This document shows, one piece after another, positions 1 through 64,000 of a stretch of 64,000 bases of DNA. The notes below the pieces were generated by a model. The model worked only from the letters and a program-made list of their open reading frames with translations. It was not told the origin of the DNA and ran no database searches. The stretch comes from Streptomyces sp. SAI-127 (GTDB lineage: Bacteria; Actinomycetota; Actinomycetes; Streptomycetales; Streptomycetaceae). Position 1 is the stretch's first letter. Every line of letters starts with the position of its first letter. Where the stretch lies: the NCBI RefSeq assembly GCF_029894425.1, contig NZ_JARXYJ010000001.1, positions 2,418,001 through 2,482,000 on the forward strand, read 5' to 3'. The position numbers and the translations under genes are program-made.

Positions 1-119
1 GAGGCCCTGAGCGCCGCGTAGAAGGGGTTGATCGCCGCGCCGGGGACACCGAACGCGTCCGTGACACCTTCGCGCTTGAGGATCTCAACTGCCGCGCGGG
101 CAGCGGTCATTCGAGCCAT
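1..119 (-). CDS. gcl: Glyoxylate carboligase (tartronate-semialdehyde synthase), N-terminus only
   Basis: Only the first 39 codons lie in the window; the gene runs off the left edge. The minus-strand reading begins [20 protein letters not shown] and continues [19 protein letters not shown]. This is the highly conserved start of glyoxylate carboligase, with the pyrimidine-domain motif ending in the PGAAINPFY stretch near the catalytic glutamate-replacement region of this TPP enzyme family. The enzyme joins two glyoxylates to tartronate semialdehyde plus CO2 in the cytoplasm, feeding glyoxylate from allantoin and purine breakdown into glycerate. The ATG at 119 is preferred; a second in-frame ATG follows three codons later. 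The purine-oxidising genes at 45-53 kb supply an upstream part of the same catabolic route, although they are not adjacent. Confidence 0.85.
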
Positions 120-319
120 CGAGTACTCCTGCTTCGACTGCTTCAACTGCTTCGGCTGTCGGATGCGTACTCCCGTCGCGCCCCGCGGCGAGCACTTCCG
201 TATCGCGGAATAACTTTTCTACTATCTGGAAGCAATGTAAGTGGGCGGGCCAGGACCGTCAAGAGACGAAGGTGGCCAAGAGACGGACAGAGGGAGGCCT
301 CCTGGAGGACGATGAGGCC

Positions 320-997
320 ATGTCCGAGAGCGTGTCGGTGCGCTGTCCGGTCTGCCGGCGCGAGCACCTCTACGCGGCGCCGTCGTACCCCTGCGAGTGC
401 GGCGCCCCCATCTGTCCGCCACTGGACCGGCACGGCGCGCCCACGGCCGTCACCCACCAGGTGTGGGAGGAGGCGTGGGTCGCCGTGGAGTGCGCGGCCT
501 GCGGCCGCAAGGCCGAGTGGCCGCAGCCGGAGCTGGGCTGTGCCTGCGGGACGGTCCTGCGGATTCCGGTGGCCGGGGACACCGGCCCCGGGGCGGAGCC
601 GGACGAGGACGCCTCCGCTCCCCCGCGCCGCGCCTTCCAGCCGATCACCATCCGCACCGCGCGCGACGCGGTGACCGTCGCCGCGCTGTATCTGCGCTGG
701 CTCGGCTACCAGGACATCCGGCGCGCGGACCAGCGTCCGCCGTCCGGCATCGGTCTCGCGGCCCGCGGGCTGCTGGCCCAGGTCGACCCGACCGTGCGGC
801 CGGCCTCGCTGCGGGACGTGGAGTGCCTGTGGCTGACGGCCATGACGGAGTCCGCGCACTGCGTGTACTTCTCACTGGCCGGCTACACGACCGAGGCCCG
901 CGCCCGCGCCGACTCCCTCGGCGTCCCCCTGTTCGTCCTGGACCTGACGGGCACACCACAACCGGTGAACAGCCTGGCCGACGAACTGGGAGGTTAG
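320..997 (+). CDS. Zinc-ribbon protein with degenerate Mrr/restriction-endonuclease-like domain
   Basis: The protein has about 225 residues. Two zinc ribbons open it: CPVC with a later CECG, then CAACG with a later CACG. After an acidic, proline-rich linker comes a domain with the layout of Mrr-type restriction-endonuclease folds: an N-terminal helix (VTVAALYLRWLGYQDI), a core strand ending in AQVD, and a C-terminal strand-helix-strand (YTTEARARADSLGVPLFVL). In active Mrr enzymes the core strand carries a catalytic Asp and a QxK motif. Here the QxK position reads QVD and the preceding Asp is not evident, so nuclease activity is doubtful. The ATG at 320 is chosen because GGAGG sits at 304-308; a GTG at 272 would add 16 residues. 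The gene is divergent from gcl. The function is unknown and the domain call is an inference from pattern only. Confidence 0.7.
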   Translation: MSESVSVRCPVCRREHLYAAPSYPCECGAPICPPLDRHGAPTAVTHQVWEEAWVAVECAACGRKAEWPQPELGCACGTVLRIPVAGDTGPGAEPDEDASAPPRRAFQPITIRTARDAVTVAALYLRWLGYQDIRRADQRPPSGIGLAARGLLAQVDPTVRPASLRDVECLWLTAMTESAHCVYFSLAGYTTEARARADSLGVPLFVLDLTGTPQPVNSLADELGG

Positions 998-1546
998 GCC
1001 TCCGACGGTTCGAGCCGACTCCGACGACTGCCACGCCCGACGAACGGCAGGCTGAACCCGGCCGCCCGGGACTCCTCCCCGACAGGGAGCGGCTCGCGGA
1101 CACTGGCCACCTGATGACCCCGCCCCGGCCCAGCCGTCCAGAACCACCCCAGGCTCCTGGCACACGAAGCCACCGGTCCCGCCTGCCCCGCGCAGTCACC
1201 GAGGCGAGCTACGGGCCGGTGACGGCCGCACCCCACCAGCCCGCCAGACGTTCGACATGAAGCCACCGGTCCCGCCTGCCGCGCGCGGCCACCGACACCG
1301 ACGCGCGGCCGACGGCACCCGCACCCGGCCCACCAGAACCACCCCAGGCTCCCAGCACGCGAAGCCACCGGTCCCGCCTGCCCAGCGCAGCCACCGAGAC
1401 GAGCTACAGGCCGGTGACGGCCCCACCCCACCGGCCCGCCAGAACCAACCCCAGGCACACGGCGCGCAAGGCACAGGAGGGCCGGTCTGCGCGTCGCCGG
1501 TGCGCGGCAGCCCCGTCGGCGGGCGAGGTACCGGTCGGCGGCGTGC
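998..1546. other. Gene-free convergent spacer with degenerate tandem repeats
   Basis: No coding sequence is supported here. Three copies of a 22-bp direct repeat (core AGCCACCGGTCCCGCCTGCC) lie at 1166-1187, 1259-1280 and 1361-1382. They sit inside a longer unit of about 195 bp that also repeats CAGAACCACCCCAGGCTC near 1139 and 1333 and GGCCGGTGACGGCC near 1214 and 1410. The spacer lies between two convergent genes, so it may hold terminators, but no clean hairpin was found. Confidence 0.6.
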
Positions 1547-3133
1547 TCACTCCCCCGCGTACGTCTCCCGCAGTTCGACCTTGCGCACCTTCCCGGACAC
1601 CGTCATCGGGAAGGCGTCGAGGATCCTCAGCCGGCTCGGGATCTTGTAGTGGGCCAGCCGTCCCTCGCAGAAGCCGCGGAGGTCCTCCAGGGTCGGCGGG
1701 TGCGCCGGGTCCCGTGGGATGACGCAGGCCAGCACCTCCTCGCCGTAGCGCTCATGGGGTACCCCGACGACCTGGACGTCCGCGATCTTCGGGTGGCCGT
1801 AGAGGAACTCCTCGATCTCGCGCGGGTAGATGTTCTCGCCGCCCCGGATGATCATGTCCTTGATGCGGCCGACGATCTCGACGTAGCCGTCCTCGCGCAT
1901 CGTCGCCAGGTCACCGGTGTGCATCCAGCGTCCGGCGTCCACGGCCTCCGCCGTCTTCTCGGGCTCGTTCCAGTAGCCGAGCATCACGCTGTAGCCGCGG
2001 GTGCACAACTCCCCAGCGGTGCCCCGAGGTTGGGTGACCCCCGTCGCCGGGTCGACGACCTTGACCTCGATGTGCGGCAGGACGCGGCCGACCGTGCCGG
2101 TGCGGTGCTCGAGGTCGTCGTCCCTGCGGGTCTGCAAGGACACCGGGGACGTCTCGGTCATGCCGTAGCAGATGGACACCTCCGCCATGTGCATCTCGGC
2201 GACCACCCGCTTCATCACCTCCACCGGGCAGGGCGAGCCCGCCATGATGCCGGTGCGCAGGGAGGAGAGGTCGTACGTCGCGAAGTCGGGGAGGTTCAGC
2301 TCCGCGATGAACATGGTCGGAACGCCGTAGAGCGAGGTACAGCGCTCCTGCTGGACCGCGCGCAGCGTCGCCGCCGGGTCGAAGGACGGGGCCGGGATGA
2401 CCACGCAGGCGCCGTGCGAGGTCGCCGCCAGGTTGCCCATCACCATGCCGAAGCAGTGGTAGAAGGGCACCGGGACGCAGACCCGGTCCTGCTCGCTGTA
2501 GGCGATCGACTCGCCCACGAAGTACCCGTTGTTGAGGATGTTGTGGTGGGAGAGGGTGGCCCCCTTGGGGAAGCCCGTCGTGCCCGAGGTGTACTGGATG
2601 TTGATCGGGTCGTCGCAGGACAGCTCCGGGTACGCCGCGTCACGGCCGCCGCGCCCCAGCAACTCCCCCCAGCTCGGGTGGCCGAAGTACACGACCTCCC
2701 GCAACTCCCGGCACCTGCCGCGCACTTCGTCGACCATCGCCCGGTAGTCGCTGCTCTTGTGGCTGAGCGAGGCGAACAGCAGGGAGACCCCCGCCTGGTT
2801 GAGGACGTACTCGACCTCGTGCGTGCGGTACGCCGGGTTGATGTTCACCATGACCGCGCCGATCCGCGCGGTGGCGTACTGCACGAGCACCCACTCGGGA
2901 CAGTTGACCGCCCAGATCCCCACCCGGTCGCCCTTGGCGACCCCGGAGGCGAGCAGCGCGGACGCCAGCTCGTCGACCTCGGCGCCGAACCGGGCGTACG
3001 TCCAACGCCGCCCGGACGGCACGTCGACGAGCGCCTCGCGCTCCGGCCAGGTGGCCACGGCCCGGTCCAGGTTGTCGCCGATGGTGTCGCCGAGCAGCTG
3101 CGTCGTGCTCACGCCGTGCGTGTACGAGTTCAC
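1547..3133 (-). CDS. AMP-binding fatty acyl-CoA ligase (FadD-like)
   Basis: This 528-residue member of the ANL superfamily should activate a fatty or related carboxylic acid to its acyl-adenylate and then to the CoA thioester. The sequence shows the P-loop [11 protein letters not shown] near residue 185, the adenine/substrate segment YGMTETSP near residue 320, the hinge/ATP-ribose motif in [17 protein letters not shown], and the C-terminal SGKVRK carrying the catalytic lysine. Length is normal for a medium/long-chain ligase. The GTG start overlaps the stop of the upstream ligase as GTGA, and GGAGGA sits about 8 bases before it, so the two ligases are translationally coupled. The divergent LuxR-type gene at 4915 is the likely local regulator. 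The true substrate cannot be read from the sequence; FadD-like long-chain activity is the family default. Confidence 0.88.
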
Positions 3134-4797
3134 CGGAAGTCCTCCTCGCGGTACTCGGCGTCCGACCCCGCCGCCGTCGCCTCACGCAGTTCGATCCGCC
3201 TGATCTTGCCGGACACCGTCTTGGGCAGCTCCGCGAACTCCAGCCGCCGGATCCGCTTGTACGGCGCCAGCGACTCCCGGGAGTGCTCGAACAGCACCTT
3301 GGCGGTATCGGGACCGGGCTCCCAGCCCTCCGCAAGGACGACGTACGCCTTCGGGACCGCGAGCCGCAGCTCGTCCGGCGCGGGCACGACGGCCGCCTCG
3401 GCCACCGCTTCGTGTTCGAGGAGCGCGCTCTCCAGCTCGAAGGGGCTGATCTTGTAGTCGGAGGCCTTGAAGACGTCGTCGCCGCGCCCGATGTAGGTCA
3501 GGTATCCCTCCTCGTCCCTCGACGCCACGTCGCCGGTCCGGTAGTAACCGCCCGCCATCGCCTCCGCCGTGCGGTCCGGGTCGCCGTGGTAGCCGGTCAT
3601 CAGGCCTACCGGCCGGGCCGACAGGTCGAGCGCGATCTCGCCCTCGGCCGCGCCGGGCGCGCCGGACACCGGGTCGAGGAGCTCCACCTTGAAGCCGGGG
3701 CTCGGGCGTCCCATGGAACCGGTCTTCAGCACCTGCCCGGGGCTGTTGGAGACCTGGACGGCCGTCTCGGTCTGACCGAAGCCGTCCCGGATGGTGATGC
3801 CCCAGGCTCGTCGGACCTGCTCGATGACCTCGGGGTTCAGCGGCTCGCCCGCGGCCACCACCTCGCGCGGCTTTCGGCGCAGCTGGGTCAGGTCGGCCTG
3901 GATGAGCATGCGCCACACGGTCGGCGGTGCGCAGAAGGTCGTGACCCCCGCCCGGTCCATCTCGGACATCAGACGGCCCGCGTCGAAGCGCGTGTAGTTG
4001 TGGATGAAGACGGTGGCCTCCGCGTTCCACGGCGCGAACAGGTTGGACCAGGCGTGCTTGGCCCAGCCCGGCGAGGAGATGTTCAGATGCACGTCGCCGG
4101 GCCTCAGGCCGATCCAGTACATGGTCGCCAGGTGCCCGATCGGGTACGAGGTGTGCGTGTGCTCGACGAGCTTGGGGCGGGCCGTCGTACCGGAGGTGAA
4201 GTACAGCATCAGCGGGTCGTCGGCGAGGGTCGGGCCGTCGGGCAGGAACTCCTCGGAGGCGGTGTACGCGTCCTCGTACGGCTGCCAGCCCTCCGGTACG
4301 CCGCCGACGGCGGTGCGTGTGTAGTCGCCGGGCACCTCGTCGAACTTGCCGGTGTCCTCGGCCCGCACGAGGACGTGCCGCACCCGGCCGCGCTCGACGC
4401 GGTCGCGCAGGTCGGCGGGACCGAGCAGCGGGGTCGCCGGGATGACGACGGCACGCAGCTTCATGGCCGCGAGGGCCGTCTCCCACAGCTCCGCCTGGTT
4501 GCCCAGCATGACGAGGATGCGGTCCTCGGCCTCCACCCCGCGCTCGCGCAGCAGGTTGGCGACCCGGTTGGACCGTTCGGCCATCTCGGCGAAGGAGAGG
4601 CGGATCTCGCCGCCGTCCTCCTCGACGATGTGCAGGGCCGTGCGGTCGTTGCCCTCGGCGATGACGTCGAACCAGTCGAGCGCCCAGTTGAAGTGCTGCG
4701 GGCGGGGCCAGGCGAAGCCCTCGTACGCCGTCGCGTAGTCCTCGCGGTGCTGGAGCAGGAAGTCCCGCGCCCCGCGGAAGTCCTCCGTAGCCGTCAT
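3130..4797 (-). CDS. AMP-binding acyl-CoA synthetase (MACS/benzoate-CoA-ligase-like)
   Basis: This 555-residue ANL enzyme is the first gene of a two-ligase operon. It carries the P-loop [15 protein letters not shown], the GFGQTET segment, [18 protein letters not shown] with the following [11 protein letters not shown], and the terminal KTVSGKIRR with the catalytic lysine. The N-terminus ([11 protein letters not shown]) and the [15 protein letters not shown] stretch resemble medium-chain acyl-CoA synthetases and aryl-CoA ligases rather than FadD. The ATG at 4797 is preceded by AAGGAGG at 7 bases; the long in-frame extension upstream of it lacks coding character and crosses the promoter region. 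The stop overlaps the next gene's GTG by four bases. It may activate medium-chain or aromatic acids; the substrate is unproven. Confidence 0.88.
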
Positions 4798-4872
4798 CTT
4801 GCGTCCTCCTTGGTGCCGGACCATTGCCGGGCGGCTCTCTGCCATCGTGTAATCCGTGATGCAGGTCTCACT

Positions 4873-4888
4873 ACCCCCGAACGGGGGT
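4873..4888. promoter_or_regulatory. Inverted repeat in the ligase/LuxR divergent promoter
   Basis: Seven-base arms ACCCCCG and CGGGGGT are separated by AA. They sit in the 117-bp gap between the divergent acyl-CoA synthetase and LuxR-type genes, 27 bases before the GTG of the latter. Position and symmetry suit an operator for the adjacent regulator, but binding is inferred only. Confidence 0.5.
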
Positions 4889-4914
4889 GTGTGCCGCAGC
4901 GAAGGGACGAGCAG

Positions 4915-5745
4915 GTGTCGGTGAACGCGGGCGGAGCAGTGGAGATCCGGCGTGCACTCGTGCGGCTGCGGCGTACGACGGGGCTTCCGGTCGCCTTCGG
5001 CGGTCTGGTCGAACCCGACCGGTCGCGGGTCCGGATCAGCGAACTGAGCGGTACGGCCACCACCTCGCTCCTCGCGCTCGCGGTGACCTCGGGCAACGGC
5101 CTCGGCGGCAAGGCGGTCGCGCTGGCCCGTCCGTGCGCCGTGGCGGACTACTCCATGTCCCGGCAGATCAGCCATGAGTACGACGCCGCCGTGGCCGCCG
5201 AGGGGCTGCGCTCGGTGCTGGCCGTGCCGGTGGTCGTACGGCGCCGGGTGCGGGGCGTGCTGTACGGCGCTCTGCGGGACGCCCGGCCGCTCGGCGACCG
5301 CATGCTGACGGCGGCGGTGGACGCGGCGCGGGACGTGGAACAGGCGCTGGTCGTCGACGACGAGGCGCGGGACATGCTGGTGACGGCGCGGGCCGAGCCG
5401 CGGCGCGACGACACCTCCACGTGGGAGCAGGTCCGGGAGGCGCACGCGGCGCTGCGGGCGCTGGCCCCGCGGATCGGCGACCCGGCGCTGCGGGCCGACC
5501 TGCTCGACGCCTGCGCGCTCCTGACGCCCGATGCCGGGACCCCGAAAGGCATCGCTCTGGCACCGCGCGAGCTGGACGTCCTGGCCTGCGTCGCGGCCGG
5601 GGCGACGAACGCCGCGGCGGCGGACAGACTGGGCGTGAGAGCCGAGACGGTCAAGGCGTACCTGCGGTCGGCCATGCGGAAACTCGGGGCCAGGACCCGT
5701 GGAGAGGCGGTGGTCGCCGCACGCCGGGCGGGACTGCTCCCGTGA
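4915..5745 (+). CDS. LuxR-family transcriptional regulator with GAF-like N-terminal domain
   Basis: The protein has 276 residues. The C-terminal 65 residues form a LuxR/NarL helix-turn-helix: LAPRELDVLACVAAGATN, then AAADRLGVRAETVKAYL and MRKLGARTRGEAV, with the usual glutamate, invariant valine-lysine recognition segment and dimer helix. The N-terminal ~170 residues look like a GAF-type sensory fold, with alternating strands such as LPVAFGGLV and LRSVLAVPVVVRRRVRGVLYG. The GTG at 4915 is chosen because GAAGGGA precedes it and the reading frame upstream lies inside the opposite-strand ligase. It is divergent from the two-ligase operon and is the natural candidate to control it in response to a small ligand. 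No receiver domain is present, so it is not a response regulator. Confidence 0.85.
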   Translation: MSVNAGGAVEIRRALVRLRRTTGLPVAFGGLVEPDRSRVRISELSGTATTSLLALAVTSGNGLGGKAVALARPCAVADYSMSRQISHEYDAAVAAEGLRSVLAVPVVVRRRVRGVLYGALRDARPLGDRMLTAAVDAARDVEQALVVDDEARDMLVTARAEPRRDDTSTWEQVREAHAALRALAPRIGDPALRADLLDACALLTPDAGTPKGIALAPRELDVLACVAAGATNAAAADRLGVRAETVKAYLRSAMRKLGARTRGEAVVAARRAGLLP

Positions 5746-5791
5746 CAACCCGGCTCCTCCCGTAACATTGGTAGACATCTCATTCATTCAC

Positions 5792-5868
5792 GGGTGCTTT
5801 GAATTTTTCCATGCGGAACCGGTTGTTATTTCCCTCACCACCTCTTCCCGCCGAATTTCAAAGCACCC
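5792..5868. promoter_or_regulatory. Paired 12-bp inverted repeat upstream of the LAL regulator
   Basis: GGGTGCTTTGAA at 5792-5803 is matched perfectly by its reverse complement TTCAAAGCACCC at 5857-5868, 53 bases apart. The second arm ends 40 bases before the GTG of the large LuxR regulator. The tract between the arms is unusually A/T-rich for this genome. Two facing operator half-sites (looping) or a leader RNA hairpin are both possible. Confidence 0.55.
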
Positions 5869-5908
5869 TGCCTAATATTGGCCAGGACACGACACAGGGA
5901 GGGGAGCG

Positions 5909-8734
5909 GTGACCGTGCCACGCGACTTCCAGGAGCCCGCGAGATGCCGCCCTGACCTGGTGATCGGACGGGACGAGCTGTTCGGCCAGGCCCGTGAGCA
6001 GCTGGCCCGCGGCGGCAGCGTGCTCCTGCACGGCCCGGCCGGAATAGGAAAGTCGACCGTCCTGCGGGCCCTGGCCGCGGAATACGGCGGAGCGGCCCAC
6101 ACGGTGTTGCGCTGTTCGGCCACCGAGTCGGAATCCCACCTCCCCTTCCTGGCCCTGGCCGACCTCTTCGGCCTGGTCCTCGACGACGTCTCCGACAAAC
6201 TGCCCGCCGCCCAGCGCACCGCGCTCGAGTCGGCGCTGACCGGACGCGGTGAGTCCACCCTCCAGCGCGACGGCCTCGCCCTGCGCCTGGCCGTGCTGTC
6301 GGCGCTGCGCGCCCTCGCCGCCGAGCGCCCCGTCCTGGTCGTCGCCGACGACGTCCAGTGGCTGGATCCCGCCAGCCTGGAACTGCTCGGCTTCGCCGCC
6401 CGCAGGCTCGGCGACATCCCCGTCCGGATGCTGTGCGCGGTCCGGACCGACGGTCCGGAGTACGACCGCCATCTACGCGCGTTGCCACCGGACAGTCTCG
6501 CCGTCCGCTTCAACCCGCTCACCCGCGCTCAGGTGGCCGCGCTGCTCGACCACCGCGGCTACACCGGCCTGCAGCGCTCCACCGTCCGGGACATCCACCG
6601 CACCAGCGGCGGCAACCCGTTCTACGCCCTGGAACTCGGCCGCGCGCTCACCGAGAACCCGACCCCACCCCGCCCCGGTGAACCGCTGCCGGTGCCCACG
6701 TCGCTCCGGGCCCTGGTGCTCAGCCGCCTGGAGATGCTGTCCGAGGAGGCCCGCCGCACCCTCCTGGTGGCGAGCGCGGGCGCCCGCCCCACACCGGCCC
6801 TGCTGCACGCGGCCGGCCGCAGGGACGCCGAGGCCGAGATGGCCCAGGCGGCCGCGCTGGGCCTGCTCGCGACGGAGGCCGAGGGTCCCGCCGTACGCTT
6901 CGCGCATCCGCTGATCTCGGCCGCGCTGTACGCGGAGGCGCCCGCGCAGGACCGGCGGGACGCGCACCGGGCGCTGTCCACGGCGGCCTCCGACCCGATC
7001 GAGCGGGCCCGCCACCTGGCCCTCGCGACCATCGGCACCGACCCGGAGGTGGCCGCCCGGCTGGCCGAGGCCGCGGCCCTGGCCCGGGACCGGGGCGCAC
7101 CCTCGATGGCGGCCTCCCTCGGACTGCTGTCGGCCCGGCACACCCCGGCCGACAGTGTGCCCGCTCCTGACGTACGGCGGCTCGCGGCGGCCGAGGACGC
7201 GATCACCGCCGGTGAGCTGGACCTGGCCCGGGACATCGCCCGTGACGTGCTCACCCGGGCCACCGTGCCCGCGGACCGGGTGCGGGCCTGGATCATCGTG
7301 ATCGACACCGCGGGTCACGCCATGACCGAGGTCGACGCGGTCTTCCCGCAGGCGCTGGCCGACGCGGGCGACGACCCCGAACTGCTCGCCCTGATCCGCT
7401 ACCAGCTGGCCTGGCGGGCCCTGCTCGTCGAGGGCGACTTCGACGAGGCCCGCGGCGAGGCCGCGCACTCGGCGGCCCTGGCCGCGAGGGCCGGCGACCG
7501 CTACAACGAACTGATGGCGCTGTCCTTCCAGGCCCAGCTGGAGACCCTCATGGGCCATCCGGACGCCCCCGCGACCATCAAGCGCGCGCTGAAGGAGCCC
7601 CAGGACCCGCGGGTGTCCTGCCACCACAACGGCGCCGGGTACTCCCGCTTCCGCTGGCTGATCATGAGCGACCAGCTGCCCGAGGCCCGCGCCACGGTCA
7701 CCGCCCTGCTGCGCGAGGTGCGGCGGCGCGGTTCGGTCGAGAGCGAGGTGCACTTCCTGCGCGGGGTGGCCGAGACCGAACTGCGCTCAGGACACTGCGG
7801 GCGGGCGCTCGACCTGGCCCGGGAGAGCCTGATGATGGCCCGGGACACCGGGATCGGCGAGGTGGCCTCGGCCGTGCTCGCCTCCATCGCGGAGGCCTCG
7901 GGCGGCAGTGTCGAGCGGGCGCTCGAGCTGGCCCGGGAGGCGGTCGACCACGCCGAGGAGAACGGCGACCAGATGTACGAGTCCCGGGGCCTGGCCGTCC
8001 TCGGGTACGCGCAGCTCGTCGCCGGGGACGCGCAGGGCGCGGTCCGTTCGCTGCGCCGGGTGCGCGAGCTGGAGCTCGGGCTCGGCATCACGGACCCGGC
8101 GCGCGGCCGCTGGCAGGGCGACCTCGCCGAGGCCCTCGTACGCATCGGGGAGACCGGCGAGGCGCAGGACGTCATCGACGTGACGCGGGTGAACGCGCTC
8201 CGGCTGGGCCGGGAGAGCGTGCTCGCCGTGCTGGACCGGGCCGAGGCACTGGTGCGGGCGGCGCGCGGTGAACACGAGGCGGCGGTGGTCCAGTTGACAT
8301 CGGTGCAGGATCGTCTCGCCAAGCTGGGCTACGGCCTGGAGGAGGCGCGCGCCGCCTTCGCCCTGGCCCAGCTGCGCACCCGGCGGCCGGGGCCGACGTC
8401 GTACGACGAGGCGGCCCGGCTCTTCAGGCGTTGCCGGGCGCTGCCCTGGCTGCGCCAGGTGGAGGCGGCCGCGCTGGCCCGGCCGACGGATCCGGAGCCC
8501 GCCCCCACCGCCGCGCCGGACGGCCTGGAAGGGCTCGAGGGGCTCGAAGGGCTGGCCGCGATGGAGCGTCAGGTGGCCGCGCTCGTGATGGAGGGCGCCA
8601 CCAACCGGGAGATAGCCGCACGGCTGTTCATCAGCGTGAAGACGGTCGAGGCGACCCTCACCCGGGTCTACCGCAAGCTCGGGATCCGCTCCCGCGTGGA
8701 CATCGTCCGGCTCGCGGCGGGACGCCGGCCGTAG
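5909..8734 (+). CDS. Large ATP-binding LuxR regulator (LAL family)
   Basis: This 941-residue protein has the full LAL/MalT-like design. An N-terminal AAA/STAND ATPase carries Walker A GPAGIGKST at residues 42-50 and Walker B in VLVVADDVQWLD near residue 150. The middle of about 500 residues is helical and TPR-like (for example LAVLGYAQLVAGDAQGAVRSL). The C-terminal LuxR helix-turn-helix reads AAMERQVAALVMEGATNREI then AARLFISVKTVEATLTRVYR. GGGAGGGGA sits just before the GTG start. A short acidic repeat (GLEGLEGLEGL) links TPR and DNA-binding parts. Such proteins switch on target promoters when an inducer and ATP promote oligomerisation. The target is not evident; the nearest downstream gene encodes a secreted protease, and the gene is separated from the upstream LuxR gene by its own regulatory region. 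Confidence 0.92.
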   Translation: MTVPRDFQEPARCRPDLVIGRDELFGQAREQLARGGSVLLHGPAGIGKSTVLRALAAEYGGAAHTVLRCSATESESHLPFLALADLFGLVLDDVSDKLPAAQRTALESALTGRGESTLQRDGLALRLAVLSALRALAAERPVLVVADDVQWLDPASLELLGFAARRLGDIPVRMLCAVRTDGPEYDRHLRALPPDSLAVRFNPLTRAQVAALLDHRGYTGLQRSTVRDIHRTSGGNPFYALELGRALTENPTPPRPGEPLPVPTSLRALVLSRLEMLSEEARRTLLVASAGARPTPALLHAAGRRDAEAEMAQAAALGLLATEAEGPAVRFAHPLISAALYAEAPAQDRRDAHRALSTAASDPIERARHLALATIGTDPEVAARLAEAAALARDRGAPSMAASLGLLSARHTPADSVPAPDVRRLAAAEDAITAGELDLARDIARDVLTRATVPADRVRAWIIVIDTAGHAMTEVDAVFPQALADAGDDPELLALIRYQLAWRALLVEGDFDEARGEAAHSAALAARAGDRYNELMALSFQAQLETLMGHPDAPATIKRALKEPQDPRVSCHHNGAGYSRFRWLIMSDQLPEARATVTALLREVRRRGSVESEVHFLRGVAETELRSGHCGRALDLARESLMMARDTGIGEVASAVLASIAEASGGSVERALELAREAVDHAEENGDQMYESRGLAVLGYAQLVAGDAQGAVRSLRRVRELELGLGITDPARGRWQGDLAEALVRIGETGEAQDVIDVTRVNALRLGRESVLAVLDRAEALVRAARGEHEAAVVQLTSVQDRLAKLGYGLEEARAAFALAQLRTRRPGPTSYDEAARLFRRCRALPWLRQVEAAALARPTDPEPAPTAAPDGLEGLEGLEGLAAMERQVAALVMEGATNREIAARLFISVKTVEATLTRVYRKLGIRSRVDIVRLAAGRRP

Positions 8735-8947
8735 CCGAGGGGTCGTCAGAAAGGCTCCGCCCAGGGCGGACCGAGGGTTTTCCCTGCCCAACTCCCTTAG
8801 GGGGTTCCCTCATTGGGAAGGGGAACTTCCGGGTTCTAGCTTATGAACATGCCGCTCGCCCGGGCATACGGGGGTCGGTCCCGCGACCCCCGTGTACACC
8901 CCCACACCCGCGCGACCCCCCACCGGCAACCCTGAGGAGACTCACTG
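8735..8947. promoter_or_regulatory. Promoter region of the trypsin-like gene
   Basis: This non-coding stretch contains two small dyads. TCCGCCC and GGGCGGA flank an A at 8756-8770, possibly the end of the LAL transcript. TTCCC at 8805-8809 faces GGGAA at 8815-8819. No confident -10/-35 pair was assigned. Confidence 0.3.
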
Positions 8948-9739
8948 ATGTTCGGGCTCACTCGTGCGAAGAAGGCCACCGGCGTCGCCCTGGCGACCGC
9001 CGCTGCCGCCGCCACCGCGTTGCTCGGCGCCCCCACCGCCGTCGCCGCTCCCCAGCCCATCGTCGGCGGTACGACGACGACCACGACCTCGTACCCGTTC
9101 ATGATGCAGATCACGGACGCCTCGCAGAACCAGTTCTGCGGCGGCACGCTGGTCTCCGCGACCAAGGTGGTCACCGCGGCCCACTGCATGGTCGGCGAGA
9201 CCACCAGCAGTGTGAGAGTCGTCGGCGGCCGCACCTACCTCAACGGCACCAACGGCACGGTCAGCCGGGTCAGCAAGATCTGGATCAACCCGGACTACAC
9301 GGACGCCACCAACGGTGACGACGTGGCCGTGCTGACGCTGTCGACGTCGATGCCGTACACCACGGCGTCCTACGTCTCCTCGTCCCAGACCAGCGTGTAC
9401 GCGGCCGGCACCACGGCCCGCATCGTCGGCTGGGGCACCACCTCGGAGAGCGGCAGCTCCTCCAACCAGCTGCGGACCGCGACCGTGCCGATCGTGTCCA
9501 ACTCCAGCTGTGCCAGTTCCTACGGCTCCGACTTCGTCGCGAGCGACATGGTTTGCGCCGGATACACATCCGGCGGCGTAGACACCTGCCAGGGCGACAG
9601 CGGCGGTCCCCTGCTCATCGGGGGCGTCCTGGCAGGTATCACTTCCTGGGGAGAGGGGTGCGCGGAGGCCGGCTACCCGGGTGTCTACACCCGGCTGACG
9701 ACCTTCTCCAGCCTCGTGACCGCGCAGGTCAACTCATAG
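8948..9739 (+). CDS. Secreted trypsin-like serine protease precursor
   Basis: This 263-residue S1 (chymotrypsin-fold) protease resembles Streptomyces trypsin. A Sec-type signal peptide occupies residues 1-34 (basic start, Ala-rich core, cleavage region AVAAP), followed by a short propeptide and the mature start IVGG at 38. The catalytic triad is visible: His79 in TAAHC, Asp125 in GDDVAVL, Ser218 in CQGDSGGP. Asp212, six residues before the nucleophile, is the trypsin-type S1 specificity residue, so cleavage after Arg/Lys is expected. Six cysteines fit three disulfides. The ATG at 8948 follows TGAGGAGA. Activation needs removal of the Ala-Pro-Gln-Pro propeptide before IVGG. It acts outside the cell, and a bidirectional hairpin terminates it. 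Confidence 0.95.
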   Translation: MFGLTRAKKATGVALATAAAAATALLGAPTAVAAPQPIVGGTTTTTTSYPFMMQITDASQNQFCGGTLVSATKVVTAAHCMVGETTSSVRVVGGRTYLNGTNGTVSRVSKIWINPDYTDATNGDDVAVLTLSTSMPYTTASYVSSSQTSVYAAGTTARIVGWGTTSESGSSSNQLRTATVPIVSNSSCASSYGSDFVASDMVCAGYTSGGVDTCQGDSGGPLLIGGVLAGITSWGEGCAEAGYPGVYTRLTTFSSLVTAQVNS

Positions 9740-9780
9740 GTCCCCAGAGGTTCTCCTGAGCATCCCTCAGGTGAGAAGCC

Positions 9781-9821
9781 GGGGGCGTTGCGGGCCACCA
9801 CGAGCGGCCCGCAGCGCCCCC
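9781..9821. terminator. Bidirectional hairpin between protease and winged-helix gene
   Basis: The left arm GGGGGCG-tt-GCGGGCC pairs with GGCCCGC-ag-CGCCCCC around a 9-base loop. It lies between two convergent genes (protease ends 9739, winged-helix gene ends 9860) and fits a shared intrinsic-type terminator without a T-tract, as is common in Streptomyces. Confidence 0.75.
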
Positions 9822-9859
9822 TGTCCATGTGTGCGTGCTGCCTCAGTTCGTGGACCGGG

Positions 9860-10966
9860 TCACCTACCTACGACGGTCCCGAACCGGATGTCGTACGGCG
9901 TCCCCGGGTGCAGTGTGCCGAGCAGCCGCTGCCCCTCGGCGGTGACGTCCTCCTGCTGGGCCTTGGTGAGCCGGTCGAAGGGCTCGACGACGAGGGCGTC
10001 CGCGGTGAGCTTCCAGATGCCCGCGAGGAAACCGTCGACGAGGAGCGTGCAGTAGGCCTGGTTGCCCTGCCAGCTGCGGCCCCAGTACTCCTTGGGCACC
10101 ACGCGGGTGCGGTCGGCGTGGGAGAGCAGCAGGTTGTCGAACTCCGGCAGGAAGCGGGGCGGCGCCGGGGTGTCCTCGGCGGGGCGGGACGCGTCGGGGA
10201 GGTCGAAGAGCTCGACGCCGTTCTCGTCGCGGAAGCTTCGCAGCTCGGGGCGGAGCCGCTCGAAGGCGTCGCGCAGGCGGGTGAGTCCGGCCCAGGTCTG
10301 CATGTCCTTGACGGAGGCGGGGCCGAACGCGGCGAGGTAGCGCAGGACGGTGGCGTCGGGGGTGGGGGTCGGCTCGGCGGGGCGGCCGAGCCAGTGCTCG
10401 GCCGTGGTGAGCGCGACCTGGCCGCTCCTGCCCCACAGCCCGCGCGGGGTGACCTGGACGAGGGGGAGCTTGCAGCGGGCGGCGATGGCGAGGGCCTGCG
10501 GGTCGGCGTCCGGCCACTCGGCGAGGAGTGCCTCGCGCAACTGCTTCATGGTGCGCGGCTCTGCCTCGACGAGTTCCCGGGCGAGGACGGCGAGGCGGTC
10601 GAGGTCGACGCCCTGAAGCCCCTTGCGGAAGTTGATGAGTTCGCGGTCGCGGGCGGGCTGCACCAGGGGCCGCAGGGTGAGGCAGTCCTCGGCGGTGTGG
10701 GTGTGGATGGTCGAGCGCATGGTGACGATCCGGACGACCTCGCGGTCGGCCATCAGCTCCGACAGCTCCTCGGGGGCGAAACCGTCGAGGCGGGCGGCGA
10801 GCGCGCAGTACGGCGGCTTGACGTTCTGGGCCTGGAGGCCGAGCAGATGTCCGACGGCGGCCTTCGCGGACAGGCCGGACCGGCGCAGGAGCAGCTGCCG
10901 GTCGAGGGTCGCGCGATTGAGGGCGCGGGGGCTGAGCACGGGGGCCGACGCGGTCGTCTTGGTCAT
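9860..10966 (-). CDS. Winged-helix (HTH_42) AlkZ/YcaQ-superfamily DNA glycosylase-like protein
   Basis: The protein has about 368 residues and matches the HTH_42 superfamily, which includes the DNA glycosylases AlkZ (azinomycin resistance) and AlkX/YcaQ (interstrand cross-link repair). The N-terminal LLGLQAQNVKPPY carries a Q-x-Q pair at the position of the catalytic QxQ/QxD motif of these enzymes. Later segments (WGRSGQVALTTAEHWLG, FLPEFDNLLLSHADRTRV) are typical of the family's winged-helix core and C-terminal barrel. Established members excise alkylated bases. Whether this one is a repair enzyme or only a DNA-binding relative cannot be decided from sequence. The ATG at 10966 is used; a GTG three codons upstream is equally possible, and neither has a good ribosome site. 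A strong palindrome lies directly upstream. Confidence 0.82.
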   Translation of the reverse strand: MTKTTASAPVLSPRALNRATLDRQLLLRRSGLSAKAAVGHLLGLQAQNVKPPYCALAARLDGFAPEELSELMADREVVRIVTMRSTIHTHTAEDCLTLRPLVQPARDRELINFRKGLQGVDLDRLAVLARELVEAEPRTMKQLREALLAEWPDADPQALAIAARCKLPLVQVTPRGLWGRSGQVALTTAEHWLGRPAEPTPTPDATVLRYLAAFGPASVKDMQTWAGLTRLRDAFERLRPELRSFRDENGVELFDLPDASRPAEDTPAPPRFLPEFDNLLLSHADRTRVVPKEYWGRSWQGNQAYCTLLVDGFLAGIWKLTADALVVEPFDRLTKAQQEDVTAEGQRLLGTLHPGTPYDIRFGTVVGR

Positions 10967-10986
10967 ACGGGACACGCTAGAGGTGC

Positions 10987-11009
10987 TTGCGGACAGTTTC
11001 TGTCCGCAA
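10987..11009. promoter_or_regulatory. Perfect palindromic operator upstream of the AlkZ-like gene
   Basis: Arms TTGCGGACAG and CTGTCCGCAA (10 of 10 paired) flank a 3-base ttt centre. The site ends 21 bases before the ATG of the minus-strand winged-helix gene, overlapping the expected promoter. Half-sites of the GCGGACA/TGTCCGC type are typical of TetR-family operators, but no TetR gene is adjacent. Confidence 0.7.
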
Positions 11010-11119
11010 CTCTCACCGAGAATCAGTGACGCCTCGCCCCTACGATGTCATTTGCCCCGTATACCCTGCTCCGTGATCACGCCGACATCGGCTCGACCCG
11101 AGAGCGAGAGGCAGCCACG

Positions 11120-12292
11120 ATGTCCGAGCGACGCGCCCGCCCCGCCGCGAAGAGCTCCGCCGGCAAGGGTTCCAGGAAGTCCGCCTGGCGCCGTGCCCTG
11201 ACCCCGCCTTCCGCCCCGCCTCAGGATCCGGCGCCAGGCGCTGAACCGCCCGCCCCCGAGACGGCCGAGCCGCCGAGCATCGTCCAGGCGGCTCTCTACC
11301 GCGACGGCGTGCGCGTCTCCTCCCCCGCGACGCTCGCGGACACCTTCCGCGAACTGCGCGAACAGCCGTCCGGAATGGCCTGGATCGGCCTGGCCCGCCC
11401 CACGGAGAGCGAACTCCTGTCCCTGGCCGCGGAGTTCGACCTGCATCCACTGTCCGTCGAGGACGCGATGGAGGCCCATCAGCGCCCGAAGCTGGAGCGC
11501 TACGGCGACACGCTCTTCGTGGTGCTCCGCGCGGCCCGCTATCTGGACGCCCCCGAGGAGGTCGACTTCGGCGAGCTGCACGTGTTCGTGGGCCCGGACT
11601 TCGTGATCACGGTCCGGCACGGTGCGGCCCCCGACCTCTCGGCGGTCCGCCACCGCATGGAGAAGACACCGGAGCTGCTGAGTCTGGGCCCCGAGGCCGT
11701 CCTCTACGCCATCCTGGACGCGGTGGTCGACGGCTACGCGCCGGTCGTCTCGGGCGTCCAGAACGACATCGACGAGATCGAGACGGAGGTCTTCCGCGGC
11801 GACCCGGAGGTCTCCCGCCGTATCTACGAACTCTCCCGCGAAATGGTCGAGTTCCAGCGCGCCACCCGCCCCCTGGTCGGCATGCTGCACGCCTTGATGG
11901 CCGGCTTCGCGAAGTACGGCACGGACGAGGAACTGCAACGCTATCTGCGGGACGTCGCCGACCACGTCACCCACACCAGCGAACGCGTCGACGGCTTCCG
12001 CCAGGCCCTCACCGACATCCTCACGGTCAACGCGACCCTCGTCACCCAGCAGCAGAACGCGGAGATGCGGGCGCTGGCGGAGGCGGGCTTCGAACAGAAC
12101 GAGGAGATCAAGAAGATCTCGGCTTGGGCGGCGATTCTGTTCGCTCCGACGCTGGTCGGGACGATCTACGGGATGAACTTCGACTCCATGCCTGAGCTGA
12201 GCTGGCGCTTCGGATACCCCTTCGCGATCGGCCTAATGGGGGTGGTTTGCGTCAGTTTGTACGTTATTTTCAAGCGACGGGACTGGCTCTGA
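11120..12292 (+). CDS. corA: CorA-family magnesium/cobalt channel
   Basis: This 390-residue protein is a divalent-metal channel of the CorA/MIT family in the cytoplasmic membrane. After a basic, proline-rich N-terminal extension (to about residue 55) comes the cytoplasmic alpha/beta domain (SVEDAMEAHQRPKLERYGDT is the family's conserved segment), then the long stalk helices (VQNDIDEIETEVFRGDPEVS onwards), and two membrane helices around the signature YGMNFDSMPE. The C-terminus is basic (IFKRRDWL). The ATG at 11120 follows GAGAGGCAGCC; an upstream in-frame ATG at 11045 would add 25 residues without a ribosome site. The last 183 bp are duplicated almost exactly at 24356-24538, so the present 3' end may have been supplied by an inserted element. 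Confidence 0.93.
   Translation: MSERRARPAAKSSAGKGSRKSAWRRALTPPSAPPQDPAPGAEPPAPETAEPPSIVQAALYRDGVRVSSPATLADTFRELREQPSGMAWIGLARPTESELLSLAAEFDLHPLSVEDAMEAHQRPKLERYGDTLFVVLRAARYLDAPEEVDFGELHVFVGPDFVITVRHGAAPDLSAVRHRMEKTPELLSLGPEAVLYAILDAVVDGYAPVVSGVQNDIDEIETEVFRGDPEVSRRIYELSREMVEFQRATRPLVGMLHALMAGFAKYGTDEELQRYLRDVADHVTHTSERVDGFRQALTDILTVNATLVTQQQNAEMRALAEAGFEQNEEIKKISAWAAILFAPTLVGTIYGMNFDSMPELSWRFGYPFAIGLMGVVCVSLYVIFKRRDWL
12108..12290 (+). repeat. Left copy of 183-bp direct repeat (corA 3' end; putative attL core)
   Basis: This copy matches 24356-24538 base for base except at two places (CCTAATGGG versus CCTGATGGG; GCGTCAGT versus GCGTTAGT). Identity begins mid-codon in the last part of corA and stops at the first base of the stop codon (TGA here, TAG in the other copy), so both encode the same last 60 or so residues of CorA. 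The arrangement is that of an element inserted at the 3' end of a gene, with the gene end regenerated. Confidence 0.85.
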
Positions 12293-12694
12293 ACTCGTCG
12301 CACCACGATCAGTCACTCTTCACTCTTTACCCTCGCATCATTCACGGTTCGCCCCAGAACCGGCCGTGGGGAGTCTCTGGGGAGAAGTGATGCGGTTGAT
12401 CTCGTCTCCCTGCTCCTACTAGTTCTCTGACCTGGGGTTTTGATACCCGTCGGGCGCTGGGGAGTATCTGGGGAGAATCGGCTGACTTGCACCGCGCCTA
12501 CCGGCATGGCATCGGGCCGCGGTAGGCGCCCGCCTTGCGACTTCCCCATAGCGGGACAGCGTCGGGAGGTATCGCAGACAGTGACATCAGTGCGAGGTGG
12601 ATCAGGGACTTCTAGTGGACGGCGCGATGGCACCAGCGGCGCAGGAGCGTACGGTCGTGGCCGGCGGCGAGCCGGCCGGCGCCAGTGGTGTCGC
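12293..12694. other. Gene-free left end of the island
   Basis: No coding sequence is supported in the 402 bases after the corA stop. The A/T content is higher than in the flanking genes, and the stretch holds the paired 20-bp direct repeats described separately. It may be the attachment-site arm region of a lost integrase. Confidence 0.4.
12367..12477 (+). repeat. Paired 20-bp direct repeats near the island's left end
   Basis: TGGGGAGTCTCTGGGGAGAA at 12367-12386 and TGGGGAGTATCTGGGGAGAA at 12458-12477 differ by one base and are 91 bp apart. Each is itself a double TGGGGAG. A related 12-mer, TGGGGAGAATCG, occurs at 12469-12480 and again at 24237-24248, near the right end. Repeats of this kind beside an attachment core suit arm-type sites of a tyrosine integrase; that is inference. 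Confidence 0.5.
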
Positions 12695-13010
12695 GATCGC
12701 CGCACTCGGCTTCTCTTGTGCGAACTGCTCGGCCGCCCTGAACCTGATCCCCTCGCGGACTTGCCGGCGCTCGTCTGACAGACCGCCTCCCTGCGCATCC
12801 TCATAACAGACGGCGTACCGCGGCGCCGACTGAGCGAACTTCGGGACTGGTCGGAACCACCGCTGCCTGTCGCCAGGGACAACGACCAGGCACGGCTGGA
12901 ATCCCGTGTGCTGCATGCCCTCGGCGAGGGACAAGGCCGCCCCCCTTTGGGCATCAGTGAAGTCCGCAATTGGACCCACGCCTGCTCGCACTGCCTGGAG
13001 GCGGGAGCAC
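12695..13010 (+). pseudogene. Decayed coding fragment, unidentified
   Basis: One plus-strand frame reads like protein through RTRLLLCELLGRPEPDPLAD and LPALV, hits a TGA at 12776-12778, then continues without interruption as QTASLRILITDGVPRRRLSE, LRDWSEPPLPVARDNDQARL and ESRVLHALGEGQGRPPLGIS. Codon third positions are mainly G/C in this frame. There is no start codon or ribosome site at the left end. The opposite strand also has an open frame over most of this stretch, so the strand is not certain. I do not recognise the family. It most likely remains from a gene of the island. Confidence 0.3.
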
Positions 13011-13077
13011 CAGCCGCAGCCAGGTCACCGTGGGATGGGACCGGGCCGGTTCCCCTCTGGGAAGCCGCACGTCATGG

Positions 13078-13599
13078 TCACTCCCGCCCGCCGATCAGCT
13101 CGGCCAGGGCCTGCGCACTCACCGAACCCGGATCCACCCGCGTCGCCCCCGCCACCGGACGATCGGCAACGACCGCGAAGCGGACGCCCCGCGGATGTCC
13201 GGCGGCGAGCGTGGTCGCCACGGCCGCGCGCGCCCCGGCCCCGGTGAAGACGATCGTCGAACAGCGCAGTTGCACCAGGGTGTTGACGTAGGTCGCGCCG
13301 TCCGCTTCGTCCGGGAGACGGTAGCGCTGCACGACCACGCTCGACGTACCGCCCGCGGCCAACTGTCGCATCGCCGCCCACGTCCTCGCGACGCCCGGAT
13401 CCGAGTCGGTGGACGTCAACAGACAAGCCCGGGTGGCGGTGTCGACATGGGAGACCGGCCGAGGTGGGCGGGCAGCCGCGGGGTCGGAGCCGAACAGCCA
13501 CACCAGAACCCCGATCACACCCGCCACAGCGGCGGCAGCAGCACCGAGCAAGGTCCACAGCCGAGTCCGGGAGAGATGAGGTGCGGTCGTCGCGGTCAC
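13078..13599 (-). CDS. Membrane-anchored BMP-like (periplasmic-binding-fold) protein
   Basis: The protein has 173 residues. A short basic start is followed by one membrane helix (LWTLLGAAAAAVAGVIGVLV at about 14-33). The extracellular part resembles half of a BMP-type substrate-binding protein: ACLLTSTDSDPGVARTWAAM, then VQRYRLPDEADGATYVNTLV, LRCSTIVFTG and VRFAVVADRPV. At about 130 residues outside the membrane it is too short for a two-lobed binding protein. The GTG at 13599 follows GAGGAAA; frames further upstream run inside the immunity gene. It lies 29 bases downstream of the immunity gene on the same strand, so rhs, immunity gene and this gene may be one transcript. Two cysteines could form a disulfide. 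Its role is unknown; a sensor or accessory immunity factor is conceivable. Confidence 0.65.
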   Translation of the reverse strand: MTATTAPHLSRTRLWTLLGAAAAAVAGVIGVLVWLFGSDPAAARPPRPVSHVDTATRACLLTSTDSDPGVARTWAAMRQLAAGGTSSVVVQRYRLPDEADGATYVNTLVQLRCSTIVFTGAGARAAVATTLAAGHPRGVRFAVVADRPVAGATRVDPGSVSAQALAELIGGRE

Positions 13600-13628
13600 G
13601 TGTTTCCTCTGCTCCACGAGTGCCGAGT

Positions 13629-14150
13629 TCAGTTCAGGGATTCGAAGAACGGGCGGTCGGGCGCGTGGTTGCGGGACCACACCGTCACGTCCTCGCCCCT
13701 GAGGTAGGCGAGCAACCACTCGCCGAACGTCATCTCGTGCAGAGTCCAGGCCGGGCTGTCGAGCTCCACCACCACGACCCGCCAAGGCGACGAGGGGGTG
13801 TCCGGAACGCGCAGGAAAACCCACTCCCCCGTCTTGGCCGAGGCCACCGGCATCAGCTCACCGGGGTTAGCCCCTGCCGGACTCGGCAGGTACTCCACCA
13901 TGTCTTCCTCACGGAAGAGTTCGAGATCTCCCCTGATCGATTCTCCGAGGTTGTGCAGAAGGTGACCGGCGGGATGCTCCAGATAGAGCTGACCGTTGAT
14001 TTCGACCGACCCGTAGGCATCCACGACCTCACGAAAGTCCGCCGGGAACTCGATGCCGAATTCCCGCTCCACTTCGATCCACGGCGCCGGGTCCGTCCAA
14101 TTGAATCCGGGCCGGCCCAACAAAGCTCGGATCTCCGCAATCACCGTCAT
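13629..14150 (-). CDS. SUKH (SMI1/KNR4) family immunity protein
   Basis: This 173-residue cytoplasmic protein has the SMI1/KNR4 signature: WIEVEREFGIEFPADFREVV followed by DAYGSVEINGQLYLEHP. That matches the conserved W-x-x-x-E-x-x-(F/L)-G-x-x-(F/L)-P-x-D-(Y/F) core of the SUKH superfamily. SUKH proteins are established immunity partners of secreted polymorphic toxins, most often nucleases. The gene starts 13 bases after the stop of the Rhs gene, on the same strand, and GAGG precedes the ATG at 14150. That is the standard place for a cognate immunity gene. It is expected to bind and block the C-terminal nuclease domain of the upstream protein. No signal peptide is present. The pairing is inferred from order and family. 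Confidence 0.88.
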   Translation of the reverse strand: MTVIAEIRALLGRPGFNWTDPAPWIEVEREFGIEFPADFREVVDAYGSVEINGQLYLEHPAGHLLHNLGESIRGDLELFREEDMVEYLPSPAGANPGELMPVASAKTGEWVFLRVPDTPSSPWRVVVVELDSPAWTLHEMTFGEWLLAYLRGEDVTVWSRNHAPDRPFFESLN

Positions 14151-14163
14151 TACATGACCTCTT

Positions 14164-17100
14164 CTAGCATGTCGAGCCGACTCCGGTTCTGGAGTTGATC
14201 ACAGTGCACGCATAAGTGTCCGTGATCCTGCCTTGGGGCCCGTACACGGCCATTCCCACCTGGACGGTCGTCGGAACGGCAGAGTGCGTGTCTCCGTATA
14301 CGGGAACGACCGACATGAACAGGCTGTTGTTACCGTTCAGGGCCTTCCAGCCGAAGGCTTCCACCTTGCTCGCCATCCGGGCGTTCGCCCGGGCGTTCAA
14401 CGCGACCAGGTTACGGACATCCTGACCGGTACCCTTGCCCCAATAACCTATCAGGTGACCGGCTTGCGGCCTTCCGCCGCCTGCCTTGATCTCCCCCATT
14501 CCGTCCGGCTCGACGGACGGTTCGCATTCGGGGCACTTCGGCAGACCGCCCGCTCCGGTACGCGACCTGCGATCGCTCTTGGTGAGGAATGCGATGGCGC
14601 CGGTCGCCCTGCATCCCTTGTTGCCCTGGTGGTCCGTGTATTCCTCCAGACCGCCGTAGATGCGCCCGCCGTCGATCAGGGGCGTGGCATCGCAGGAGTT
14701 CTTGCGCCCGTCGTCATCGTCGCCTCCGGTGCAGCCGCCGGTGACCACGCACACAGCGGCGGTGGTAAGCCCTGCCGCGACTGCCGAGACCGCGTTGCGG
14801 ACCGAATTGCCGATGTTGATACGGACCGTGGGTGGTTGTGCCGCGGACGAGATCGAGTGCACCTTCAGATGCGCCTTGCCGATCGACGCCGTGATCTTGA
14901 TGGCGTGGGCGCGGATCGCCGCGCGGCGAGCGGCCTCCGCGGCGGCGGCCGCAGCTGCGGCTGCCCGGGCGGCGGCCGCGGCCTCGGCCGCGCTGACACC
15001 GGTGCCGCCGCCTCCGCCGCAGTAACCGCAGTAGCCGCTGCCGCCGCCCCCACCTCCGCCACCGCCACCGCCCCCGCCCCCGGAGGACCGGCTGCCACTG
15101 CTGGTGCGGGTGCGGTTGTAGTGCTGCTGACAGGACATCGACCAGACCTCGGCGCACATGCCGTAGCTGCTCGTCGCGGCGCTGGAGTGGCTCGCGGCGG
15201 ACGAGGAGGCGTGGCTGTGGGACGAGGAACTGGACGAACCCCAGGAGGACAGCGAACTCAAGCCGTCGGAGATGCTCTGGGACAGCGCCGAGCAGTACTT
15301 GATGCAGGTGCCGATCAGAGCCGAGCCCAGCAGATAGGCCCCGTAGCCCTCGCCGATGCAGAGGTCCTCCAGGCAGTGCCCGCTCGGATCCGTCCCGGTC
15401 AGGGGCTCGTCGTTCGCGTACGCGTAGTCATTCGCGTTGACACTCTGCCCCACCGCCGAGTTGTCGACCGTGTCCGCGGAGTCGAAGCTCCCGGTCCCCG
15501 GCGCGTACCAGCGAGCGTGCATGTTCACGTCGCCGGTGCTCGCGTCCGTGAACTCGCTCTGGTAGCCGACGCTCCCGGTGAGCGTGGTGGAGAGAGTCGT
15601 GCCCCAGGGGTCGTAGCTCGCGGAACCGGTCAGCGCGGTGCCGGTGGCGGTGAACTGGCCGATGAGGTCGTCGTGCAGGTCGGTCAGGGCCAGGGTGGCC
15701 CCGCTCGCCGAGGACTCGCCGGTGAGGGCGCCGGAGGGGTCCCGGCTGTAGGCCGTGGTGCCGTCGGAAGCGAGGAGGTTGGCGGTGCCCGAGTAGGAGA
15801 GGTGCGCCGAGCCGACCGTGACGGCGCGGCCCAGCGCGTCGTAGGTGTAGGACATGGATCCGGCGGTGACCTGCTGGCCGTAGGCGTCGAAGGTGTACGC
15901 CGTCGAGTCCCTCGACGCGAGCGTGCCCCGGGCCGTGTAGGCGTAGGTGTGCGTCCCGTCCGAAGTCAGCTGGTCGCGCGCGTTGTAGGCGTACGTCGTC
16001 GAACCCGCCGTCAGCCGGTTGCCGTCGGCGTCGTAGGTGTAGCCGGTGGTCGTGGAGCCGGTGGTCCAGGAGGTGAGGCGGTTCGCGTAGTCGTAGGCGT
16101 ACGTGTTGGTGGAGGCGCCCTGTACTCCGGTCGTGGTCTTGCCGGTGAGGTTGCTGTTGTCGTCCCAGTCGTAGGCGACCGAGGCGACGGTGGCGCCGGA
16201 GGCGGTGGCGAGCGTGTCGGTCTTCTCGCGGTGCAGGGCGTCGTAGCCGAAGGTGCGTACGTCGCCCGAGCCGCCGTAGGTGACCGTCCTGGGCTGGGAC
16301 AGGCTGTTGTAGCCGTACGTCAGTGTCGTGCCGGTCGCCGCGTCCGTGTCTGTGCTGAGCCGGCCGTCGCTGTCGTAGGCGTAGGTGCTGGTGCCGGAGG
16401 CGTCGGTGCGGGTGAGCGGGGACTCGTCGGCGTTGTAGGTGAAGGACGAGCTGCCGGCCTGGCCCGAGGTGCTCAGGATGTCGCCGAGGGAGTTGGTGTC
16501 GTAGTACTCCCAGGTGTCGCCGACCGCCGACGCCACCAGGTCCCCGGTGAGGGAGTACTGGAAGGTGCGGGTGGCGCTGGGGGCGTCGGCTCCCGTGGCG
16601 CTCTGTCCGGTGAGGTCGTCGAGGGCGTCGTAGGTGTTGGTCGTCGTGACGCCGCCGGGGTCGGTCTGCGTCACGAGGCGTCCGCGCTCGTCGTAGGTGT
16701 AGCCGGTGGTCCGGTCGGCGGTGGAGGTGTAGCCGGAGACGGCCGGGACCTCCTTGCTCGCGGGCAGACCGAGCGCGTTGTAGGTGTGGTAGGTGGTGTC
16801 GCCGTTACCGTCGGTGTAGGCGGTCCGGTGTCCGGCTGCGTCGTAGCCGTACCGGGTGGTGATGGAGGCGTTGTCGCTGACCGGCTCGGTCTGCTGGGTG
16901 AGGTCGCCGAGGGCGTCGTACGCGTAACTCGTCGTGTGGTGGCGGGCGTCGGTGACGGTCTTCAGTAGACCGTTGTCCGTGTACGTCGCCGACGTCGACG
17001 TCAGCACGGTGCCGGCGGAGTCCAGGTTCGCGGTTGCGGTCCGGCGGCCGGCCGCGTCGTATCCGGCCGTCTGCGCGGTCTGGTCCGGCAGGAGCGTCTT

Positions 17101-20100
17101 GGTGACGTCGCCGTGCAGGTCGTAGGTGTACGTGGTGGTGTCGCCGGTGGTGTCGGCGACCGTGTGGGTGCGGCCCAGGGCGTCGTAGGTGTACTTCGCG
17201 GTGACCCCGCTGACGGAGGCGGTCTGCGCGACCAGCCCGGCGCTGTTGTACGTGCTGTCGGTCTCCTGCTTCGACTGGGCGCCGGCCGCGGTGTACACGT
17301 ACGCCCAGGTGCTGTTCGCGCGGCCGAGGTCGTCGTAGGCGAAGTGGGTGACGGCGCCGTACGGCGAGGTCTCGGTGAGGCGGTTGCCCGCGAGGTCGTA
17401 GGAGGAGGTGACGGTGCCGCGGGTGGCGGTGCCGGAGACCGTGATCGCCGGGTCGGTCTGCTTGACCAGGTCGCCCAGCTGGTCATAGGCATAGTCGGTC
17501 TCGCCCTTGGCGTCGGTCTCGCTGAGGACGTCGCCCTCGGCGTCGTAGGTCCAGGCGGTGGTGGCCGACGTGCCGTTGTACGAGGGCAGCGTGATGCCGG
17601 TCCTGCGGCCGTCGCGGTCGTAGGCGGTGGCGGTGATGTGGCCTTCGGGGTCCTCGGCCTCGGTGCGGTCGCCGAAGGTGTCGTAGCCGTCAAGGGTCAC
17701 CGGGTAGACGTCGGCGGTCGCGCCCGTGCCGGGCGTGGTCGCGGTGATCGCCGGGCTCGTGGTCGTGGTGGGGCGGCCGGCCTCGTCGTTGACGTAGGAG
17801 GTGACCTGGTTCTGCGGGTCGGTCGAAGTGACCCTCAGGCCGCGGTCGTCGTAGGTCGCCTTCGTGGTGAGGGTGAGGGAGCTGTCGACGTACTGGGCGG
17901 CGGACAGCGGGTCGCCCACCGCGTCATAGGTGTACGTCCACTTCTGGGCGGGGTTCCCGGCCGCGTCGGTCTGCGCGGACGTCAGGATGCGGGAGTCCGC
18001 GTCGAAGGTGTACGCGGTGCTCTGGGCCAGGCTGCCCGGGTCGGCCGTGGTGGCGGTGGTGCGGTCGGCGGCGTCCACCGCGTACGTCGTGGTGAGGGCG
18101 CCGTTGGCCGTCGTCCTGTCGGTGAGGTTGCCCGCGTCGTCGTAGGTGTCCTTCTCGTCGACGTAGGCGGTACCGGAGGAGCCGGTGCGGGTCGACTGCT
18201 CGACCAGGCCGTTGTCGTAGTAGCCGTAGGTGGTGGTCACGCCGATCGCGTCGGTGACCGTGTACAGCCGCCCGCCCGCGTCGTAGGTCCGCGTCTCCAG
18301 CAGCTTGGCGGCCGGGGCGTCGGCGATCTCGTCCGAGCCGGTGTAGTTGGTCAACGTGGTGGTCAGGGGGCTGCCGTCGGCGTCGTACGTGTACGCGTAC
18401 ACCTGGCCGTCGGGATCGGTCTCACCCGTCTTGTTGCCGTAACTGTCGTAGGTGTACGAGGTCGTGTACTGCTCGGGATCGGTGACGGTCTTCAGCTGTC
18501 CGAAGGCGTCGTACGTACGCGATGTCGTACGGGTGGCATCCCCGCCGGTGGTGTCGGAGACGACGCTGCTGAGCGTATTGCCGTCCGCGTCATAGGAGTT
18601 GGTCGTCAGGGCGGTGTGGACGACGGACTGGTTCACGGCGTTCGTGGTGCCGGGGTCCAGCTCGGTGAGCGTCCTGCCGAGGGCGTCGTAGGAGTAGCGG
18701 GTGACCAGGCCCGCGGGGTAGGTGTCGGAGACCTCGGTCTTCGTGAGCACCCGACCGAGGGAGTCGTAGGTGAAGCGGGTGATCAGGCCGAGCGGTGAAG
18801 TCTCCTGCGCCAGATCGCCGTTCGCGTAGTAGAGGTACGACGTCACCGCGCCGCCCGGCGTGGTCGTGGACGCGAGCAGACCCGCCGGGGCGACGGTTCC
18901 GGAGACGTAACCGGCCGTGCTGGAGGTCGTGTAGGTCTTCTTCGTCGTCAGCCCGGCGCTGTGGCCGGTGACGGCCGGAGTGGTCGAGGCCAGCAGATTG
19001 CCGTTGCCGTCATAGGTGTTGACGGTCCGGTAGGTGGTGTCCGTCGAGCTCGACGACCGTCCGTCGGACGAGGTGAGCAGCTGGTCGTTGCGCGGGTCCG
19101 TGTCGGAGTCGGCGTTCAGGTAGTAAGTGAAGTAAGACGTCGAACACTTGGAGGACGACTGGTCCTGGCAGGTGGTGCGGGAGACCACGTCACCGCGGGA
19201 GTTGTGGCCGGTGGTGGTCACGTCGCCGTTGCCGTCGGTCGTCGTGTAGAGGAAGCCCGAGGTGTCGTAGCCGTAGGAGGTGGTGGCACCCGTGCCGTCC
19301 GTGTCGGTCAGCATCCGGCCGCCGTTGGAGAGGTCGTAGGTGCTGGTCAGCGTGTGATGACCGGGGTCGGTCACAACCACCGACTCGGTGGCGATGGTGC
19401 CGGTGGACTGTTTGTAGGCGTTCCACTGACCCGCGACCTGAGCCGACGTCAGATTGTGGTCGTAGAAGGCGACTTCCGCGAGGGAGCCCTTGAAGTGGCT
19501 GACCTCGCCCGGGGAGCCGAGCCAGCTCTTGGCGAAGCCCGCGCCGATGTAGGTGTACGCGTTGGACTGGTCGTCGGGGGTGCCGGAGAAGGTGTCCTGC
19601 TTGGTGCCGTCGAGGAACAGTGCCTGGCTGTCGTCGTCGCAGCTGAGCACCACGTAGTGCCAGGCGTTGTCGGTGACCGTCCCCGTGGAGCCGAAGTCGG
19701 CGCTGCCAGAACCGCTCACGCTCCACCAGTGACCGTGCAGCTTGCCGTCCGAACCCACGTACAGGACCGGCGTCCAGGTGCCGGAGGCCGCCGTGGCCCC
19801 GTCGATCGGCACCGACTGGTCGCCGATCAGGACGCCGGAGGTGGAGGTCTTGAACCAGAGGCCCACCGACCGCTTGGTGCCGGAGTGCAGCAGCTCGGGC
19901 GGGACGGAGACATAGGAGTCGGTGCCATCGAAGGCGGCGGCGGTGCTCGCGGTGCTGTCCTTCGCGCTGAACGGCCCACTGACGCCGAGGGTGACGTTGT
20001 TGTACGTGCCGTCACCGCCGTTGACCTCGTCGGCCGCGTAGGTCGCGGACCCGTCGTCGTCGGCGTCGCCGAGCTGCCAGTACCCGGCGGGGTCGGCGCC

Positions 20101-23100
20101 GAGCACCGTACCCCGGAAGACGGCACTGGAGCCGGCCACCGTCGGGGTGCCGAGATGCCAGATGCCGCCGTGCTCGTCGGTGACGTCGGTCAGCCGGTCG
20201 GCCGCTGTGTCGTACGAGACCGCCGCGACGGTACGGCCGGCCGGGCTCGCCGCCTTGGTGAGCAGGGCCGCGCTCGCGGTGCCGCTCGCGTACAGGTCGC
20301 CGGCCTGCGAGGCGGTGATCGGGTGGCTGTAGAAGGAGACGTCGGCGAGGGAGCCGGTGAAGTAGCTGACGTCGCCCGGGGAGTCGATCCAGGAGGTGGC
20401 GAATCCGGCGCCGATGTACGTGTAGACGTTGTCCTGGTCGTCGGGGGTGCCGGACAAGGTGTCCTGCTTGGTGCCGTCCAGGTAGAGGGTCTGCGTGGCG
20501 CCGTCCGAGCTGAGCACCGCGTGGTGCCAGGTGTTGTCGGTGACGGTGCCGGTGGAGCCGAAGTCGGAGCTGCCGGAACCGCTCACGCTCCACCAGTGGC
20601 CGTGCAGCTTGTTGTCCGAACCCACGTACAGCACCGGCGTCCAGGTGCCCGAGGCCGTCGTGCCGCCGACCGCCTTGGACTGGTCGCCGATCAGGACGCC
20701 CTTCTTGGACGTCTTGAACCACAGGGAGACCGCCCTGGTCGTGCTGGCGTGCAGCAGCCCGGCCGGGACCTTGACGTACCCGGTGCCGGCGAGGGTCGTG
20801 GCAGTGGCCGAGGACCCGGTGAGCGGACCGGCGGCCGAGCCGAGCGTGGCGTTCTTGTAACTGCCCGCGTCCGTCTGCTCGTTGGCCAGCACGGAGGAGG
20901 CGGCCGTGGTGCTGCCGGCGGCCTCGCCGAGACGCCAGTAGCCGCTGGGGTCGGCGTCCAGCGCGGCGGACGGGTAGTTGGAGCCGTCGACGTAGGTGTA
21001 GGCGTAGCAGGAGGTCGACGCGGTGGCCGGGCTCGTGGCGGCCGGCGGGCAGACCGAGGTGAGGCGGTCGCCGGTGTAGCCGTAGGTCCACAGGGCCGCG
21101 GTGGAGGTGTCGCCGCTGGTGGCCGCGTCCGTGGTGACGGTCTGCACGTGGTAGTGGGCGGCACCTGACGGCTTGGCCCAGGTGAGGAACAGGGTGCGCC
21201 CGGAGACGTCGTTCTTGACGGTGCTCAGCCGGTGCGAGGAGTCGTAGGTGAGCGTCTCAGTGAGGCCCGCGTGTGTCTTGATCTGCGACAGCAGCCAGAT
21301 GTTCGTGCCGCCCGAGGTGCCGAAGGTGTACGTCGTTCCGGTCGTCTCGGTCAGCGAGTACCCGGCGGACAGTGCCTTGAAGGTGCCGTACGTGCCGATC
21401 GGCGGGGTGTATCCGGAGGAGGACCAGCCCCAGCGCTGCTGCTTGCCGCCGTCGTCGGTGACCACCACGCTCTTGGAACCGTCGTCGTCCATGACCGCGC
21501 GCATGTCCGCGAGCGCCGACCACCCCGCGCCGAAGGCCCCGGAGGTGCTGGTGTCCAGGGAGTTGTAGGAGCGGGTCGCATCCAGGGACGGGCCGACGGT
21601 GGAGACGGAGGCGTCGGTGGCAGCCGTGGTGAAGTTCCCGGCTTCCTCGTCATAGCCGTGCCCGCCGTTCTGCGCGAGCCGGGAGGCGATCAGGGGCTGT
21701 GCCACCAGGGTGGACAGGGACTGGGTGGCGCTGGTCGTGGTGGACCAGCCGTCGTTCGCGGAGACCGTCCAGTAGTACGACTTCGACCAGTTCAAGTCAC
21801 CCGACGGCACTGTCCACTTGGTGGAGGTCTGCCAGCCGGAGGTGTCGGTCTGCGTACCGGAGGAGGAGTAGATCGCGAAGTCGTACTTGAGCGGGGTGGT
21901 GGGCCAGGAGTCCGGATCGACCGCCTTCACCTGGAGCTGCGGACGCAGTGAGGGGGAGGTGAAGTTCGCCTTGGGATAGGTGTGTTCGATGTCTGGGGCG
22001 GAGTTCTTGCTGTACGTCACCGTGATGTAGGGCGCATGGCTGTCCACCTGGGAGGAGTCGAACTTCTTCCACTGGTTCGAGCTGGTCCCCGAGGAGAACA
22101 CCGACAGGCCGTAGTTGCTGGTCTGACCGAGGGCGATCTTCTGGAACCAGTCGGTGTCCAGGTCGGTGGTCTGCCACTGGCCGGTGCCCGTGGACACGGA
22201 CGTGTTGCCGCACACCGTGCCGGAGACCGTGCCCGACCAGGTGCCTATCGAGGAGGACGTGGCGGGCCGGTCCGACCAGGACTTCTGGCCGGTCACCCAC
22301 CACTGCTCGGTGATCGGCAAGACGTTGTACGAGGTGGACGAACTGCACGTGTACGCCCACACGTTGAACAGATGCAGGTCGGCGTCGGTGATCTGGTAGC
22401 CGTCGGTGTCCGGCAGTCCGAGGAACTTCATGAACGCCTGGCCGATGTACGAGCCGCCGTCCGGGGTGCCGACGCGCAGGATCGTGTCCGAGGAGTAGTC
22501 GGCGGTGTTCGGGTAGTAGACGTACGTCGTCAGGGTCTGCCCGGCGGTGGTCACCGACATCGTCGGGTCCACGGTGACCGGGAAGGCGATGTCGGAACCG
22601 GCGAGCCACGAGGGGTCCAGCGTCATCTTCACGGCGGGGGTGCCGTCGACCTCGGTGACGCTGTAGGTCATGGCCCAGTTGTCGTGGGACTCACCGGTCG
22701 TGGGGTCGACGTGGGAGTCGCGGGCGAAGGGCTGCGGGAGGGTGGCCATTACCGCGCCGTCGCCATCGACGAGGTCCACCGTGCCGTCGGAGGCGGTGGT
22801 CAGCTTCAGCCCCTTGAGGGTCATCGGGAAGACCCAACTGGTCGGCGCGTTCGCCGAGTTCAGGACGAGGGACTCCTTGACGCCGTCGTCGGTGGGGGTG
22901 AGCACGAGGTCGGTGTCGGGGAGTACGCCGTCGTACGTGACGGAGGAGCCCGAGGCGGTGCCGGTGACCGCGTCGGCGCCGGCCAGCGACCAGGACACCG
23001 ACTCGCTGCCGGAGAGGGTCAGGGTGGCCAGGTCGCCCTGGGCGGAGGTGCCGGAGGTGACGATCGGGCTGGGACTCGGGGTGTCGTCCGCTGCCGTCTG

Positions 23101-23706
23101 CCAGGTGAAGGCAGCCGGTTCGACGGATCCGCCGGTCTCCACCGTGCCGGTGGCGGGCGCGAAGGACACTCCGAGGGAGTTGGACCTCTCGTGCCAGCGG
23201 CCGTCGGAGCGCTTGGCCACGTCGGTGTCGATGGACCGCCAAGTGCCGGACTTGTCCTGGTAGTTCATCCGGTTCTCGGACATCTTGCGGGTGAAGGACC
23301 CGTCGGCGTTCTGGAAATAGTCGAACTTCGCCCCCGACTTGGCGGCGACCCGCTTGCTGGTCCTCGTGTCGAAGCCGACGGGCACCTTGCCGGACAGCGT
23401 CAGCTTCGCCGCGGTGCCGCTGGGCGCCCGGTCGGCGGCGAGCTGCCCCTTGCCCTTGCCCGGCGCCCGCCCGACGGGGTGCCCCTCGGCGGGCTTCGCC
23501 GCGCGGACGTCGGAGGCCGAGCCGGTCTTCGAGCGCGGGCCCGAACCGTCCTTGCCCGCCAGCCACTCCCACAGGTGGCCGAGCCCCGAGCCCACCGACA
23601 CGGACGGCTTCGTGGCCGCGTAGGCGGCGCCGCCCTCCTGCGCCCAGAAGCCCAGCAGCAACGACATCACGACGATCCACGCACGCCAGCGCGCCACCGG
23701 ACGCAT
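14164..23706 (-). CDS. Secreted Rhs/YD-repeat polymorphic toxin with two LamG domains and C-terminal nuclease-like domain
   Basis: The protein has 3180 residues. A signal peptide covers 1-31 (basic MRPVARWRAW, hydrophobic core, AAYAA). A DNRLRE-type beta domain lies at about 395-510, a fibronectin-like segment around 590-660, and two near-identical LamG domains at about 915-1140 and 1200-1430. Dozens of YD repeats (pattern YDxxGrL) run from about 1430 to 2700. The Rhs core (NMHARWYAPGTGSFDSADTV, ending in TDPSG) is at about 2715-2780. A Ser-rich tract, 14 consecutive glycines and an Ala-rich helix follow. The last ~180 residues contain QAGHLIGYWGKGTGQD and RNLVALNARANARM, the His (about 3084) and Asn (about 3099) pattern of Endonuclease_NS_2-type beta-beta-alpha-metal nucleases. 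The YD shell should encase the toxin for export and contact-dependent killing. The ATG at 23706 follows GGGGGG and starts the signal peptide; frames upstream run through the promoter. Confidence 0.9.
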   Translation of the reverse strand: MRPVARWRAWIVVMSLLLGFWAQEGGAAYAATKPSVSVGSGLGHLWEWLAGKDGSGPRSKTGSASDVRAAKPAEGHPVGRAPGKGKGQLAADRAPSGTAAKLTLSGKVPVGFDTRTSKRVAAKSGAKFDYFQNADGSFTRKMSENRMNYQDKSGTWRSIDTDVAKRSDGRWHERSNSLGVSFAPATGTVETGGSVEPAAFTWQTAADDTPSPSPIVTSGTSAQGDLATLTLSGSESVSWSLAGADAVTGTASGSSVTYDGVLPDTDLVLTPTDDGVKESLVLNSANAPTSWVFPMTLKGLKLTTASDGTVDLVDGDGAVMATLPQPFARDSHVDPTTGESHDNWAMTYSVTEVDGTPAVKMTLDPSWLAGSDIAFPVTVDPTMSVTTAGQTLTTYVYYPNTADYSSDTILRVGTPDGGSYIGQAFMKFLGLPDTDGYQITDADLHLFNVWAYTCSSSTSYNVLPITEQWWVTGQKSWSDRPATSSSIGTWSGTVSGTVCGNTSVSTGTGQWQTTDLDTDWFQKIALGQTSNYGLSVFSSGTSSNQWKKFDSSQVDSHAPYITVTYSKNSAPDIEHTYPKANFTSPSLRPQLQVKAVDPDSWPTTPLKYDFAIYSSSGTQTDTSGWQTSTKWTVPSGDLNWSKSYYWTVSANDGWSTTTSATQSLSTLVAQPLIASRLAQNGGHGYDEEAGNFTTAATDASVSTVGPSLDATRSYNSLDTSTSGAFGAGWSALADMRAVMDDDGSKSVVVTDDGGKQQRWGWSSSGYTPPIGTYGTFKALSAGYSLTETTGTTYTFGTSGGTNIWLLSQIKTHAGLTETLTYDSSHRLSTVKNDVSGRTLFLTWAKPSGAAHYHVQTVTTDAATSGDTSTAALWTYGYTGDRLTSVCPPAATSPATASTSCYAYTYVDGSNYPSAALDADPSGYWRLGEAAGSTTAASSVLANEQTDAGSYKNATLGSAAGPLTGSSATATTLAGTGYVKVPAGLLHASTTRAVSLWFKTSKKGVLIGDQSKAVGGTTASGTWTPVLYVGSDNKLHGHWWSVSGSGSSDFGSTGTVTDNTWHHAVLSSDGATQTLYLDGTKQDTLSGTPDDQDNVYTYIGAGFATSWIDSPGDVSYFTGSLADVSFYSHPITASQAGDLYASGTASAALLTKAASPAGRTVAAVSYDTAADRLTDVTDEHGGIWHLGTPTVAGSSAVFRGTVLGADPAGYWQLGDADDDGSATYAADEVNGGDGTYNNVTLGVSGPFSAKDSTASTAAAFDGTDSYVSVPPELLHSGTKRSVGLWFKTSTSGVLIGDQSVPIDGATAASGTWTPVLYVGSDGKLHGHWWSVSGSGSADFGSTGTVTDNAWHYVVLSCDDDSQALFLDGTKQDTFSGTPDDQSNAYTYIGAGFAKSWLGSPGEVSHFKGSLAEVAFYDHNLTSAQVAGQWNAYKQSTGTIATESVVVTDPGHHTLTSTYDLSNGGRMLTDTDGTGATTSYGYDTSGFLYTTTDGNGDVTTTGHNSRGDVVSRTTCQDQSSSKCSTSYFTYYLNADSDTDPRNDQLLTSSDGRSSSSTDTTYRTVNTYDGNGNLLASTTPAVTGHSAGLTTKKTYTTSSTAGYVSGTVAPAGLLASTTTPGGAVTSYLYYANGDLAQETSPLGLITRFTYDSLGRVLTKTEVSDTYPAGLVTRYSYDALGRTLTELDPGTTNAVNQSVVHTALTTNSYDADGNTLSSVVSDTTGGDATRTTSRTYDAFGQLKTVTDPEQYTTSYTYDSYGNKTGETDPDGQVYAYTYDADGSPLTTTLTNYTGSDEIADAPAAKLLETRTYDAGGRLYTVTDAIGVTTTYGYYDNGLVEQSTRTGSSGTAYVDEKDTYDDAGNLTDRTTANGALTTTYAVDAADRTTATTADPGSLAQSTAYTFDADSRILTSAQTDAAGNPAQKWTYTYDAVGDPLSAAQYVDSSLTLTTKATYDDRGLRVTSTDPQNQVTSYVNDEAGRPTTTTSPAITATTPGTGATADVYPVTLDGYDTFGDRTEAEDPEGHITATAYDRDGRRTGITLPSYNGTSATTAWTYDAEGDVLSETDAKGETDYAYDQLGDLVKQTDPAITVSGTATRGTVTSSYDLAGNRLTETSPYGAVTHFAYDDLGRANSTWAYVYTAAGAQSKQETDSTYNSAGLVAQTASVSGVTAKYTYDALGRTHTVADTTGDTTTYTYDLHGDVTKTLLPDQTAQTAGYDAAGRRTATANLDSAGTVLTSTSATYTDNGLLKTVTDARHHTTSYAYDALGDLTQQTEPVSDNASITTRYGYDAAGHRTAYTDGNGDTTYHTYNALGLPASKEVPAVSGYTSTADRTTGYTYDERGRLVTQTDPGGVTTTNTYDALDDLTGQSATGADAPSATRTFQYSLTGDLVASAVGDTWEYYDTNSLGDILSTSGQAGSSSFTYNADESPLTRTDASGTSTYAYDSDGRLSTDTDAATGTTLTYGYNSLSQPRTVTYGGSGDVRTFGYDALHREKTDTLATASGATVASVAYDWDDNSNLTGKTTTGVQGASTNTYAYDYANRLTSWTTGSTTTGYTYDADGNRLTAGSTTYAYNARDQLTSDGTHTYAYTARGTLASRDSTAYTFDAYGQQVTAGSMSYTYDALGRAVTVGSAHLSYSGTANLLASDGTTAYSRDPSGALTGESSASGATLALTDLHDDLIGQFTATGTALTGSASYDPWGTTLSTTLTGSVGYQSEFTDASTGDVNMHARWYAPGTGSFDSADTVDNSAVGQSVNANDYAYANDEPLTGTDPSGHCLEDLCIGEGYGAYLLGSALIGTCIKYCSALSQSISDGLSSLSSWGSSSSSSHSHASSSAASHSSAATSSYGMCAEVWSMSCQQHYNRTRTSSGSRSSGGGGGGGGGGGGGGSGYCGYCGGGGGTGVSAAEAAAAARAAAAAAAAAEAARRAAIRAHAIKITASIGKAHLKVHSISSAAQPPTVRINIGNSVRNAVSAVAAGLTTAAVCVVTGGCTGGDDDDGRKNSCDATPLIDGGRIYGGLEEYTDHQGNKGCRATGAIAFLTKSDRRSRTGAGGLPKCPECEPSVEPDGMGEIKAGGGRPQAGHLIGYWGKGTGQDVRNLVALNARANARMASKVEAFGWKALNGNNSLFMSVVPVYGDTHSAVPTTVQVGMAVYGPQGRITDTYACTVINSRTGVGSTC
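19425..20960 (-). repeat. Tandemly duplicated LamG-encoding segments inside the rhs gene
   Basis: The stretches at roughly 19425-20095 and 20290-20960 encode two laminin-G-like domains that share long identical peptides (GTWTPVLYVGSD, LHGHWWSVSGSGS, LDGTKQDT, YTYIGAGFA). The DNA is also very similar, for example GAACCGCTCACGCTCCACCA in both. This is a recent internal duplication, or one kept uniform by recombination. Confidence 0.75.
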
Positions 23707-23734
23707 CGGACCCCCCGTTCTTCGATCACGCCTT

Positions 23735-23748
23735 CTTGCAGCTGCAAG
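23735..23748. promoter_or_regulatory. 14-bp perfect palindrome upstream of the rhs start
   Basis: CTTGCAGCTGCAAG is fully self-complementary and lies 29 bases before the ATG of the Rhs gene. Its place in the short leader suits a repressor operator. No regulator gene lies in the island, so the binding protein would be encoded elsewhere. Confidence 0.45.
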
Positions 23749-23913
23749 TTGTAAGAGCCATGTGAAGGCGGGATCAAGATCCTTTAATGAGTGCGGGGAG
23801 AATGCACACCGGAACAAGGGGAAACACACAGCTTGCGACCCGCCATTCACCTCAGGTCAACCTACGGTCCCCCTAAGTGAGCGTTTGGTTCTCCGTTGTC
23901 TGTTTCGTTTGGC

Positions 23914-24243
23914 TTAGCTGTCGCGCCAGTTGGTGGTGGTTTCGTGGGCGAGGCGGTGGGTCATGAGGTTGATGGCTGCGATTTGGATCATGGCTGCTGA
24001 TCGGTGGGGGTGGGTTTCGTAGTCGCGGGCCAGGCGGCGGTGGTGCATGAGCCAGCCGAGGGTGCGTTCGATGACCCAGCGGCGGGGCTGGACGTGGAAG
24101 CCGCGGGTGGTGGGGTCGCGTTGGACGATTTCGAGGTCGATGCCGAGGTGGGCGGCTTCTTCGACGGCTTTGGTCTTGTAGCCGTTGTCGGCCCAGGCTT
24201 TGGTGATGGTGGGGTGGCGCTCGCGGACGTTGGTCGTGGGGAG
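23914..24243 (-). pseudogene. IS5-family (DDE) transposase remnant, C-terminal part
   Basis: The frame reads RERHPTITKAWADNGYKTKA, EEAAHLGIDLEIVQRDPTTR, FHVQPRRWVIERTLGWLMHH and RRLARDYETHPHRSAAMIQ before stopping. This is the C-terminal ~105 residues of an IS5/IS1647-type transposase, including the late DDE segment with the glutamate of WVIERTLGW and the RRLARDYE helix. The N-terminal half with the first catalytic aspartates is missing. Similarity ends near 24240, about 115 bp before the second corA repeat. It cannot be functional. It may have inserted into the island near its right end or been trapped during the island's formation. Confidence 0.8.
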
Positions 24244-24355
24244 AATCGACGGCGCAACACGGCACGATTCTGAAAGACGCCGAAAGATCCACCTGTGCAC
24301 GTCAGAGGCAAGGATGAACGCATCGACGCAGGTCATGGCGTCCCGGTAGACAACT

Positions 24356-24540
24356 TCAAGAAGATCTCGGCTTGGGCGGCGATTCTGTTCGCTCCGACGC
24401 TGGTCGGGACGATCTACGGGATGAACTTCGACTCCATGCCTGAGCTGAGCTGGCGCTTCGGATACCCCTTCGCGATCGGCCTGATGGGGGTGGTTTGCGT
24501 TAGTTTGTACGTTATTTTCAAGCGACGGGACTGGCTCTAG
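24356..24540 (+). pseudogene. corA 3'-end fragment (right direct repeat; putative attR core)
   Basis: This 183-bp copy of the last codons of corA plus a TAG stop encodes the KKISAWAAILFAP segment, the GMN motif, the last membrane helix and FKRRDWL. It is preceded by unrelated sequence in the same frame, with no ribosome site, so it is not an independent gene. Under the insertion model this is the original chromosomal corA terminus, displaced 12 kb from its gene and now lying 103 bp before mutA. E. coli has an analogous fragment, icdC, beside element e14. Confidence 0.85.
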
Positions 24541-24643
24541 AAGATGCCGCACCCCGTGGAGACCGGGGTCACAATCTCGTAGAGGGCAAGGTCACAGCCG
24601 TGCCCCCTGCTGCTCCTTTGGTGGTCTGGCCTAGCATCCGAGC

Positions 24644-26451
24644 ATGACGGTCCTGCCTGACGACGGGCTCTCGCTGGCCGCCGAGTTCCCTGACGCGAAC
24701 CTTGAACAGTGGCACGGCCTGGTGGCGGGTGTCCTGCGCAAGTCGGGCAAGGAAGTCTCCGGCACGGCAGCTGAGGACGCCCTGTCCACCGCGCTCGAGG
24801 ACGGGCTGCGCACCCGCCCCCTGTACACCGCGCACGATGCCGCACCCGACCCCGGTTTCCCCGGCTTCGCACCCTTCGTGCGCGGCGCCCGCGCCGAGGG
24901 GAACACCACCGGCGGCTGGGACGTACGGCAGCGGCACGCGGTCGCCGACAACACCGCGGTGCTCACCGACCTGGAGAACGGCGTCACCTCGCTGTGGCTG
25001 GTCGCGGGCGAGGGCGGCATCCCGGTCGCCTCGCTCGGCAAGGTCCTCGACGGCGTCTTCCTCGACCTCGCGCCCGTCGCCCTGGACGCGGGCAGCCAAG
25101 TCGCCTCCGCCGCACAGGAGTTGCTGCGGCTCTACGACGAGCGCGGCATCGACAGGAAGGCCGCGCGCGGCAGCCTCGGCGCCGACCCGCTGGGCCACGA
25201 GGCACGTACGGGCCAAGCCCTGGACTTCGCGCCGGTCGTCCCGCTCGCCCGCCGGTGCGCCGAGGAGTACCCCGGGCTGCGGGCGCTGACGGTGGACGCG
25301 CTGCCGTACCACGAGGCCGGCGGCTCGGCCGCGCAGGAACTGGGCGCCTCGATCGCCACCGGAGTCGCCTATCTCCGTGAGCTGACCGAGGCCGGACTGA
25401 GTGTGGAACAGGCCTGCGCACAGCTGGAGTTCCGGTACGCGGCGACCGCCGACCAGTTCCTGACGATCGCCAAGCTGCGGGCCGCGCGCCGGCTGTGGGC
25501 GCGGGTCGCCGAGGTGTGCGGGGCGCCCGGTGCCGGAGCGCAGGCGCAGCACGCCGTGGTCTCGCCGGTGATGATGACCCGCCGCGACCCGTGGGTGAAC
25601 ATGCTGCGCGCGACGATCGCCACCCTGGCCGCCGGGGTCGGCGGGGCCGACGCCGTCACCGTGCTGCCCTTCGACCACGCGCTCGGTCTGCCGGACGCGT
25701 TCGCCCGGCGGATCGCCCGCAACACCTCGACGATCCTGGTCGAGGAGTCGCATCTGTCCCGGGTGATCGACCCGGCGGGCGGCTCCTGGTACGTGGAGCG
25801 GCTCACCGACGAACTCGCCGAGGCCGCCTGGCAGTTCTTCCGGACGATCGAACGCGACGGCGGCCAGGCGGCCGTCCTGCGCTCCGGCCGCCTCCGCACG
25901 GACCTGGCGACGACGTGGGCGCAGCGCTCCAAGAAGCTCGCGACGCGCCGCGAACCCGTCACCGGCGTCAGCGAGTTCCCGTTCCTGTCCGAGAAGCCGG
26001 TCGTGCGGGACCCCGCCCCCGAACAGCCGGCGGGCGGTCTGCCCCGCGTCCGGCGCGACGAGGCGTACGAGGAGCTGCGCGCCCGCTCCGACGCCCACCT
26101 CGCGGCGACCGGGTCCCGGCCGCGGGTCTTCCTGGCCGCGATCGGCCCCGCCGCCGCCCACACCGCGCGCACGACGTTCGCCGCCAACCTCTTCCAGGCC
26201 GGCGGTATCGAGCCCGTCACCGAGGGCACCTTCGAGGAGAGCGGCGCCACCGAGGTCTGCCTGTGCTCCAGTGACGCGCTGTACGAGGAACGGGCCGAGG
26301 ACGTCGTACGGACCCTGAAGGCTGAAGGCGCGCGGCACGTGTTCCTCGCCGGGCGGCCCGGGCAGTACTCCGGCGTGGACTCCTACGTCTTCGCGGGCTG
26401 CGACGCCGTCGCCGTGCTCACCGCCACCCTCGACCGCATGGGAGTGTCCTG

Positions 26452-26452
<1 letters not shown>
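24644..26452 (+). CDS. mutA: Methylmalonyl-CoA mutase small (alpha-like) subunit
   Basis: The 602-residue non-catalytic partner of the adenosylcobalamin enzyme that interconverts succinyl-CoA and methylmalonyl-CoA. It has the mutase TIM-barrel landmarks ([75 protein letters not shown]) and a C-terminal flavodoxin-like domain. That domain lacks the DxHxxG cobalamin-binding motif, as is normal for this subunit. The start at 24644 follows a short leader from the island boundary. Its TGA overlaps the ATG of mutB by one base (TGATG), so the two are coupled. In Streptomyces the enzyme supplies methylmalonyl-CoA for propionate metabolism and polyketide building blocks. Confidence 0.95.
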
Positions 26453-28623
<2,171 letters not shown>

Positions 28624-28627
<4 letters not shown>

Positions 28628-29613
28628 TCGATCTCGACGCGTATGTGAAGGGCGTGCTCGACGGGAAGCGGGCGATCGTGGCCCGTGCCATCACGCTCGT
28701 CGAGTCCACGCACCCCCGGCACCGGTCGCAGGCACAGGAGTTGCTCACCGAGCTGCTCCCGCACAGCGGCCGGGCGCGGCGGATCGGGGTGAGCGGTGTG
28801 CCGGGCGTGGGCAAGTCGACGTTCATCGACGCGTTCGGCACGATGCTGACCTCGCTCGGGCACCGGGTGGCCGTCCTCGCCGTGGACCCTTCCTCCAGCC
28901 GCACCGGCGGCTCGATCCTCGGCGACAAGACCCGGATGGAGCGCCTGGCCGTCGACCCGGCGGCCTTCGTACGGCCCTCCCCCAGCGCGGGCACGCTCGG
29001 CGGAGTGGCGAAGGCGACCCGCGAGTCGATGGTCGTGATGGAGGCCGCCGGCTACGACGTGATCCTGGTCGAGACCGTCGGCGTCGGGCAGTCGGAGACC
29101 GCGGTCGCCGACATGGTCGACTCCTTCCTGCTGCTGAGCCTGGCCCGCACCGGCGACCAGCTCCAGGGCATCAAGAAGGGCGTCCTGGAACTCGCCGACG
29201 TGATCGCGGTCAACAAGGCCGACGGCCCGCACGAGCGCGACGCCCGCTCGGCCGCACGTGAACTGGCGGGCGCGCTACGGCTCATGCACGGCAAGGACGC
29301 CTTCTGGACTCCCCCGGTTCTCAGTTGCAGTGCCCGTGAGTCGACCGGTCTGGACGTGGTGTGGGAGCGGCTCGAGCAGCACCGGACGCTCCTCGACTCC
29401 GCCGGGCGGCTCACCGCCAAGCGGCGGGACCAGCAGGTCGGCTGGGCCTGGGCGATGGTGCGGGACGAACTGCTCGGCCGCCTGCACGCCGACCCGGCCG
29501 TGCGGTCCCTCGCCCCGGACCTCGAACAGCAGGTCCGGGAGGGCCGGTTGACGGCCACGCTGGCCGCCGAGCGGATCCTCGAGGCGTTCGGTCAGGACAC
29601 CGAGCGCAGGTAG
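28624..29613 (+). CDS. meaB: MeaB/ArgK-type G-protein chaperone of methylmalonyl-CoA mutase
   Basis: This 329-residue G3E-family GTPase protects and reloads methylmalonyl-CoA mutase with adenosylcobalamin. Motifs: P-loop GVPGVGKST near residue 65, the [20 protein letters not shown] switch region, [10 protein letters not shown], and the base-recognition NKAD. The GTG start overlaps the restored mutB stop as GTGA, the usual coupling for this gene order, and the mutA-mutB-meaB operon is typical of actinobacteria. The start is placed at the GTG ([20 protein letters not shown]) rather than as part of the long frame that the mutB frameshift creates. No other oddity was seen. Confidence 0.94.
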
Positions 29614-29699
29614 GTGCCAAGGCGGGCGATCGCCGTCGGGTTGCGGGGGCTCTCGACCAGGTCGACGTAGGGTGGAGGCGCCACCGTGGCCCCTGGCGG

Positions 29700-29940
29700 T
29701 CAAGCCCGTGCGATGTCCCTGCCGGTCGGCCGGTACTCCAGCAGCAGAACCCGCCCGTCAAGGACCCGGTGGCCGGTCAGGGCCAGGTCGGCCGAGGCGA
29801 TGCCCACCAAGAACGGCTCGCGGCCCGACGACCCAGCAACACGGGGAACGTTATGAGCCTGGAGCCGGTTGACGAGGCCGGCGCCACCCAGGTGCCGTGC
29901 CACCGAGAGCTCGCCATGGTGCGGAGCGGCGCGGCGAGAA
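29700..29940 (-). pseudogene. Remnant of a dihydrofolate-reductase-family (RibD C-terminal) protein
   Basis: The minus-strand frame GELSVARHLGGAGLVNRLQ, GREPFLVGIASADLALTGH, RVLDGRVLLLEYRPTGRDI and a stop matches the C-terminal quarter of Streptomyces DHFR/RibD-type reductases. The N-terminal three quarters are absent, and no start with a ribosome site is present. It is read as a decayed gene. The rest of the 29614-30102 interval shows nothing I can support. Confidence 0.5.
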
Positions 29941-30102
29941 CACGGTCTTGTTCAGCTGTGCCGGCCGGTGCGACGACGCGTCCAGCACCTCCAAGTGGTC
30001 AATTCCGCGCCGGAGTTGACGGATCGGGAGCGAGGGGTCACCTCAGGTGTTCCAGGTCGGCGTCGGCGGCTCCGAGGCGGTCGGGCGGGGGGCTGCCGCA
30101 CG

Positions 30103-30882
30103 TCACACAGCCGGTCGGGGCGGGGAACCCTGAGGCTCCGGCGCCGTCTCCCGCTCCACCACGTCGTCGGACGGGGTCGTCGAGGTCTCCCGCACCTTGG
30201 CGACGGCCACCGCCATCTGCTGTCGCAGCTCCTCCGGCACCTGGGCGCCGTGGACGGCTCCCATCAGGTGCTGTGCGAGGTGGTGCAGCTTGGTGTTGGT
30301 GTTCTGGGAGGCGGTGACGAGCACCGTCCAGGCGTCCTCCGCGCTCAGCCCGAAGGTGGCCATGACGATCCCGCGGGCCACGTCGATGGTCGGCCGGGTC
30401 CGCATCGCCCGGCGCAGCTGGTCGACCTCCAGGCGCAGCTCGTGGTCGACCTCCACGGGCCGGGACCACTCCTCGGGGACCGGCGCGTGCTCTGCGGCCG
30501 GGGCGTCGGAGTGTGCGGAGTCCTCGGTCACGAACAGCTCCCGCGCACCGGTCAGGTCGAGCAGGCGTCCGACGGCCGGGCTGTACGCCTGGACGGTGAC
30601 CGTCTTGCCCTGGGCGAGCGCCTCCCGGCGCAGGTCCAGCAGGAGATTGAGGCCACCGCAGTCGCAGAACCCGACTCCGTCCAGATCCAGGTCCACCCCG
30701 GTGGCAGAGCGGTCGAGGACGGCGTACAGCTCGGACTGGAGCACCTGGGCTCCGAAGTCGAACTCACCGCGGCAGGTGACGTCCGTCCGTTCCCCGGCCA
30801 CCACGGCCTCGATCGTGGCCAGACACGGCGGTCGCGCGTCCAGCGTGGTGAGGCGCTGCGCCGAGTGCGCAGGTTCCGGCAT
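30103..30882 (-). CDS. STAS-ANTAR two-domain regulator
   Basis: The 259-residue protein joins an N-terminal STAS (anti-anti-sigma-like) domain to a C-terminal ANTAR RNA-binding domain. The STAS part is seen in VDLDLDGVGFCDCGGLNLLL, where the usual phospho-acceptor Ser/Thr position before the helix reads Asp-Cys. The ANTAR part is seen in LRRAMRTRPTIDVARGIVMA followed by FGLSAEDAWTVLVTASQNTN, the three-helix pattern with the conserved ARG segment. ANTAR domains antiterminate by binding RNA hairpin pairs; STAS domains bind partner switch proteins. The ATG at 30882 is preferred because AGGGAGAGG precedes it. It is divergent from the small winged-helix gene at 31014. The target RNA is unknown. 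Confidence 0.85.
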   Translation of the reverse strand: MPEPAHSAQRLTTLDARPPCLATIEAVVAGERTDVTCRGEFDFGAQVLQSELYAVLDRSATGVDLDLDGVGFCDCGGLNLLLDLRREALAQGKTVTVQAYSPAVGRLLDLTGARELFVTEDSAHSDAPAAEHAPVPEEWSRPVEVDHELRLEVDQLRRAMRTRPTIDVARGIVMATFGLSAEDAWTVLVTASQNTNTKLHHLAQHLMGAVHGAQVPEELRQQMAVAVAKVRETSTTPSDDVVERETAPEPQGSPPRPAV

Positions 30883-30977
30883 GGCCCTCTCCCTCATGTG
30901 CTCGGCTGCCTCTGACTCTCAGATTCCCTCGCCCCACCCACACACGTCAACCAATACATGAAATTAAGTTCCGGTTT

Positions 30978-31007
30978 TTGAATGCGTGAACATCGAGTCG
31001 CTAGACT
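30978..31007 (+). promoter_or_regulatory. Probable leaderless promoter of the winged-helix gene
   Basis: TTGAAT (30978-30983) and TAGACT (31002-31007) are separated by 18 bases, a good match to a housekeeping-type promoter. The -10 box ends only six bases before the ATG at 31014 and no ribosome site lies between, so the transcript is probably leaderless. Confidence 0.6.
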
Positions 31008-31013
31008 GACGCC

Positions 31014-31358
31014 ATGGATGGAGTGCCCGAGTCTCACACCGGATGGACGTTCGTCACCAATCACGCACGGGTGCTGGCCGTGATCGCCGACAATCCCAGC
31101 GCCCGGATCCGCGACATCGCGGCGCACTGCCGCCTCACCGAACGCGCCGTCCAGAAGATCATTTCCGATCTGGAGCATGACGGATACCTCTCGCACGTAC
31201 GGGAGGGACGGACCAACACCTACCGCATCGAGCCGGGCAAGGTCCTGCGCCACCCCGCCGAGGCCGGCCTGACCGTGGCGTCACTGCTCTCCCTGCTCGT
31301 CCAGGACGAGGCGGACCGCAAACCCCTCCCCGACAGCCGTCGGCACACTCCGGCCTGA
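31014..31358 (+). CDS. Small winged-helix transcriptional regulator (MarR/ArsR-like)
   Basis: The 114-residue protein is mostly one winged helix-turn-helix domain: HARVLAVIADNPSARIRDIA, then AHCRLTERAVQKIISDLEHD, then the wing GYLSHVREGRTNTYRIEPG. The C-terminal 35 residues (AEAGLTVASLLSLL) could be a dimer helix. No metal- or ligand-binding residues stand out. The ATG at 31014 sits at the expected transcription start of an upstream promoter. It is divergent from the STAS-ANTAR gene and upstream of an NCS1 permease on the same strand, 288 bases away, so it could control either. The function is not proven. Confidence 0.8.
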   Translation: MDGVPESHTGWTFVTNHARVLAVIADNPSARIRDIAAHCRLTERAVQKIISDLEHDGYLSHVREGRTNTYRIEPGKVLRHPAEAGLTVASLLSLLVQDEADRKPLPDSRRHTPA

Positions 31359-31645
31359 CGCGGCAACACGCGACCCACTCGCCTCAGCAGGCATCCCGCA
31401 CATCTGGAACGCACTCCGACGCGACCGCGATCAGCAGGGGTGAGATTCCGGAAACGACGTGTTCATGACAGCCAGGGTCGTCGGTAACAACCGCTTTCTA
31501 GCGTGACGGGCCGTGGGATCCGAGTCGTATACAGGGTCATGAACCGCTCATGACGGCCCGTCGACCTCCCGGCCTGCCGACGACGCCAAGGCGGGGCTCC
31601 CACGCATCCCCCACCGCCCGCACGAGCAGCACCGGGAGGCGTGAC
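31359..31645. promoter_or_regulatory. Upstream region of the NCS1 permease
   Basis: There is no gene. GTCATG at 31536-31541 faces CATGAC at 31549-31554 as a small dyad about 90 bases before the start codon. No clear -10/-35 pair was assigned. Confidence 0.3.
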
Positions 31646-33292
31646 ATGAGCACCACAGAGTCGCGGCCGGCAACGGCAGACCCGTCGAAATCCGCCGATC
31701 AGGCGGTCAAGGAGACCCTGGAGGACTACACCCTCCGGTTCGCGCCCCGCAGTTACCGCCGCTGGACCCCCATGGTCGTGGCCACCACGGCACTCGGCGG
31801 CATCGCCTACATGGCCGACTTCTCCATCGGCGCCGGCATCGGCCTGGCCCACGGCACCGGCAACGCGCTCGTGGCGATCGCCGTCGCCGCCGTCGTCATC
31901 TTCGTCACCGGTTTCCCCCTCGCCTACTACGGCGCCCGCTACAACATCGACCTCGACCTGATCACGCGCGGCTCCGGCTTCGGCTACTACGGCTCGGTCC
32001 TCACCAGCGTCATCTTCGCCAGCTTCACCTTCATCTTCTTCGCCCTCGAAGGCTCGATCATGGCCCAGGGCCTCAAGCTCGGCCTCGGACTCCCCCTGTG
32101 GCTGGGCTACCTGGTCTCCACGCTGATGGTCATCCCGCTGGTCATCTACGGCATGAAGGCACTCAGCAAGCTCCAGGTCTGGACGACCCCGGTCTGGCTG
32201 CTGCTGATGGTCGGCCCGCTGGTCTACCTCGTCTCCACCGACCCGGGCACCGTCGACCGCTTCCTCGCCTACGCGGGCACCGACGGCGACGGCGGGGTCA
32301 ACACCGCGTCCGTGCTGCTGGGCGCGGGTGTGTGCCTCTCACTCATCGCGCAGATCGGTGAGCAGATCGACTACCTGCGCTTCATGCCGCCCAAGGCCGA
32401 GGCGAACAAGCGCACTTGGTGGACCGCGGTGATCATGGCCGGACCCGGCTGGGTGGTGCTCGGCGCGCTCAAGCAGGCCATCGGTGTCTTCCTCGCCGTC
32501 TACATCCTCGCCAAGGTCGGACCGGACGTCGCGCCCGAGCCGATCCAGCAGTTCAAGGGCGCCTTCGACGCGATGATGCCGTCCTGGCTGGTGCTCCCGC
32601 TGGCCGTGGCCCTCGTCGTGATCAGCCAGATCAAGATCAACGTGACGAACGCCTACTCCGGCTCGCTCGCCTGGACCAACTCCTTCACCCGGCTCACCAG
32701 GCACTACCCCGGCCGCATGGTCTTCGTCCTGGTCAACCTGGGCTTCGCGCTGGTCCTGATGGAGGCCGACATGTTCAGCTTCCTCAACGACATCCTGGGC
32801 TTCTACTCCAACTGCGCGATCGCCTGGGTCGTCACCGTCGCCACCGACATCGGCATCAACAAGTACCTGCTCAAACTCTCCCCGCTCGCCCCCGAGTTCC
32901 GCCGCGGCATGCTCTACGCGGTCAACCCCGTGGGTGTGGTGGCCTTCGTCGCCGCGTCCGCCCTGTCCATCGCCATGTACTTCCACGGCCTCGGCGACAC
33001 CCTCCAGCCGTACTCCCCCGTCGCCGCCGCCGTCATCGCCTTCGTCCTCACCCCGCTGATGGCGATCGTCACCAAGGGCAGGTACTACCTGCGCCGCGCC
33101 GACGACGGCATCGACGAGCCCATGCTCGACGCGGAGGGCAACCCCAGCGCGGTCACCTACGACTGCCACGTCTGCCACCAGCCCTACGAGCGCCCGGACC
33201 TGGCCGCCTGCGCCACCCACGACGCGGTGGTCTGCTCCCTGTGCCTGAGCACGGACAAGACGGGCGACCACGTCCTGCCCGCCACCGTCTGA
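31646..33292 (+). CDS. NCS1-family purine/cytosine permease with C-terminal zinc-finger-like tail
   Basis: The protein has 548 residues. About twelve membrane helices match the nucleobase-cation-symport-1 (CodB-like) family, with the unwound-helix segment DFSIGAGIGLAHGTGNALV, the loop ARYNIDLDLITRGSGFGYYG, and SQIKINVTNAYSGSLAWTNS. The last ~45 residues are unusual for a permease: a soluble tail with CHVC, AACATHDAVVCSLCL and a final H, six Cys/His positions that could hold zinc. GGGAGG stands before the ATG at 31646; a longer frame upstream has no ribosome site. It should import a nucleobase or related compound with Na+ or H+. It lies well away from the xanthine dehydrogenase cluster but could serve the same pathway. 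The role of the tail is unknown. Confidence 0.88.
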   Translation: MSTTESRPATADPSKSADQAVKETLEDYTLRFAPRSYRRWTPMVVATTALGGIAYMADFSIGAGIGLAHGTGNALVAIAVAAVVIFVTGFPLAYYGARYNIDLDLITRGSGFGYYGSVLTSVIFASFTFIFFALEGSIMAQGLKLGLGLPLWLGYLVSTLMVIPLVIYGMKALSKLQVWTTPVWLLLMVGPLVYLVSTDPGTVDRFLAYAGTDGDGGVNTASVLLGAGVCLSLIAQIGEQIDYLRFMPPKAEANKRTWWTAVIMAGPGWVVLGALKQAIGVFLAVYILAKVGPDVAPEPIQQFKGAFDAMMPSWLVLPLAVALVVISQIKINVTNAYSGSLAWTNSFTRLTRHYPGRMVFVLVNLGFALVLMEADMFSFLNDILGFYSNCAIAWVVTVATDIGINKYLLKLSPLAPEFRRGMLYAVNPVGVVAFVAASALSIAMYFHGLGDTLQPYSPVAAAVIAFVLTPLMAIVTKGRYYLRRADDGIDEPMLDAEGNPSAVTYDCHVCHQPYERPDLAACATHDAVVCSLCLSTDKTGDHVLPATV

Positions 33293-33352
33293 CACCACGT
33301 GAGTGGAGCCGGTTGCCGCCAGGCGCTACGCGGGCCACGGCGGCACCGTGCC

Positions 33353-34804
<1,452 letters not shown>

Positions 34805-34838
34805 TTATGGCCTCGGACGGGGATTGTGCGGCACCACC

Positions 34839-34859
34839 GGGGCCTTGCCGCAAGGCCCC
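34839..34859. promoter_or_regulatory. Rifamycin-associated element (RAE)
   Basis: Arms GGGGCCTTGC and GCAAGGCCCC around a single C form a perfect palindrome 56 bases upstream of the rox GTG. It agrees with the published RAE, a conserved inverted repeat before rifamycin-resistance genes in actinomycetes that is needed for induction by rifamycins. Confidence 0.88.
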
Positions 34860-34881
34860 CCGTGAGCTATACGTTGAAGAG

Positions 34882-34907
34882 GGCAAGGAGGTGGTGACCT
34901 CCTTGCC
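34882..34907 (-). terminator. Hairpin terminator of the CNNM operon
   Basis: GGCAAGGAGGT and ACCTCCTTGCC pair perfectly around a 4-base loop, 20 bases past the stop of the second CNNM gene and just upstream of the RAE. It would stop minus-strand read-through into rox. Confidence 0.8.
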
Positions 34908-34926
34908 TTTGCTCATGTGTCCACAC

Positions 34927-35949
34927 CTAGGCGGCGGCCGGCGTCGGCCCGACCAGCTCGGACAGGACGTCCTCCATGGTCACGAACCCGAGGACGGCCC
35001 CCGACTCCCCGGTGACCGCCGCCAGATGGCTCCCGTCGGCGCGCAGCGCGGTGAGGGTGTCGTCCAGCGGGGTGTCGATGCGGACCCGGGTGACCGGATG
35101 CAGGGTGGAGCGGGGGAAGGGCCGGTCGCGGTCGGTGACGCCGAGGGTGTCCTTGATGTGCAGATAGCCCAGCAGGGTGCCGTCCGGGCCGGTGACCGGG
35201 AAACGGGAGTAGCCCGCCTCGGCGGCGACCCGCTCGAGCCGCGCCGGGGTGACCGAGACCTCCACGGTCCGCATCTTCCGGGTGGGGACGAGGATCTCGC
35301 CGACCGGCCGGGTACCCAGCTCCAGTGCGTCCCGCAGCCGCTCGCCGTCGGCGGGCGAGAGCAGTCCCGCCTCACTGGCGTCGACGACCATGCGGGCGAG
35401 CTGGTCGTCGGTGAACACCGACTCGACCTCGTCCCTGGGCTCCACGCGCAGCAGCTTCAGCAGGGTGTTGGCGAAGGCGTTGATGCCGAACACGAAGGGC
35501 TTCAACGCGCGTGTGAGGGCCACGAGAGGCGGTCCGAGCAGCAGGGCGGTCGGCACGGGGGCCGCGAGCGCGATGTTCTTCGGGACCATCTCGCCGATCA
35601 GCATGTGCAGATACGTGGCCAGCGACAGTGCGATGACGAACGCGATCGGGTGGATCAGGCCCTGCGGGATGTGGGCCGCATGGAAGCCGGGCTCCAGCAG
35701 GTGCGCGATGGCCGGTTCCGCGACCGCGCCGAGCACCAGCGACGAGACGGTGATGCCGAGCTGGGCGGTGGCCATCATCGCGGAGAGGTGTTCGAGGCCC
35801 CACAGCGTCATCCGGGCCCGCTTGTGGCCGGCACGCGCGCGTGGCTCGATCTGGCTGCGGCGCACGGAGATCAGGGCGAACTCGCCGCCCACGAAGAAGG
35901 CGTTGGTCAGCAGCGTCAGGGCGCCGACGAGCAGTTGGACGGTGGTCAT
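34927..35949 (-). CDS. CNNM/CorC-family membrane protein with CBS pair (second of two)
   Basis: The 340-residue protein has an N-terminal DUF21/CNNM membrane domain of about four helices (FFVGGEFALISVRRSQIEPR, LGITVSSLVLGAVAEPAI, LHMLIGEMVPKNIALAAPVP carrying the conserved GEMVPKN) followed by a CBS pair (GTRPVGEILVPTRKM, YSRFPVTGPDGTLLGYLHIK, HLAAVTGESGAVLGFVTMED). It lacks the C-terminal transporter-associated domain that its neighbour has. The family exports Mg2+ or Na+/Co2+ and senses ATP through CBS. Its ATG overlaps the stop of the upstream gene (ATGA), so the pair is coupled and may form a heteromer. A hairpin follows the stop. Confidence 0.9.
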   Translation of the reverse strand: MTTVQLLVGALTLLTNAFFVGGEFALISVRRSQIEPRARAGHKRARMTLWGLEHLSAMMATAQLGITVSSLVLGAVAEPAIAHLLEPGFHAAHIPQGLIHPIAFVIALSLATYLHMLIGEMVPKNIALAAPVPTALLLGPPLVALTRALKPFVFGINAFANTLLKLLRVEPRDEVESVFTDDQLARMVVDASEAGLLSPADGERLRDALELGTRPVGEILVPTRKMRTVEVSVTPARLERVAAEAGYSRFPVTGPDGTLLGYLHIKDTLGVTDRDRPFPRSTLHPVTRVRIDTPLDDTLTALRADGSHLAAVTGESGAVLGFVTMEDVLSELVGPTPAAA

Positions 35950-37271
35950 GGGGCCTCCTCCCCGGCCTGGACCAGGCCCCGGAGAGGCTCCGGCGCGGTG
36001 ATGCGGACGCGGTCGGCGCGGTGGTGGCCGACGTCCAGGACCTCCAGGCGCCAGCCGTCCAGGTCGAGGTCGTCGCCCTTGGCGGGGATGCGTGCGAGGC
36101 GGGTGGCGATCAGTCCGGCCACCGTCTCGTACGGCCCCTCGGGCGCCGTGAGCCCTATCTCGCCGAGCCGGTCGACGCGGACCGAGCCCTCCGCCTCCCA
36201 GGCCCGCGCACCGGCGGGCCGCAGGTCGGGTATCTCCACGGGGTCGTGCTCGTCGCGGACCTCTCCGACGACCTCCTCCACGATGTCCTCGACCGTCGCC
36301 ACGCCCGCCGTGCCGCCGTACTCGTCGATGACGACGGCCATGGTGCGGGAGACCCGCAGCCGCACCAGGAGCCGGTCGGCGGTCAGGCTGTCCGGGACCA
36401 GCAGGGGTGCGGTGGCCAGCTCGGTGACCGGGGTGGTGGCGCGCTGGTGCGGCTCCAGAGCGAGCACGTCACGGATGTGCACGGTGCCGATGACCTCGTC
36501 CAGGCTGTCCCGGTAGACCGGGAATCGGGACAGGCCGGTGGCGTGGGTGAGGTTCGCGGCGTCGGCGGCCGTGGCGTGGGCTTCGAGGGCCTTGACGACG
36601 ACGCGCGGCGTCATGACGTTCTCGGCGGTCAGCTCGCCCAAGTGCAGGGTACGGACGAACAGTTCGGCGGAGTCGGCCTCAAGGGCGCCCTCGGCGGCGG
36701 AGTGCTCGGCGAGCGCGACCAGTTCCTCGGGGCTGCGGGCGGAGGCCAGCTCCTCGGCGGGCTCCAGGCCGAAGCGTCGTACGAAACGGTTCGCGGTGTT
36801 GTTGAGATGGAGGATGAACGGGCCGAAAAGGGCGGTGAAGGCGCTCTGCGGTCCGGCCACCACCTTGGCGACGGCCAACGGGTGGGAGATCGCCCAGTTC
36901 TTCGGCACCAGCTCGCCCACCACCATCAGCACGACGGTGGACAGGGCCACGCCCAGGGCGGTCGCCACCGGCGCGGCGGCTCCGCCGAGGCCGGCGGCTT
37001 CCAGCGGACCTCTGAGGAGCACCGCGAGGGAGGGTTCGGCGAGCATGCCGATCACCAGCGAGGTGACCGTGATGCCGAGCTGGGCGCCGGAGAGCTGGAA
37101 GGTCAGCCGGCGGACGGCCCTGAGCGCACCCTCGGCGCCGCGCTCACCGGCCTCGGCGGCCCGCTCCAGGTCACCGCGCTCGACGGTGGTCAGGGAGAAC
37201 TCGGCCGCGACGAACACGGCACAGGCCAGGGTGAGGAGCAGGGCCAGCACAAGCAGCAGGATCTCGGTCAC
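35946..37271 (-). CDS. CNNM/CorC-family transporter with CBS pair and CorC_HlyC domain (first of two)
   Basis: The 441-residue protein starts with a DUF21/CNNM membrane domain (CAVFVAAEFSLTTVERGDLE, LGITVTSLVIGMLAEPSL, MVVGELVPKNWAISHPLA). A CBS pair follows (AENVMTPRVVVKALEAHATA, FPVYRDSLDEVIGTVHIRD, MAVVIDEYGGTAGVATVED), then the C-terminal CorC_HlyC domain (YETVAGLIATRLARIPAKGD). Established relatives are Mg2+/Co2+ efflux or Mg2+-homeostasis proteins. It is the first gene of a two-gene operon and overlaps the second by four bases. The start codon at 37271 follows a G/C-rich leader without a strong ribosome site. The 255-bp divergent region to the TatA-like gene should carry both promoters. 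Confidence 0.9.
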   Translation of the reverse strand: MTEILLLVLALLLTLACAVFVAAEFSLTTVERGDLERAAEAGERGAEGALRAVRRLTFQLSGAQLGITVTSLVIGMLAEPSLAVLLRGPLEAAGLGGAAAPVATALGVALSTVVLMVVGELVPKNWAISHPLAVAKVVAGPQSAFTALFGPFILHLNNTANRFVRRFGLEPAEELASARSPEELVALAEHSAAEGALEADSAELFVRTLHLGELTAENVMTPRVVVKALEAHATAADAANLTHATGLSRFPVYRDSLDEVIGTVHIRDVLALEPHQRATTPVTELATAPLLVPDSLTADRLLVRLRVSRTMAVVIDEYGGTAGVATVEDIVEEVVGEVRDEHDPVEIPDLRPAGARAWEAEGSVRVDRLGEIGLTAPEGPYETVAGLIATRLARIPAKGDDLDLDGWRLEVLDVGHHRADRVRITAPEPLRGLVQAGEEAP

Positions 37272-37526
37272 CGGTGCACCCCCGCCCGTCCGTGAGGGGG
37301 AAACGCGGCGCGGCCGGTACTGGGAGGCTCACCCATTGCGGAACTGTGGCTCCTTCGTGGCGGGCAGGTCGCCTCCAATAGTAAAGGACGGGCAAAGCAA
37401 CCTGACGACGATGACGTCGGCAGCATCGCCACGGCCTTCCCCTTCGCCCCCGGTCTGCGGGTACGCTGCCGGTCCGGCGGGCATCTCGTCCGACCCAGGT
37501 GCCAACCTCTGACGGAGGCCTCCCCC

Positions 37527-37751
37527 ATGTTCGGACTGAGTGAGCTCGCGATCATCCTGCTCGTCGTCATAGCGGTCATCGCCATCAAGAAGGGTCCCGA
37601 ACTGACCCGTTCCGCGGGCAAGTCCGCACGCATCCTCAAGGCGGAGGCCCGTGCGGCGAAGGCGGGCGGCCCGGAACCCCAGGTCATCCAGGGAGAGGTG
37701 CTCCGCCCCGGGACCGCCGCGGAAACCGAGCAGAGCCCCGGCACACGCTGA
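37527..37751 (+). CDS. TatA/TatE-family twin-arginine translocase component
   Basis: The 74-residue protein has the TatA layout: a short N-terminal membrane helix (MFGLSELAIILLVVIAVIAI), a hinge with KKGPEL in place of the usual phenylalanine-glycine, an amphipathic helix (TRSAGKSARILKAEARAAKA), and a polar tail. GGAGG lies eight bases before the ATG. It is not next to tatB or tatC, so it is a stand-alone paralogue that may supplement the main TatA in forming the export channel for folded, RR-signal proteins. The short hydrophilic tail and absent FG hinge make the TatA function likely but not certain. Confidence 0.85.
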   Translation: MFGLSELAIILLVVIAVIAIKKGPELTRSAGKSARILKAEARAAKAGGPEPQVIQGEVLRPGTAAETEQSPGTR

Positions 37752-37914
37752 GACATCCGGCGTCCGCAAAAGCGGGGGTGGTGCGGCGCGCGTACGGCGG
37801 CGGGGCGGCGCCGGGGAGTAGGCGCACCGTGTGCGTGGTTTTCCCGCACGTCCTGGATGAATCCTCCGCCTCCGGGTAGGCCAGCCACACGGCGTACCCG
37901 GGAGATGGAGTGCC

Positions 37915-38568
37915 ATGACCTGTGCGAACCGCCCTGCACGGCACGGGACCTGGGCGGTGACCCTGGCTGTCACCGCCCTCGTCCTCACCGGAGCCTGTGA
38001 CGCCAACGACGGCGGTGGTGGTGACCGCGGGGCCGGCCGGACGGCCCGGTCCTCCGCCGCCGGGTCGCCGGGCGCGACCACGGCCGGCGGCTCCCCGTCG
38101 CCCTCCGCCTCCACGGCTCCGACCGTCACCGCGCCTGCGGATCCACGACAGGCCGAGCAGGACATCCGGGAGGCGTGGACGGTCCTCTTCGACCCGACGT
38201 CCTCCCTGGACCAGCGCAGTGACGTCGTCGAGGACGGTGACGAGAACGCCCTGATGATCGACAACCTCTTCCGCGACCCGAGCGGCAGCAAGCTGCGCGC
38301 CGAGGTGACCTCCGTGTCGTACACCTCGGACGTGCACGCCGATGTGGCCTACGACCTCACGCGCGAGGGCCGCCGGCTGGATCCCGGCGGCCCGGGGGCG
38401 GCCGTATTCCAGGACGGCGGCTGGAAGGTCGCCCTGCGTACGGTCTGCGCGCTGACCCGGCACGCCGAGGACGCCCCCGAGGCACCGAGCTGCGTGGTGC
38501 CGCCCTCCAGCCCTGTCCCCAACTCTGCCTCCAGTCCTGCCTCTAGCCCTGCCGGAACAGGTCGTTGA
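37915..38568 (+). CDS. Putative lipoprotein
   Basis: The 217-residue exported protein has a signal peptide ending in LVLTGAC, a lipobox-like site with Cys at about residue 28. A Gly/Ser/Pro-rich low-complexity linker to about 75 follows, then a compact domain (AEQDIREAWTVLFDPTSSLD, EVTSVSYTSDVHADVAYDLT, GGWKVALRTVCALTRHAE) resembling the small alpha+beta (NTF2-like) domain found in many Streptomyces lipoproteins. The C-terminal 30 residues are Ser/Pro-rich. Function is unknown; it should sit on the outer face of the membrane. Its last 26 bases overlap the convergent PEP-mutase-family gene. Confidence 0.7.
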   Translation: MTCANRPARHGTWAVTLAVTALVLTGACDANDGGGGDRGAGRTARSSAAGSPGATTAGGSPSPSASTAPTVTAPADPRQAEQDIREAWTVLFDPTSSLDQRSDVVEDGDENALMIDNLFRDPSGSKLRAEVTSVSYTSDVHADVAYDLTREGRRLDPGGPGAAVFQDGGWKVALRTVCALTRHAEDAPEAPSCVVPPSSPVPNSASSPASSPAGTGR

Positions 38569-39394
38569 GCTCCGTCTGGGAGAGCTGGTCGGCGGCGTAC
38601 GAGAACGTGCCGCTGTCGGCCAGCTCGCGTGCGGCGTCGAGCAGATGGCGGTACATCGCGCGGGCGATGCTGCCGCCGACCGTGACCCGGCGGACGCCGA
38701 GTTCGCGCAGGTCGTCGAGGGAGAGCGCGTTGCCGGTCAGGCCCATCACCACGTTGAGCGGGCCGTCGAGTTCGCGGACCAGCGTGCGGATGGTCCCGGC
38801 GTCGGCGGCGCCGGGGACGAACGCGCAGTCGGCGCCGGCCTCCAGGTAGGCGTTCGCGCGCCGTACGGCCTCGTCGAGCGGGCCGCCGACCAGCAGCACG
38901 TCGGTGCGGCCGACCAGGACGAAGGGTTCGCCGTCGGCCGCCAGGGTCTCGCGGGCGGCGCGGATGCGGTCGGCGGAGAGTTTCTCGTCGTAGAGCGGAC
39001 GGGTGCGGTCGCCGGTGAAGTCCTCGATGTTGCCGCCGGCGGCTCCGGCGGCGAGCGTCCTCGCGATGGTCGTGGCGACGGTCTCGGGCGATTCGCCGTA
39101 TCCGTCCTCCAGGTCCGCGCTCAGCGGTACGGAGATCCCGCCCGCGATCTCGTGGACCCTGCGCAGCATGGTCTCGCGGTCGACGCGGTCCTCGGCCGGC
39201 TGTTCGGCGAAGAAGTCGTGGTCGGTGCGTCCGAGGGAGAACGCGACGCCCGCGCTCGTGGTCGCCACGGCCGGGAACCCGGCCGCCTCCAGGATCCGGG
39301 CGCTGCCCACGTCCCACGCGTTGGGGAGCAGAAAGCAGCCCTCCCGGTGCAGATCGGCGAAGCGCTGCGTCTTGGCCCGACTGTCGGTGTCCAC
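38543..39394 (-). CDS. Isocitrate lyase/PEP mutase family enzyme
   Basis: The 283-residue protein has the PEP mutase/2-methylisocitrate lyase barrel: FLLPNAWDVGSARILEAAGF, VATTSAGVAFSLGRTDHDFF, PLSADLEDGYGESPETVA (Mg2+-binding Asp/Glu), GAAGGNIEDFTGD and PFVLVGRTDVLL. Members cleave or form C-C or P-C bonds in 2-oxo-acid-like substrates. The cysteine of the lyase KKCGH-type loop is not seen, so it is probably not isocitrate lyase. The GTG at 39394 follows GGAAGGA; the long frame before it has no coding character. The exact substrate is unknown. It is divergent from the DUF6153 gene. Confidence 0.82.
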   Translation of the reverse strand: MDTDSRAKTQRFADLHREGCFLLPNAWDVGSARILEAAGFPAVATTSAGVAFSLGRTDHDFFAEQPAEDRVDRETMLRRVHEIAGGISVPLSADLEDGYGESPETVATTIARTLAAGAAGGNIEDFTGDRTRPLYDEKLSADRIRAARETLAADGEPFVLVGRTDVLLVGGPLDEAVRRANAYLEAGADCAFVPGAADAGTIRTLVRELDGPLNVVMGLTGNALSLDDLRELGVRRVTVGGSIARAMYRHLLDAARELADSGTFSYAADQLSQTELNDLFRQG

Positions 39395-39587
39395 ACGGTC
39401 CTTCCCGGCCCGCCGCCCCTCGACGGGCTCCCGGAGAACGTACGCCCGCGGGCGGCGCGGGGCGGACTCCTTTTCGAGGGCGGGCTGGGCCGGAGGCGAG
39501 CACTGAACACAGAGCGGTGCGGAGACGTACCGTACGCCGACGGCCTCGGTGCACAGCCGTGGCACAGCCCTCTTTAGGATGAGCCCG

Positions 39588-39977
39588 ATGACCAGGTCCG
39601 AGCAGCTTCCGACGCGACCGCCCCTGTGGCGGGCGTTGCTCGTGCTCGGGATGCTGGTCGGGGTGCTGGCCATGCACGGGCTGGCTCCGGGGGGCGGGCT
39701 TCAAGGCCACGAAGGCTCGAACTCCGCGCACATGACGGCCGTCGCGGTCAGCGTCGACGAGACCTGTCACGACGGTTGCGGGTCCGGGCATTTCCACCAT
39801 GCCGACGCGACCTGCGCCTCGGGGGCCGTGAGCGGTGGGCCGGTGTTGCCCGCGCTCGCTCCCGACCCCGCCTCCACGGCCGTATCCGATGACAGCCTGT
39901 GCCCCGAGGCGGTCATGTCTCAGGACGGCGCCCGCGCACCGCCCTCCCTCGCGGAACTCCAGCTCCTGCGGATCTAG
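39588..39977 (+). CDS. DUF6153-type small membrane/secreted protein
   Basis: The 129-residue protein has one N-terminal membrane helix (LWRALLVLGMLVGVLAMHGL), then a His/Cys-rich stretch (QGHEGSNSAHM, CHDGCGSGHFHHADATC) and an Ala/Pro-rich tail. The metal-binding look and the gene that follows fit DUF6153 proteins that sit next to DUF305 proteins in Streptomyces. AGGA lies ten bases before the ATG at 39588; ATG at 39579 is an alternative. The gene ends 53 bases before the DUF305 gene, so they should be co-transcribed. A role in copper handling is plausible from context. Confidence 0.65.
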   Translation: MTRSEQLPTRPPLWRALLVLGMLVGVLAMHGLAPGGGLQGHEGSNSAHMTAVAVSVDETCHDGCGSGHFHHADATCASGAVSGGPVLPALAPDPASTAVSDDSLCPEAVMSQDGARAPPSLAELQLLRI

Positions 39978-40030
39978 ACACGGCGTGCTCCGTCACGTCC
40001 AGATCCCTTTCGCACAACAGGAGTTCCAGC

Positions 40031-40636
40031 ATGCGTACCACCCGTTTCGCGGCGCTGACCGTGACTGCCGTGTTCGCCCTCGCCGCCTGTGGGGGCGGCG
40101 ACGACAGCGGCTCGGCCGCCTCGTCGCCCTCGGTGTCCGCCGAGGCCTCGGCCGGCGCCCACAACGCCCAGGACGTCTCCTTCGCCCAGGGCATGATCCC
40201 GCACCACCAGCAGGCCGTGGAGATGGCGGAGCTCGCCGACGGCCGGGCCGCCTCCAGCCAGGTCAAGGACCTCGCCGCCCGCGTCGAGAAGGCGCAGGGG
40301 CCGGAGATCACGACCATGACGGCCTGGCTGAAGGCCTGGGACGAGAAGGTCCCCGAGTCGATGCCCGGCATGGATCACTCCGGCATGGACGGCATGGACG
40401 GCATGGACGGGATGATGGACAGCGCCGACATGGACAAGCTGAAGAAGGCCTCCGGCAAGGACTTCGACTCCATGTTCCTGACCATGATGGTCGAACATCA
40501 CGAGGGCGCCGTGGAGATGGCAACGACCGAGAAGGCCAAGGGCGAGTACAAGGCCGCCACGGCCATGGCCGGTGACATCGTCACCGCGCAGAACGCCGAG
40601 ATCAGTGAGATGAAGAAGCTCCTCGGCGAGAGCTGA
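40031..40636 (+). CDS. DUF305 family metal-binding lipoprotein
   Basis: The 201-residue protein has a lipoprotein signal (AALTVTAVFALAAC, Cys at about 21), a Ser/Ala linker, then DUF305: FAQGMIPHHQQAVEMAELA and FLTMMVEHHEGAVEMATT. Each half carries a HH pair and methionines. Between them is a Met/Asp/Gly-rich run (PGMDHSGMDGMDGMDGMMD), a likely Cu(I)/Cu(II)-binding segment. AGGAG stands before the ATG. It is the second gene after the DUF6153 gene and a perfect 17-bp hairpin follows. DUF305 proteins are often induced by copper or found with copper-export genes; that link is family knowledge, not shown here. Confidence 0.85.
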   Translation: MRTTRFAALTVTAVFALAACGGGDDSGSAASSPSVSAEASAGAHNAQDVSFAQGMIPHHQQAVEMAELADGRAASSQVKDLAARVEKAQGPEITTMTAWLKAWDEKVPESMPGMDHSGMDGMDGMDGMMDSADMDKLKKASGKDFDSMFLTMMVEHHEGAVEMATTEKAKGEYKAATAMAGDIVTAQNAEISEMKKLLGES

Positions 40637-40650
40637 CCCGTCCGCGTGTC

Positions 40651-40688
40651 GCCACGGTGCCCGCGCCGCTCGGCGCGGGCACCGTGGC
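40651..40688 (+). terminator. Hairpin terminator after the DUF305 gene
   Basis: A 17-bp perfect stem (GCCACGGTGCCCGCGCC with its complement) around a 4-base loop starts 15 bases past the stop. It is the strongest hairpin in this part of the window. Confidence 0.85.
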
Positions 40689-40779
40689 CTGTCGGCCTTC
40701 CACCCCCGGTGACCGCACGGTTCACGGGCCCTTCTGCGGGCACCCGAAGAAGGACTCTCCGGATCCGCGAGGAGCGACA

Positions 40780-41088
40780 GTGACGACAGGGCGACTCCCC
40801 GATCACGAACAGCGCATCCTGGACGAGGTGGAACGCGCCCTGCGTCGCGACCGCCGTCTGGACCGCCGACTGCGCACCGGGCGGCTGCGCCGACGGCCCG
40901 ACCTGTCCCGGGTGACGCACTACCGGCCGCACGTCCTGACGGTGTGCCTGCTGCTCGCCGTGTCGGTCGCGCTGCTGGTGACCGGGATCGTCACCTCGCG
41001 GCCCGCGGTGATCTGGGCCTTCGCGGCCGTCTGGCCGCTGACCCTGTTCGCGGTGTTCCGGCTGGTGTGCCGGTGGACGGAACCGTGA
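40780..41088 (+). CDS. DUF3040 small membrane protein
   Basis: The 102-residue protein begins LPDHEQRILDEVERALRRDR, the DUF3040 signature helix, and ends with two membrane helices (HVLTVCLLLAVSVALLVTGI and VIWAFAAVWPLTLFAVFRLV). GAGGAG stands seven bases before the GTG at 40780. DUF3040 proteins are actinobacterial membrane proteins of unknown function. It comes after a strong terminator, so it has its own promoter, and it is convergent with the HAD-like gene three bases beyond. Confidence 0.8.
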   Translation: MTTGRLPDHEQRILDEVERALRRDRRLDRRLRTGRLRRRPDLSRVTHYRPHVLTVCLLLAVSVALLVTGIVTSRPAVIWAFAAVWPLTLFAVFRLVCRWTEP

Positions 41089-41091
41089 GCC

Positions 41092-41667
41092 TCACGCCTC
41101 GCCGTTCTCGAAAGCCGACTCGATCGGCCGCTCGTCGACCAGGACCCGCCCCTGCGGCGGCCCGGTGAGCAGCGCGCGCACGGCGGTCAGGACGTCCGGC
41201 GCCACATGATCGGCCCGCGCCGTCTCCTCCGGCCGGGTCCGCTCGTCCGGTACGAGGATCCCGTGGGCGCCCACCCGGGCGGCGGCCTCGGCCTCCGCGG
41301 CCGTGCCGACGACCGCGCAGTCGGCCGGTGCGGTGCACACCCGGCCCGCCGCCCAGAGGATCAGGCCCGGTTCGGGCGGACGGCAGTGGCAGCCGTCGTC
41401 GGGCCCGTGCGGGCACACGCCCCAGATGTCGAAGGGGCCGAGAAGGTCGTCGACGCGGTGGTTGACGGCCCGTACGTCGGCGTCGCTGAGTCGCCCCCCG
41501 TGCCCGACACCCGGTTGCAGGGCGACGAACCCGGTGCGGACGCCGTGCAGGCGCAGCATGCCGAGCGCCTCACGGGCACCGGGCAACGGGCGCACCGCGT
41601 CGGGGCCGGGCGGGTCTTCGGCGAGGATGCTGTCGCGGTCGAACAGCACCGTACGCACGCGCGTCAT
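41092..41667 (-). CDS. HAD-IIIA family hydrolase-like protein with altered active site
   Basis: The 191-residue protein looks like a GmhB/histidinol-phosphatase-type HAD-IIIA member. Motif I is VLFDRDSILAE (both aspartates present, D10 and D12). A zinc loop is visible in CPHGPDDGCHC, followed by RPPEPGLI where active enzymes have RKPxPG. Motif II reads GFVALQPGVGHGG instead of TNQ-type, and motif IV reads VVGTAAEAEAAARVGAHGIL, replacing the metal-binding Asp of VGD by Thr. The lysine and the motif IV Asp are therefore lost, so phosphatase activity is doubtful. The family substrate in actinomycetes would be a sugar phosphate. It is on the minus strand downstream of the P450. Confidence 0.75.
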   Translation of the reverse strand: MTRVRTVLFDRDSILAEDPPGPDAVRPLPGAREALGMLRLHGVRTGFVALQPGVGHGGRLSDADVRAVNHRVDDLLGPFDIWGVCPHGPDDGCHCRPPEPGLILWAAGRVCTAPADCAVVGTAAEAEAAARVGAHGILVPDERTRPEETARADHVAPDVLTAVRALLTGPPQGRVLVDERPIESAFENGEA

Positions 41668-41749
41668 GCGGCCACCTCCCGGCTCTCGTGTGCACTTCTT
41701 CCCCTCCGCGAGTAACCGCGCGGGGCCGGTCCATGCGGCGGGGCGCGAT

Positions 41750-43003
41750 CTACCAGGTCAGGGGGAGGCGCTGGGGCGAGCGGTGGATCATCGTCGGCCG
41801 CATGGCGACCGGCTCCCCGTCCGCGAGCCGGAGCCCCGGAAGCCGGCCGGTGAGCTCCTGGAGCGTGAGGTTGAGCTGTTCGCGGGCCAGTTGCGAGCCG
41901 GGGCAGCTGTGCACGCCGTGTCCGAAGGCGAGGTGGCGGGCGGTCGGTCGGGTGATGTCGAACGTGTCGGGGCGCGGGTGCCGGGCGCCGTCCCGGTTGG
42001 CGCCGCCGAACGCCACGAACACCGTTGCTCCGGCGGGGAGTTCGGTGCCCGCCAGGGTGACGGGACGGGTGGTGACCCGGCGGAAGCCCTGCAGCGCGCT
42101 GTCGTAGCGGGCGGCCTCCTCGACGGCCGCCGGTATGCGCTCGGGTTCGGCGCACAGCAGCTCCCACTGGTCCCGGTGGCGCAGCAGGTGCAGGACGGTC
42201 GTGGCGATGAGCGCGGTGGTGGTCAGGTGCCCGGCGATCAACAGGTTCTGGAGGTGGGCGACGAGTTCGTGCCGGTGATCGAGGGTCAGCTCGCCGGGCT
42301 CGGTGAGGGACACGACGAGTTCGCCGCACAGGTCCTCGCGCGGCTCGGCGTGCCGCTCGCGCACGTACCGGTCGAGGATGTGCTGCATCGCCACCACGTC
42401 CTGGGCGGCGGCGACCTGCTCGCTCTCCGCCAGCGGCCGGAACAGCAGTTCCTCGGCGCGGTGGCCACCGTGGACCACGGCCGGGACGTCCACGGGGTCG
42501 AGGCCGACGATCCGCCCGATGACGTCGCCGGGCAGCTTCCGCGCGTACGCCGACATCAGCTCGACCCGGCCGTCCTTCACGAACCCGTCGACGAGGGCGG
42601 CTGCGCGCTCGGCGGCGTAAGGAAGGACGGCGGCGACCCGCGACGGCGAGAGCCCGCGCACGATCGGCGCGCGCAGCCGCTGGTGCAGGTCGCCGTCCGC
42701 GGTGACGACGACCGGTCGCCCGCCGAAGCCGCCGCCGAGGACGGCGAGCGCGGCCGGCGACGGCAGTACGTCGGGCACGAGGGCGTTCGCCGACGAGAAG
42801 TCCTCGGGACGGCGCAGCACTTCGCGTACGTCCGCTTCCCGGGCGACCAGCCAGGCGTCCAACTCGTCGACACGCGCAAGCCCTTCGGTGTCCCGGGCCC
42901 GCGCGTAGTGCGGGTACGGATCGCTCTGCAACGCGTCGAGCCTGCCGTGCCGTTGGCTGTCCACGAGACGTCCCCCTGCGGCCGGTGGTGCGGTCGCGCT
43001 CAT
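41750..43003 (-). CDS. Cytochrome P450 (bacterial class I, soluble)
   Basis: The 417-residue protein has the P450 landmarks: I-helix AGHLTTTALIATTV (the usual acid of AGxxT is replaced by Leu/Thr), ExxR helix with EEAARYDSALQGFRRVT, and heme loop FGHGVHSCPGSQLAREQL with the thiolate Cys at about 367. The start ATG at 43003 precedes MSATAPPAAGGRLVD; longer in-frame starts lie in the intergenic region. Substrate unknown. It is divergent from a SRPBCC/LanC-like pair, 175 bases away, and upstream of the HAD-like gene; no ferredoxin or reductase is adjacent, so it would use housekeeping electron donors. Confidence 0.92.
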   Translation of the reverse strand: MSATAPPAAGGRLVDSQRHGRLDALQSDPYPHYARARDTEGLARVDELDAWLVAREADVREVLRRPEDFSSANALVPDVLPSPAALAVLGGGFGGRPVVVTADGDLHQRLRAPIVRGLSPSRVAAVLPYAAERAAALVDGFVKDGRVELMSAYARKLPGDVIGRIVGLDPVDVPAVVHGGHRAEELLFRPLAESEQVAAAQDVVAMQHILDRYVRERHAEPREDLCGELVVSLTEPGELTLDHRHELVAHLQNLLIAGHLTTTALIATTVLHLLRHRDQWELLCAEPERIPAAVEEAARYDSALQGFRRVTTRPVTLAGTELPAGATVFVAFGGANRDGARHPRPDTFDITRPTARHLAFGHGVHSCPGSQLAREQLNLTLQELTGRLPGLRLADGEPVAMRPTMIHRSPQRLPLTW

Positions 43004-43178
43004 GGTGCCGTACGGATTCGGCGGTGTACATGAGCACGTCAGCACGGGTAGGGCTGGGGGCCCCGTCCGGGGGCGTGTTCGCCCGCGGTACGTCATCGCG
43101 CCCGCATCCCGCTGCGCCAAGTATGTGAGACGCCTATGAAATCCCCGCTGAGCAGGACTGATTCCCTAAGATCAGCCC

Positions 43179-43619
43179 GTGGTCACCTTCCTCCTCGAAC
43201 GCACGGCCCCGCTCTCCCCGGACGAGGCCTGGCGCCGCCTCACGGAGTGGCCCCGCCACGGCGAGGTCGTCCCCCTTACGCGCGTCACCGTCGTGCCGCC
43301 GGGCCCGACGAGCGAGGGCACGCTCGTCGTCGCCCGTTCGGGGATCGGCCCGCTCGCCTTCGCCGACCCCATGGAGGTCACGGTCTGGCGCCCACCCGCG
43401 GAGGGCGTCTCCGGACTGTGCCGCCTGGAGAAGCGCGGGCGGGTCGTGAAGGGCTGGGCCGAACTGGAGGTGCACCCGGGTCCGGGCGGCCGCGCCCGGG
43501 TGATCTGGCGCGAGTCGCTCAGCGTTCGTTTCCTGCCCGGTCTGTTCGCCCCTGTGCTGCGGGTGTCGGCCCGGTCGGTCTTCGGGCGGGCACTGAACCG
43601 GCTGCTGCGGGGGACCTGA
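43179..43619 (+). CDS. SRPBCC (START-like) family protein
   Basis: The 146-residue protein fits the helix-grip fold: a first strand (VTFLLERTAPLSP), helix DEAWRRLTEWPRHGEVVP, strands TRVTVVPPGPTSEGTLVVAR, and the long terminal helix LRVSARSVFGRALNRLL. Such proteins bind hydrophobic ligands or act as polyketide cyclases/aromatases. The GTG at 43179 is the first in-frame start. It lies 13 bases before the LanC-like gene and is presumably co-transcribed. No catalytic residues can be assigned. Confidence 0.75.
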   Translation: MVTFLLERTAPLSPDEAWRRLTEWPRHGEVVPLTRVTVVPPGPTSEGTLVVARSGIGPLAFADPMEVTVWRPPAEGVSGLCRLEKRGRVVKGWAELEVHPGPGGRARVIWRESLSVRFLPGLFAPVLRVSARSVFGRALNRLLRGT

Positions 43620-43632
43620 AGGTCGTGCAACA

Positions 43633-44955
43633 GTGGGCGCCATGACGGCAGTTGACGGTACGACGGTGCGGGTGGACGAGGTCGAGGCGCTCGCGGTGGA
43701 CGGGCTGCGGTGGCTGGTGGCCGCCGCGCGGGAGACGGCGGACGGCGACCTCGCCTGGCCGGCCGCGCCCTCGCAGAAGAGGACCGACCCGACCCTCTAC
43801 AGCGGCACGGCGGGGATCGTCTCCGTGCTCCTGGAGGCGTGGCGGCACCTTGGTGACGACTCCTACGCCGACCTCGCACTCCGCGCGGGACACGGCCTGG
43901 CCGCCGCCGTCGACGGTCACGAGGACGACTCCCTGTACTTCGGCCGGTCCGGAATGGCTCTCGTCCTGCACACCCTGCACCACGAGTTCGGCGACACCGC
44001 CTGCGGTACGGCGGGCAACCGCGCGATGGCTCTTGTGCGCTCGCACTTCGACGGGGAGCGCTGGGGCGAGCTGTTCGAGCTGATGGGCGGCAACGGCGGC
44101 AACGGCTTGGCCTCCCTGGCGGTCGGCGATCCCGAGTTCGCCGTCCTCGCGGTGGAGCCCTATCTGCGGGCCGCGGAGAAGACCCCGTGGGGCGTCACCT
44201 GGCCGCACCGCCCGGGCACGGAAGCCCGCATGCACCACATGTCCCACGGCACGCTGGGCATCGCCTACTCCCTCGTCCGGATCGGCCACGCGACAGGCCG
44301 GTCCGACCTGGTCGACCTGGGGCTGGCGGGGGTCGCGGACGTCGTGGCCCGCGACGAGGGCGGCCCGGACGGCTTCCTGGTCCGGCACTCCACCCCGCAG
44401 TTCCTTCCGGACCTGATCGAGCCGGTCAGCTACGGCTGGTGCCACGGTCCGGCAGGGGACGCCCACATGTTCCGGCTGCTGCGCGACACCCAGGGCGACC
44501 CGGCCTGGGCCGCGCTCGCCGACCGCTGCTGGCACACGGTCGTCCACTCCGGTCTCCCCCAGCGCCTGCGGCCGGGGTTCTGGGACAACAACGGCCGTTG
44601 CTGCGGCACGGCGGGCGTCCTCGCCCTGGCCGGCGACCGGATCGCCGAAGGAGCCGGAGGGCGGGAGGCGTACGACTTCGCGCGGGTCCTCGTCGCCGAC
44701 CTCGCCGCTCGCGCGGTCCGGGACAGTGACGGCGCCCGCTGGTCCAACGTCGAGCACCGGGCCGCCCCGAGCGACCTCGAGCCCGGCACCGGCTGGGCGC
44801 AGGGCGGTGCGGGCATCGTGCGTGAACTGCTGCGCTTCGTCCGGCTGAGCCGGGGCGGCGATCCGGGGTACGCGTTCACGTGGCTGGACCAGCCCCAGGT
44901 GTCCGCTCAGGCCACCGACCCGATCCGGCGGACCGGTTCCGAGGTCACGTCGTGA
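43633..44955 (+). CDS. LanC-like lanthionine-cyclase-family protein
   Basis: The 440-residue protein has the alpha/alpha-barrel GxxG repeats of LanC: YSGTAGIVSVLLEAW, YFGRSGMALVLHTL, GGNGGNGLASLAVG, SHGTLGIAYSLVRIG. The zinc site reads SYGWCHGPAGDAHM (C270) and GRCCGTAGVLALAGD (C323, C324). A CCG in place of CHG gives three cysteines, as in some LanM cyclase domains, instead of the Cys-Cys-His of NisC. GAAGG precedes the GTG at 43633; ATG at 43642 is an alternative. No precursor peptide or dehydratase is seen nearby, so a classical lanthipeptide locus is not supported. It may be a LANCL-type protein with another substrate. The last 49 bases overlap the convergent XdhC gene. Confidence 0.85.
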   Translation: MGAMTAVDGTTVRVDEVEALAVDGLRWLVAAARETADGDLAWPAAPSQKRTDPTLYSGTAGIVSVLLEAWRHLGDDSYADLALRAGHGLAAAVDGHEDDSLYFGRSGMALVLHTLHHEFGDTACGTAGNRAMALVRSHFDGERWGELFELMGGNGGNGLASLAVGDPEFAVLAVEPYLRAAEKTPWGVTWPHRPGTEARMHHMSHGTLGIAYSLVRIGHATGRSDLVDLGLAGVADVVARDEGGPDGFLVRHSTPQFLPDLIEPVSYGWCHGPAGDAHMFRLLRDTQGDPAWAALADRCWHTVVHSGLPQRLRPGFWDNNGRCCGTAGVLALAGDRIAEGAGGREAYDFARVLVADLAARAVRDSDGARWSNVEHRAAPSDLEPGTGWAQGGAGIVRELLRFVRLSRGGDPGYAFTWLDQPQVSAQATDPIRRTGSEVTS

Positions 44956-46061
44956 TGGATCGGCGTGTGCGCGCCGGTGAGGGAGACCCCGCTGCCGCCC
45001 CGCCGGCTCGCCACGATCTCCGCGGCGATCGACAGGGCCGTCTCCTCGGGCGTCCGCGCGCCGAGGTCCAGGCCGATGGGTGACCGCAGCCGCGCCAACT
45101 CCAGCTCGGTCACGCCGACTTCGCGCAGGCGCTCGTTGCGGTCGAGGTGGGTGCGGCGGGAGCCCATGGCGCCCACGTAGGCGACCGGGAGGCGCAACGC
45201 CAGCTGGAGCAGCGGGACATCGAACTTCGCGTCGTGGGTCAGCACGCACAGGACAGTCCGGGCGTCGACCTCCGTGCGCTCCAGGTACCTGTGCGGCCAC
45301 TCGACGACGATCTCGTCGGCCTCCGGGAAGCGCGCCTCGGTCGCGAAGACGGGGCGCGCGTCGCACACGGTGACCCGGTAGCCGAGGAACGTGCCGATCC
45401 GCACCAGCGCCGACGCGAAGTCGATCGCGCCGAAGACGATCATCCGGGGCGGCGGCACGGACGACTCGACGAGCACGGTGAGCGGGGCGCCGCAGCGCGA
45501 GCCCTGTTCACCGATCTCCAGGGTGCCGGTGCGGCCCGCCTCCAGGAAGGCGCCGGCCTCGGCGGCGATCGTGCGGTCCAGCTCGGGATGGGCGCCGAAA
45601 CCGCCGTAACCGGAGACGTCCTCGGGTCCTACGACGAGCGCGCGGCCGACGAGTTCCCGCGGCCCGGAGACGATCCGCGCCAGCGCCGCCGCCCGGCCCC
45701 GCGCGGCGGCTTCCAGCGCGGCCGCGACCACGGTACGGACGGGGTCACCCGCCCGGACCGGGGTGACGAGGATGTCGATGACGCCACCGCAGGTCAGGCC
45801 GACGGCGAAGGCGTCCTCGTCGCTGTAGCCGAAGCGCTCGAGGACCGACTCCCCGTCCTCCAGCGCCTGTTGGCACAGTGCGTAGACCGCGCCCTCCACA
45901 CAACCGCCGGAGACCGAGCCGATCGCCGTGCCGTCGGCGTCCACCGCGAGGGCGGCGCCGGGCCGGCGGGGCGCGCTGCCGCCGACGGCCACGACGGTGG
46001 CCACGGCGAAGTCACGTCCCTGCTCGACCCACCGGTGCAGCTCGTCGGCGATGTCCAGCAT
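44907..46061 (-). CDS. xdhC: XdhC-family molybdenum-cofactor maturation protein
   Basis: The 384-residue protein has the two XdhC parts: an N-terminal domain with VAVGGSAPRRPGAALAVDAD, SVSGGCVEGAVY and GLTCGGVIDILVTP, and a C-terminal Rossmann domain with RMIVFGAIDFASALVRIGTF, VTVCDARPVFATEARFPEAD and VAYVGAMGSRRTHLDRNERL. XdhC binds molybdenum cofactor, helps its sulfuration and inserts it into xanthine dehydrogenase. It is downstream of the NCS2 permease on the same strand, 46 bases apart, and belongs with the xanthine dehydrogenase genes. CxGG and the GAxG(S)RR motif are intact. Confidence 0.92.
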   Translation of the reverse strand: MLDIADELHRWVEQGRDFAVATVVAVGGSAPRRPGAALAVDADGTAIGSVSGGCVEGAVYALCQQALEDGESVLERFGYSDEDAFAVGLTCGGVIDILVTPVRAGDPVRTVVAAALEAAARGRAAALARIVSGPRELVGRALVVGPEDVSGYGGFGAHPELDRTIAAEAGAFLEAGRTGTLEIGEQGSRCGAPLTVLVESSVPPPRMIVFGAIDFASALVRIGTFLGYRVTVCDARPVFATEARFPEADEIVVEWPHRYLERTEVDARTVLCVLTHDAKFDVPLLQLALRLPVAYVGAMGSRRTHLDRNERLREVGVTELELARLRSPIGLDLGARTPEETALSIAAEIVASRRGGSGVSLTGAHTPIHHDVTSEPVRRIGSVA

Positions 46062-46107
46062 GTCTCGGTCTCCTTCACAGCGGTTGCGTACGGGTGCGTT
46101 CGAGCGG

Positions 46108-47565
46108 CTAGTGCACGCCCATCCAGCTCTCGATCGGGTGGAGGGCGTAGTACACCAGGAAGATCGCCGTCAGTCCCCACATGAAGGCGCCGATCTCCCG
46201 CGCCTTGCCCTGCGCTGCCTTGATCGCGACGTACGAGATGACGCCGGCGGCGACGCCCGCCGTGATCGAGTAGGTGAACGGCATGATCACGACGGTCAGG
46301 AAGACCGGGATCGCGGTGGCGCGGTCGGCCCAGTCGACATGGCGGGCGTTCATCATCATCATCGCGCCGATCACCACCAGGGCGGCGGCCGCGACCTCGC
46401 CCGGCACGATCGCCGTGAGCGGGGTGAAGAACAGACAGGCCGCGAAGAACAGCCCGGTGACGACGGAGGAGAGGCCGGTTCGGGCGCCCTCGCCCACTCC
46501 CGTCGCCGACTCCACGAAGACGGTCTGGCCGGAGGCACCCGCCACTCCGCCGATCGCACCGCCCGCGCCGTCGATGAACAGTGCCTTGGACAGGCCCGGC
46601 ATCCGGCCCTGCGCGTCGGCGAGTCCGGCCTCGGTGCCGACGCCGATGATGGTGGCCATCGCGTCGAAGAACCCGGCGAGCACCAGCGTGAACACGATCA
46701 TGCCGACCGTCATCGCGCCGACCTCGCCCCAGCCGCCGAACTCGACCTTCCCGAAGATCGAGAAGTCGGGCATGGAGACCGCGCTGCCGTGCAGTTCGGG
46801 GGCTCCGCTCGCCCACTGCCTGGGGTCCACGGCCCCGACCGCGTTGAGGAACACGGCGAGTACGGTCCCGCCGACGATGCCGATCAGGATCGCGCCGGGG
46901 ACGCCTCGCGCCTGGAGCATGAAGATCGCGAGGAGGGTGACGGCGAACAACAGGACGGGCCAGCCCGCGAGTTCACCCGTGGGACCGAGGGTCACCGGGG
47001 TGGCCTCGCCCTGGTGGACGAAACCGGCCTTGTAGAAGCCGATCAGTGCGACGAACAGGCCGATGCCCATGGTGATCGCGTGCTTGAGGGCCAGCGGAAT
47101 CGCGTTCATGATCATCTCGCGCAGGCCGGTGACGACCAGCAGCATGATGACCACGCCGTACATCACGCACATGCCCATGGCCTGCGGCCAGGTCATCGCG
47201 GGCGCGACCTGCGAGGACAGGACGCCGGAGACGGACAGGCCGGCGGCGAGCGCCAGCGGCACCTTGCCGAAGAAGCCCATCAGCAGGGTGGTGAAGGCCG
47301 CCGCGAACGCGGTCGCGGTGATGAGTGCCTTCTGGCCGAGCGTGTCCCCCGCCGCGTCCTTGCCGGACAGGATCAGGGGGTTGAGCAGGAGGATGTACGC
47401 CATCGCCATGAAGGTGGTGACGCCGCCGCGCAGTTCACGCGCGACCGTGGATCCTCGCCGGGATATGTGGAAGTACCGGTCGAGCCAGGACCTGCCGGCC
47501 GGGACGCGGGTGCCTTCTCCCGCGTCGTCGGCCGTGGTCCTGGGCTCCAGGGACTGCTGGGTCAT
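46108..47565 (-). CDS. NCS2-family guanine/hypoxanthine permease (AzgA-like)
   Basis: The 485-residue protein has 12-14 membrane helices. Family motifs are visible: RGGVTTFMAMAYILLLNPLI, LPLALAAGLSV-type helix, ALKHAITMGIGLFVALIGFY, FFDAMATIIGVGTEAGL and SGQTVFVESATGVGEGARTG. AzgA-type carriers take up hypoxanthine, guanine or adenine with protons, which fits its position between xanthine dehydrogenase and xdhC. GGGAGA lies before the ATG at 47565. A hairpin lies between it and the xdh structural genes, so it may have its own promoter or be reached by read-through. Confidence 0.92.
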   Translation of the reverse strand: MTQQSLEPRTTADDAGEGTRVPAGRSWLDRYFHISRRGSTVARELRGGVTTFMAMAYILLLNPLILSGKDAAGDTLGQKALITATAFAAAFTTLLMGFFGKVPLALAAGLSVSGVLSSQVAPAMTWPQAMGMCVMYGVVIMLLVVTGLREMIMNAIPLALKHAITMGIGLFVALIGFYKAGFVHQGEATPVTLGPTGELAGWPVLLFAVTLLAIFMLQARGVPGAILIGIVGGTVLAVFLNAVGAVDPRQWASGAPELHGSAVSMPDFSIFGKVEFGGWGEVGAMTVGMIVFTLVLAGFFDAMATIIGVGTEAGLADAQGRMPGLSKALFIDGAGGAIGGVAGASGQTVFVESATGVGEGARTGLSSVVTGLFFAACLFFTPLTAIVPGEVAAAALVVIGAMMMMNARHVDWADRATAIPVFLTVVIMPFTYSITAGVAAGVISYVAIKAAQGKAREIGAFMWGLTAIFLVYYALHPIESWMGVH

Positions 47566-47672
47566 GGTGCCGTCTCCCAAGGTTCACAGGGACACCCGCG
47601 CAACCGCCTTTTCGGGCACGGGATTTGGGATGTGCACGACCCGGGGGACGGCCCAGGACGGACAGTTGGGGG

Positions 47673-47695
47673 CCCGGGGGAGCAAGTCCCCCGGG
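47673..47695 (-). terminator. Hairpin after the xanthine dehydrogenase operon
   Basis: CCCGGGGGA and TCCCCCGGG pair perfectly around a 5-base loop. The hairpin begins 16 bases past the stop of the molybdenum subunit and precedes the NCS2 permease, giving at least partial termination. Confidence 0.7.
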
Positions 47696-47710
47696 AAACT
47701 CACCGGTTCA

Positions 47711-50098
47711 TCACGTGCCGGTCAGGTGCTCCGGCCGTACCGGCGTCCTGTTGAGCTCCAGCCCGGTCGCGTTGCGGATCGCCGCGAGCACGGCCGGGGT
47801 CGAGGACAGGGTGGGTGCCTCCCCGACGCCGCGCAGCCCGTACGGGGCGTGGTCGTCGGCGAGTTCGAGCATGTCGACGGGGATGGTCGGCGTGTCGAGG
47901 ATCGTGGGGATCAGGTAGTCCGTGAAGGAGGGGTTCCTGACCTTCGCCGTCTTCGGGTCGACGATGATCTCCTCCATCACCGCGACGCCCAGGCCCTGGG
48001 TCGTACCGCCCTGGATCTGGCCGATGACGGACAGCGGGTTCAGCGCCTTGCCGACGTCCTGCGCACAGGCCAGCTCGATCACCTTGACCAGCCCGAGCTC
48101 GGTGTCGACCTCGACGACCGCGCGGTGGGCGGCGAAGGAGTACTGGACGTGTCCGAAGCCCTGCCCGGTACGCAGGTCGAAGGGCTCGGTCGGCCGGTGC
48201 CGCCACTCCGCCTCGACCTCGACGCTCTCGCCCTCGAGCACGTCGACCAGGTCCGCGAGGACCTCACCGCCGTCGGTGACGACCTTGCCGCCCTCCAGGA
48301 GCAGCTCGGCGGTGGCCCAGGCCGGGTGGTATGAGCCGAACTTGCGGCGCCCGAGCTCCAGCACCTTCTCCCGGACGAGCTCGCAGGAGTTCTTGACGGC
48401 GCCGCCGGTGACGTACGTCTGACGGGAGGCCGAGGTCGAACCCGCCGAGCCCACCTGCGTGTCCGCGGGACGGATGGTCACCTGCGCGACCCCCAGCTCG
48501 GTGCGGGCGATCTGGGCGTGGACGGTGACCCCGCCCTGCCCGACCTCCGCCATGGCGGTGTGCACGGTGGCGACTGGCTCACCGCCGACGACCTCCATGC
48601 GGACCTTCGCCGTGGAGTAGTCGTCGAAGCCCTCGGAGAAGCCGACGTTCTTGATGCCGACCGCGTAGCCGACACCCCGCACGACGCCTTCGCCGTGGGT
48701 GGTGTTGGACAGACCGCCCGGCAGCTGCCGTACGTCGGCCGCCTCCCCGGCCGCGAGCCACTGCTGCTCCGGAGGGAGCGGCATCGCCTTGACGCGGCGC
48801 AGGAGTTCGGCGACGGGAGCCGGGGAGTCGACGGGCTGGCCGGTCGGCATGATCGTGCCCTGTTCCATGGCGTTCAGCTGCCGGAACTCCACCCGGTCCA
48901 TGCCCACCGCGTCGGCGAGCTTGTCCATCTGCGCCTCGTAGGCGAAGCACGCCTGGACCGCGCCGAAGCCGCGCATCGCGCCGCAGGGCGGGTTGTTGGT
49001 GTAGAGCGCGAGGGCCTCGATCTCGACGTCGTCGACGACGTACGGCCCGATGCCGAGCGATGCGGCGTTGCCGACGACCGCCGGCGAGGCGGAGGCGTAC
49101 GCGCCGCCGTCGAGGACGATCCGGCATTTGACGTGGGTCAGCCTGCCCTCACGCGTGGCGCCGTGCTCGTAGTAGAGCTTGGCGGGGTGCCGGTGGACGT
49201 GTCCGAAGAAGGACTCGAACCGGTTGTAGACGATCTTGACCGGCTTGCCGGTGCGCAGCGCGAGCAGGCAGGCGTGGATCTGCATCGACAGGTCCTCGCG
49301 GCCGCCGAAGGCCCCGCCGACGCCGGACAGCGTCATGCGCACCTTGCGCTCGGGCAGGCCGAGGACGGGCGCGATCTGCCGCAGGTCGGAGTGCAGCCAC
49401 TGGGTGGCGATGTAGAGGTGGACGCCACCGTCCTCGTCCGGCACGGCCAGACCCGACTCGGGGCCGAGGAAGGCCTGGTCCTGCATGCCGAAGGTGTACT
49501 CGCCCGTGACGACGAAGTCGGCCTTCTTCGAGGCCTCCTGGACGTCACCGCGGATGATCGGCTGCCGGTGCACGATGTTCGGGTGCGGGACATGTCCGAC
49601 GTGGTGGTCGTCGCGGCCCTCGTGGACGAGGATCGCGTCCGGCGCGGTGGCGGAGGCCTCGTCGGTGATGACGGGCAGCTCGCGGTACTCGACCTTGATC
49701 TTGGCGGCGGCGCGGCGGGCCGTCTCCGGGTGGTCGGCGGCGACGATCGCGACCGGCTCTCCGTGGTGCCGGACCTTGCCGTGGGCGAGGACCGGGGTGT
49801 CCTGGATCTCCAGACCGTAGTTCTTCACCTCGGTCGGCAGGTCGTCGTACGTCATGACGGCGTAGACGCCCGGCATGGCGAGGGCCTCGCTCGTGTCGAT
49901 GGACACGATCTCGGCGTGGGCGACCGTCGAGCGGAGGATCTGCCCCCAGAGCATGTCCTCGTGCCACATGTCGGACGAGTACGCGAACTCGCCGGTGACC
50001 TTGAGGGTGCCGTCGGGGCGGAGCGTGGACTCGCCGATGCCGCCCTTGGTCTTCGAACCCTGGGTGATCTTGGTGGGAGTGCCGTTGGGAGTGGACAC
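47711..50098 (-). CDS. Xanthine dehydrogenase molybdopterin-binding subunit
   Basis: The 795-residue large subunit of the three-part xanthine dehydrogenase oxidises hypoxanthine to xanthine and uric acid at molybdenum. Seen: IGESTLRPDGTLKVTGEFAY at the start, SGVGGAFGGREDLSMQIHAC, NPPCGAMRGFGAVQACFAYE, the AEVGQGGVTVHAQIARTELG stretch, QDVGKALNPLSVIGQIQGG, and near the C-terminus YGLRGVGEAPTLSSTP, whose Glu is the active-site base. The GTG at 50098 is one base after the TGA of the iron-sulfur gene. It is third in the operon FAD, 2Fe-2S, Mo. It does not carry the FAD or iron-sulfur domains itself. Confidence 0.94.
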   Translation of the reverse strand: MSTPNGTPTKITQGSKTKGGIGESTLRPDGTLKVTGEFAYSSDMWHEDMLWGQILRSTVAHAEIVSIDTSEALAMPGVYAVMTYDDLPTEVKNYGLEIQDTPVLAHGKVRHHGEPVAIVAADHPETARRAAAKIKVEYRELPVITDEASATAPDAILVHEGRDDHHVGHVPHPNIVHRQPIIRGDVQEASKKADFVVTGEYTFGMQDQAFLGPESGLAVPDEDGGVHLYIATQWLHSDLRQIAPVLGLPERKVRMTLSGVGGAFGGREDLSMQIHACLLALRTGKPVKIVYNRFESFFGHVHRHPAKLYYEHGATREGRLTHVKCRIVLDGGAYASASPAVVGNAASLGIGPYVVDDVEIEALALYTNNPPCGAMRGFGAVQACFAYEAQMDKLADAVGMDRVEFRQLNAMEQGTIMPTGQPVDSPAPVAELLRRVKAMPLPPEQQWLAAGEAADVRQLPGGLSNTTHGEGVVRGVGYAVGIKNVGFSEGFDDYSTAKVRMEVVGGEPVATVHTAMAEVGQGGVTVHAQIARTELGVAQVTIRPADTQVGSAGSTSASRQTYVTGGAVKNSCELVREKVLELGRRKFGSYHPAWATAELLLEGGKVVTDGGEVLADLVDVLEGESVEVEAEWRHRPTEPFDLRTGQGFGHVQYSFAAHRAVVEVDTELGLVKVIELACAQDVGKALNPLSVIGQIQGGTTQGLGVAVMEEIIVDPKTAKVRNPSFTDYLIPTILDTPTIPVDMLELADDHAPYGLRGVGEAPTLSSTPAVLAAIRNATGLELNRTPVRPEHLTGT

Positions 50099-50099
50099 G

Positions 50100-50635
<536 letters not shown>

Positions 50636-50636
<1 letters not shown>

Positions 50637-51526
50637 TACGCAGCTCCCTCCGTGGTGGCGGCGGTGCCGCGGTACGACTCCCAGGTCCAGGTCAGCGTGC
50701 GGCGGGCCATGATGGCGACCGCGTGGCGGCGGTAGCTCGCCGTGCCCCGGACGTCGTCGATCGGGTTGCAGGAGGCAGCGCAGAGGTCCGCGAACTGCTT
50801 GGCGACCGAAGGGGTGATGATCTTGCCGTTGTCCCAGAACCCGCCTTCTTCCAGAGCGGCGTTCAGAAACTCCTCGGCGGTCTTGGCCCGAACGGGTGTG
50901 GGGGCGGCCGAACCGATCCCCGTCCGCACGGTCCGCGTCCCGGGGTGCAGGGCGAGCCCGAAGGCGCACACGGCGATGACCATGGCGTTGCGTGTGCCGA
51001 CCTTGGAGTACTGCTGGGGCCCGTCGGCCTTCTTGATGTGCACGGCGCGGATGAGCTCGTCGGCCGCCAGCGCGTTGCGCTTCACGCCGGTGTAGAACTC
51101 GTCGATCGGGATGAGCCGCGATCCGCGCACCGACTCGACCTCGACCTCGGCGCCGGCCGCGAGGAGGGCGGGGTGGGCGTCACCGGCCGGGGAGGCGGTT
51201 CCGAGGTTGCCGCCGACGCCGCCGCGGTTGCGGATCTGCGGAGAGGCCACGGTGTGCGAGGCGAGGGCCAGGCCAGGGAGCTCGCCGCGCAGGTCCTCCA
51301 TGATCCGGGTGTACGGCACGGAGGCACCGAGCCGCACGCTGTCCTCGCCGACCTCCCACTCGGTGAGGTCGCCGACGCGGTTCAGGTCGAGCAGGTACTC
51401 GGGCCGCCGATGGTCGAAGTTGATCTCGACCATCACGTCGGTGCCGCCCGCGATGGGCACAGCGGTGGGGTGCTCGGCCTTGGCGGCGAGCGCCTCCTCC
51501 CAGCTGGCGGGGCGAAGGAAGTCCAT
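50636..51526 (-). CDS. Xanthine dehydrogenase FAD-binding subunit
   Basis: The 296-residue protein belongs to the CoxM/XdhB family: MDFLRPASWEEALAAKAEH, the FAD pyrophosphate loop VPIAGGTDVMVEINF, the second FAD motif RNRGGVGGNLGTASPAGDAH, and a C-terminal CO-dehydrogenase-like domain. It transfers electrons from the iron-sulfur subunit to NAD+ or another acceptor. It is the first gene of the xanthine dehydrogenase operon, and its ATG at 51526 follows AGAGAG. The divergent PucR gene 345 bases away is the likely regulator. An in-frame extension of 25 codons upstream has no coding character. Confidence 0.94.
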
Positions 51527-51871
51527 GACCGGCTCTCTTCTTCGTCTTGAGGGTCGTACGGATCGAGCCAGATCGTGTGCGGCGGGGCCCGGCTCGTTCA
51601 TATGCAGTTCACGTGGAGTGGAGCCAGTACACAGCGGCTTACTCCGACGGGGTCAGTCACGGAAACCATGAAGGAGTTGGCTGGTCGGGGCCGCCATCTT
51701 GTAGATTCATATGAACGGAGGTCCTCAGTAACCCCCATGTTTTCCTGCGGAAACGTGCGACACAGCCCATGTGACCTGGGACACAGCCCCGGAGACGGCA
51801 CGGGCCGCTCCGCACCTCACCGGACCCTTCCCCCATCGTAGATTTCGAGACACAGAACGGCGGCGACGAGA
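51527..51871. promoter_or_regulatory. Divergent xdh/PucR control region with TTCATATG motifs
   Basis: This 345-bp region has no supported gene. A 10-bp palindrome TTCATATGAA lies at 51706-51715, and a partial copy TTCATATG lies at 51597-51604, about 110 bases apart. Both are A/T-rich against a G/C-rich background and lie between divergent promoters, as expected for operators. A frame of 57 codons starting at 51669 inside it has no ribosome site I would trust. Confidence 0.45.
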
Positions 51872-53545
51872 ATGCGGCTGCGCGCACTGCTGGACACCGA
51901 CGCGCTGGGCCTGCGGCTGCTCGGCGGCGAGGACGAACTGGATCGCACCGTGCGCGGGGTGATGACCACGGACCTGCGCGACCCGAGCCGCTACCTCTCG
52001 GGCGGGGAACTGGTCCTGACCGGCCTCGCCTGGCGCCGGGACGCCGCCGACTCGGAGCCTTTCGTACGACTCCTCGTGCAGGCCGGAGTGGCCGGGCTGG
52101 CGGCCGGTGAGGCGGAACTGGGCAATGTCCCGGAGGACCTGGTGGTCGCCTGCGTCCGCCACCGTCTCCCTCTGTTCGCGGTGCACGAGTCGGTGGCCTT
52201 CGCGACGATCACCGAGCATGTCGTACGGCAGGTCTCCGGGGAGCGGGCCGGTGACCTGGCGGCCGTGGTGGACCGCCACCGCCGCATGATGACCTCCGGC
52301 CCGGCGGGCGGCGGCCCGGACGTGGTCCTCGACCTCCTGGGCTCCGACCTGGACCTGCGCGCCTGGGTCCTGTCCCCCACCGGCCGTCTGATCGCGGGCC
52401 CGAAGGTGGCGGGCCCCGGGCTGCCGGCGGACACCTGCGCGAAGCTCGCGGCGGAACACCTGGCGGCGGCCCGCACCGGGCGCCGCGGGCCCCACCGTGT
52501 CACGCTCGGCTCGTCGACGTACTCCCTCTTCCCGGTCCGCAGCTCCGGCCGCTCGCCCCAGGCCTCCAGGGACGTACGCGAGACGGTCCTGTCGGACTGG
52601 CTGCTGGCGGTGGAGGCGGACGCAGGCGACTGGCCGGAGGAACGCCTGGATCTCCTGCGGGGCGTCACCCAGCTGATCGCGGTCGAGCGGGACCGCAGGG
52701 ACGCGGCCCGCACGGTCCGCCGCCGGCTGGCCCAGGAGGTCCTGGAGCTGGTCCAGACGGGAGCGGCACCGGCCGAGATCGCCGCCCGCCTCAGGGTGGC
52801 CGCCCCGGTCCTCCTCCCCGGCCTGGGAACGGCCCCGCACTGGCAGGTGGTGGTGGCCAGGGTCGAATGGCAGGACGGCGACCTGGAGGGCGGTCCCGTG
52901 GCCCAGTCGCTCCTGGAGGAGATCCTGGTGGACCCGTCGGCCACGGGCCCCGAACCCTCCGACCGCATAGCGGTGGCGCACACGGGCGACGAGGCGATCG
53001 CCCTGGTCCCCCTCCCGGCGGTCTCCACCGAGCACGACGGCTCCGAGGCCGGCATCCTGGCGGACGCCCTCCTGGAATCCGTACGGGACCCCCTGGCGGC
53101 CGGCCTGGACGACGACGGCAGGGTCACCCTTGGCGTCAGTGCGTCGGTCCACTCGGCGGAGGGCCTCAGAGGCGCCCTGGAGGAGGCCCGCCACGCCCGC
53201 AGGGTGGCCGCGGCCCGCGCCGGCAGGGTCTGCGCGGCAGGGCACCAGGAGCTGGCCTCGCACGTGCTGCTGCTGCCCTTCGTGCCGGACGACGTCCGCC
53301 GTGCCTTCACGGCCCGCCTCCTCGACCCGCTCCGCGACTACGACCGCCGTCACCGGGCCGAGCTGATCCCCACCCTGGAGGCCTTCCTGGACTGCGACGG
53401 CTCCTGGACCCGCTGCGCCACCCGTCTCCACCTGCACGTCAACACGCTGCGCTACCGCGTCGGGCGGATCGAGCAGTTGACGAGCCGGGACCTCTCGCGC
53501 CTCGAGGACAAGCTGGATTTCTTCCTGGCACTGCGGATGAGCTGA
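51872..53545 (+). CDS. PucR-family transcriptional regulator of purine catabolism
   Basis: The 557-residue protein has an N-terminal PucR domain (MRLRALLDTDALGLRLLGGE, DLRDPSRYLSGGELVLTGLA, VACVRHRLPLFAVHESVAFA), a middle region with a GGDEF-like remnant, and the C-terminal PucR helix-turn-helix (LIPTLEAFLDCDGSWTRCAT, RLHLHVNTLRYRVGRIEQLT). It is divergent from the xanthine dehydrogenase operon, and PucR proteins in Streptomyces and Bacillus control purine degradation genes in response to pathway intermediates. The ATG at 51872 has GACGAGA before it. Whether it activates or represses is not readable. Confidence 0.9.
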   Translation: MRLRALLDTDALGLRLLGGEDELDRTVRGVMTTDLRDPSRYLSGGELVLTGLAWRRDAADSEPFVRLLVQAGVAGLAAGEAELGNVPEDLVVACVRHRLPLFAVHESVAFATITEHVVRQVSGERAGDLAAVVDRHRRMMTSGPAGGGPDVVLDLLGSDLDLRAWVLSPTGRLIAGPKVAGPGLPADTCAKLAAEHLAAARTGRRGPHRVTLGSSTYSLFPVRSSGRSPQASRDVRETVLSDWLLAVEADAGDWPEERLDLLRGVTQLIAVERDRRDAARTVRRRLAQEVLELVQTGAAPAEIAARLRVAAPVLLPGLGTAPHWQVVVARVEWQDGDLEGGPVAQSLLEEILVDPSATGPEPSDRIAVAHTGDEAIALVPLPAVSTEHDGSEAGILADALLESVRDPLAAGLDDDGRVTLGVSASVHSAEGLRGALEEARHARRVAAARAGRVCAAGHQELASHVLLLPFVPDDVRRAFTARLLDPLRDYDRRHRAELIPTLEAFLDCDGSWTRCATRLHLHVNTLRYRVGRIEQLTSRDLSRLEDKLDFFLALRMS

Positions 53546-53672
53546 AACCTGTGAGGCCCCGGACTCCCACGACTTTGTGAATTCCTTCACCCACCCCCTT
53601 GGCCGGGCCTGTTGTTTCGTGCTGAGATGCCGCCACCACTCATAGCTCGACGGCGCGCTCGGGGAGGGCAAC

Positions 53673-54446
53673 GTGGCGCATACCGCCATGTCTGGTAACG
53701 GAACGACCGCCGGTGACGATCCACTCCAGACCGCGGTATGGCGGCTGCGCTCCCGGGCCTGCTGGGCCGACGCGGCCGCCCTGCTCCAACCGGTCACCGC
53801 GCAGGCGGCTCTGCAGAGAGCGGCGCTTCTGGTGGAACGCTGCCTGTACACGGAGCAGGGCTGGGCGGAGGCGGAGGACGCGCTGCGCACCGCCGAGGCC
53901 ATGGCCCACAGCGACGGCGAACGCGGAGCGGCCGCTTGTGAAAGAGGGCAACTTGCGTACGCCTCGACGCTTCACGGGGTCCGTGACCGCGCGGACGAGG
54001 CGAGGGCGGCGCTGGGCCGTGCGGCGGCGCTGATCCCTCCGGGGGTGGAGGCGAGGGCGCTGCTGGACTTCCGCCGAGGTCTGCTGGCGGAGAACCTGGC
54101 CCACGCTCCCCAGGCGGCCCGGGCGGCCTACCGCCGCGCCCACGCGGGCGCCACGGCGCACTCCGACCCCCTGCTCCTGTCCTTCACTTGGCGCCACCTC
54201 GCCGGACTCGCCCTGCGGGACGGCGAGTTGGCCGAGGCGCGGCACGGCTTCGCCGAATCACTCCGGATCCGGGAGGAGTTGGGCTACCTGGTGGGAACGG
54301 CACCGGCCCTCGCCTCCCTCGCGGACGCGGAGGTGGAACCGGAGGCGTCCCGACTCCGCGCGGAGGCGGGGCGGTTGTACCGGTTGCTGGGGGGCGTACC
54401 TACGTGGCTGGCCCGACAGTTGACTCCGCCGGCGGCCACGGCGTGA
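53673..54446 (+). CDS. TPR-like helical protein of unknown function
   Basis: The 257-residue protein is built of helical hairpins with Ala-rich TPR character (AEDALRTAEAMAHSDGERGA, AACERGQLAYASTLHGVRDR, ADEARAALGRAAALIPPGVE, RDGELAEARHGFAESLRIRE). GGGAGGG lies before the GTG at 53673. No enzyme motif, signal or membrane segment is seen. TPR-like folds usually mediate protein contacts. It stands alone after the PucR gene and before the repeat-rich spacer. Confidence 0.7.
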   Translation: MAHTAMSGNGTTAGDDPLQTAVWRLRSRACWADAAALLQPVTAQAALQRAALLVERCLYTEQGWAEAEDALRTAEAMAHSDGERGAAACERGQLAYASTLHGVRDRADEARAALGRAAALIPPGVEARALLDFRRGLLAENLAHAPQAARAAYRRAHAGATAHSDPLLLSFTWRHLAGLALRDGELAEARHGFAESLRIREELGYLVGTAPALASLADAEVEPEASRLRAEAGRLYRLLGGVPTWLARQLTPPAATA

Positions 54447-54452
54447 TGTGAC

Positions 54453-54735
54453 CGGGGCGCCTATGGGGGTGCCGGGTCAGGTTGTCGGGCGGCTGCGGGT
54501 CCGTTGTGGCTGGTCGCGCAGTTCCCCGCGGGCCGCGTGCGCGGGGCTTGGGCGGGGCGCCTACGGGGTGCCGGGTCGGGCTGTCGGGCGGCTGCGGGTC
54601 CGTTGTGGCTGGTCGCGCAGTTCCCCGCGGGCCGCGTGCGCGGGGCTTGGGCGGGGCGCCTACGGGGTGCCGGGTCGGGTTGTCGGGCGGCTGCGGGTCC
54701 GTTGTGGCTGGTCGCGCAGTTCCCCGCGCCCCTGG
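54453..54735 (+). repeat. Three tandem copies of a 99-bp unit
   Basis: The motif TGTCGGGCGG recurs at 54483, 54582 and 54681, each within a nearly identical 99-bp unit that contains GCGCAGTTCCCCGCG. The unit begins directly after the stop of the TPR gene. Since 99 is a multiple of three, frames stay open through it, but no start, ribosome site or natural composition supports a protein. Confidence 0.8.
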
Positions 54736-55187
54736 GGAGTTGCAGTCACCCGCGCCACGACGGACCGATCCCCACCTCACGCGCCACGACCGACCGTTGG
54801 CCGCACCGCGCGCCACGACGGACCGTTGGCCGCACCGCGCGCCACGACGGACCGTTGGCCGCACCGCGCGCCACGACGGACCGTTGGCCGCACCGCGCGC
54901 CACGACGGACCGTTGGCCGCACCGCGCGCCACGACGGACCGTTGGCCGCACCGCGCGCCACGACGGACCGTTGGCCGCGTACGGCGCGAAGGGGACGGGG
55001 TGGGGGGTGTCCGCCCGCAGCGGCCGGCGTCCGTCACCGAGCACTGCTGGAGCAGCCGAGCCGCCGGACCGAGGACGGATACCCCCCACCCCGGCCCCGA
55101 CCCACAACACACCCGCACGCGCTACACCCGCCCCCACCGGGGCCGAAACGGGCCGCCGCAGGCATCCAGGGGCGCGGGGAACTGCGC
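54714..55187. repeat. Inverted pair of a common Streptomyces intergenic repeat
   Basis: GCGCAGTTCCCCGCGCCCCT at 54714-54733 is repeated exactly on the other strand at 55168-55187. This sequence family is one I have met often between Streptomyces genes, near transcript ends. Here two copies face each other and bracket the 29-bp minisatellite. Partial copies also occur inside the 99-bp units. Confidence 0.7.
54752..54983 (+). repeat. 29-bp minisatellite, eight units
   Basis: Units start at 54752 (diverged), 54781, 54810, 54839, 54868, 54897, 54926 and 54955. The core is CACGACGGACCGTTGGCCGC; the central units are identical, the first is the most diverged and the last loses its final bases. There are no spacers. 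The even identity suggests recent slippage or unequal recombination. Confidence 0.85.
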
Positions 55188-55251
55188 ACAACGCCCGCCC
55201 CCACCGAACCCGCAGCAACCCGCCCAACCGCCGGAGGCATCCGCCTTCGAC
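54984..55251. other. Gene-free remainder of the repeat tract
   Basis: No gene, palindrome or promoter is supported except the right-hand intergenic repeat at 55168-55187. The open frames over 54448-55250 on both strands arise from the repeats and high G/C. Confidence 0.5.
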
Positions 55252-56058
55252 TCAGGACGCTCCGGCGAAATGCCCGCCCACCAGCCCCCGCACCACATCC
55301 AGATCCCGCGCGATCAACGCGTCCAACAGCGCCGTGTGCTCCGCCGCGTCCGCGATCAGGTCCGCCCGCCCCCGCACCGCGGAACCACCCACCAGCGGCC
55401 ACTGAGACCGCCGGTGCAAGTCCTCCGCGATCTGGACCAGTTGCTCGTTCTCCGACAGCAACAGCACCGCGCGGTGGAACGCCCGATCGGCCTCCGCGTA
55501 CGTCGCCCGGCACCCCGACGACGCCGCCCGCACGCTCGCCTCCGCCACCGGACGCAACTCCGCCCACCGCTCCACCGGCACACTCCGGGCCAGCCGCAAC
55601 ACCACCGGCACCTCGATCAGCGCCCGCACCTCGGCCAACTCGGCCAGCTCGCGGGCCCCCCGCTCGACCACCCGGAACCCGCGGTTGGGAACAACCTCGA
55701 CGGCCCCCTCCAGCGCGAGCTGCTGCATGGCCTCCCGCACCGGCGTGGCGGACACCCCGAAGCGCTCCCCCAGCGCGGGCGCCGAGTACACCTCACCCGG
55801 CCGCAGCTCCCCCGTGACCAACGCCGTACGCAAAGCGTCGAGGATCTGCCCCCGCACGGAGGCCCGCTGGACGACAGGTCGCGGAATCGGCACCTCACTG
55901 TGCGTGTGCTCACCCCGGACCCCGGAACCCGCCTCGGCCCGCGCCCGCGCCGCATCGGAGGCCCGCATCTGCGGCGGCACCCGAACCGCGCCAACGGCCA
56001 GGTCCGCGTGCCGCTCCGCACCACCCGTCCCGGCGGAGCCCTGCGCACCCTGCTTCAC
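55252..56058 (-). CDS. GntR-family regulator with FCD ligand domain (FadR subfamily)
   Basis: The 268-residue protein has a disordered N-terminal 60 residues, then the GntR winged helix (RGQILDALRTALVTGELRPG, ALGERFGVSATPVREAMQQL, ALEGAVEVVPNRGFRVVE) and an FCD all-helical effector domain (LAELAEVRALIEVPVVLRLA, AEADRAFHRAVLLLSENEQL, AEHTALLDALIARDLDVVRG, ending with HF). The histidines and the aspartate usual for FCD metal binding are partly visible (DRAFH, AAEH, GGHF). The GTG at 56058 is chosen for GGAGGAGGA just before it; a GTG at 56115 would add 19 residues. It is divergent from the iron-regulated FhuF-type gene. The ligand is unknown. Confidence 0.88.
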   Translation of the reverse strand: MKQGAQGSAGTGGAERHADLAVGAVRVPPQMRASDAARARAEAGSGVRGEHTHSEVPIPRPVVQRASVRGQILDALRTALVTGELRPGEVYSAPALGERFGVSATPVREAMQQLALEGAVEVVPNRGFRVVERGARELAELAEVRALIEVPVVLRLARSVPVERWAELRPVAEASVRAASSGCRATYAEADRAFHRAVLLLSENEQLVQIAEDLHRRSQWPLVGGSAVRGRADLIADAAEHTALLDALIARDLDVVRGLVGGHFAGAS

Positions 56059-56168
56059 GGGTCCTCCTCCGGACGTGTCAGTACTTGGGGTCATTAACGA
56101 GGGCTTGTTACTCACCCGTCAAGCACCTTAGGCGCAGAACGCTCCAGTTCAAATCCCAAAGATCCGGG

Positions 56169-56187
56169 TAAGGTAAGCCTTACCTTT
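56169..56187. promoter_or_regulatory. Probable iron box (DmdR/IdeR-type operator)
   Basis: Arms AAGGTAAG and CTTACCTT (8 of 8) flank a single C. The 19-bp window matches the actinobacterial iron-box consensus (TTAGGTTAGGCTAACCTAA) at about 13 of 19 positions. It lies 28 bases before the ATG of the FhuF-type reductase, where bound repressor would block the promoter when iron is plentiful. Confidence 0.75.
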
Positions 56188-56214
56188 AGACGACTGCGAA
56201 TCGGTGCCCCCCGC

Positions 56215-57084
56215 ATGCCCCTACCGCCGCCCGCCCCCCGTCCGGCTCCCCGCTCCGCCGTCACAGCCGCCTACGCGCGCGTGACCGAGGCCCTCCCGGC
56301 GCTGACGGTCACGGAGCTGCCCGAGGCCACCCCCCTCCCGGCCGGTGACGGCTGGGTCACCGCCGCGGCGCTCGCGGGGAACGGCACCGCCCTGGACACC
56401 TTCCTCGCCTGGGACGACGAGCAGGTCCTCAGGGACAACGCCAGGAAGGGCCGCCCGGACGTGATCGCCGGCTTCGGCCTGCACCGCTACGCCTGGCCGG
56501 CCTGCCTCCTCTTCACGGCACCGTGGTTCCTGCACCGCAGGGTCCCCCGCTACCCGGTGACACAGGTCTCCTACGACCGCACCCGGGGCCCGATGGCCCT
56601 CGCGGTCCACCCGGGCCCGTTCGCCTGCCTCCCGGACGACCCGGCCGCCGCGCTCCCCGGCGCGTACACGGTCCCCGACGAGGAGTCCCTGCGCGCGGAA
56701 CTGAGGGACGCCGTCGCCGAGCACATGGAGCCGCTCCTCGCCGCCTTCGGCCCGCGCATGCGCCGCCGCGGCAGGGCCCTGTGGGGCATGGTGACCGACG
56801 AGATCGTCGAGGGGATCTGGTACGTCGCCGAACTGCTGGGCGAGCAGGAGAAGCGCCGGGCCGAACACGCCCTGGAGCTCCTCCTGCCCGGCACGACGAA
56901 GCCGTTCGTCGGCTCCCCGGCCTTCCGCGTGCTCACGGACCCCGACGGCAGGCCCCTGGCCACACGGGACCGGATCAGCTGCTGCATGTACTACACACTG
57001 GATCCGGACGACACCTGCGCGACCTGCCCGCGCACCTGCGACACGGACCGGATCGCCAAGCTCACGGCGGCCGCTGTCAGTTGA
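56215..57084 (+). CDS. FhuF-type ferric-siderophore reductase, 2Fe-2S
   Basis: The 289-residue protein ends with the FhuF 2Fe-2S signature CCMYYTLDPDDTCATCPRTC: a Cys-Cys pair, then C-x-x-C. The preceding ~230 residues follow the FhuF/IucA-like fold (DVIAGFGLHRYAWPACLLFT, VTQVSYDRTRGPMALAVHPG, LWGMVTDEIVEGIWYVAELL). FhuF enzymes reduce Fe(III) in siderophore complexes in the cytoplasm to release iron. An iron box 28 bases upstream supports iron control. The ATG at 56215 has a poor ribosome site, perhaps leaderless or short-leader translation. It is divergent from the GntR gene and not next to siderophore synthesis genes here. Confidence 0.9.
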   Translation: MPLPPPAPRPAPRSAVTAAYARVTEALPALTVTELPEATPLPAGDGWVTAAALAGNGTALDTFLAWDDEQVLRDNARKGRPDVIAGFGLHRYAWPACLLFTAPWFLHRRVPRYPVTQVSYDRTRGPMALAVHPGPFACLPDDPAAALPGAYTVPDEESLRAELRDAVAEHMEPLLAAFGPRMRRRGRALWGMVTDEIVEGIWYVAELLGEQEKRRAEHALELLLPGTTKPFVGSPAFRVLTDPDGRPLATRDRISCCMYYTLDPDDTCATCPRTCDTDRIAKLTAAAVS

Positions 57085-57398
57085 GGTCCCGTCAGAGGGA
57101 CCCCGCCGCAGACCCCGTTCCCGTGTCCCGTAAGATCAACGCCGACTGGGACGCCCGTTCGGTTACAGGCAATTCACAACTTCCTCACTTGCCGCAGGAA
57201 CTTTCCGTGGAACCACCCGTACGGGTAGTCTTATTCGAACTCAACTCCCGCCCCTCAAGCGGCAGTTCGAGCAGAACGCCGCCCTGGGCAACCCCTTGCA
57301 CTTCCTTGGCGGCCTCTTGCCCCGAAAACGCCTGAGGGCCGTTGGGATTGGGCCACTATGGCGGGCGTTACGCCCTATCCCAATGCAAGGGACCCCAG
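57085..57398. promoter_or_regulatory. Control region and 5' leader of the DUF2637 gene
   Basis: The 314-bp region has no gene. ACCCGTACGGGT at 57215-57226 is a perfect 12-bp palindrome. Near the start codon is a nested hairpin: TTGGGAT (57342-57348) with ATCCCAA (57377-57383), enclosing GGGCG-tta-CGCCC (57363-57375). The hairpin ends four bases before the AAGGGA ribosome site at 57387-57392, so it could affect translation. Confidence 0.5.
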
Positions 57399-58436
57399 AT
57401 GAGACTGACCGACATATCGCTGAACTGGTTGCTTCCGGGCGCCGTACTGCTCCTGGGCATGCTGGCGGCGGTAGCGGTGCTCGCGCGGAGCAAGCGGTCC
57501 GGCGGGGAGCACGCGAAAGACGACTCGTGGGAGCGGAGCGAGGAGCGCCGCAGGCGCAAGGAGGCCATATATGGCACCGCCTCCTATGTCCTTCTGTTCT
57601 GCTGTGCGGCGGTTGCCGCCGCCCTCTCCTTCCACGGTCTGGTGGGCTTCGGCCAGCAGAACCTGAACCTGTCCGGCGGCTGGGAATACCTCGTCCCGTT
57701 CGGCCTGGACGGCGCGGCGATGTTCTGTTCCGTGCTCGCGGTGCGCGAGGCCAGCCACGGTGACGCGGCCCTCGGCTCCCGGATACTCGTGTGGACGTTC
57801 GCCGGTGCGGCGGCCTGGTTCAACTGGGTGCACGCGCCCAGGGGGTTCGGCCACGACGGCGCGCCGCAGTTCTTCTCCGGCATGTCCCTCTCGGCCGCCG
57901 TCCTCTTCGACCGCGCGCTGAAGCAGACCCGTAAGGCCGCTCTGCGCGAGCAGGGTCTGGTGCCGCGTCCGCTGCCCCAGATCCGCATCGTCCGCTGGGT
58001 GAGGGCGCCGCGTGAGACGTACAAGGCCTGGTCGCTGATGCTGCTGGAGAACGTGCGCAGCCTCGACGAGGCGGTCGACGAGGTCCGCGAGGACCAGCGT
58101 GAGAAGGAAGCGGCCCGACTGCGTCGGCGCGGCGAGCAGCGCGTGGAGCGCGCCCAGCTCAAGGCGATCAGCCGAGGGCACCGCGGCTTCGTCGGCCGGG
58201 GCGGCGGGCGCCAGTTGGAGTCCCCGGCGGCCCCGGCTCTGGAGCGAGCCTCCGCGGAGCCTGCCATACCCAACCCGGACCCGCTGCCCGTACGCCAGCG
58301 TCCCTCACTTCAGCCCGTCCGCGGCGCGTCTGAGTCGCACTCCGTCGACCTCACCGCGGAGGACGACACAATGGCCCTGCCGCGTCTCGACTCGCTGGAG
58401 CGCAAACTCAAGGATCTTGAGCAGCAGTTCGGCTGA
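57399..58436 (+). CDS. DUF2637 membrane protein
   Basis: The 345-residue protein has an N-terminal membrane helix (NWLLPGAVLLLGMLAAVAVL), a basic loop, then a DUF2637 segment with three more helices (IYGTASYVLLFCCAAVAAAL, YLVPFGLDGAAMFCSVLAV, ILVWTFAGAAAWFNWVHAP). A long charged cytoplasmic tail follows (QREKEAARLRRRGEQRVERA), ending in a short coiled coil (LERKLKDLEQQFG). DUF2637 domains occur in Streptomyces plasmid spread (Spd) proteins and in chromosomal homologues like this one. The start at 57399 (MRLTDISLN) follows AAGGGA. It is convergent with an RsbW-like ATPase over a long hairpin. Its cellular role is unknown. Confidence 0.82.
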   Translation: MRLTDISLNWLLPGAVLLLGMLAAVAVLARSKRSGGEHAKDDSWERSEERRRRKEAIYGTASYVLLFCCAAVAAALSFHGLVGFGQQNLNLSGGWEYLVPFGLDGAAMFCSVLAVREASHGDAALGSRILVWTFAGAAAWFNWVHAPRGFGHDGAPQFFSGMSLSAAVLFDRALKQTRKAALREQGLVPRPLPQIRIVRWVRAPRETYKAWSLMLLENVRSLDEAVDEVREDQREKEAARLRRRGEQRVERAQLKAISRGHRGFVGRGGGRQLESPAAPALERASAEPAIPNPDPLPVRQRPSLQPVRGASESHSVDLTAEDDTMALPRLDSLERKLKDLEQQFG

Positions 58437-58486
58437 GGCGAAAGCCAAGGCCAAGGCCTGAAGGGCGCGGCCGAGAGGCCGGAGCA

Positions 58487-58533
58487 CCACGGGAGGGGGG
58501 CGTGACCGACGCGGTCACGCCCCCCTCCCGTGG
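58487..58533. terminator. Bidirectional 21-bp-stem terminator
   Basis: A perfect 21-bp stem (outer CCACGGGAGGGGGG, inner CGTGACC and complements) with a GACGC loop lies between the convergent DUF2637 and ATPase genes; it ends one base before the ATPase stop. It is the longest perfect hairpin I found in the window. Confidence 0.9.
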
Positions 58534-58534
58534 T

Positions 58535-59017
58535 TCACGCCGTTCCGGCGTCGAGTTCGAACCAGACGGCCTTGCCCACGCCGTGTGCCCGTACACCCCA
58601 GGCGTCCGCGAGGGACTGCACCAGGACCAGGCCCCTGCCGTGTGTACCGTCATCGGCGTTCGGTACACGCATCCGGGGTCTGCGGGCGACGAAGTCCCGC
58701 ACCTCGACCCTCAGCGCCCGGGGCCCCACCGTGGCCGTGACGACCGCGTCGTGGTCTGTGTGCACGAGTGCGTTGGTGACGAGTTCACTGGTGAGCAGTT
58801 CGGCTATCTCGGATCGTCCGGGCCTCCCCCAATGTCGTAACAGCTCGCGCAAGGCCCTGCGTGTCTCAGGTACGGCCCCCAGGTCCGCCTGCTCCAGTCT
58901 GCGCCGGAGCTGAGGCGACTGCGCCTGCTCCAGGGCGCTGTCCGCCTTCTCCTCCACGGTCTTTGCCGAGAAGGCCCCTACTGTCGTGGGACCGCCTCCT
59001 CGTGCCTGCCTCTTCAT
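58535..59017 (-). CDS. RsbW-like ATP-binding protein (HATPase_c, anti-sigma type)
   Basis: The 160-residue protein has the GHKL fold of Streptomyces regulatory ATPases: helix VPETRRALRELLRHWG, N-box ELLTSELVTNALVHTD, strand-G1 region RALRVEVRDFVARRPRMRVP and G2 box THGRGLVLVQSLADAWGVR. In active family members these bind Mg-ATP to phosphorylate anti-anti-sigma factors. The Asp of the G1 box (VRDF) is present, but the loop after it lacks the usual Gly. The N-terminal 45 residues are an extension rich in Arg/Gly and Glu. ATG at 59017. Substrate partner unknown. Confidence 0.85.
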   Translation of the reverse strand: MKRQARGGGPTTVGAFSAKTVEEKADSALEQAQSPQLRRRLEQADLGAVPETRRALRELLRHWGRPGRSEIAELLTSELVTNALVHTDHDAVVTATVGPRALRVEVRDFVARRPRMRVPNADDGTHGRGLVLVQSLADAWGVRAHGVGKAVWFELDAGTA

Positions 59018-59761
59018 GACCCCCGCCCGCGTGCCGATGTCGGTTCCCCTCCTGCTCGAACACGTTCACGGGGATCCATGCCCCGTAGTTCATGCGGCAG
59101 TCATGTCGAATCGTCAACGACCAGGTGTTCGGCCACGTTTGCGGTGGCGACCACGGCCATGCCGACAGGGCGGACGAATCCCGGGCCACGCCCCGCGGAC
59201 CGCCGCGCACGGCCGCGCGGCTCCAATGGGGCGGCGCCCCGCGGCGGTCCGTACGGCCCGCACGACACGCGGCGCGTGTGCCGCCGGCCCCCTCCGCGCG
59301 GCATGTGCCCTGCGAACCGGTGTCGGGGTACCGGACGCCACGGGCGCCGCGCAGCCCTTCACGCCGGGAAGGCGCGGCAAATCACCTGGTCGGCGGGGTG
59401 GTTCCGAGGGACGCGAGAAGTGGGCCGACCTGGGCATCCGGGCGGGGACCGGCCCTGGATTCACCCCTTCCGGTCCGGGCCGCGAGGTGCGGAGCCTGCC
59501 GTACGACGACCCGCGCGCCCCCTGAAACGGCGTGCACCCCCACCACCGGCACCCGCCGATCGGGCCCGGTGAGCGGAGGTGAGCCGGTGCATCCGTTCCC
59601 GGAGGCGGCAGCCGGGCCCGCGGTGCCGCAGGTCTGCTGAGCCACATGGCTCCGGGACACCGGGGCCACCGGGCATGGGCCGATCTGCCGACCCCGCGCT
59701 GCCGACCTCGCCGTACCCGACGAACGGGTGTGGCGGTCGGGAAACTGGCCGGAATCCGCCG
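59018..59761. other. 744-bp gene-free region
   Basis: Several open frames exist on both strands but none has a ribosome site, family motif or natural amino-acid composition; they are rich in Arg, Pro and Ala as expected from random high-G/C DNA. The segment next to 59017 should carry the promoter of the RsbW-like gene. Confidence 0.5.
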
Positions 59762-60226
59762 CTACTTGCCTGCGAGGCCCTTGGTGCCGATGTGGAAGAT
59801 CTTGTGGCTGCCGCGGGTCATGTCGACGACGAGGGTGCTGGTCTGGCCGGCACTCCAGGTGAGGGTGACGACGGCCTCCGTGTGGTCGGCGGTGCCGTTG
59901 TCGGTGACCTTCCAGGCGAGGGGCACGTTCTGGGCGCGCAGGACGCCGTCGGCGTGCTCCTTGTCCTCCCAGGCGTTCAGTTCCTTCTGGAAGGCCGGTG
60001 TGAGGTAGTGCGATCGGAGCGCGTCCTGGAGGTGACCGCCGCCCTCGTCGTTGACCGCGTCGATGTAGGCGCCGTAGAAGTCGGCGATGCGGGTGATGTC
60101 GTCGGACGGCTTCCCGCTGACGCTGCGCGGTGCTCCGGCGGAGGCCTGGGCGGTGATGCCGAGGCCGAGGGCCAGGGCGAGGCCGACGGCCAGGGTGGTG
60201 CGGCGGGTCGCCTTGGTCGTGTTCAT
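59762..60226 (-). CDS. Secreted protein, NTF2-like
   Basis: The 154-residue protein has a Sec signal peptide (MNTTKATRRTTLAVGLALAL, cleavage near AQASAGA) and one compact domain: ITRIADFYGAYIDAVNDEGG, LQDALRSHYLTPAFQKELNA, then strands NVPLAWKVTDNGTADHTEAV and STLVVDMTRGSHKIFHIGTK. The helix-then-sheet order and the central tryptophan fit the NTF2/DUF3828-like secreted proteins. No catalytic residue is evident. The ATG at 60226 follows GGGGAA. It follows another secreted protein gene on the same strand, 116 bases away. Confidence 0.7.
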   Translation of the reverse strand: MNTTKATRRTTLAVGLALALGLGITAQASAGAPRSVSGKPSDDITRIADFYGAYIDAVNDEGGGHLQDALRSHYLTPAFQKELNAWEDKEHADGVLRAQNVPLAWKVTDNGTADHTEAVVTLTWSAGQTSTLVVDMTRGSHKIFHIGTKGLAGK

Positions 60227-60342
60227 CCGTGTTCCCCGTTTTCTTTCTGAGTCTTTCTGGGTCTTTCCGGGTCTTGCCGATGGTGGTGCGATCCAGGCGG
60301 GGCCGCCCGCCCGACCCCCGTGCGGGAGGGCGGCCCCGGCTC

Positions 60343-60954
60343 TCAGTGGAGCTTGTTCACCGCGGTGGAGGTCGTCTTCTTGAAGGCCTTCACCGGGGCA
60401 CTGGAGAAGTCGCCCATCTGGGACCACTCCACGACGGTGACGGTCCGGTCGTCCCGGCCGACGGACAGCAGGCGGATGTCGGTGGCGCCGTCCGAGTGCT
60501 CCGTGTGCAGGCCGTGCACCCGGGCGCCCTCCTCGACCGCGACCTTGCCGTAGTCCTTGTACGTCGCCTCGAGCTCCGGGTCGCCCTGTTCGAGGCGGTC
60601 CGCGCAGGTGCGGATCTCCTTGTTCATGCGGGTGGCGAGGGCCGAGGCCTTGGCCTTGGTGCCGACCTCGATCGTCAGCTGGCGGGCGCTGGTCTCCAGT
60701 TCGGTGCGGAAGTCGCGGTACCGGGAGTCGTAGCCCGGCAGCGCGTCCTCGAGGCAGAGCAGCAGTTCGTCCGGGACGCCGTCGGTCACCTTGCCCGCCG
60801 TCCAGGCGGACGAGGGGTGCGGTGGGAGGTCGGCGGCCGAGAGGAACTTGGGCGCGGCCGGCGCGGCCCCGGCCTGCACGGCGAGTGTGACGCCGAGCAC
60901 GAGGCCGGTGAGAGAGAGTACGGTGAGCGCGCCTGCTCGGGTGCGCTTGGGCAT
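60343..60954 (-). CDS. Secreted protein of unknown function
   Basis: The 203-residue protein has a Sec signal (MPKRTRAGALTVLSLTGLVL, cleavage near AGAAPAA) and a mature domain with two likely disulfide Cys (ELLLCLEDAL, IRTCADRLEQ). Its helices are amphipathic (YRDFRTELETSARQL, KAKASALATRMNKEIRTCAD), and a C-terminal sheet reads RLLSVGRDDRTVTVVEWSQM. GGGGGAC lies before the ATG at 60954. I do not recognise the family. The next gene downstream on the strand is also secreted; they may share a transcript. Confidence 0.7.
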   Translation of the reverse strand: MPKRTRAGALTVLSLTGLVLGVTLAVQAGAAPAAPKFLSAADLPPHPSSAWTAGKVTDGVPDELLLCLEDALPGYDSRYRDFRTELETSARQLTIEVGTKAKASALATRMNKEIRTCADRLEQGDPELEATYKDYGKVAVEEGARVHGLHTEHSDGATDIRLLSVGRDDRTVTVVEWSQMGDFSSAPVKAFKKTTSTAVNKLH

Positions 60955-61168
60955 GGGTGTCCCCCGTGAGATACGTGCATGGGTGTGGGATGCCGCGACG
61001 ACGACGGCGGATGGTCGGTCCGGCCCGGTCGGTGCGACACCAAGAGCATCAGCGGTCACACGGGGCGGATGCAACACGGGACACGGGATCCGTCTGCATG
61101 GAACCATCCCAGGCCGTCTGACGTGCAGGTATAGGGAGTGCCTGGGATACGGGATCAGGGGGGAATCG

Positions 61169-62870
61169 TTGTCGGCACCGGAACCACAGGACGATGTCCA
61201 GGAGTTCGCGGCCCTGCTGCGGCGGCTGAAGGAGCGCACGGACCGCAGCTACGGTTCGCTGGCCAGGCGGCTGAACATGAACACCTCGACCCTGCACCGG
61301 TACTGCGCGGGCGACGCGGTACCGGTCGACTTCGCACCGGCGGAACGGTTCGCGGCGCTGTGCGGGGCATCGGCCGAGGAGCGGATGGATCTGCACCGAC
61401 TGTGGCTCTCGGCGGTGGCGGCCCGACAGCGGCCACGGGCCGGGGAGGCGGCGGGGGCACCGGGGCAGGACGAGGCGGCGACCGCGAGTGCGTCTGCTGA
61501 CGCGGCGGCGGGGACGGTCGCCACTACGGCAACGGAAGCAGTGGTCGGCGAGGGCAGCGGGGCGGGGGCACCTGACGGCGCGACGGCGACGGCCGACCGG
61601 GCACCCGCGGCAGATGGCGGTACGTCAGCGACAGCCGACGGGGTGAACGCGGCGACCGCAGCGGTGGGCGGCGGCGCGGCGCGGGACGCCGCGGGGGCCA
61701 GCAGCGCGGTGATCGGTAGTGCGGTGAGCGGCGGCGCGGCGGTCGGCGGCGCGGCTGGCGAGGTGAACGCGGCGACAAACAGCCACCCGGTGGGCGACGG
61801 CGCGGCGAGCGGCAGCGCGGCCGGCGCGGCAGCGGGCGGCGGCGCGGCCGGTGAAGTGGGCGCGAACATCGCGGGTGAGGGGGACGCCTTGCTCGCGGGG
61901 CGCGGTGCTCCTGCGCGCCGCCCCTGGTACCGCCGTCGGCGCGTCGCCGTGGCCGCGGCCGCCGCGGTGGCGCTTCTCGCCACGCTGGGGAGCCTGTCGG
62001 CGCTGCCCTCGGGGCGTCCCGCATCGGACGAGGTCGCCCAGGCCCCGGACCCGTCGTCCCCTACGACCAGGACGGCGCCGGGCTCGCCCGGCCACTCCCC
62101 GTCCAAGTCGCCGAGCCCCTCCGCCACCTCCGGCTCCCCGGCGCCCAAGGGATCCCGGAACAGCCCCTCCGCGTCGGCGACGGATGGCGGCGCCGCCACG
62201 AAGGGCACCGGCAAGTCCGGGCAGCAGGGAACCGCCACCGGCACCCCGCTCACCTGGACCGTCAACTCCCATGTCTGGAACGCGGGCTGCGGCCACGACT
62301 ACGTCATCGACAAGCCGCCCGCCCAGGTCCCGCCGCCCCCGACGGCCCAGGACGCCGCGAACTGGGCGGGCACGCTGGGTGCGATCCACGGTCGGCAGAC
62401 CATGGTGCAGATCTCGGTGCAGGGCCGGAACTCGACGGCCGTCGTCCTCGAGGACCTCCGGGTCCGGGTCGTCTCGCGCGGGACCCCCGGCCAAGGGCAA
62501 CGCGTATGCCATGGACCAGGGTTGCGGAGGCGCGCTCACCCCGCGCTACTTCTCCGTCGACCTGGACAAGGACCGGCCGATCGCCCACTCGCAGTCCGGC
62601 AACGACGGCGAGAACGTCATCCCGGCCGTCAGGATGCCCTACCGCGTCTCCTCCGAGGACCCGGAGGTGCTGCTGGTCACGGCGGAGACCGAGGGCTGTG
62701 ACTGCGGTTGGTACCTCGAACTGGACTGGTCCTCCCAGGGCCGCACCGGCACGGTCCGCGTCGACGACAGCGGCCGCCCGTTCCGTACGACCGCCATCAA
62801 GGGCCTGCCCCGCTACTGGTACGGCACGAACACCGCGGGTGAGCGGGCCTGGGTGGACTACGACAGCTAG
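61169..62870 (+). CDS. HTH-membrane-extracellular one-component regulator, frameshifted
   Basis: Restored, the protein has about 566 residues. The N-terminal cytoplasmic helix-turn-helix reads QEFAALLRRLKERTDRSYGS, LARRLNMNTSTLHRYCAGDA. A very long Ala/Gly-rich linker (to about 250), one membrane helix (VAVAAAAAVALLATLGSLSA at about 258-277) and a Ser/Pro linker follow. The extracellular domain has Cys pairs (NAGCGHDYVIDKPP, MDQGCGGALTPRYFSVDLDK, TEGCDCGWYLELDW). At 62484-62488 a run of five C's shifts the frame; four would join EDLRVRVVSRGTP to AKGNAYAMDQGC and give the conserved ending. The start is a TTG after GGGGGAA. Such proteins occur widely in Streptomyces, function unknown. Confidence 0.78.
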
Positions 62871-63235
62871 GAGCCGGCCGCGGACCCCACACGGTGAGCC
62901 GTGCCGTCGGGGTCCACGTAGGCGAACTCCCGCAGTCCGTAAGGCGTGTCGGCCGGCTCGGCGAAGCGTCCCTCGACGCCGGAAGCGACCCACTCGGCAT
63001 GGACGGCGTCGGCGTCACTCACGTACAGATAGACGACGGCTCCGGTGCGCAGAGGGTCGTGCTCGGACCACTCGCTGAGGTGCATCGAGACCGAGCCCCG
63101 CTCGACGTAGCCGTACCGCTGCGGACCGTCGTAGGCACGCGCGGCGAAGCCCAGCCGACGGTATCGCTCCAGGGCCGCGGCGAGGTTCCGGACCGGGACG
63201 ACGGGCGCGACTTCGGTGAAGGCGATTTCTGGCAT
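62867..63235 (-). CDS. VOC-superfamily (bleomycin-resistance-like) protein
   Basis: The 122-residue protein has paired beta-alpha-beta-beta-beta units: VAPVVPVRNLAAALERYRRL, GFAARAYDGPQRYGYVERGS, SMHLSEWSEHDP and YLYVSDADAVHAEWVASGVE, ending FAYVDPDGTAHRVGSA. It matches small VOC proteins annotated as bleomycin-resistance-like, which bind ligands without metal. Canonical glyoxalase metal ligands are not complete. The ATG at 63235 is 25 bases after the stop of the PoxB-like gene, on the same strand. Its stop overlaps the convergent regulator gene by four bases. Actual ligand unknown. Confidence 0.8.
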   Translation of the reverse strand: MPEIAFTEVAPVVPVRNLAAALERYRRLGFAARAYDGPQRYGYVERGSVSMHLSEWSEHDPLRTGAVVYLYVSDADAVHAEWVASGVEGRFAEPADTPYGLREFAYVDPDGTAHRVGSAAGS

Positions 63236-63260
63236 ACGGCCAGTCTTGCACCCACGGGGC

Positions 63261-64000
63261 TCAGGGCCGGGGCACGTTCCGGAGGTTGGAGCGGGCCATC
63301 TGGAGCATGCGGCCGACTCCTCCGTCGAGGACGATCTTCGAGGCGGACAGGGCGAAGCCGGTGACCATCTCGGTGCTGATCTTCGGCGGGATGGAGAGGG
63401 CGTTGGGGTCGGTGACGATGTCGACGAGGGCGGGACCCTTGTGCTTGAACGCCGACTTCAGGGCCCCGGCGAGGTCCTTGGGCTTCTCCACGCGCACGCC
63501 ATGGGCACCGCAGGCGCGGGCCACGGCCGCGAAGTCCGGGTTCTTGTTCGTGGTGCCGTAGGAGGGGAGCCCGGCGACCAGCATCTCCAACTCGACCATG
63601 CCGAGCGAGGAGTTGTTGAAGAGGACGACCTTCACGGGGAGGTCGTACTGGACGAGGGTCAGGAAGTCGCCCATCAGCATGGAGAATCCGCCGTCGCCGG
63701 ACATCGACACCACCTGCCGTCCGCGGTCGGTGAACTGCGCCCCGATCGCCATCGGCAGCGCGTTCGCCATCGAGCCGTGCGAGAAGGAACCGATCACACG
63801 GCGGCGGCCGTTGGGCGAGATGTAACGGGCGGCCCACACATTGCACATGCCGGTGTCGACGGTGAACACCGCGTCGTCGTCGGCGAGTTCGTCGAGTACG
63901 GAGGCCACGTACTCGGGATGGATCGGGACGTGCTTGTCGACCTTGCGGGTGTACGCCTTCACGACCCCTTCGAGCGCGTCGGCGTGCTTCTTGAGCATCT
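63261..64000 (-). CDS. PoxB-like thiamine-pyrophosphate enzyme, C-terminal part
   Basis: The last ~246 codons of a TPP enzyme lie in the window; the N-terminal parts run off the right edge. Seen: the middle-to-C-terminal domain with DDAVFTVDTGMCNVWAARYI, GSFSHGSMANALPMAIGAQF, and the TPP-Mg motif GDGGFSMLMGDFLTLVQYDL through VVLFNNSSLGMVELE (the GDG...NN pattern). The C-terminus (DPNALSIPPKISTEMVTGF, then LDGGVGRMLQMARSNL) resembles pyruvate:quinone oxidoreductase PoxB, including the tail that binds membrane in PoxB. It would oxidise pyruvate to acetate and CO2. The identity as PoxB and not acetolactate synthase follows from the PPKI-type ending. The VOC gene follows on the same strand. Confidence 0.85.
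   Translation of the reverse strand, partial: MLKKHADALEGVVKAYTRKVDKHVPIHPEYVASVLDELADDDAVFTVDTGMCNVWAARYISPNGRRRVIGSFSHGSMANALPMAIGAQFTDRGRQVVSMSGDGGFSMLMGDFLTLVQYDLPVKVVLFNNSSLGMVELEMLVAGLPSYGTTNKNPDFAAVARACGAHGVRVEKPKDLAGALKSAFKHKGPALVDIVTDPNALSIPPKISTEMVTGFALSASKIVLDGGVGRMLQMARSNLRNVPRP

Follow-up and report, generated by a model that had tools for sequence, protein, structure and literature searches.

An integrase-less island between two corA ends in Streptomyces sp. SAI-127: a probable remnant of a site-specific integrative element

The window, i.e. the whole stretch of 64,000 nt analysed here (Streptomyces sp. SAI-127, GCF_029894425.1, NZ_JARXYJ010000001.1, forward-strand positions 2,418,001-2,482,000), contains an intact corA gene, the end of which is found a second time further downstream. 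Positions 12108-12290 and 24356-24538 form a direct repeat of 183 nt with only two mismatches (12235, A/G; 12253, C/T; 98.9% identity): the left copy closes the reading frame of an intact CorA of 415 aa with a TGA stop; the right one, read in frame, specifies identical residues up to a TAG stop. In the rest of the 10.7-Mb genome three further matches to the repeat can be found, all at corA paralogues, and since these reach just 73-76% identity over 84-111 bases, the repeat is far beyond chance. The first-pass annotation of this DNA had described such a near-perfect repeat with two different stops and, between its copies, a genomic island in the 3' end of corA with a toxin, an immunity gene and an IS remnant. 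The repeat stood in all these details, and the following features were assigned around it:

11045-12292, + strand: corA, a magnesium-channel gene and the target (PF01544, E 3.6e-61); last ~57 codons probably element-borne, judging from the identity drop in this end
12104-12120, + strand: putative attB-derived core GAGATC-AAGAA-GATCTC, a 6-bp inverted repeat with 5-bp spacer (wobble conservation, motif counts)
12108-12290, + strand: left repeat copy, attL side, putatively regenerated corA end (repeat comparison)
12297-12487, + strand: type B P' arm, 3' of corA, with GGGGAG repeats at 12367, 12458 and 12469 (nhmmer, E 1.8e-41)
13629-14150, - strand: SUKH-family gene, probable immunity partner, cargo (PF14568, E 6.6e-8)
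14164-23850, - strand: RHS/YD-repeat protein of 3228 aa with C-terminal nuclease-like domain, cargo (PF05593, E 2e-56)
about 23917-24235, - strand: IS5-type transposase remnant (PF13586 and NF033580 matches; alignment)
24235-24369, + strand: P arm, joined to the core at the island's far end, its last 14 bases being the start of the repeat copy (nhmmer, E about 4e-33; alignment)
24356-24538, + strand: right repeat copy, corA 3'-end fragment, putative attR (repeat comparison; TAG at 24538-24540)
24559-24643, + strand: conserved mutA leader, right limit of the variable zone (89.5-95.3% identity over 85-91 bp in six clade loci); mutA starts at 24644

The DNA between the copies, some 12 kb, proved to be accessory, as proposed. 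Besides the SUKH gene, it encodes the RHS/YD-repeat protein, which also matches Rhs_assc_core (E 2.4e-13) and, in its last 169 aa, Endonuclea_NS_2 (E 1.1e-6). The IS5-type remnant lies in an ORF at 23917-24549 matching PF13586 (E 2.8e-8) and NF033580 (E 1.6e-17; 63.9 bits, below the cut-off of 110). Four ORFs scanned between corA and the SUKH gene gave no Pfam match. No integrase, excisionase or relaxase was found among the scanned ORFs of the island, and Pfam scans of its main ORFs revealed none of the AICE trio of integrase, Rep and TraB.

The locus is not an isolated case: out of 392 genomes from the genus, at least 20 (the window's among them) contain two corA ends, 16 of these on one contig, so the repeat is clearly not confined to SAI-127. 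Twelve of the 13 other genomes in which both copies were fetched combine an intact corA with a fragment, the remaining one (G279) having two fragments. Other cargo between the copies, which the first-pass annotation had anticipated, was indeed found in other genomes with a duplicated corA end. The corA 3' end is an integration hotspot. The accompanying expectation of empty sites, with corA directly followed by mutA, fared less well: this neighbourhood was seen in none of six close relatives having both genes on one contig (spacing 4.9 to 18.2 kb), and the empty form was therefore not seen, which in part speaks against the first-pass reading. In at least one of the six (G140) the site is not empty, since an att arm lies between its corA and mutA. 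We also rejected mutA as a general right flank; among the flanks compared, that of the fragment is common only to the window and L040 (mutA side). Apart from these two, only L038 and L050 share part of a right flank, a stretch of 54 bp. Phages and plasmids were likewise rejected as carriers: the corA end matched just three records of the phage collection, all from Salmonella and over 45% of its length, and 38 plasmid records. In three of the latter the match extends over 80% or more of the corA end, with 75-79% identity; the only one of these three with an annotation is annotated as CorA.

Inside corA, eight wobble positions in 12097-12118 keep a single base in 69 to 77 of 77 genomes, and the core motif, with up to three mismatches allowed, has two matches in the window against 0.05 expected. 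The inverted repeat at 12104-12120 thus fits a predicted attB, and we place the crossover in 12108-12120, its exact bases being inferred. Conserved element-side arms adjoin both repeat copies; models that excluded the window (six other genomes for the type B P' arm, 15 other fragments for the P arm) detected both arms here, in the absence of an integrase. TGGGGAGWMT occurs four times in the window against 0.32 expected, and the GGGGAG repeats are candidate integrase-binding sites. Of 19 distinct fragments, counting that of the window, 18 (all but L088) have a P-like arm fused to the same core. Such fusions are hard to reconcile with a plain duplication, in which general recombination would have copied or transferred the corA end and the repeat would be no att site at all. 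That the copies are 98.9% identical is what gene conversion would yield (among 14 other pairs only G157 is equally close), and recombination downstream could also link arm and end, as the two are neighbours; in view of the integrase that relatives have at the site and of change points clustering at the core, both described below, we nevertheless regard this explanation as very improbable.

In relatives, a tyrosine recombinase of ~410 aa (PF00589, E 3.1e-14) is convergent with a corA end, usually ~300 bp away from it, and has an HTH_17 gene directly upstream; the integrase that the first-pass annotation had advised to look for thus exists, outside the window. Among 48 integrase loci, 29 match, over their longest segment, at 76% or more (some only as pieces); in 21 of them a corA end lies 170-1980 bp away in convergent orientation, compared with one of the 19 loci below 73%. 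It should also be noted that in eight of the 29 close loci the fetched flank lacks a corA end, which counts against the model. Of 22 loci where a related integrase has no corA end in its flank, one contains a tRNA gene; the window contains no tRNA, and a tRNA was discarded as attachment site. Matches to the integrase in phage and plasmid collections all remained below 60% identity, and none was confirmed in viral contigs. By tblastn, neither the integrase family nor its remnant was found in the window, and its genome has no integrase of the corA-end family at E <= 1e-60. The gene g339, adjoining attR in L040 and L037, was dismissed as a type B integrase, having no Pfam match and, in L040, no PADLOC match. 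Since the cognate integrase is absent from the island, we class the window copy as what is probably a decayed, integrase-less remnant, whose integrase would have been lost rather than never there.

The sequence of corA itself bears a further trace. Compared with seven relatives, the body of the window's corA is 93.6-97.5% identical and the end 83.1-86.0%. In 79 close pairs (G279 and G391 left out of this sample, G024 of the body/end comparison), third-position identity is 72.4% in the end versus 82.9-90.7% in eight sham windows; 46 of these pairs have a strong change point, located within 12104-12140 in 29. Within the window's clade (28 pairs), corA falls from 87.2% in the body to 66.7% in the end, whereas a paralogue goes from 91.7 to 92.5%. 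Where bodies are 94-96% identical, third-position identity decreases from 87.0 to 72.3% in corA (68 pairs) and from 87.9 to 80.6% in the paralogue (26 pairs), and in 210 wider pairs from 78.6 to 66.7% and from 84.7 to 78.8%, respectively; strong change points in the paralogue occur in 13 of 57 pairs, 13 to 122 bases beyond the matching place. As the end of the paralogue diverges too in these wider comparisons, ordinary divergence may account for some of the decrease that corA shows outside the clade. Explaining the divergence by a fast-evolving or relaxed corA 3' end, without replacement, would find some backing in this behaviour of the paralogue outside the closest pairs; we consider this extremely unlikely, given a drop that is strong at third positions, begins at the core, is missing from the paralogue within the clade and is tied to the arm type. 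Among 31 genomes, corA ends follow the arm type and bodies do not: ends sharing an arm type are 7.0 points more alike than those with different types (0 of 5000 permutations), the corresponding value for bodies being -0.02 (2582 of 5000). Together with the paralogue control, this suggests that elements of a single mobile family have, on repeated occasions, given a housekeeping channel gene a new end.

The paired ends, the two arms, the integrase at relatives' corA ends and the footprint of replacement all point to an island in the 3' end of corA, as first annotated, and we put the probability at roughly 90% that this island, devoid of an integrase, is what remains of a site-specific integrative element inserting there. 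In the proposed mechanism, a tyrosine integrase would recombine the attP core with its counterpart in corA, around TCAAGAAGATCTC (12108-12120). As attP would carry the last ~57 corA codons in a version of its own, the resident gene would be completed with the element's end, giving attL followed by arm P', and the old end would be left as a fragment at the opposite end of the island, with arm P in front of it, giving attR.

An island that never was autonomous is a possible though doubtful alternative to such decay: type B elements would never have had an integrase and would move through that of type A, in trans or by accretion, which would make the window island mobilisable and not a wreck. In its favour, an integrase, whole or in pieces, is present at 13 of 20 type A sites and at none of 12 type B sites, the P arms of both types are similar in alignments, and a gene pair of p130 and AbiEii recurs beside attL in four type B genomes (search of part of the fetched loci). 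On the other hand, the fetched type B stretches span 3 to 20 kb (window 64 kb) and sometimes hold partial islands; L122, outside the 12-site sample, combines a type B-like arm with an integrase remnant; the window's genome has no close integrase; and the IS5-type remnant sits where alignment shows distal P-arm repeats in many other islands. Still more far-reaching, and likewise offered only tentatively, is the idea that in Streptomyces C-terminal CorA (region of the GMN motif, loop and second membrane helix) might be an exchangeable cassette from an integrative-element family with at least two lineages, type A with its integrase and a non-autonomous type B moved in trans by it, whose insertions would alter the residues after MPEL and so repeatedly re-edit a core ion channel.

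Our literature search yielded no published description of a corA integration site with this integrase family in Streptomyces. The predicted attB core could serve site-specific vectors. Repeated replacement by mobile elements would make corA ends misleading for phylogeny and raise the question of channel function.

Several known systems invite comparison. The type A element of G068, with its integrase, an HTH_17 gene upstream and a MobA/VirD2-type relaxase domain gene ~5 kb away, resembles integrative mobilisable or conjugative elements with a relaxase, even if the selected genes scanned included neither a coupling protein nor a type IV secretion gene; the window island, lacking such genes among its scanned ORFs, differs from these. 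In layout it resembles CIMEs, which are att-flanked DNA without recombination and transfer genes of their own: attL and attR enclose DNA in which neither integrase (also by tblastn) nor transfer genes were found among the scanned ORFs. Decayed AICEs of Streptomyces are described as remnants with cargo between direct repeats, with the integrase truncated or lost and accretion at one site (PMC9513070). The window island is like them in being a repeat-flanked remnant with cargo and unlike them in its target corA; the targets named there are tRNA genes, rlmN and a glycosyltransferase gene, and the main text mentions neither corA nor magnesium nor a transporter. The first-pass annotation had compared the layout to e14 of E. 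coli, which integrates in the 3' part of icd, supplies the gene end and leaves a 163-bp pseudo-end on the other side (PMC6379469). This likeness holds: the 3' end of the target forms a direct repeat in both cases, one copy completing the gene. Target gene and host are different, the window copy is without integrase, and, unlike in e14/icd, the gene end appears to have been exchanged again and again across related genomes.

The near-perfect 183-bp direct repeat that the first-pass annotation had described in the 3' end of corA is real, its two copies differing at two bases (12235 and 12253) and ending in different stop codons. We read the repeat as the product of site-specific integration, with intact corA and a P' arm forming attL, a P arm and a corA 3'-end fragment forming attR, and a core as the putative attB-derived stretch of crossover.

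Features of the window
12104-12120: core, GAGATC-AAGAA-GATCTC, perfect inverted repeat with 5-bp spacer
12108-12290: left repeat copy, end of intact corA (PF01544), stop TGA
12297-12487: type B P' arm (E 1.8e-41, model from other genomes only)
between the repeat copies: RHS/YD-repeat protein, 3228 aa, nuclease-like C-terminus
between the repeat copies: SUKH-family gene
between the repeat copies: IS5-type remnant
24235-24369: P arm (E 4.1e-33, model from other genomes only; 14 bases are the repeat itself)
24356-24538: right repeat copy, corA fragment in the frame of the left copy, stop TAG

Three further matches to the repeat in the whole 10.7-Mb genome (84-111 bases, 73-76% identity) lie at corA paralogues. 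Near-identity of the two corA ends is found in the window and in one other genome (G157), the 13 other pairs sharing 72.1-93.4%; recent insertion from a similar element and gene conversion would both explain it in the window.

Other occupied sites with other cargo, for which the first-pass annotation had suggested a search, do exist: at least 20 of 392 genomes of the genus, window included, contain two corA-end copies (a lower bound, two candidates being scored per genome). The two copies share a contig in 16 genomes, at distances of 3 to 191 kb, and lie on separate contigs in four. Both copies were fetched for 13 other genomes, and 12 of these combine one intact corA with one fragment, which starts at codon 334-356 by tblastn and, in the alignment, at one common core. 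The thirteenth, G279, has two corA-end fragments 3.3 kb apart (L045:1649-1831 and L045:4950-5130) and a corA body about 19 kb beyond them, which looks like tandem accretion. The P arm is conserved, as 18 of 19 distinct fragments (21 aligned entries less two duplicates), including that of the window, are alike next to the core, locus L088 being the exception. The P' arm that follows corA is of two kinds: type A, which adjoins an integrase, and type B, to which the window's arm belongs. The window contains four copies of the motif TGGGGAGWMT (0.32 expected), all within the arms. Left of 24235 lies the IS remnant, and many other islands have further repeats at that place.

The prevalence of the arms was determined in 78 genomes, that of the window plus 77 from the 79 that rank highest in similarity of the corA body, chosen without regard to the site (G279 and G391 excluded). 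The CorA stop lies at the same position in 78/78, and an attL arm (E < 1e-10) is present in 32 (20 type A, 12 type B), with weak matches in five more; outside the 16 arm-bearing genomes which served to build the models, 16/62 have an arm. Strains with corA directly followed by mutA, which the first-pass annotation had proposed looking for, were not found: in all six relatives whose corA and mutA share a contig, the interval between them measures 4.9 to 18.2 kb, so that no clean empty site was seen. A type B arm lies in the interval of G140, and a weak trace of one in that of G188. Between the stop of the fragment and a conserved mutA leader there are 13-18 bp. None of the clade loci yielded a P arm. 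Whole intervals were compared for five relatives and have mostly different content, with 4.3 kb common to G291 and G140 and 1.8 kb to G234 and G200. In G200, corA is followed directly by another, diverged corA gene (L138:1810-2688) in convergent orientation.

The corA end seems to be replaced when the element integrates. Compared with seven relatives, the window's corA shows 93.6-97.5% identity in the body and 83.1-86.0% in the end. In the sample (77 of 78 genomes, G024 not aligned), third-position identity of the end is 72.4% for the 79 pairs with bodies at least 94% identical, whereas eight sham windows taken from the body range from 82.9 to 90.7%, and in none of 202 pairs with bodies at least 92% identical is the end as similar as the body; an earlier, unevenly chosen set gave a similar picture. 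One corA paralogue in 30 genomes served as control. Within the window's clade (8 genomes, 28 pairs), third-position identity is 91.7% in the paralogue body and 92.5% in its end, against 87.2% and 66.7% in corA; with bodies at least 96% identical, the paralogue goes from 91.8 to 92.1% (31 pairs) and corA from 93.0 to 72.6% (11 pairs). At 94-96% the values are 87.9 to 80.6% (26 pairs) and 87.0 to 72.3% (68 pairs), and in 210 wider pairs 84.7 to 78.8% and 78.6 to 66.7%. Since the paralogue end diverges as well in the 94-96% and wider pairs, though not within the clade, ordinary divergence may account for part of the wider drop in corA, but not for that within the clade.

Strong change points occur in 46 of the 79 corA pairs, 29 of them in 12104-12140, 14 in 12141-12200, two later and one earlier; 13/57 paralogue pairs have one, 13 to 122 bases past the place matching the core. 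Median strength is 4.4 in the paralogue versus 9.2 in corA. At each of eight successive wobble positions (12097-12118), 69 to 77 of the 77 genomes share one base, and TCAAGAAGATCTC is retained on the attR side; we infer a crossover within the core stretch. Among 31 genomes, corA ends follow the arm type (+7.0 points within type, 0/5000 permutations), whereas corA bodies do not (-0.02 points, 2582/5000). General recombination downstream could also link the two, arm and corA end being neighbours; however, the boundary of the replacement at the core favours an integrase.

Such an integrase, not found in the window by tblastn, does occur in relatives. G068 and G182 encode a tyrosine recombinase of ~410 aa (PF00589, E 3.1e-14) downstream of corA, in convergent orientation, and integrase pieces are present in other islands. 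Among 48 loci from named genomes, 29 reach at least 76% identity to this recombinase over the longest segment (some of them only as pieces of 53-160 aa), and in 21 of the 29 a convergent corA end lies at a distance of 170-1980 bp; below 73% identity this holds for 1/19, itself an integrase piece. For the remaining eight close loci no corA end was found within the fetched flank, though in one of them, L098 (G277 by coordinates), corA lies about 4.6 kb from the integrase; in G362 the distance is about 10 kb. An HTH_17 gene directly upstream of the G068 integrase matches excisionases weakly (22.4 bits, cut-off 28.8), and a relaxase-domain gene lies about 5 kb from it. An integrase or piece is present in 13/20 type A loci versus 0/12 type B loci of the 78-genome sample, and no match in the window's genome reaches E 1e-60.

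Cargo differs among the islands inspected. L036, for instance, contains an MFS transporter, and L040 a large helicase-nuclease (L040:5866-10512; MTES_1575 nuclease domain) whose best PADLOC match is PDC-S37. The G182 element carries a 1496-aa nSTAND1/WD40-type protein (L157:12332-16819). Four genomes have, beside their type B attL arm, a 130-aa protein followed by an AbiEii-type nucleotidyltransferase gene (L040:2204-3270, L134:15673-16736, L039:5954-6935, L149:2164-3227), the latter gene being broken into pieces in L039 and L149. A 339-aa protein adjoins attR in two genomes (L040:13274-14290 and L037:2217-3233, 96% identity). Neither the 130-aa nor the 339-aa protein has a Pfam match, nor do four scanned ORFs between corA and the SUKH gene of the window.

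The titles and abstract openings surveyed include no report of Streptomyces elements that use corA for integration; the accessible text of PMC3218068 mentions neither corA nor magnesium, and in that of PMC12884075 the sole match to corA is a place name. Comparable elements are described in passages of two papers: the layout resembles that of e14 in icd of E. coli (PMC6379469), and decayed AICEs of Streptomyces (PMC9513070) offer the other comparison.
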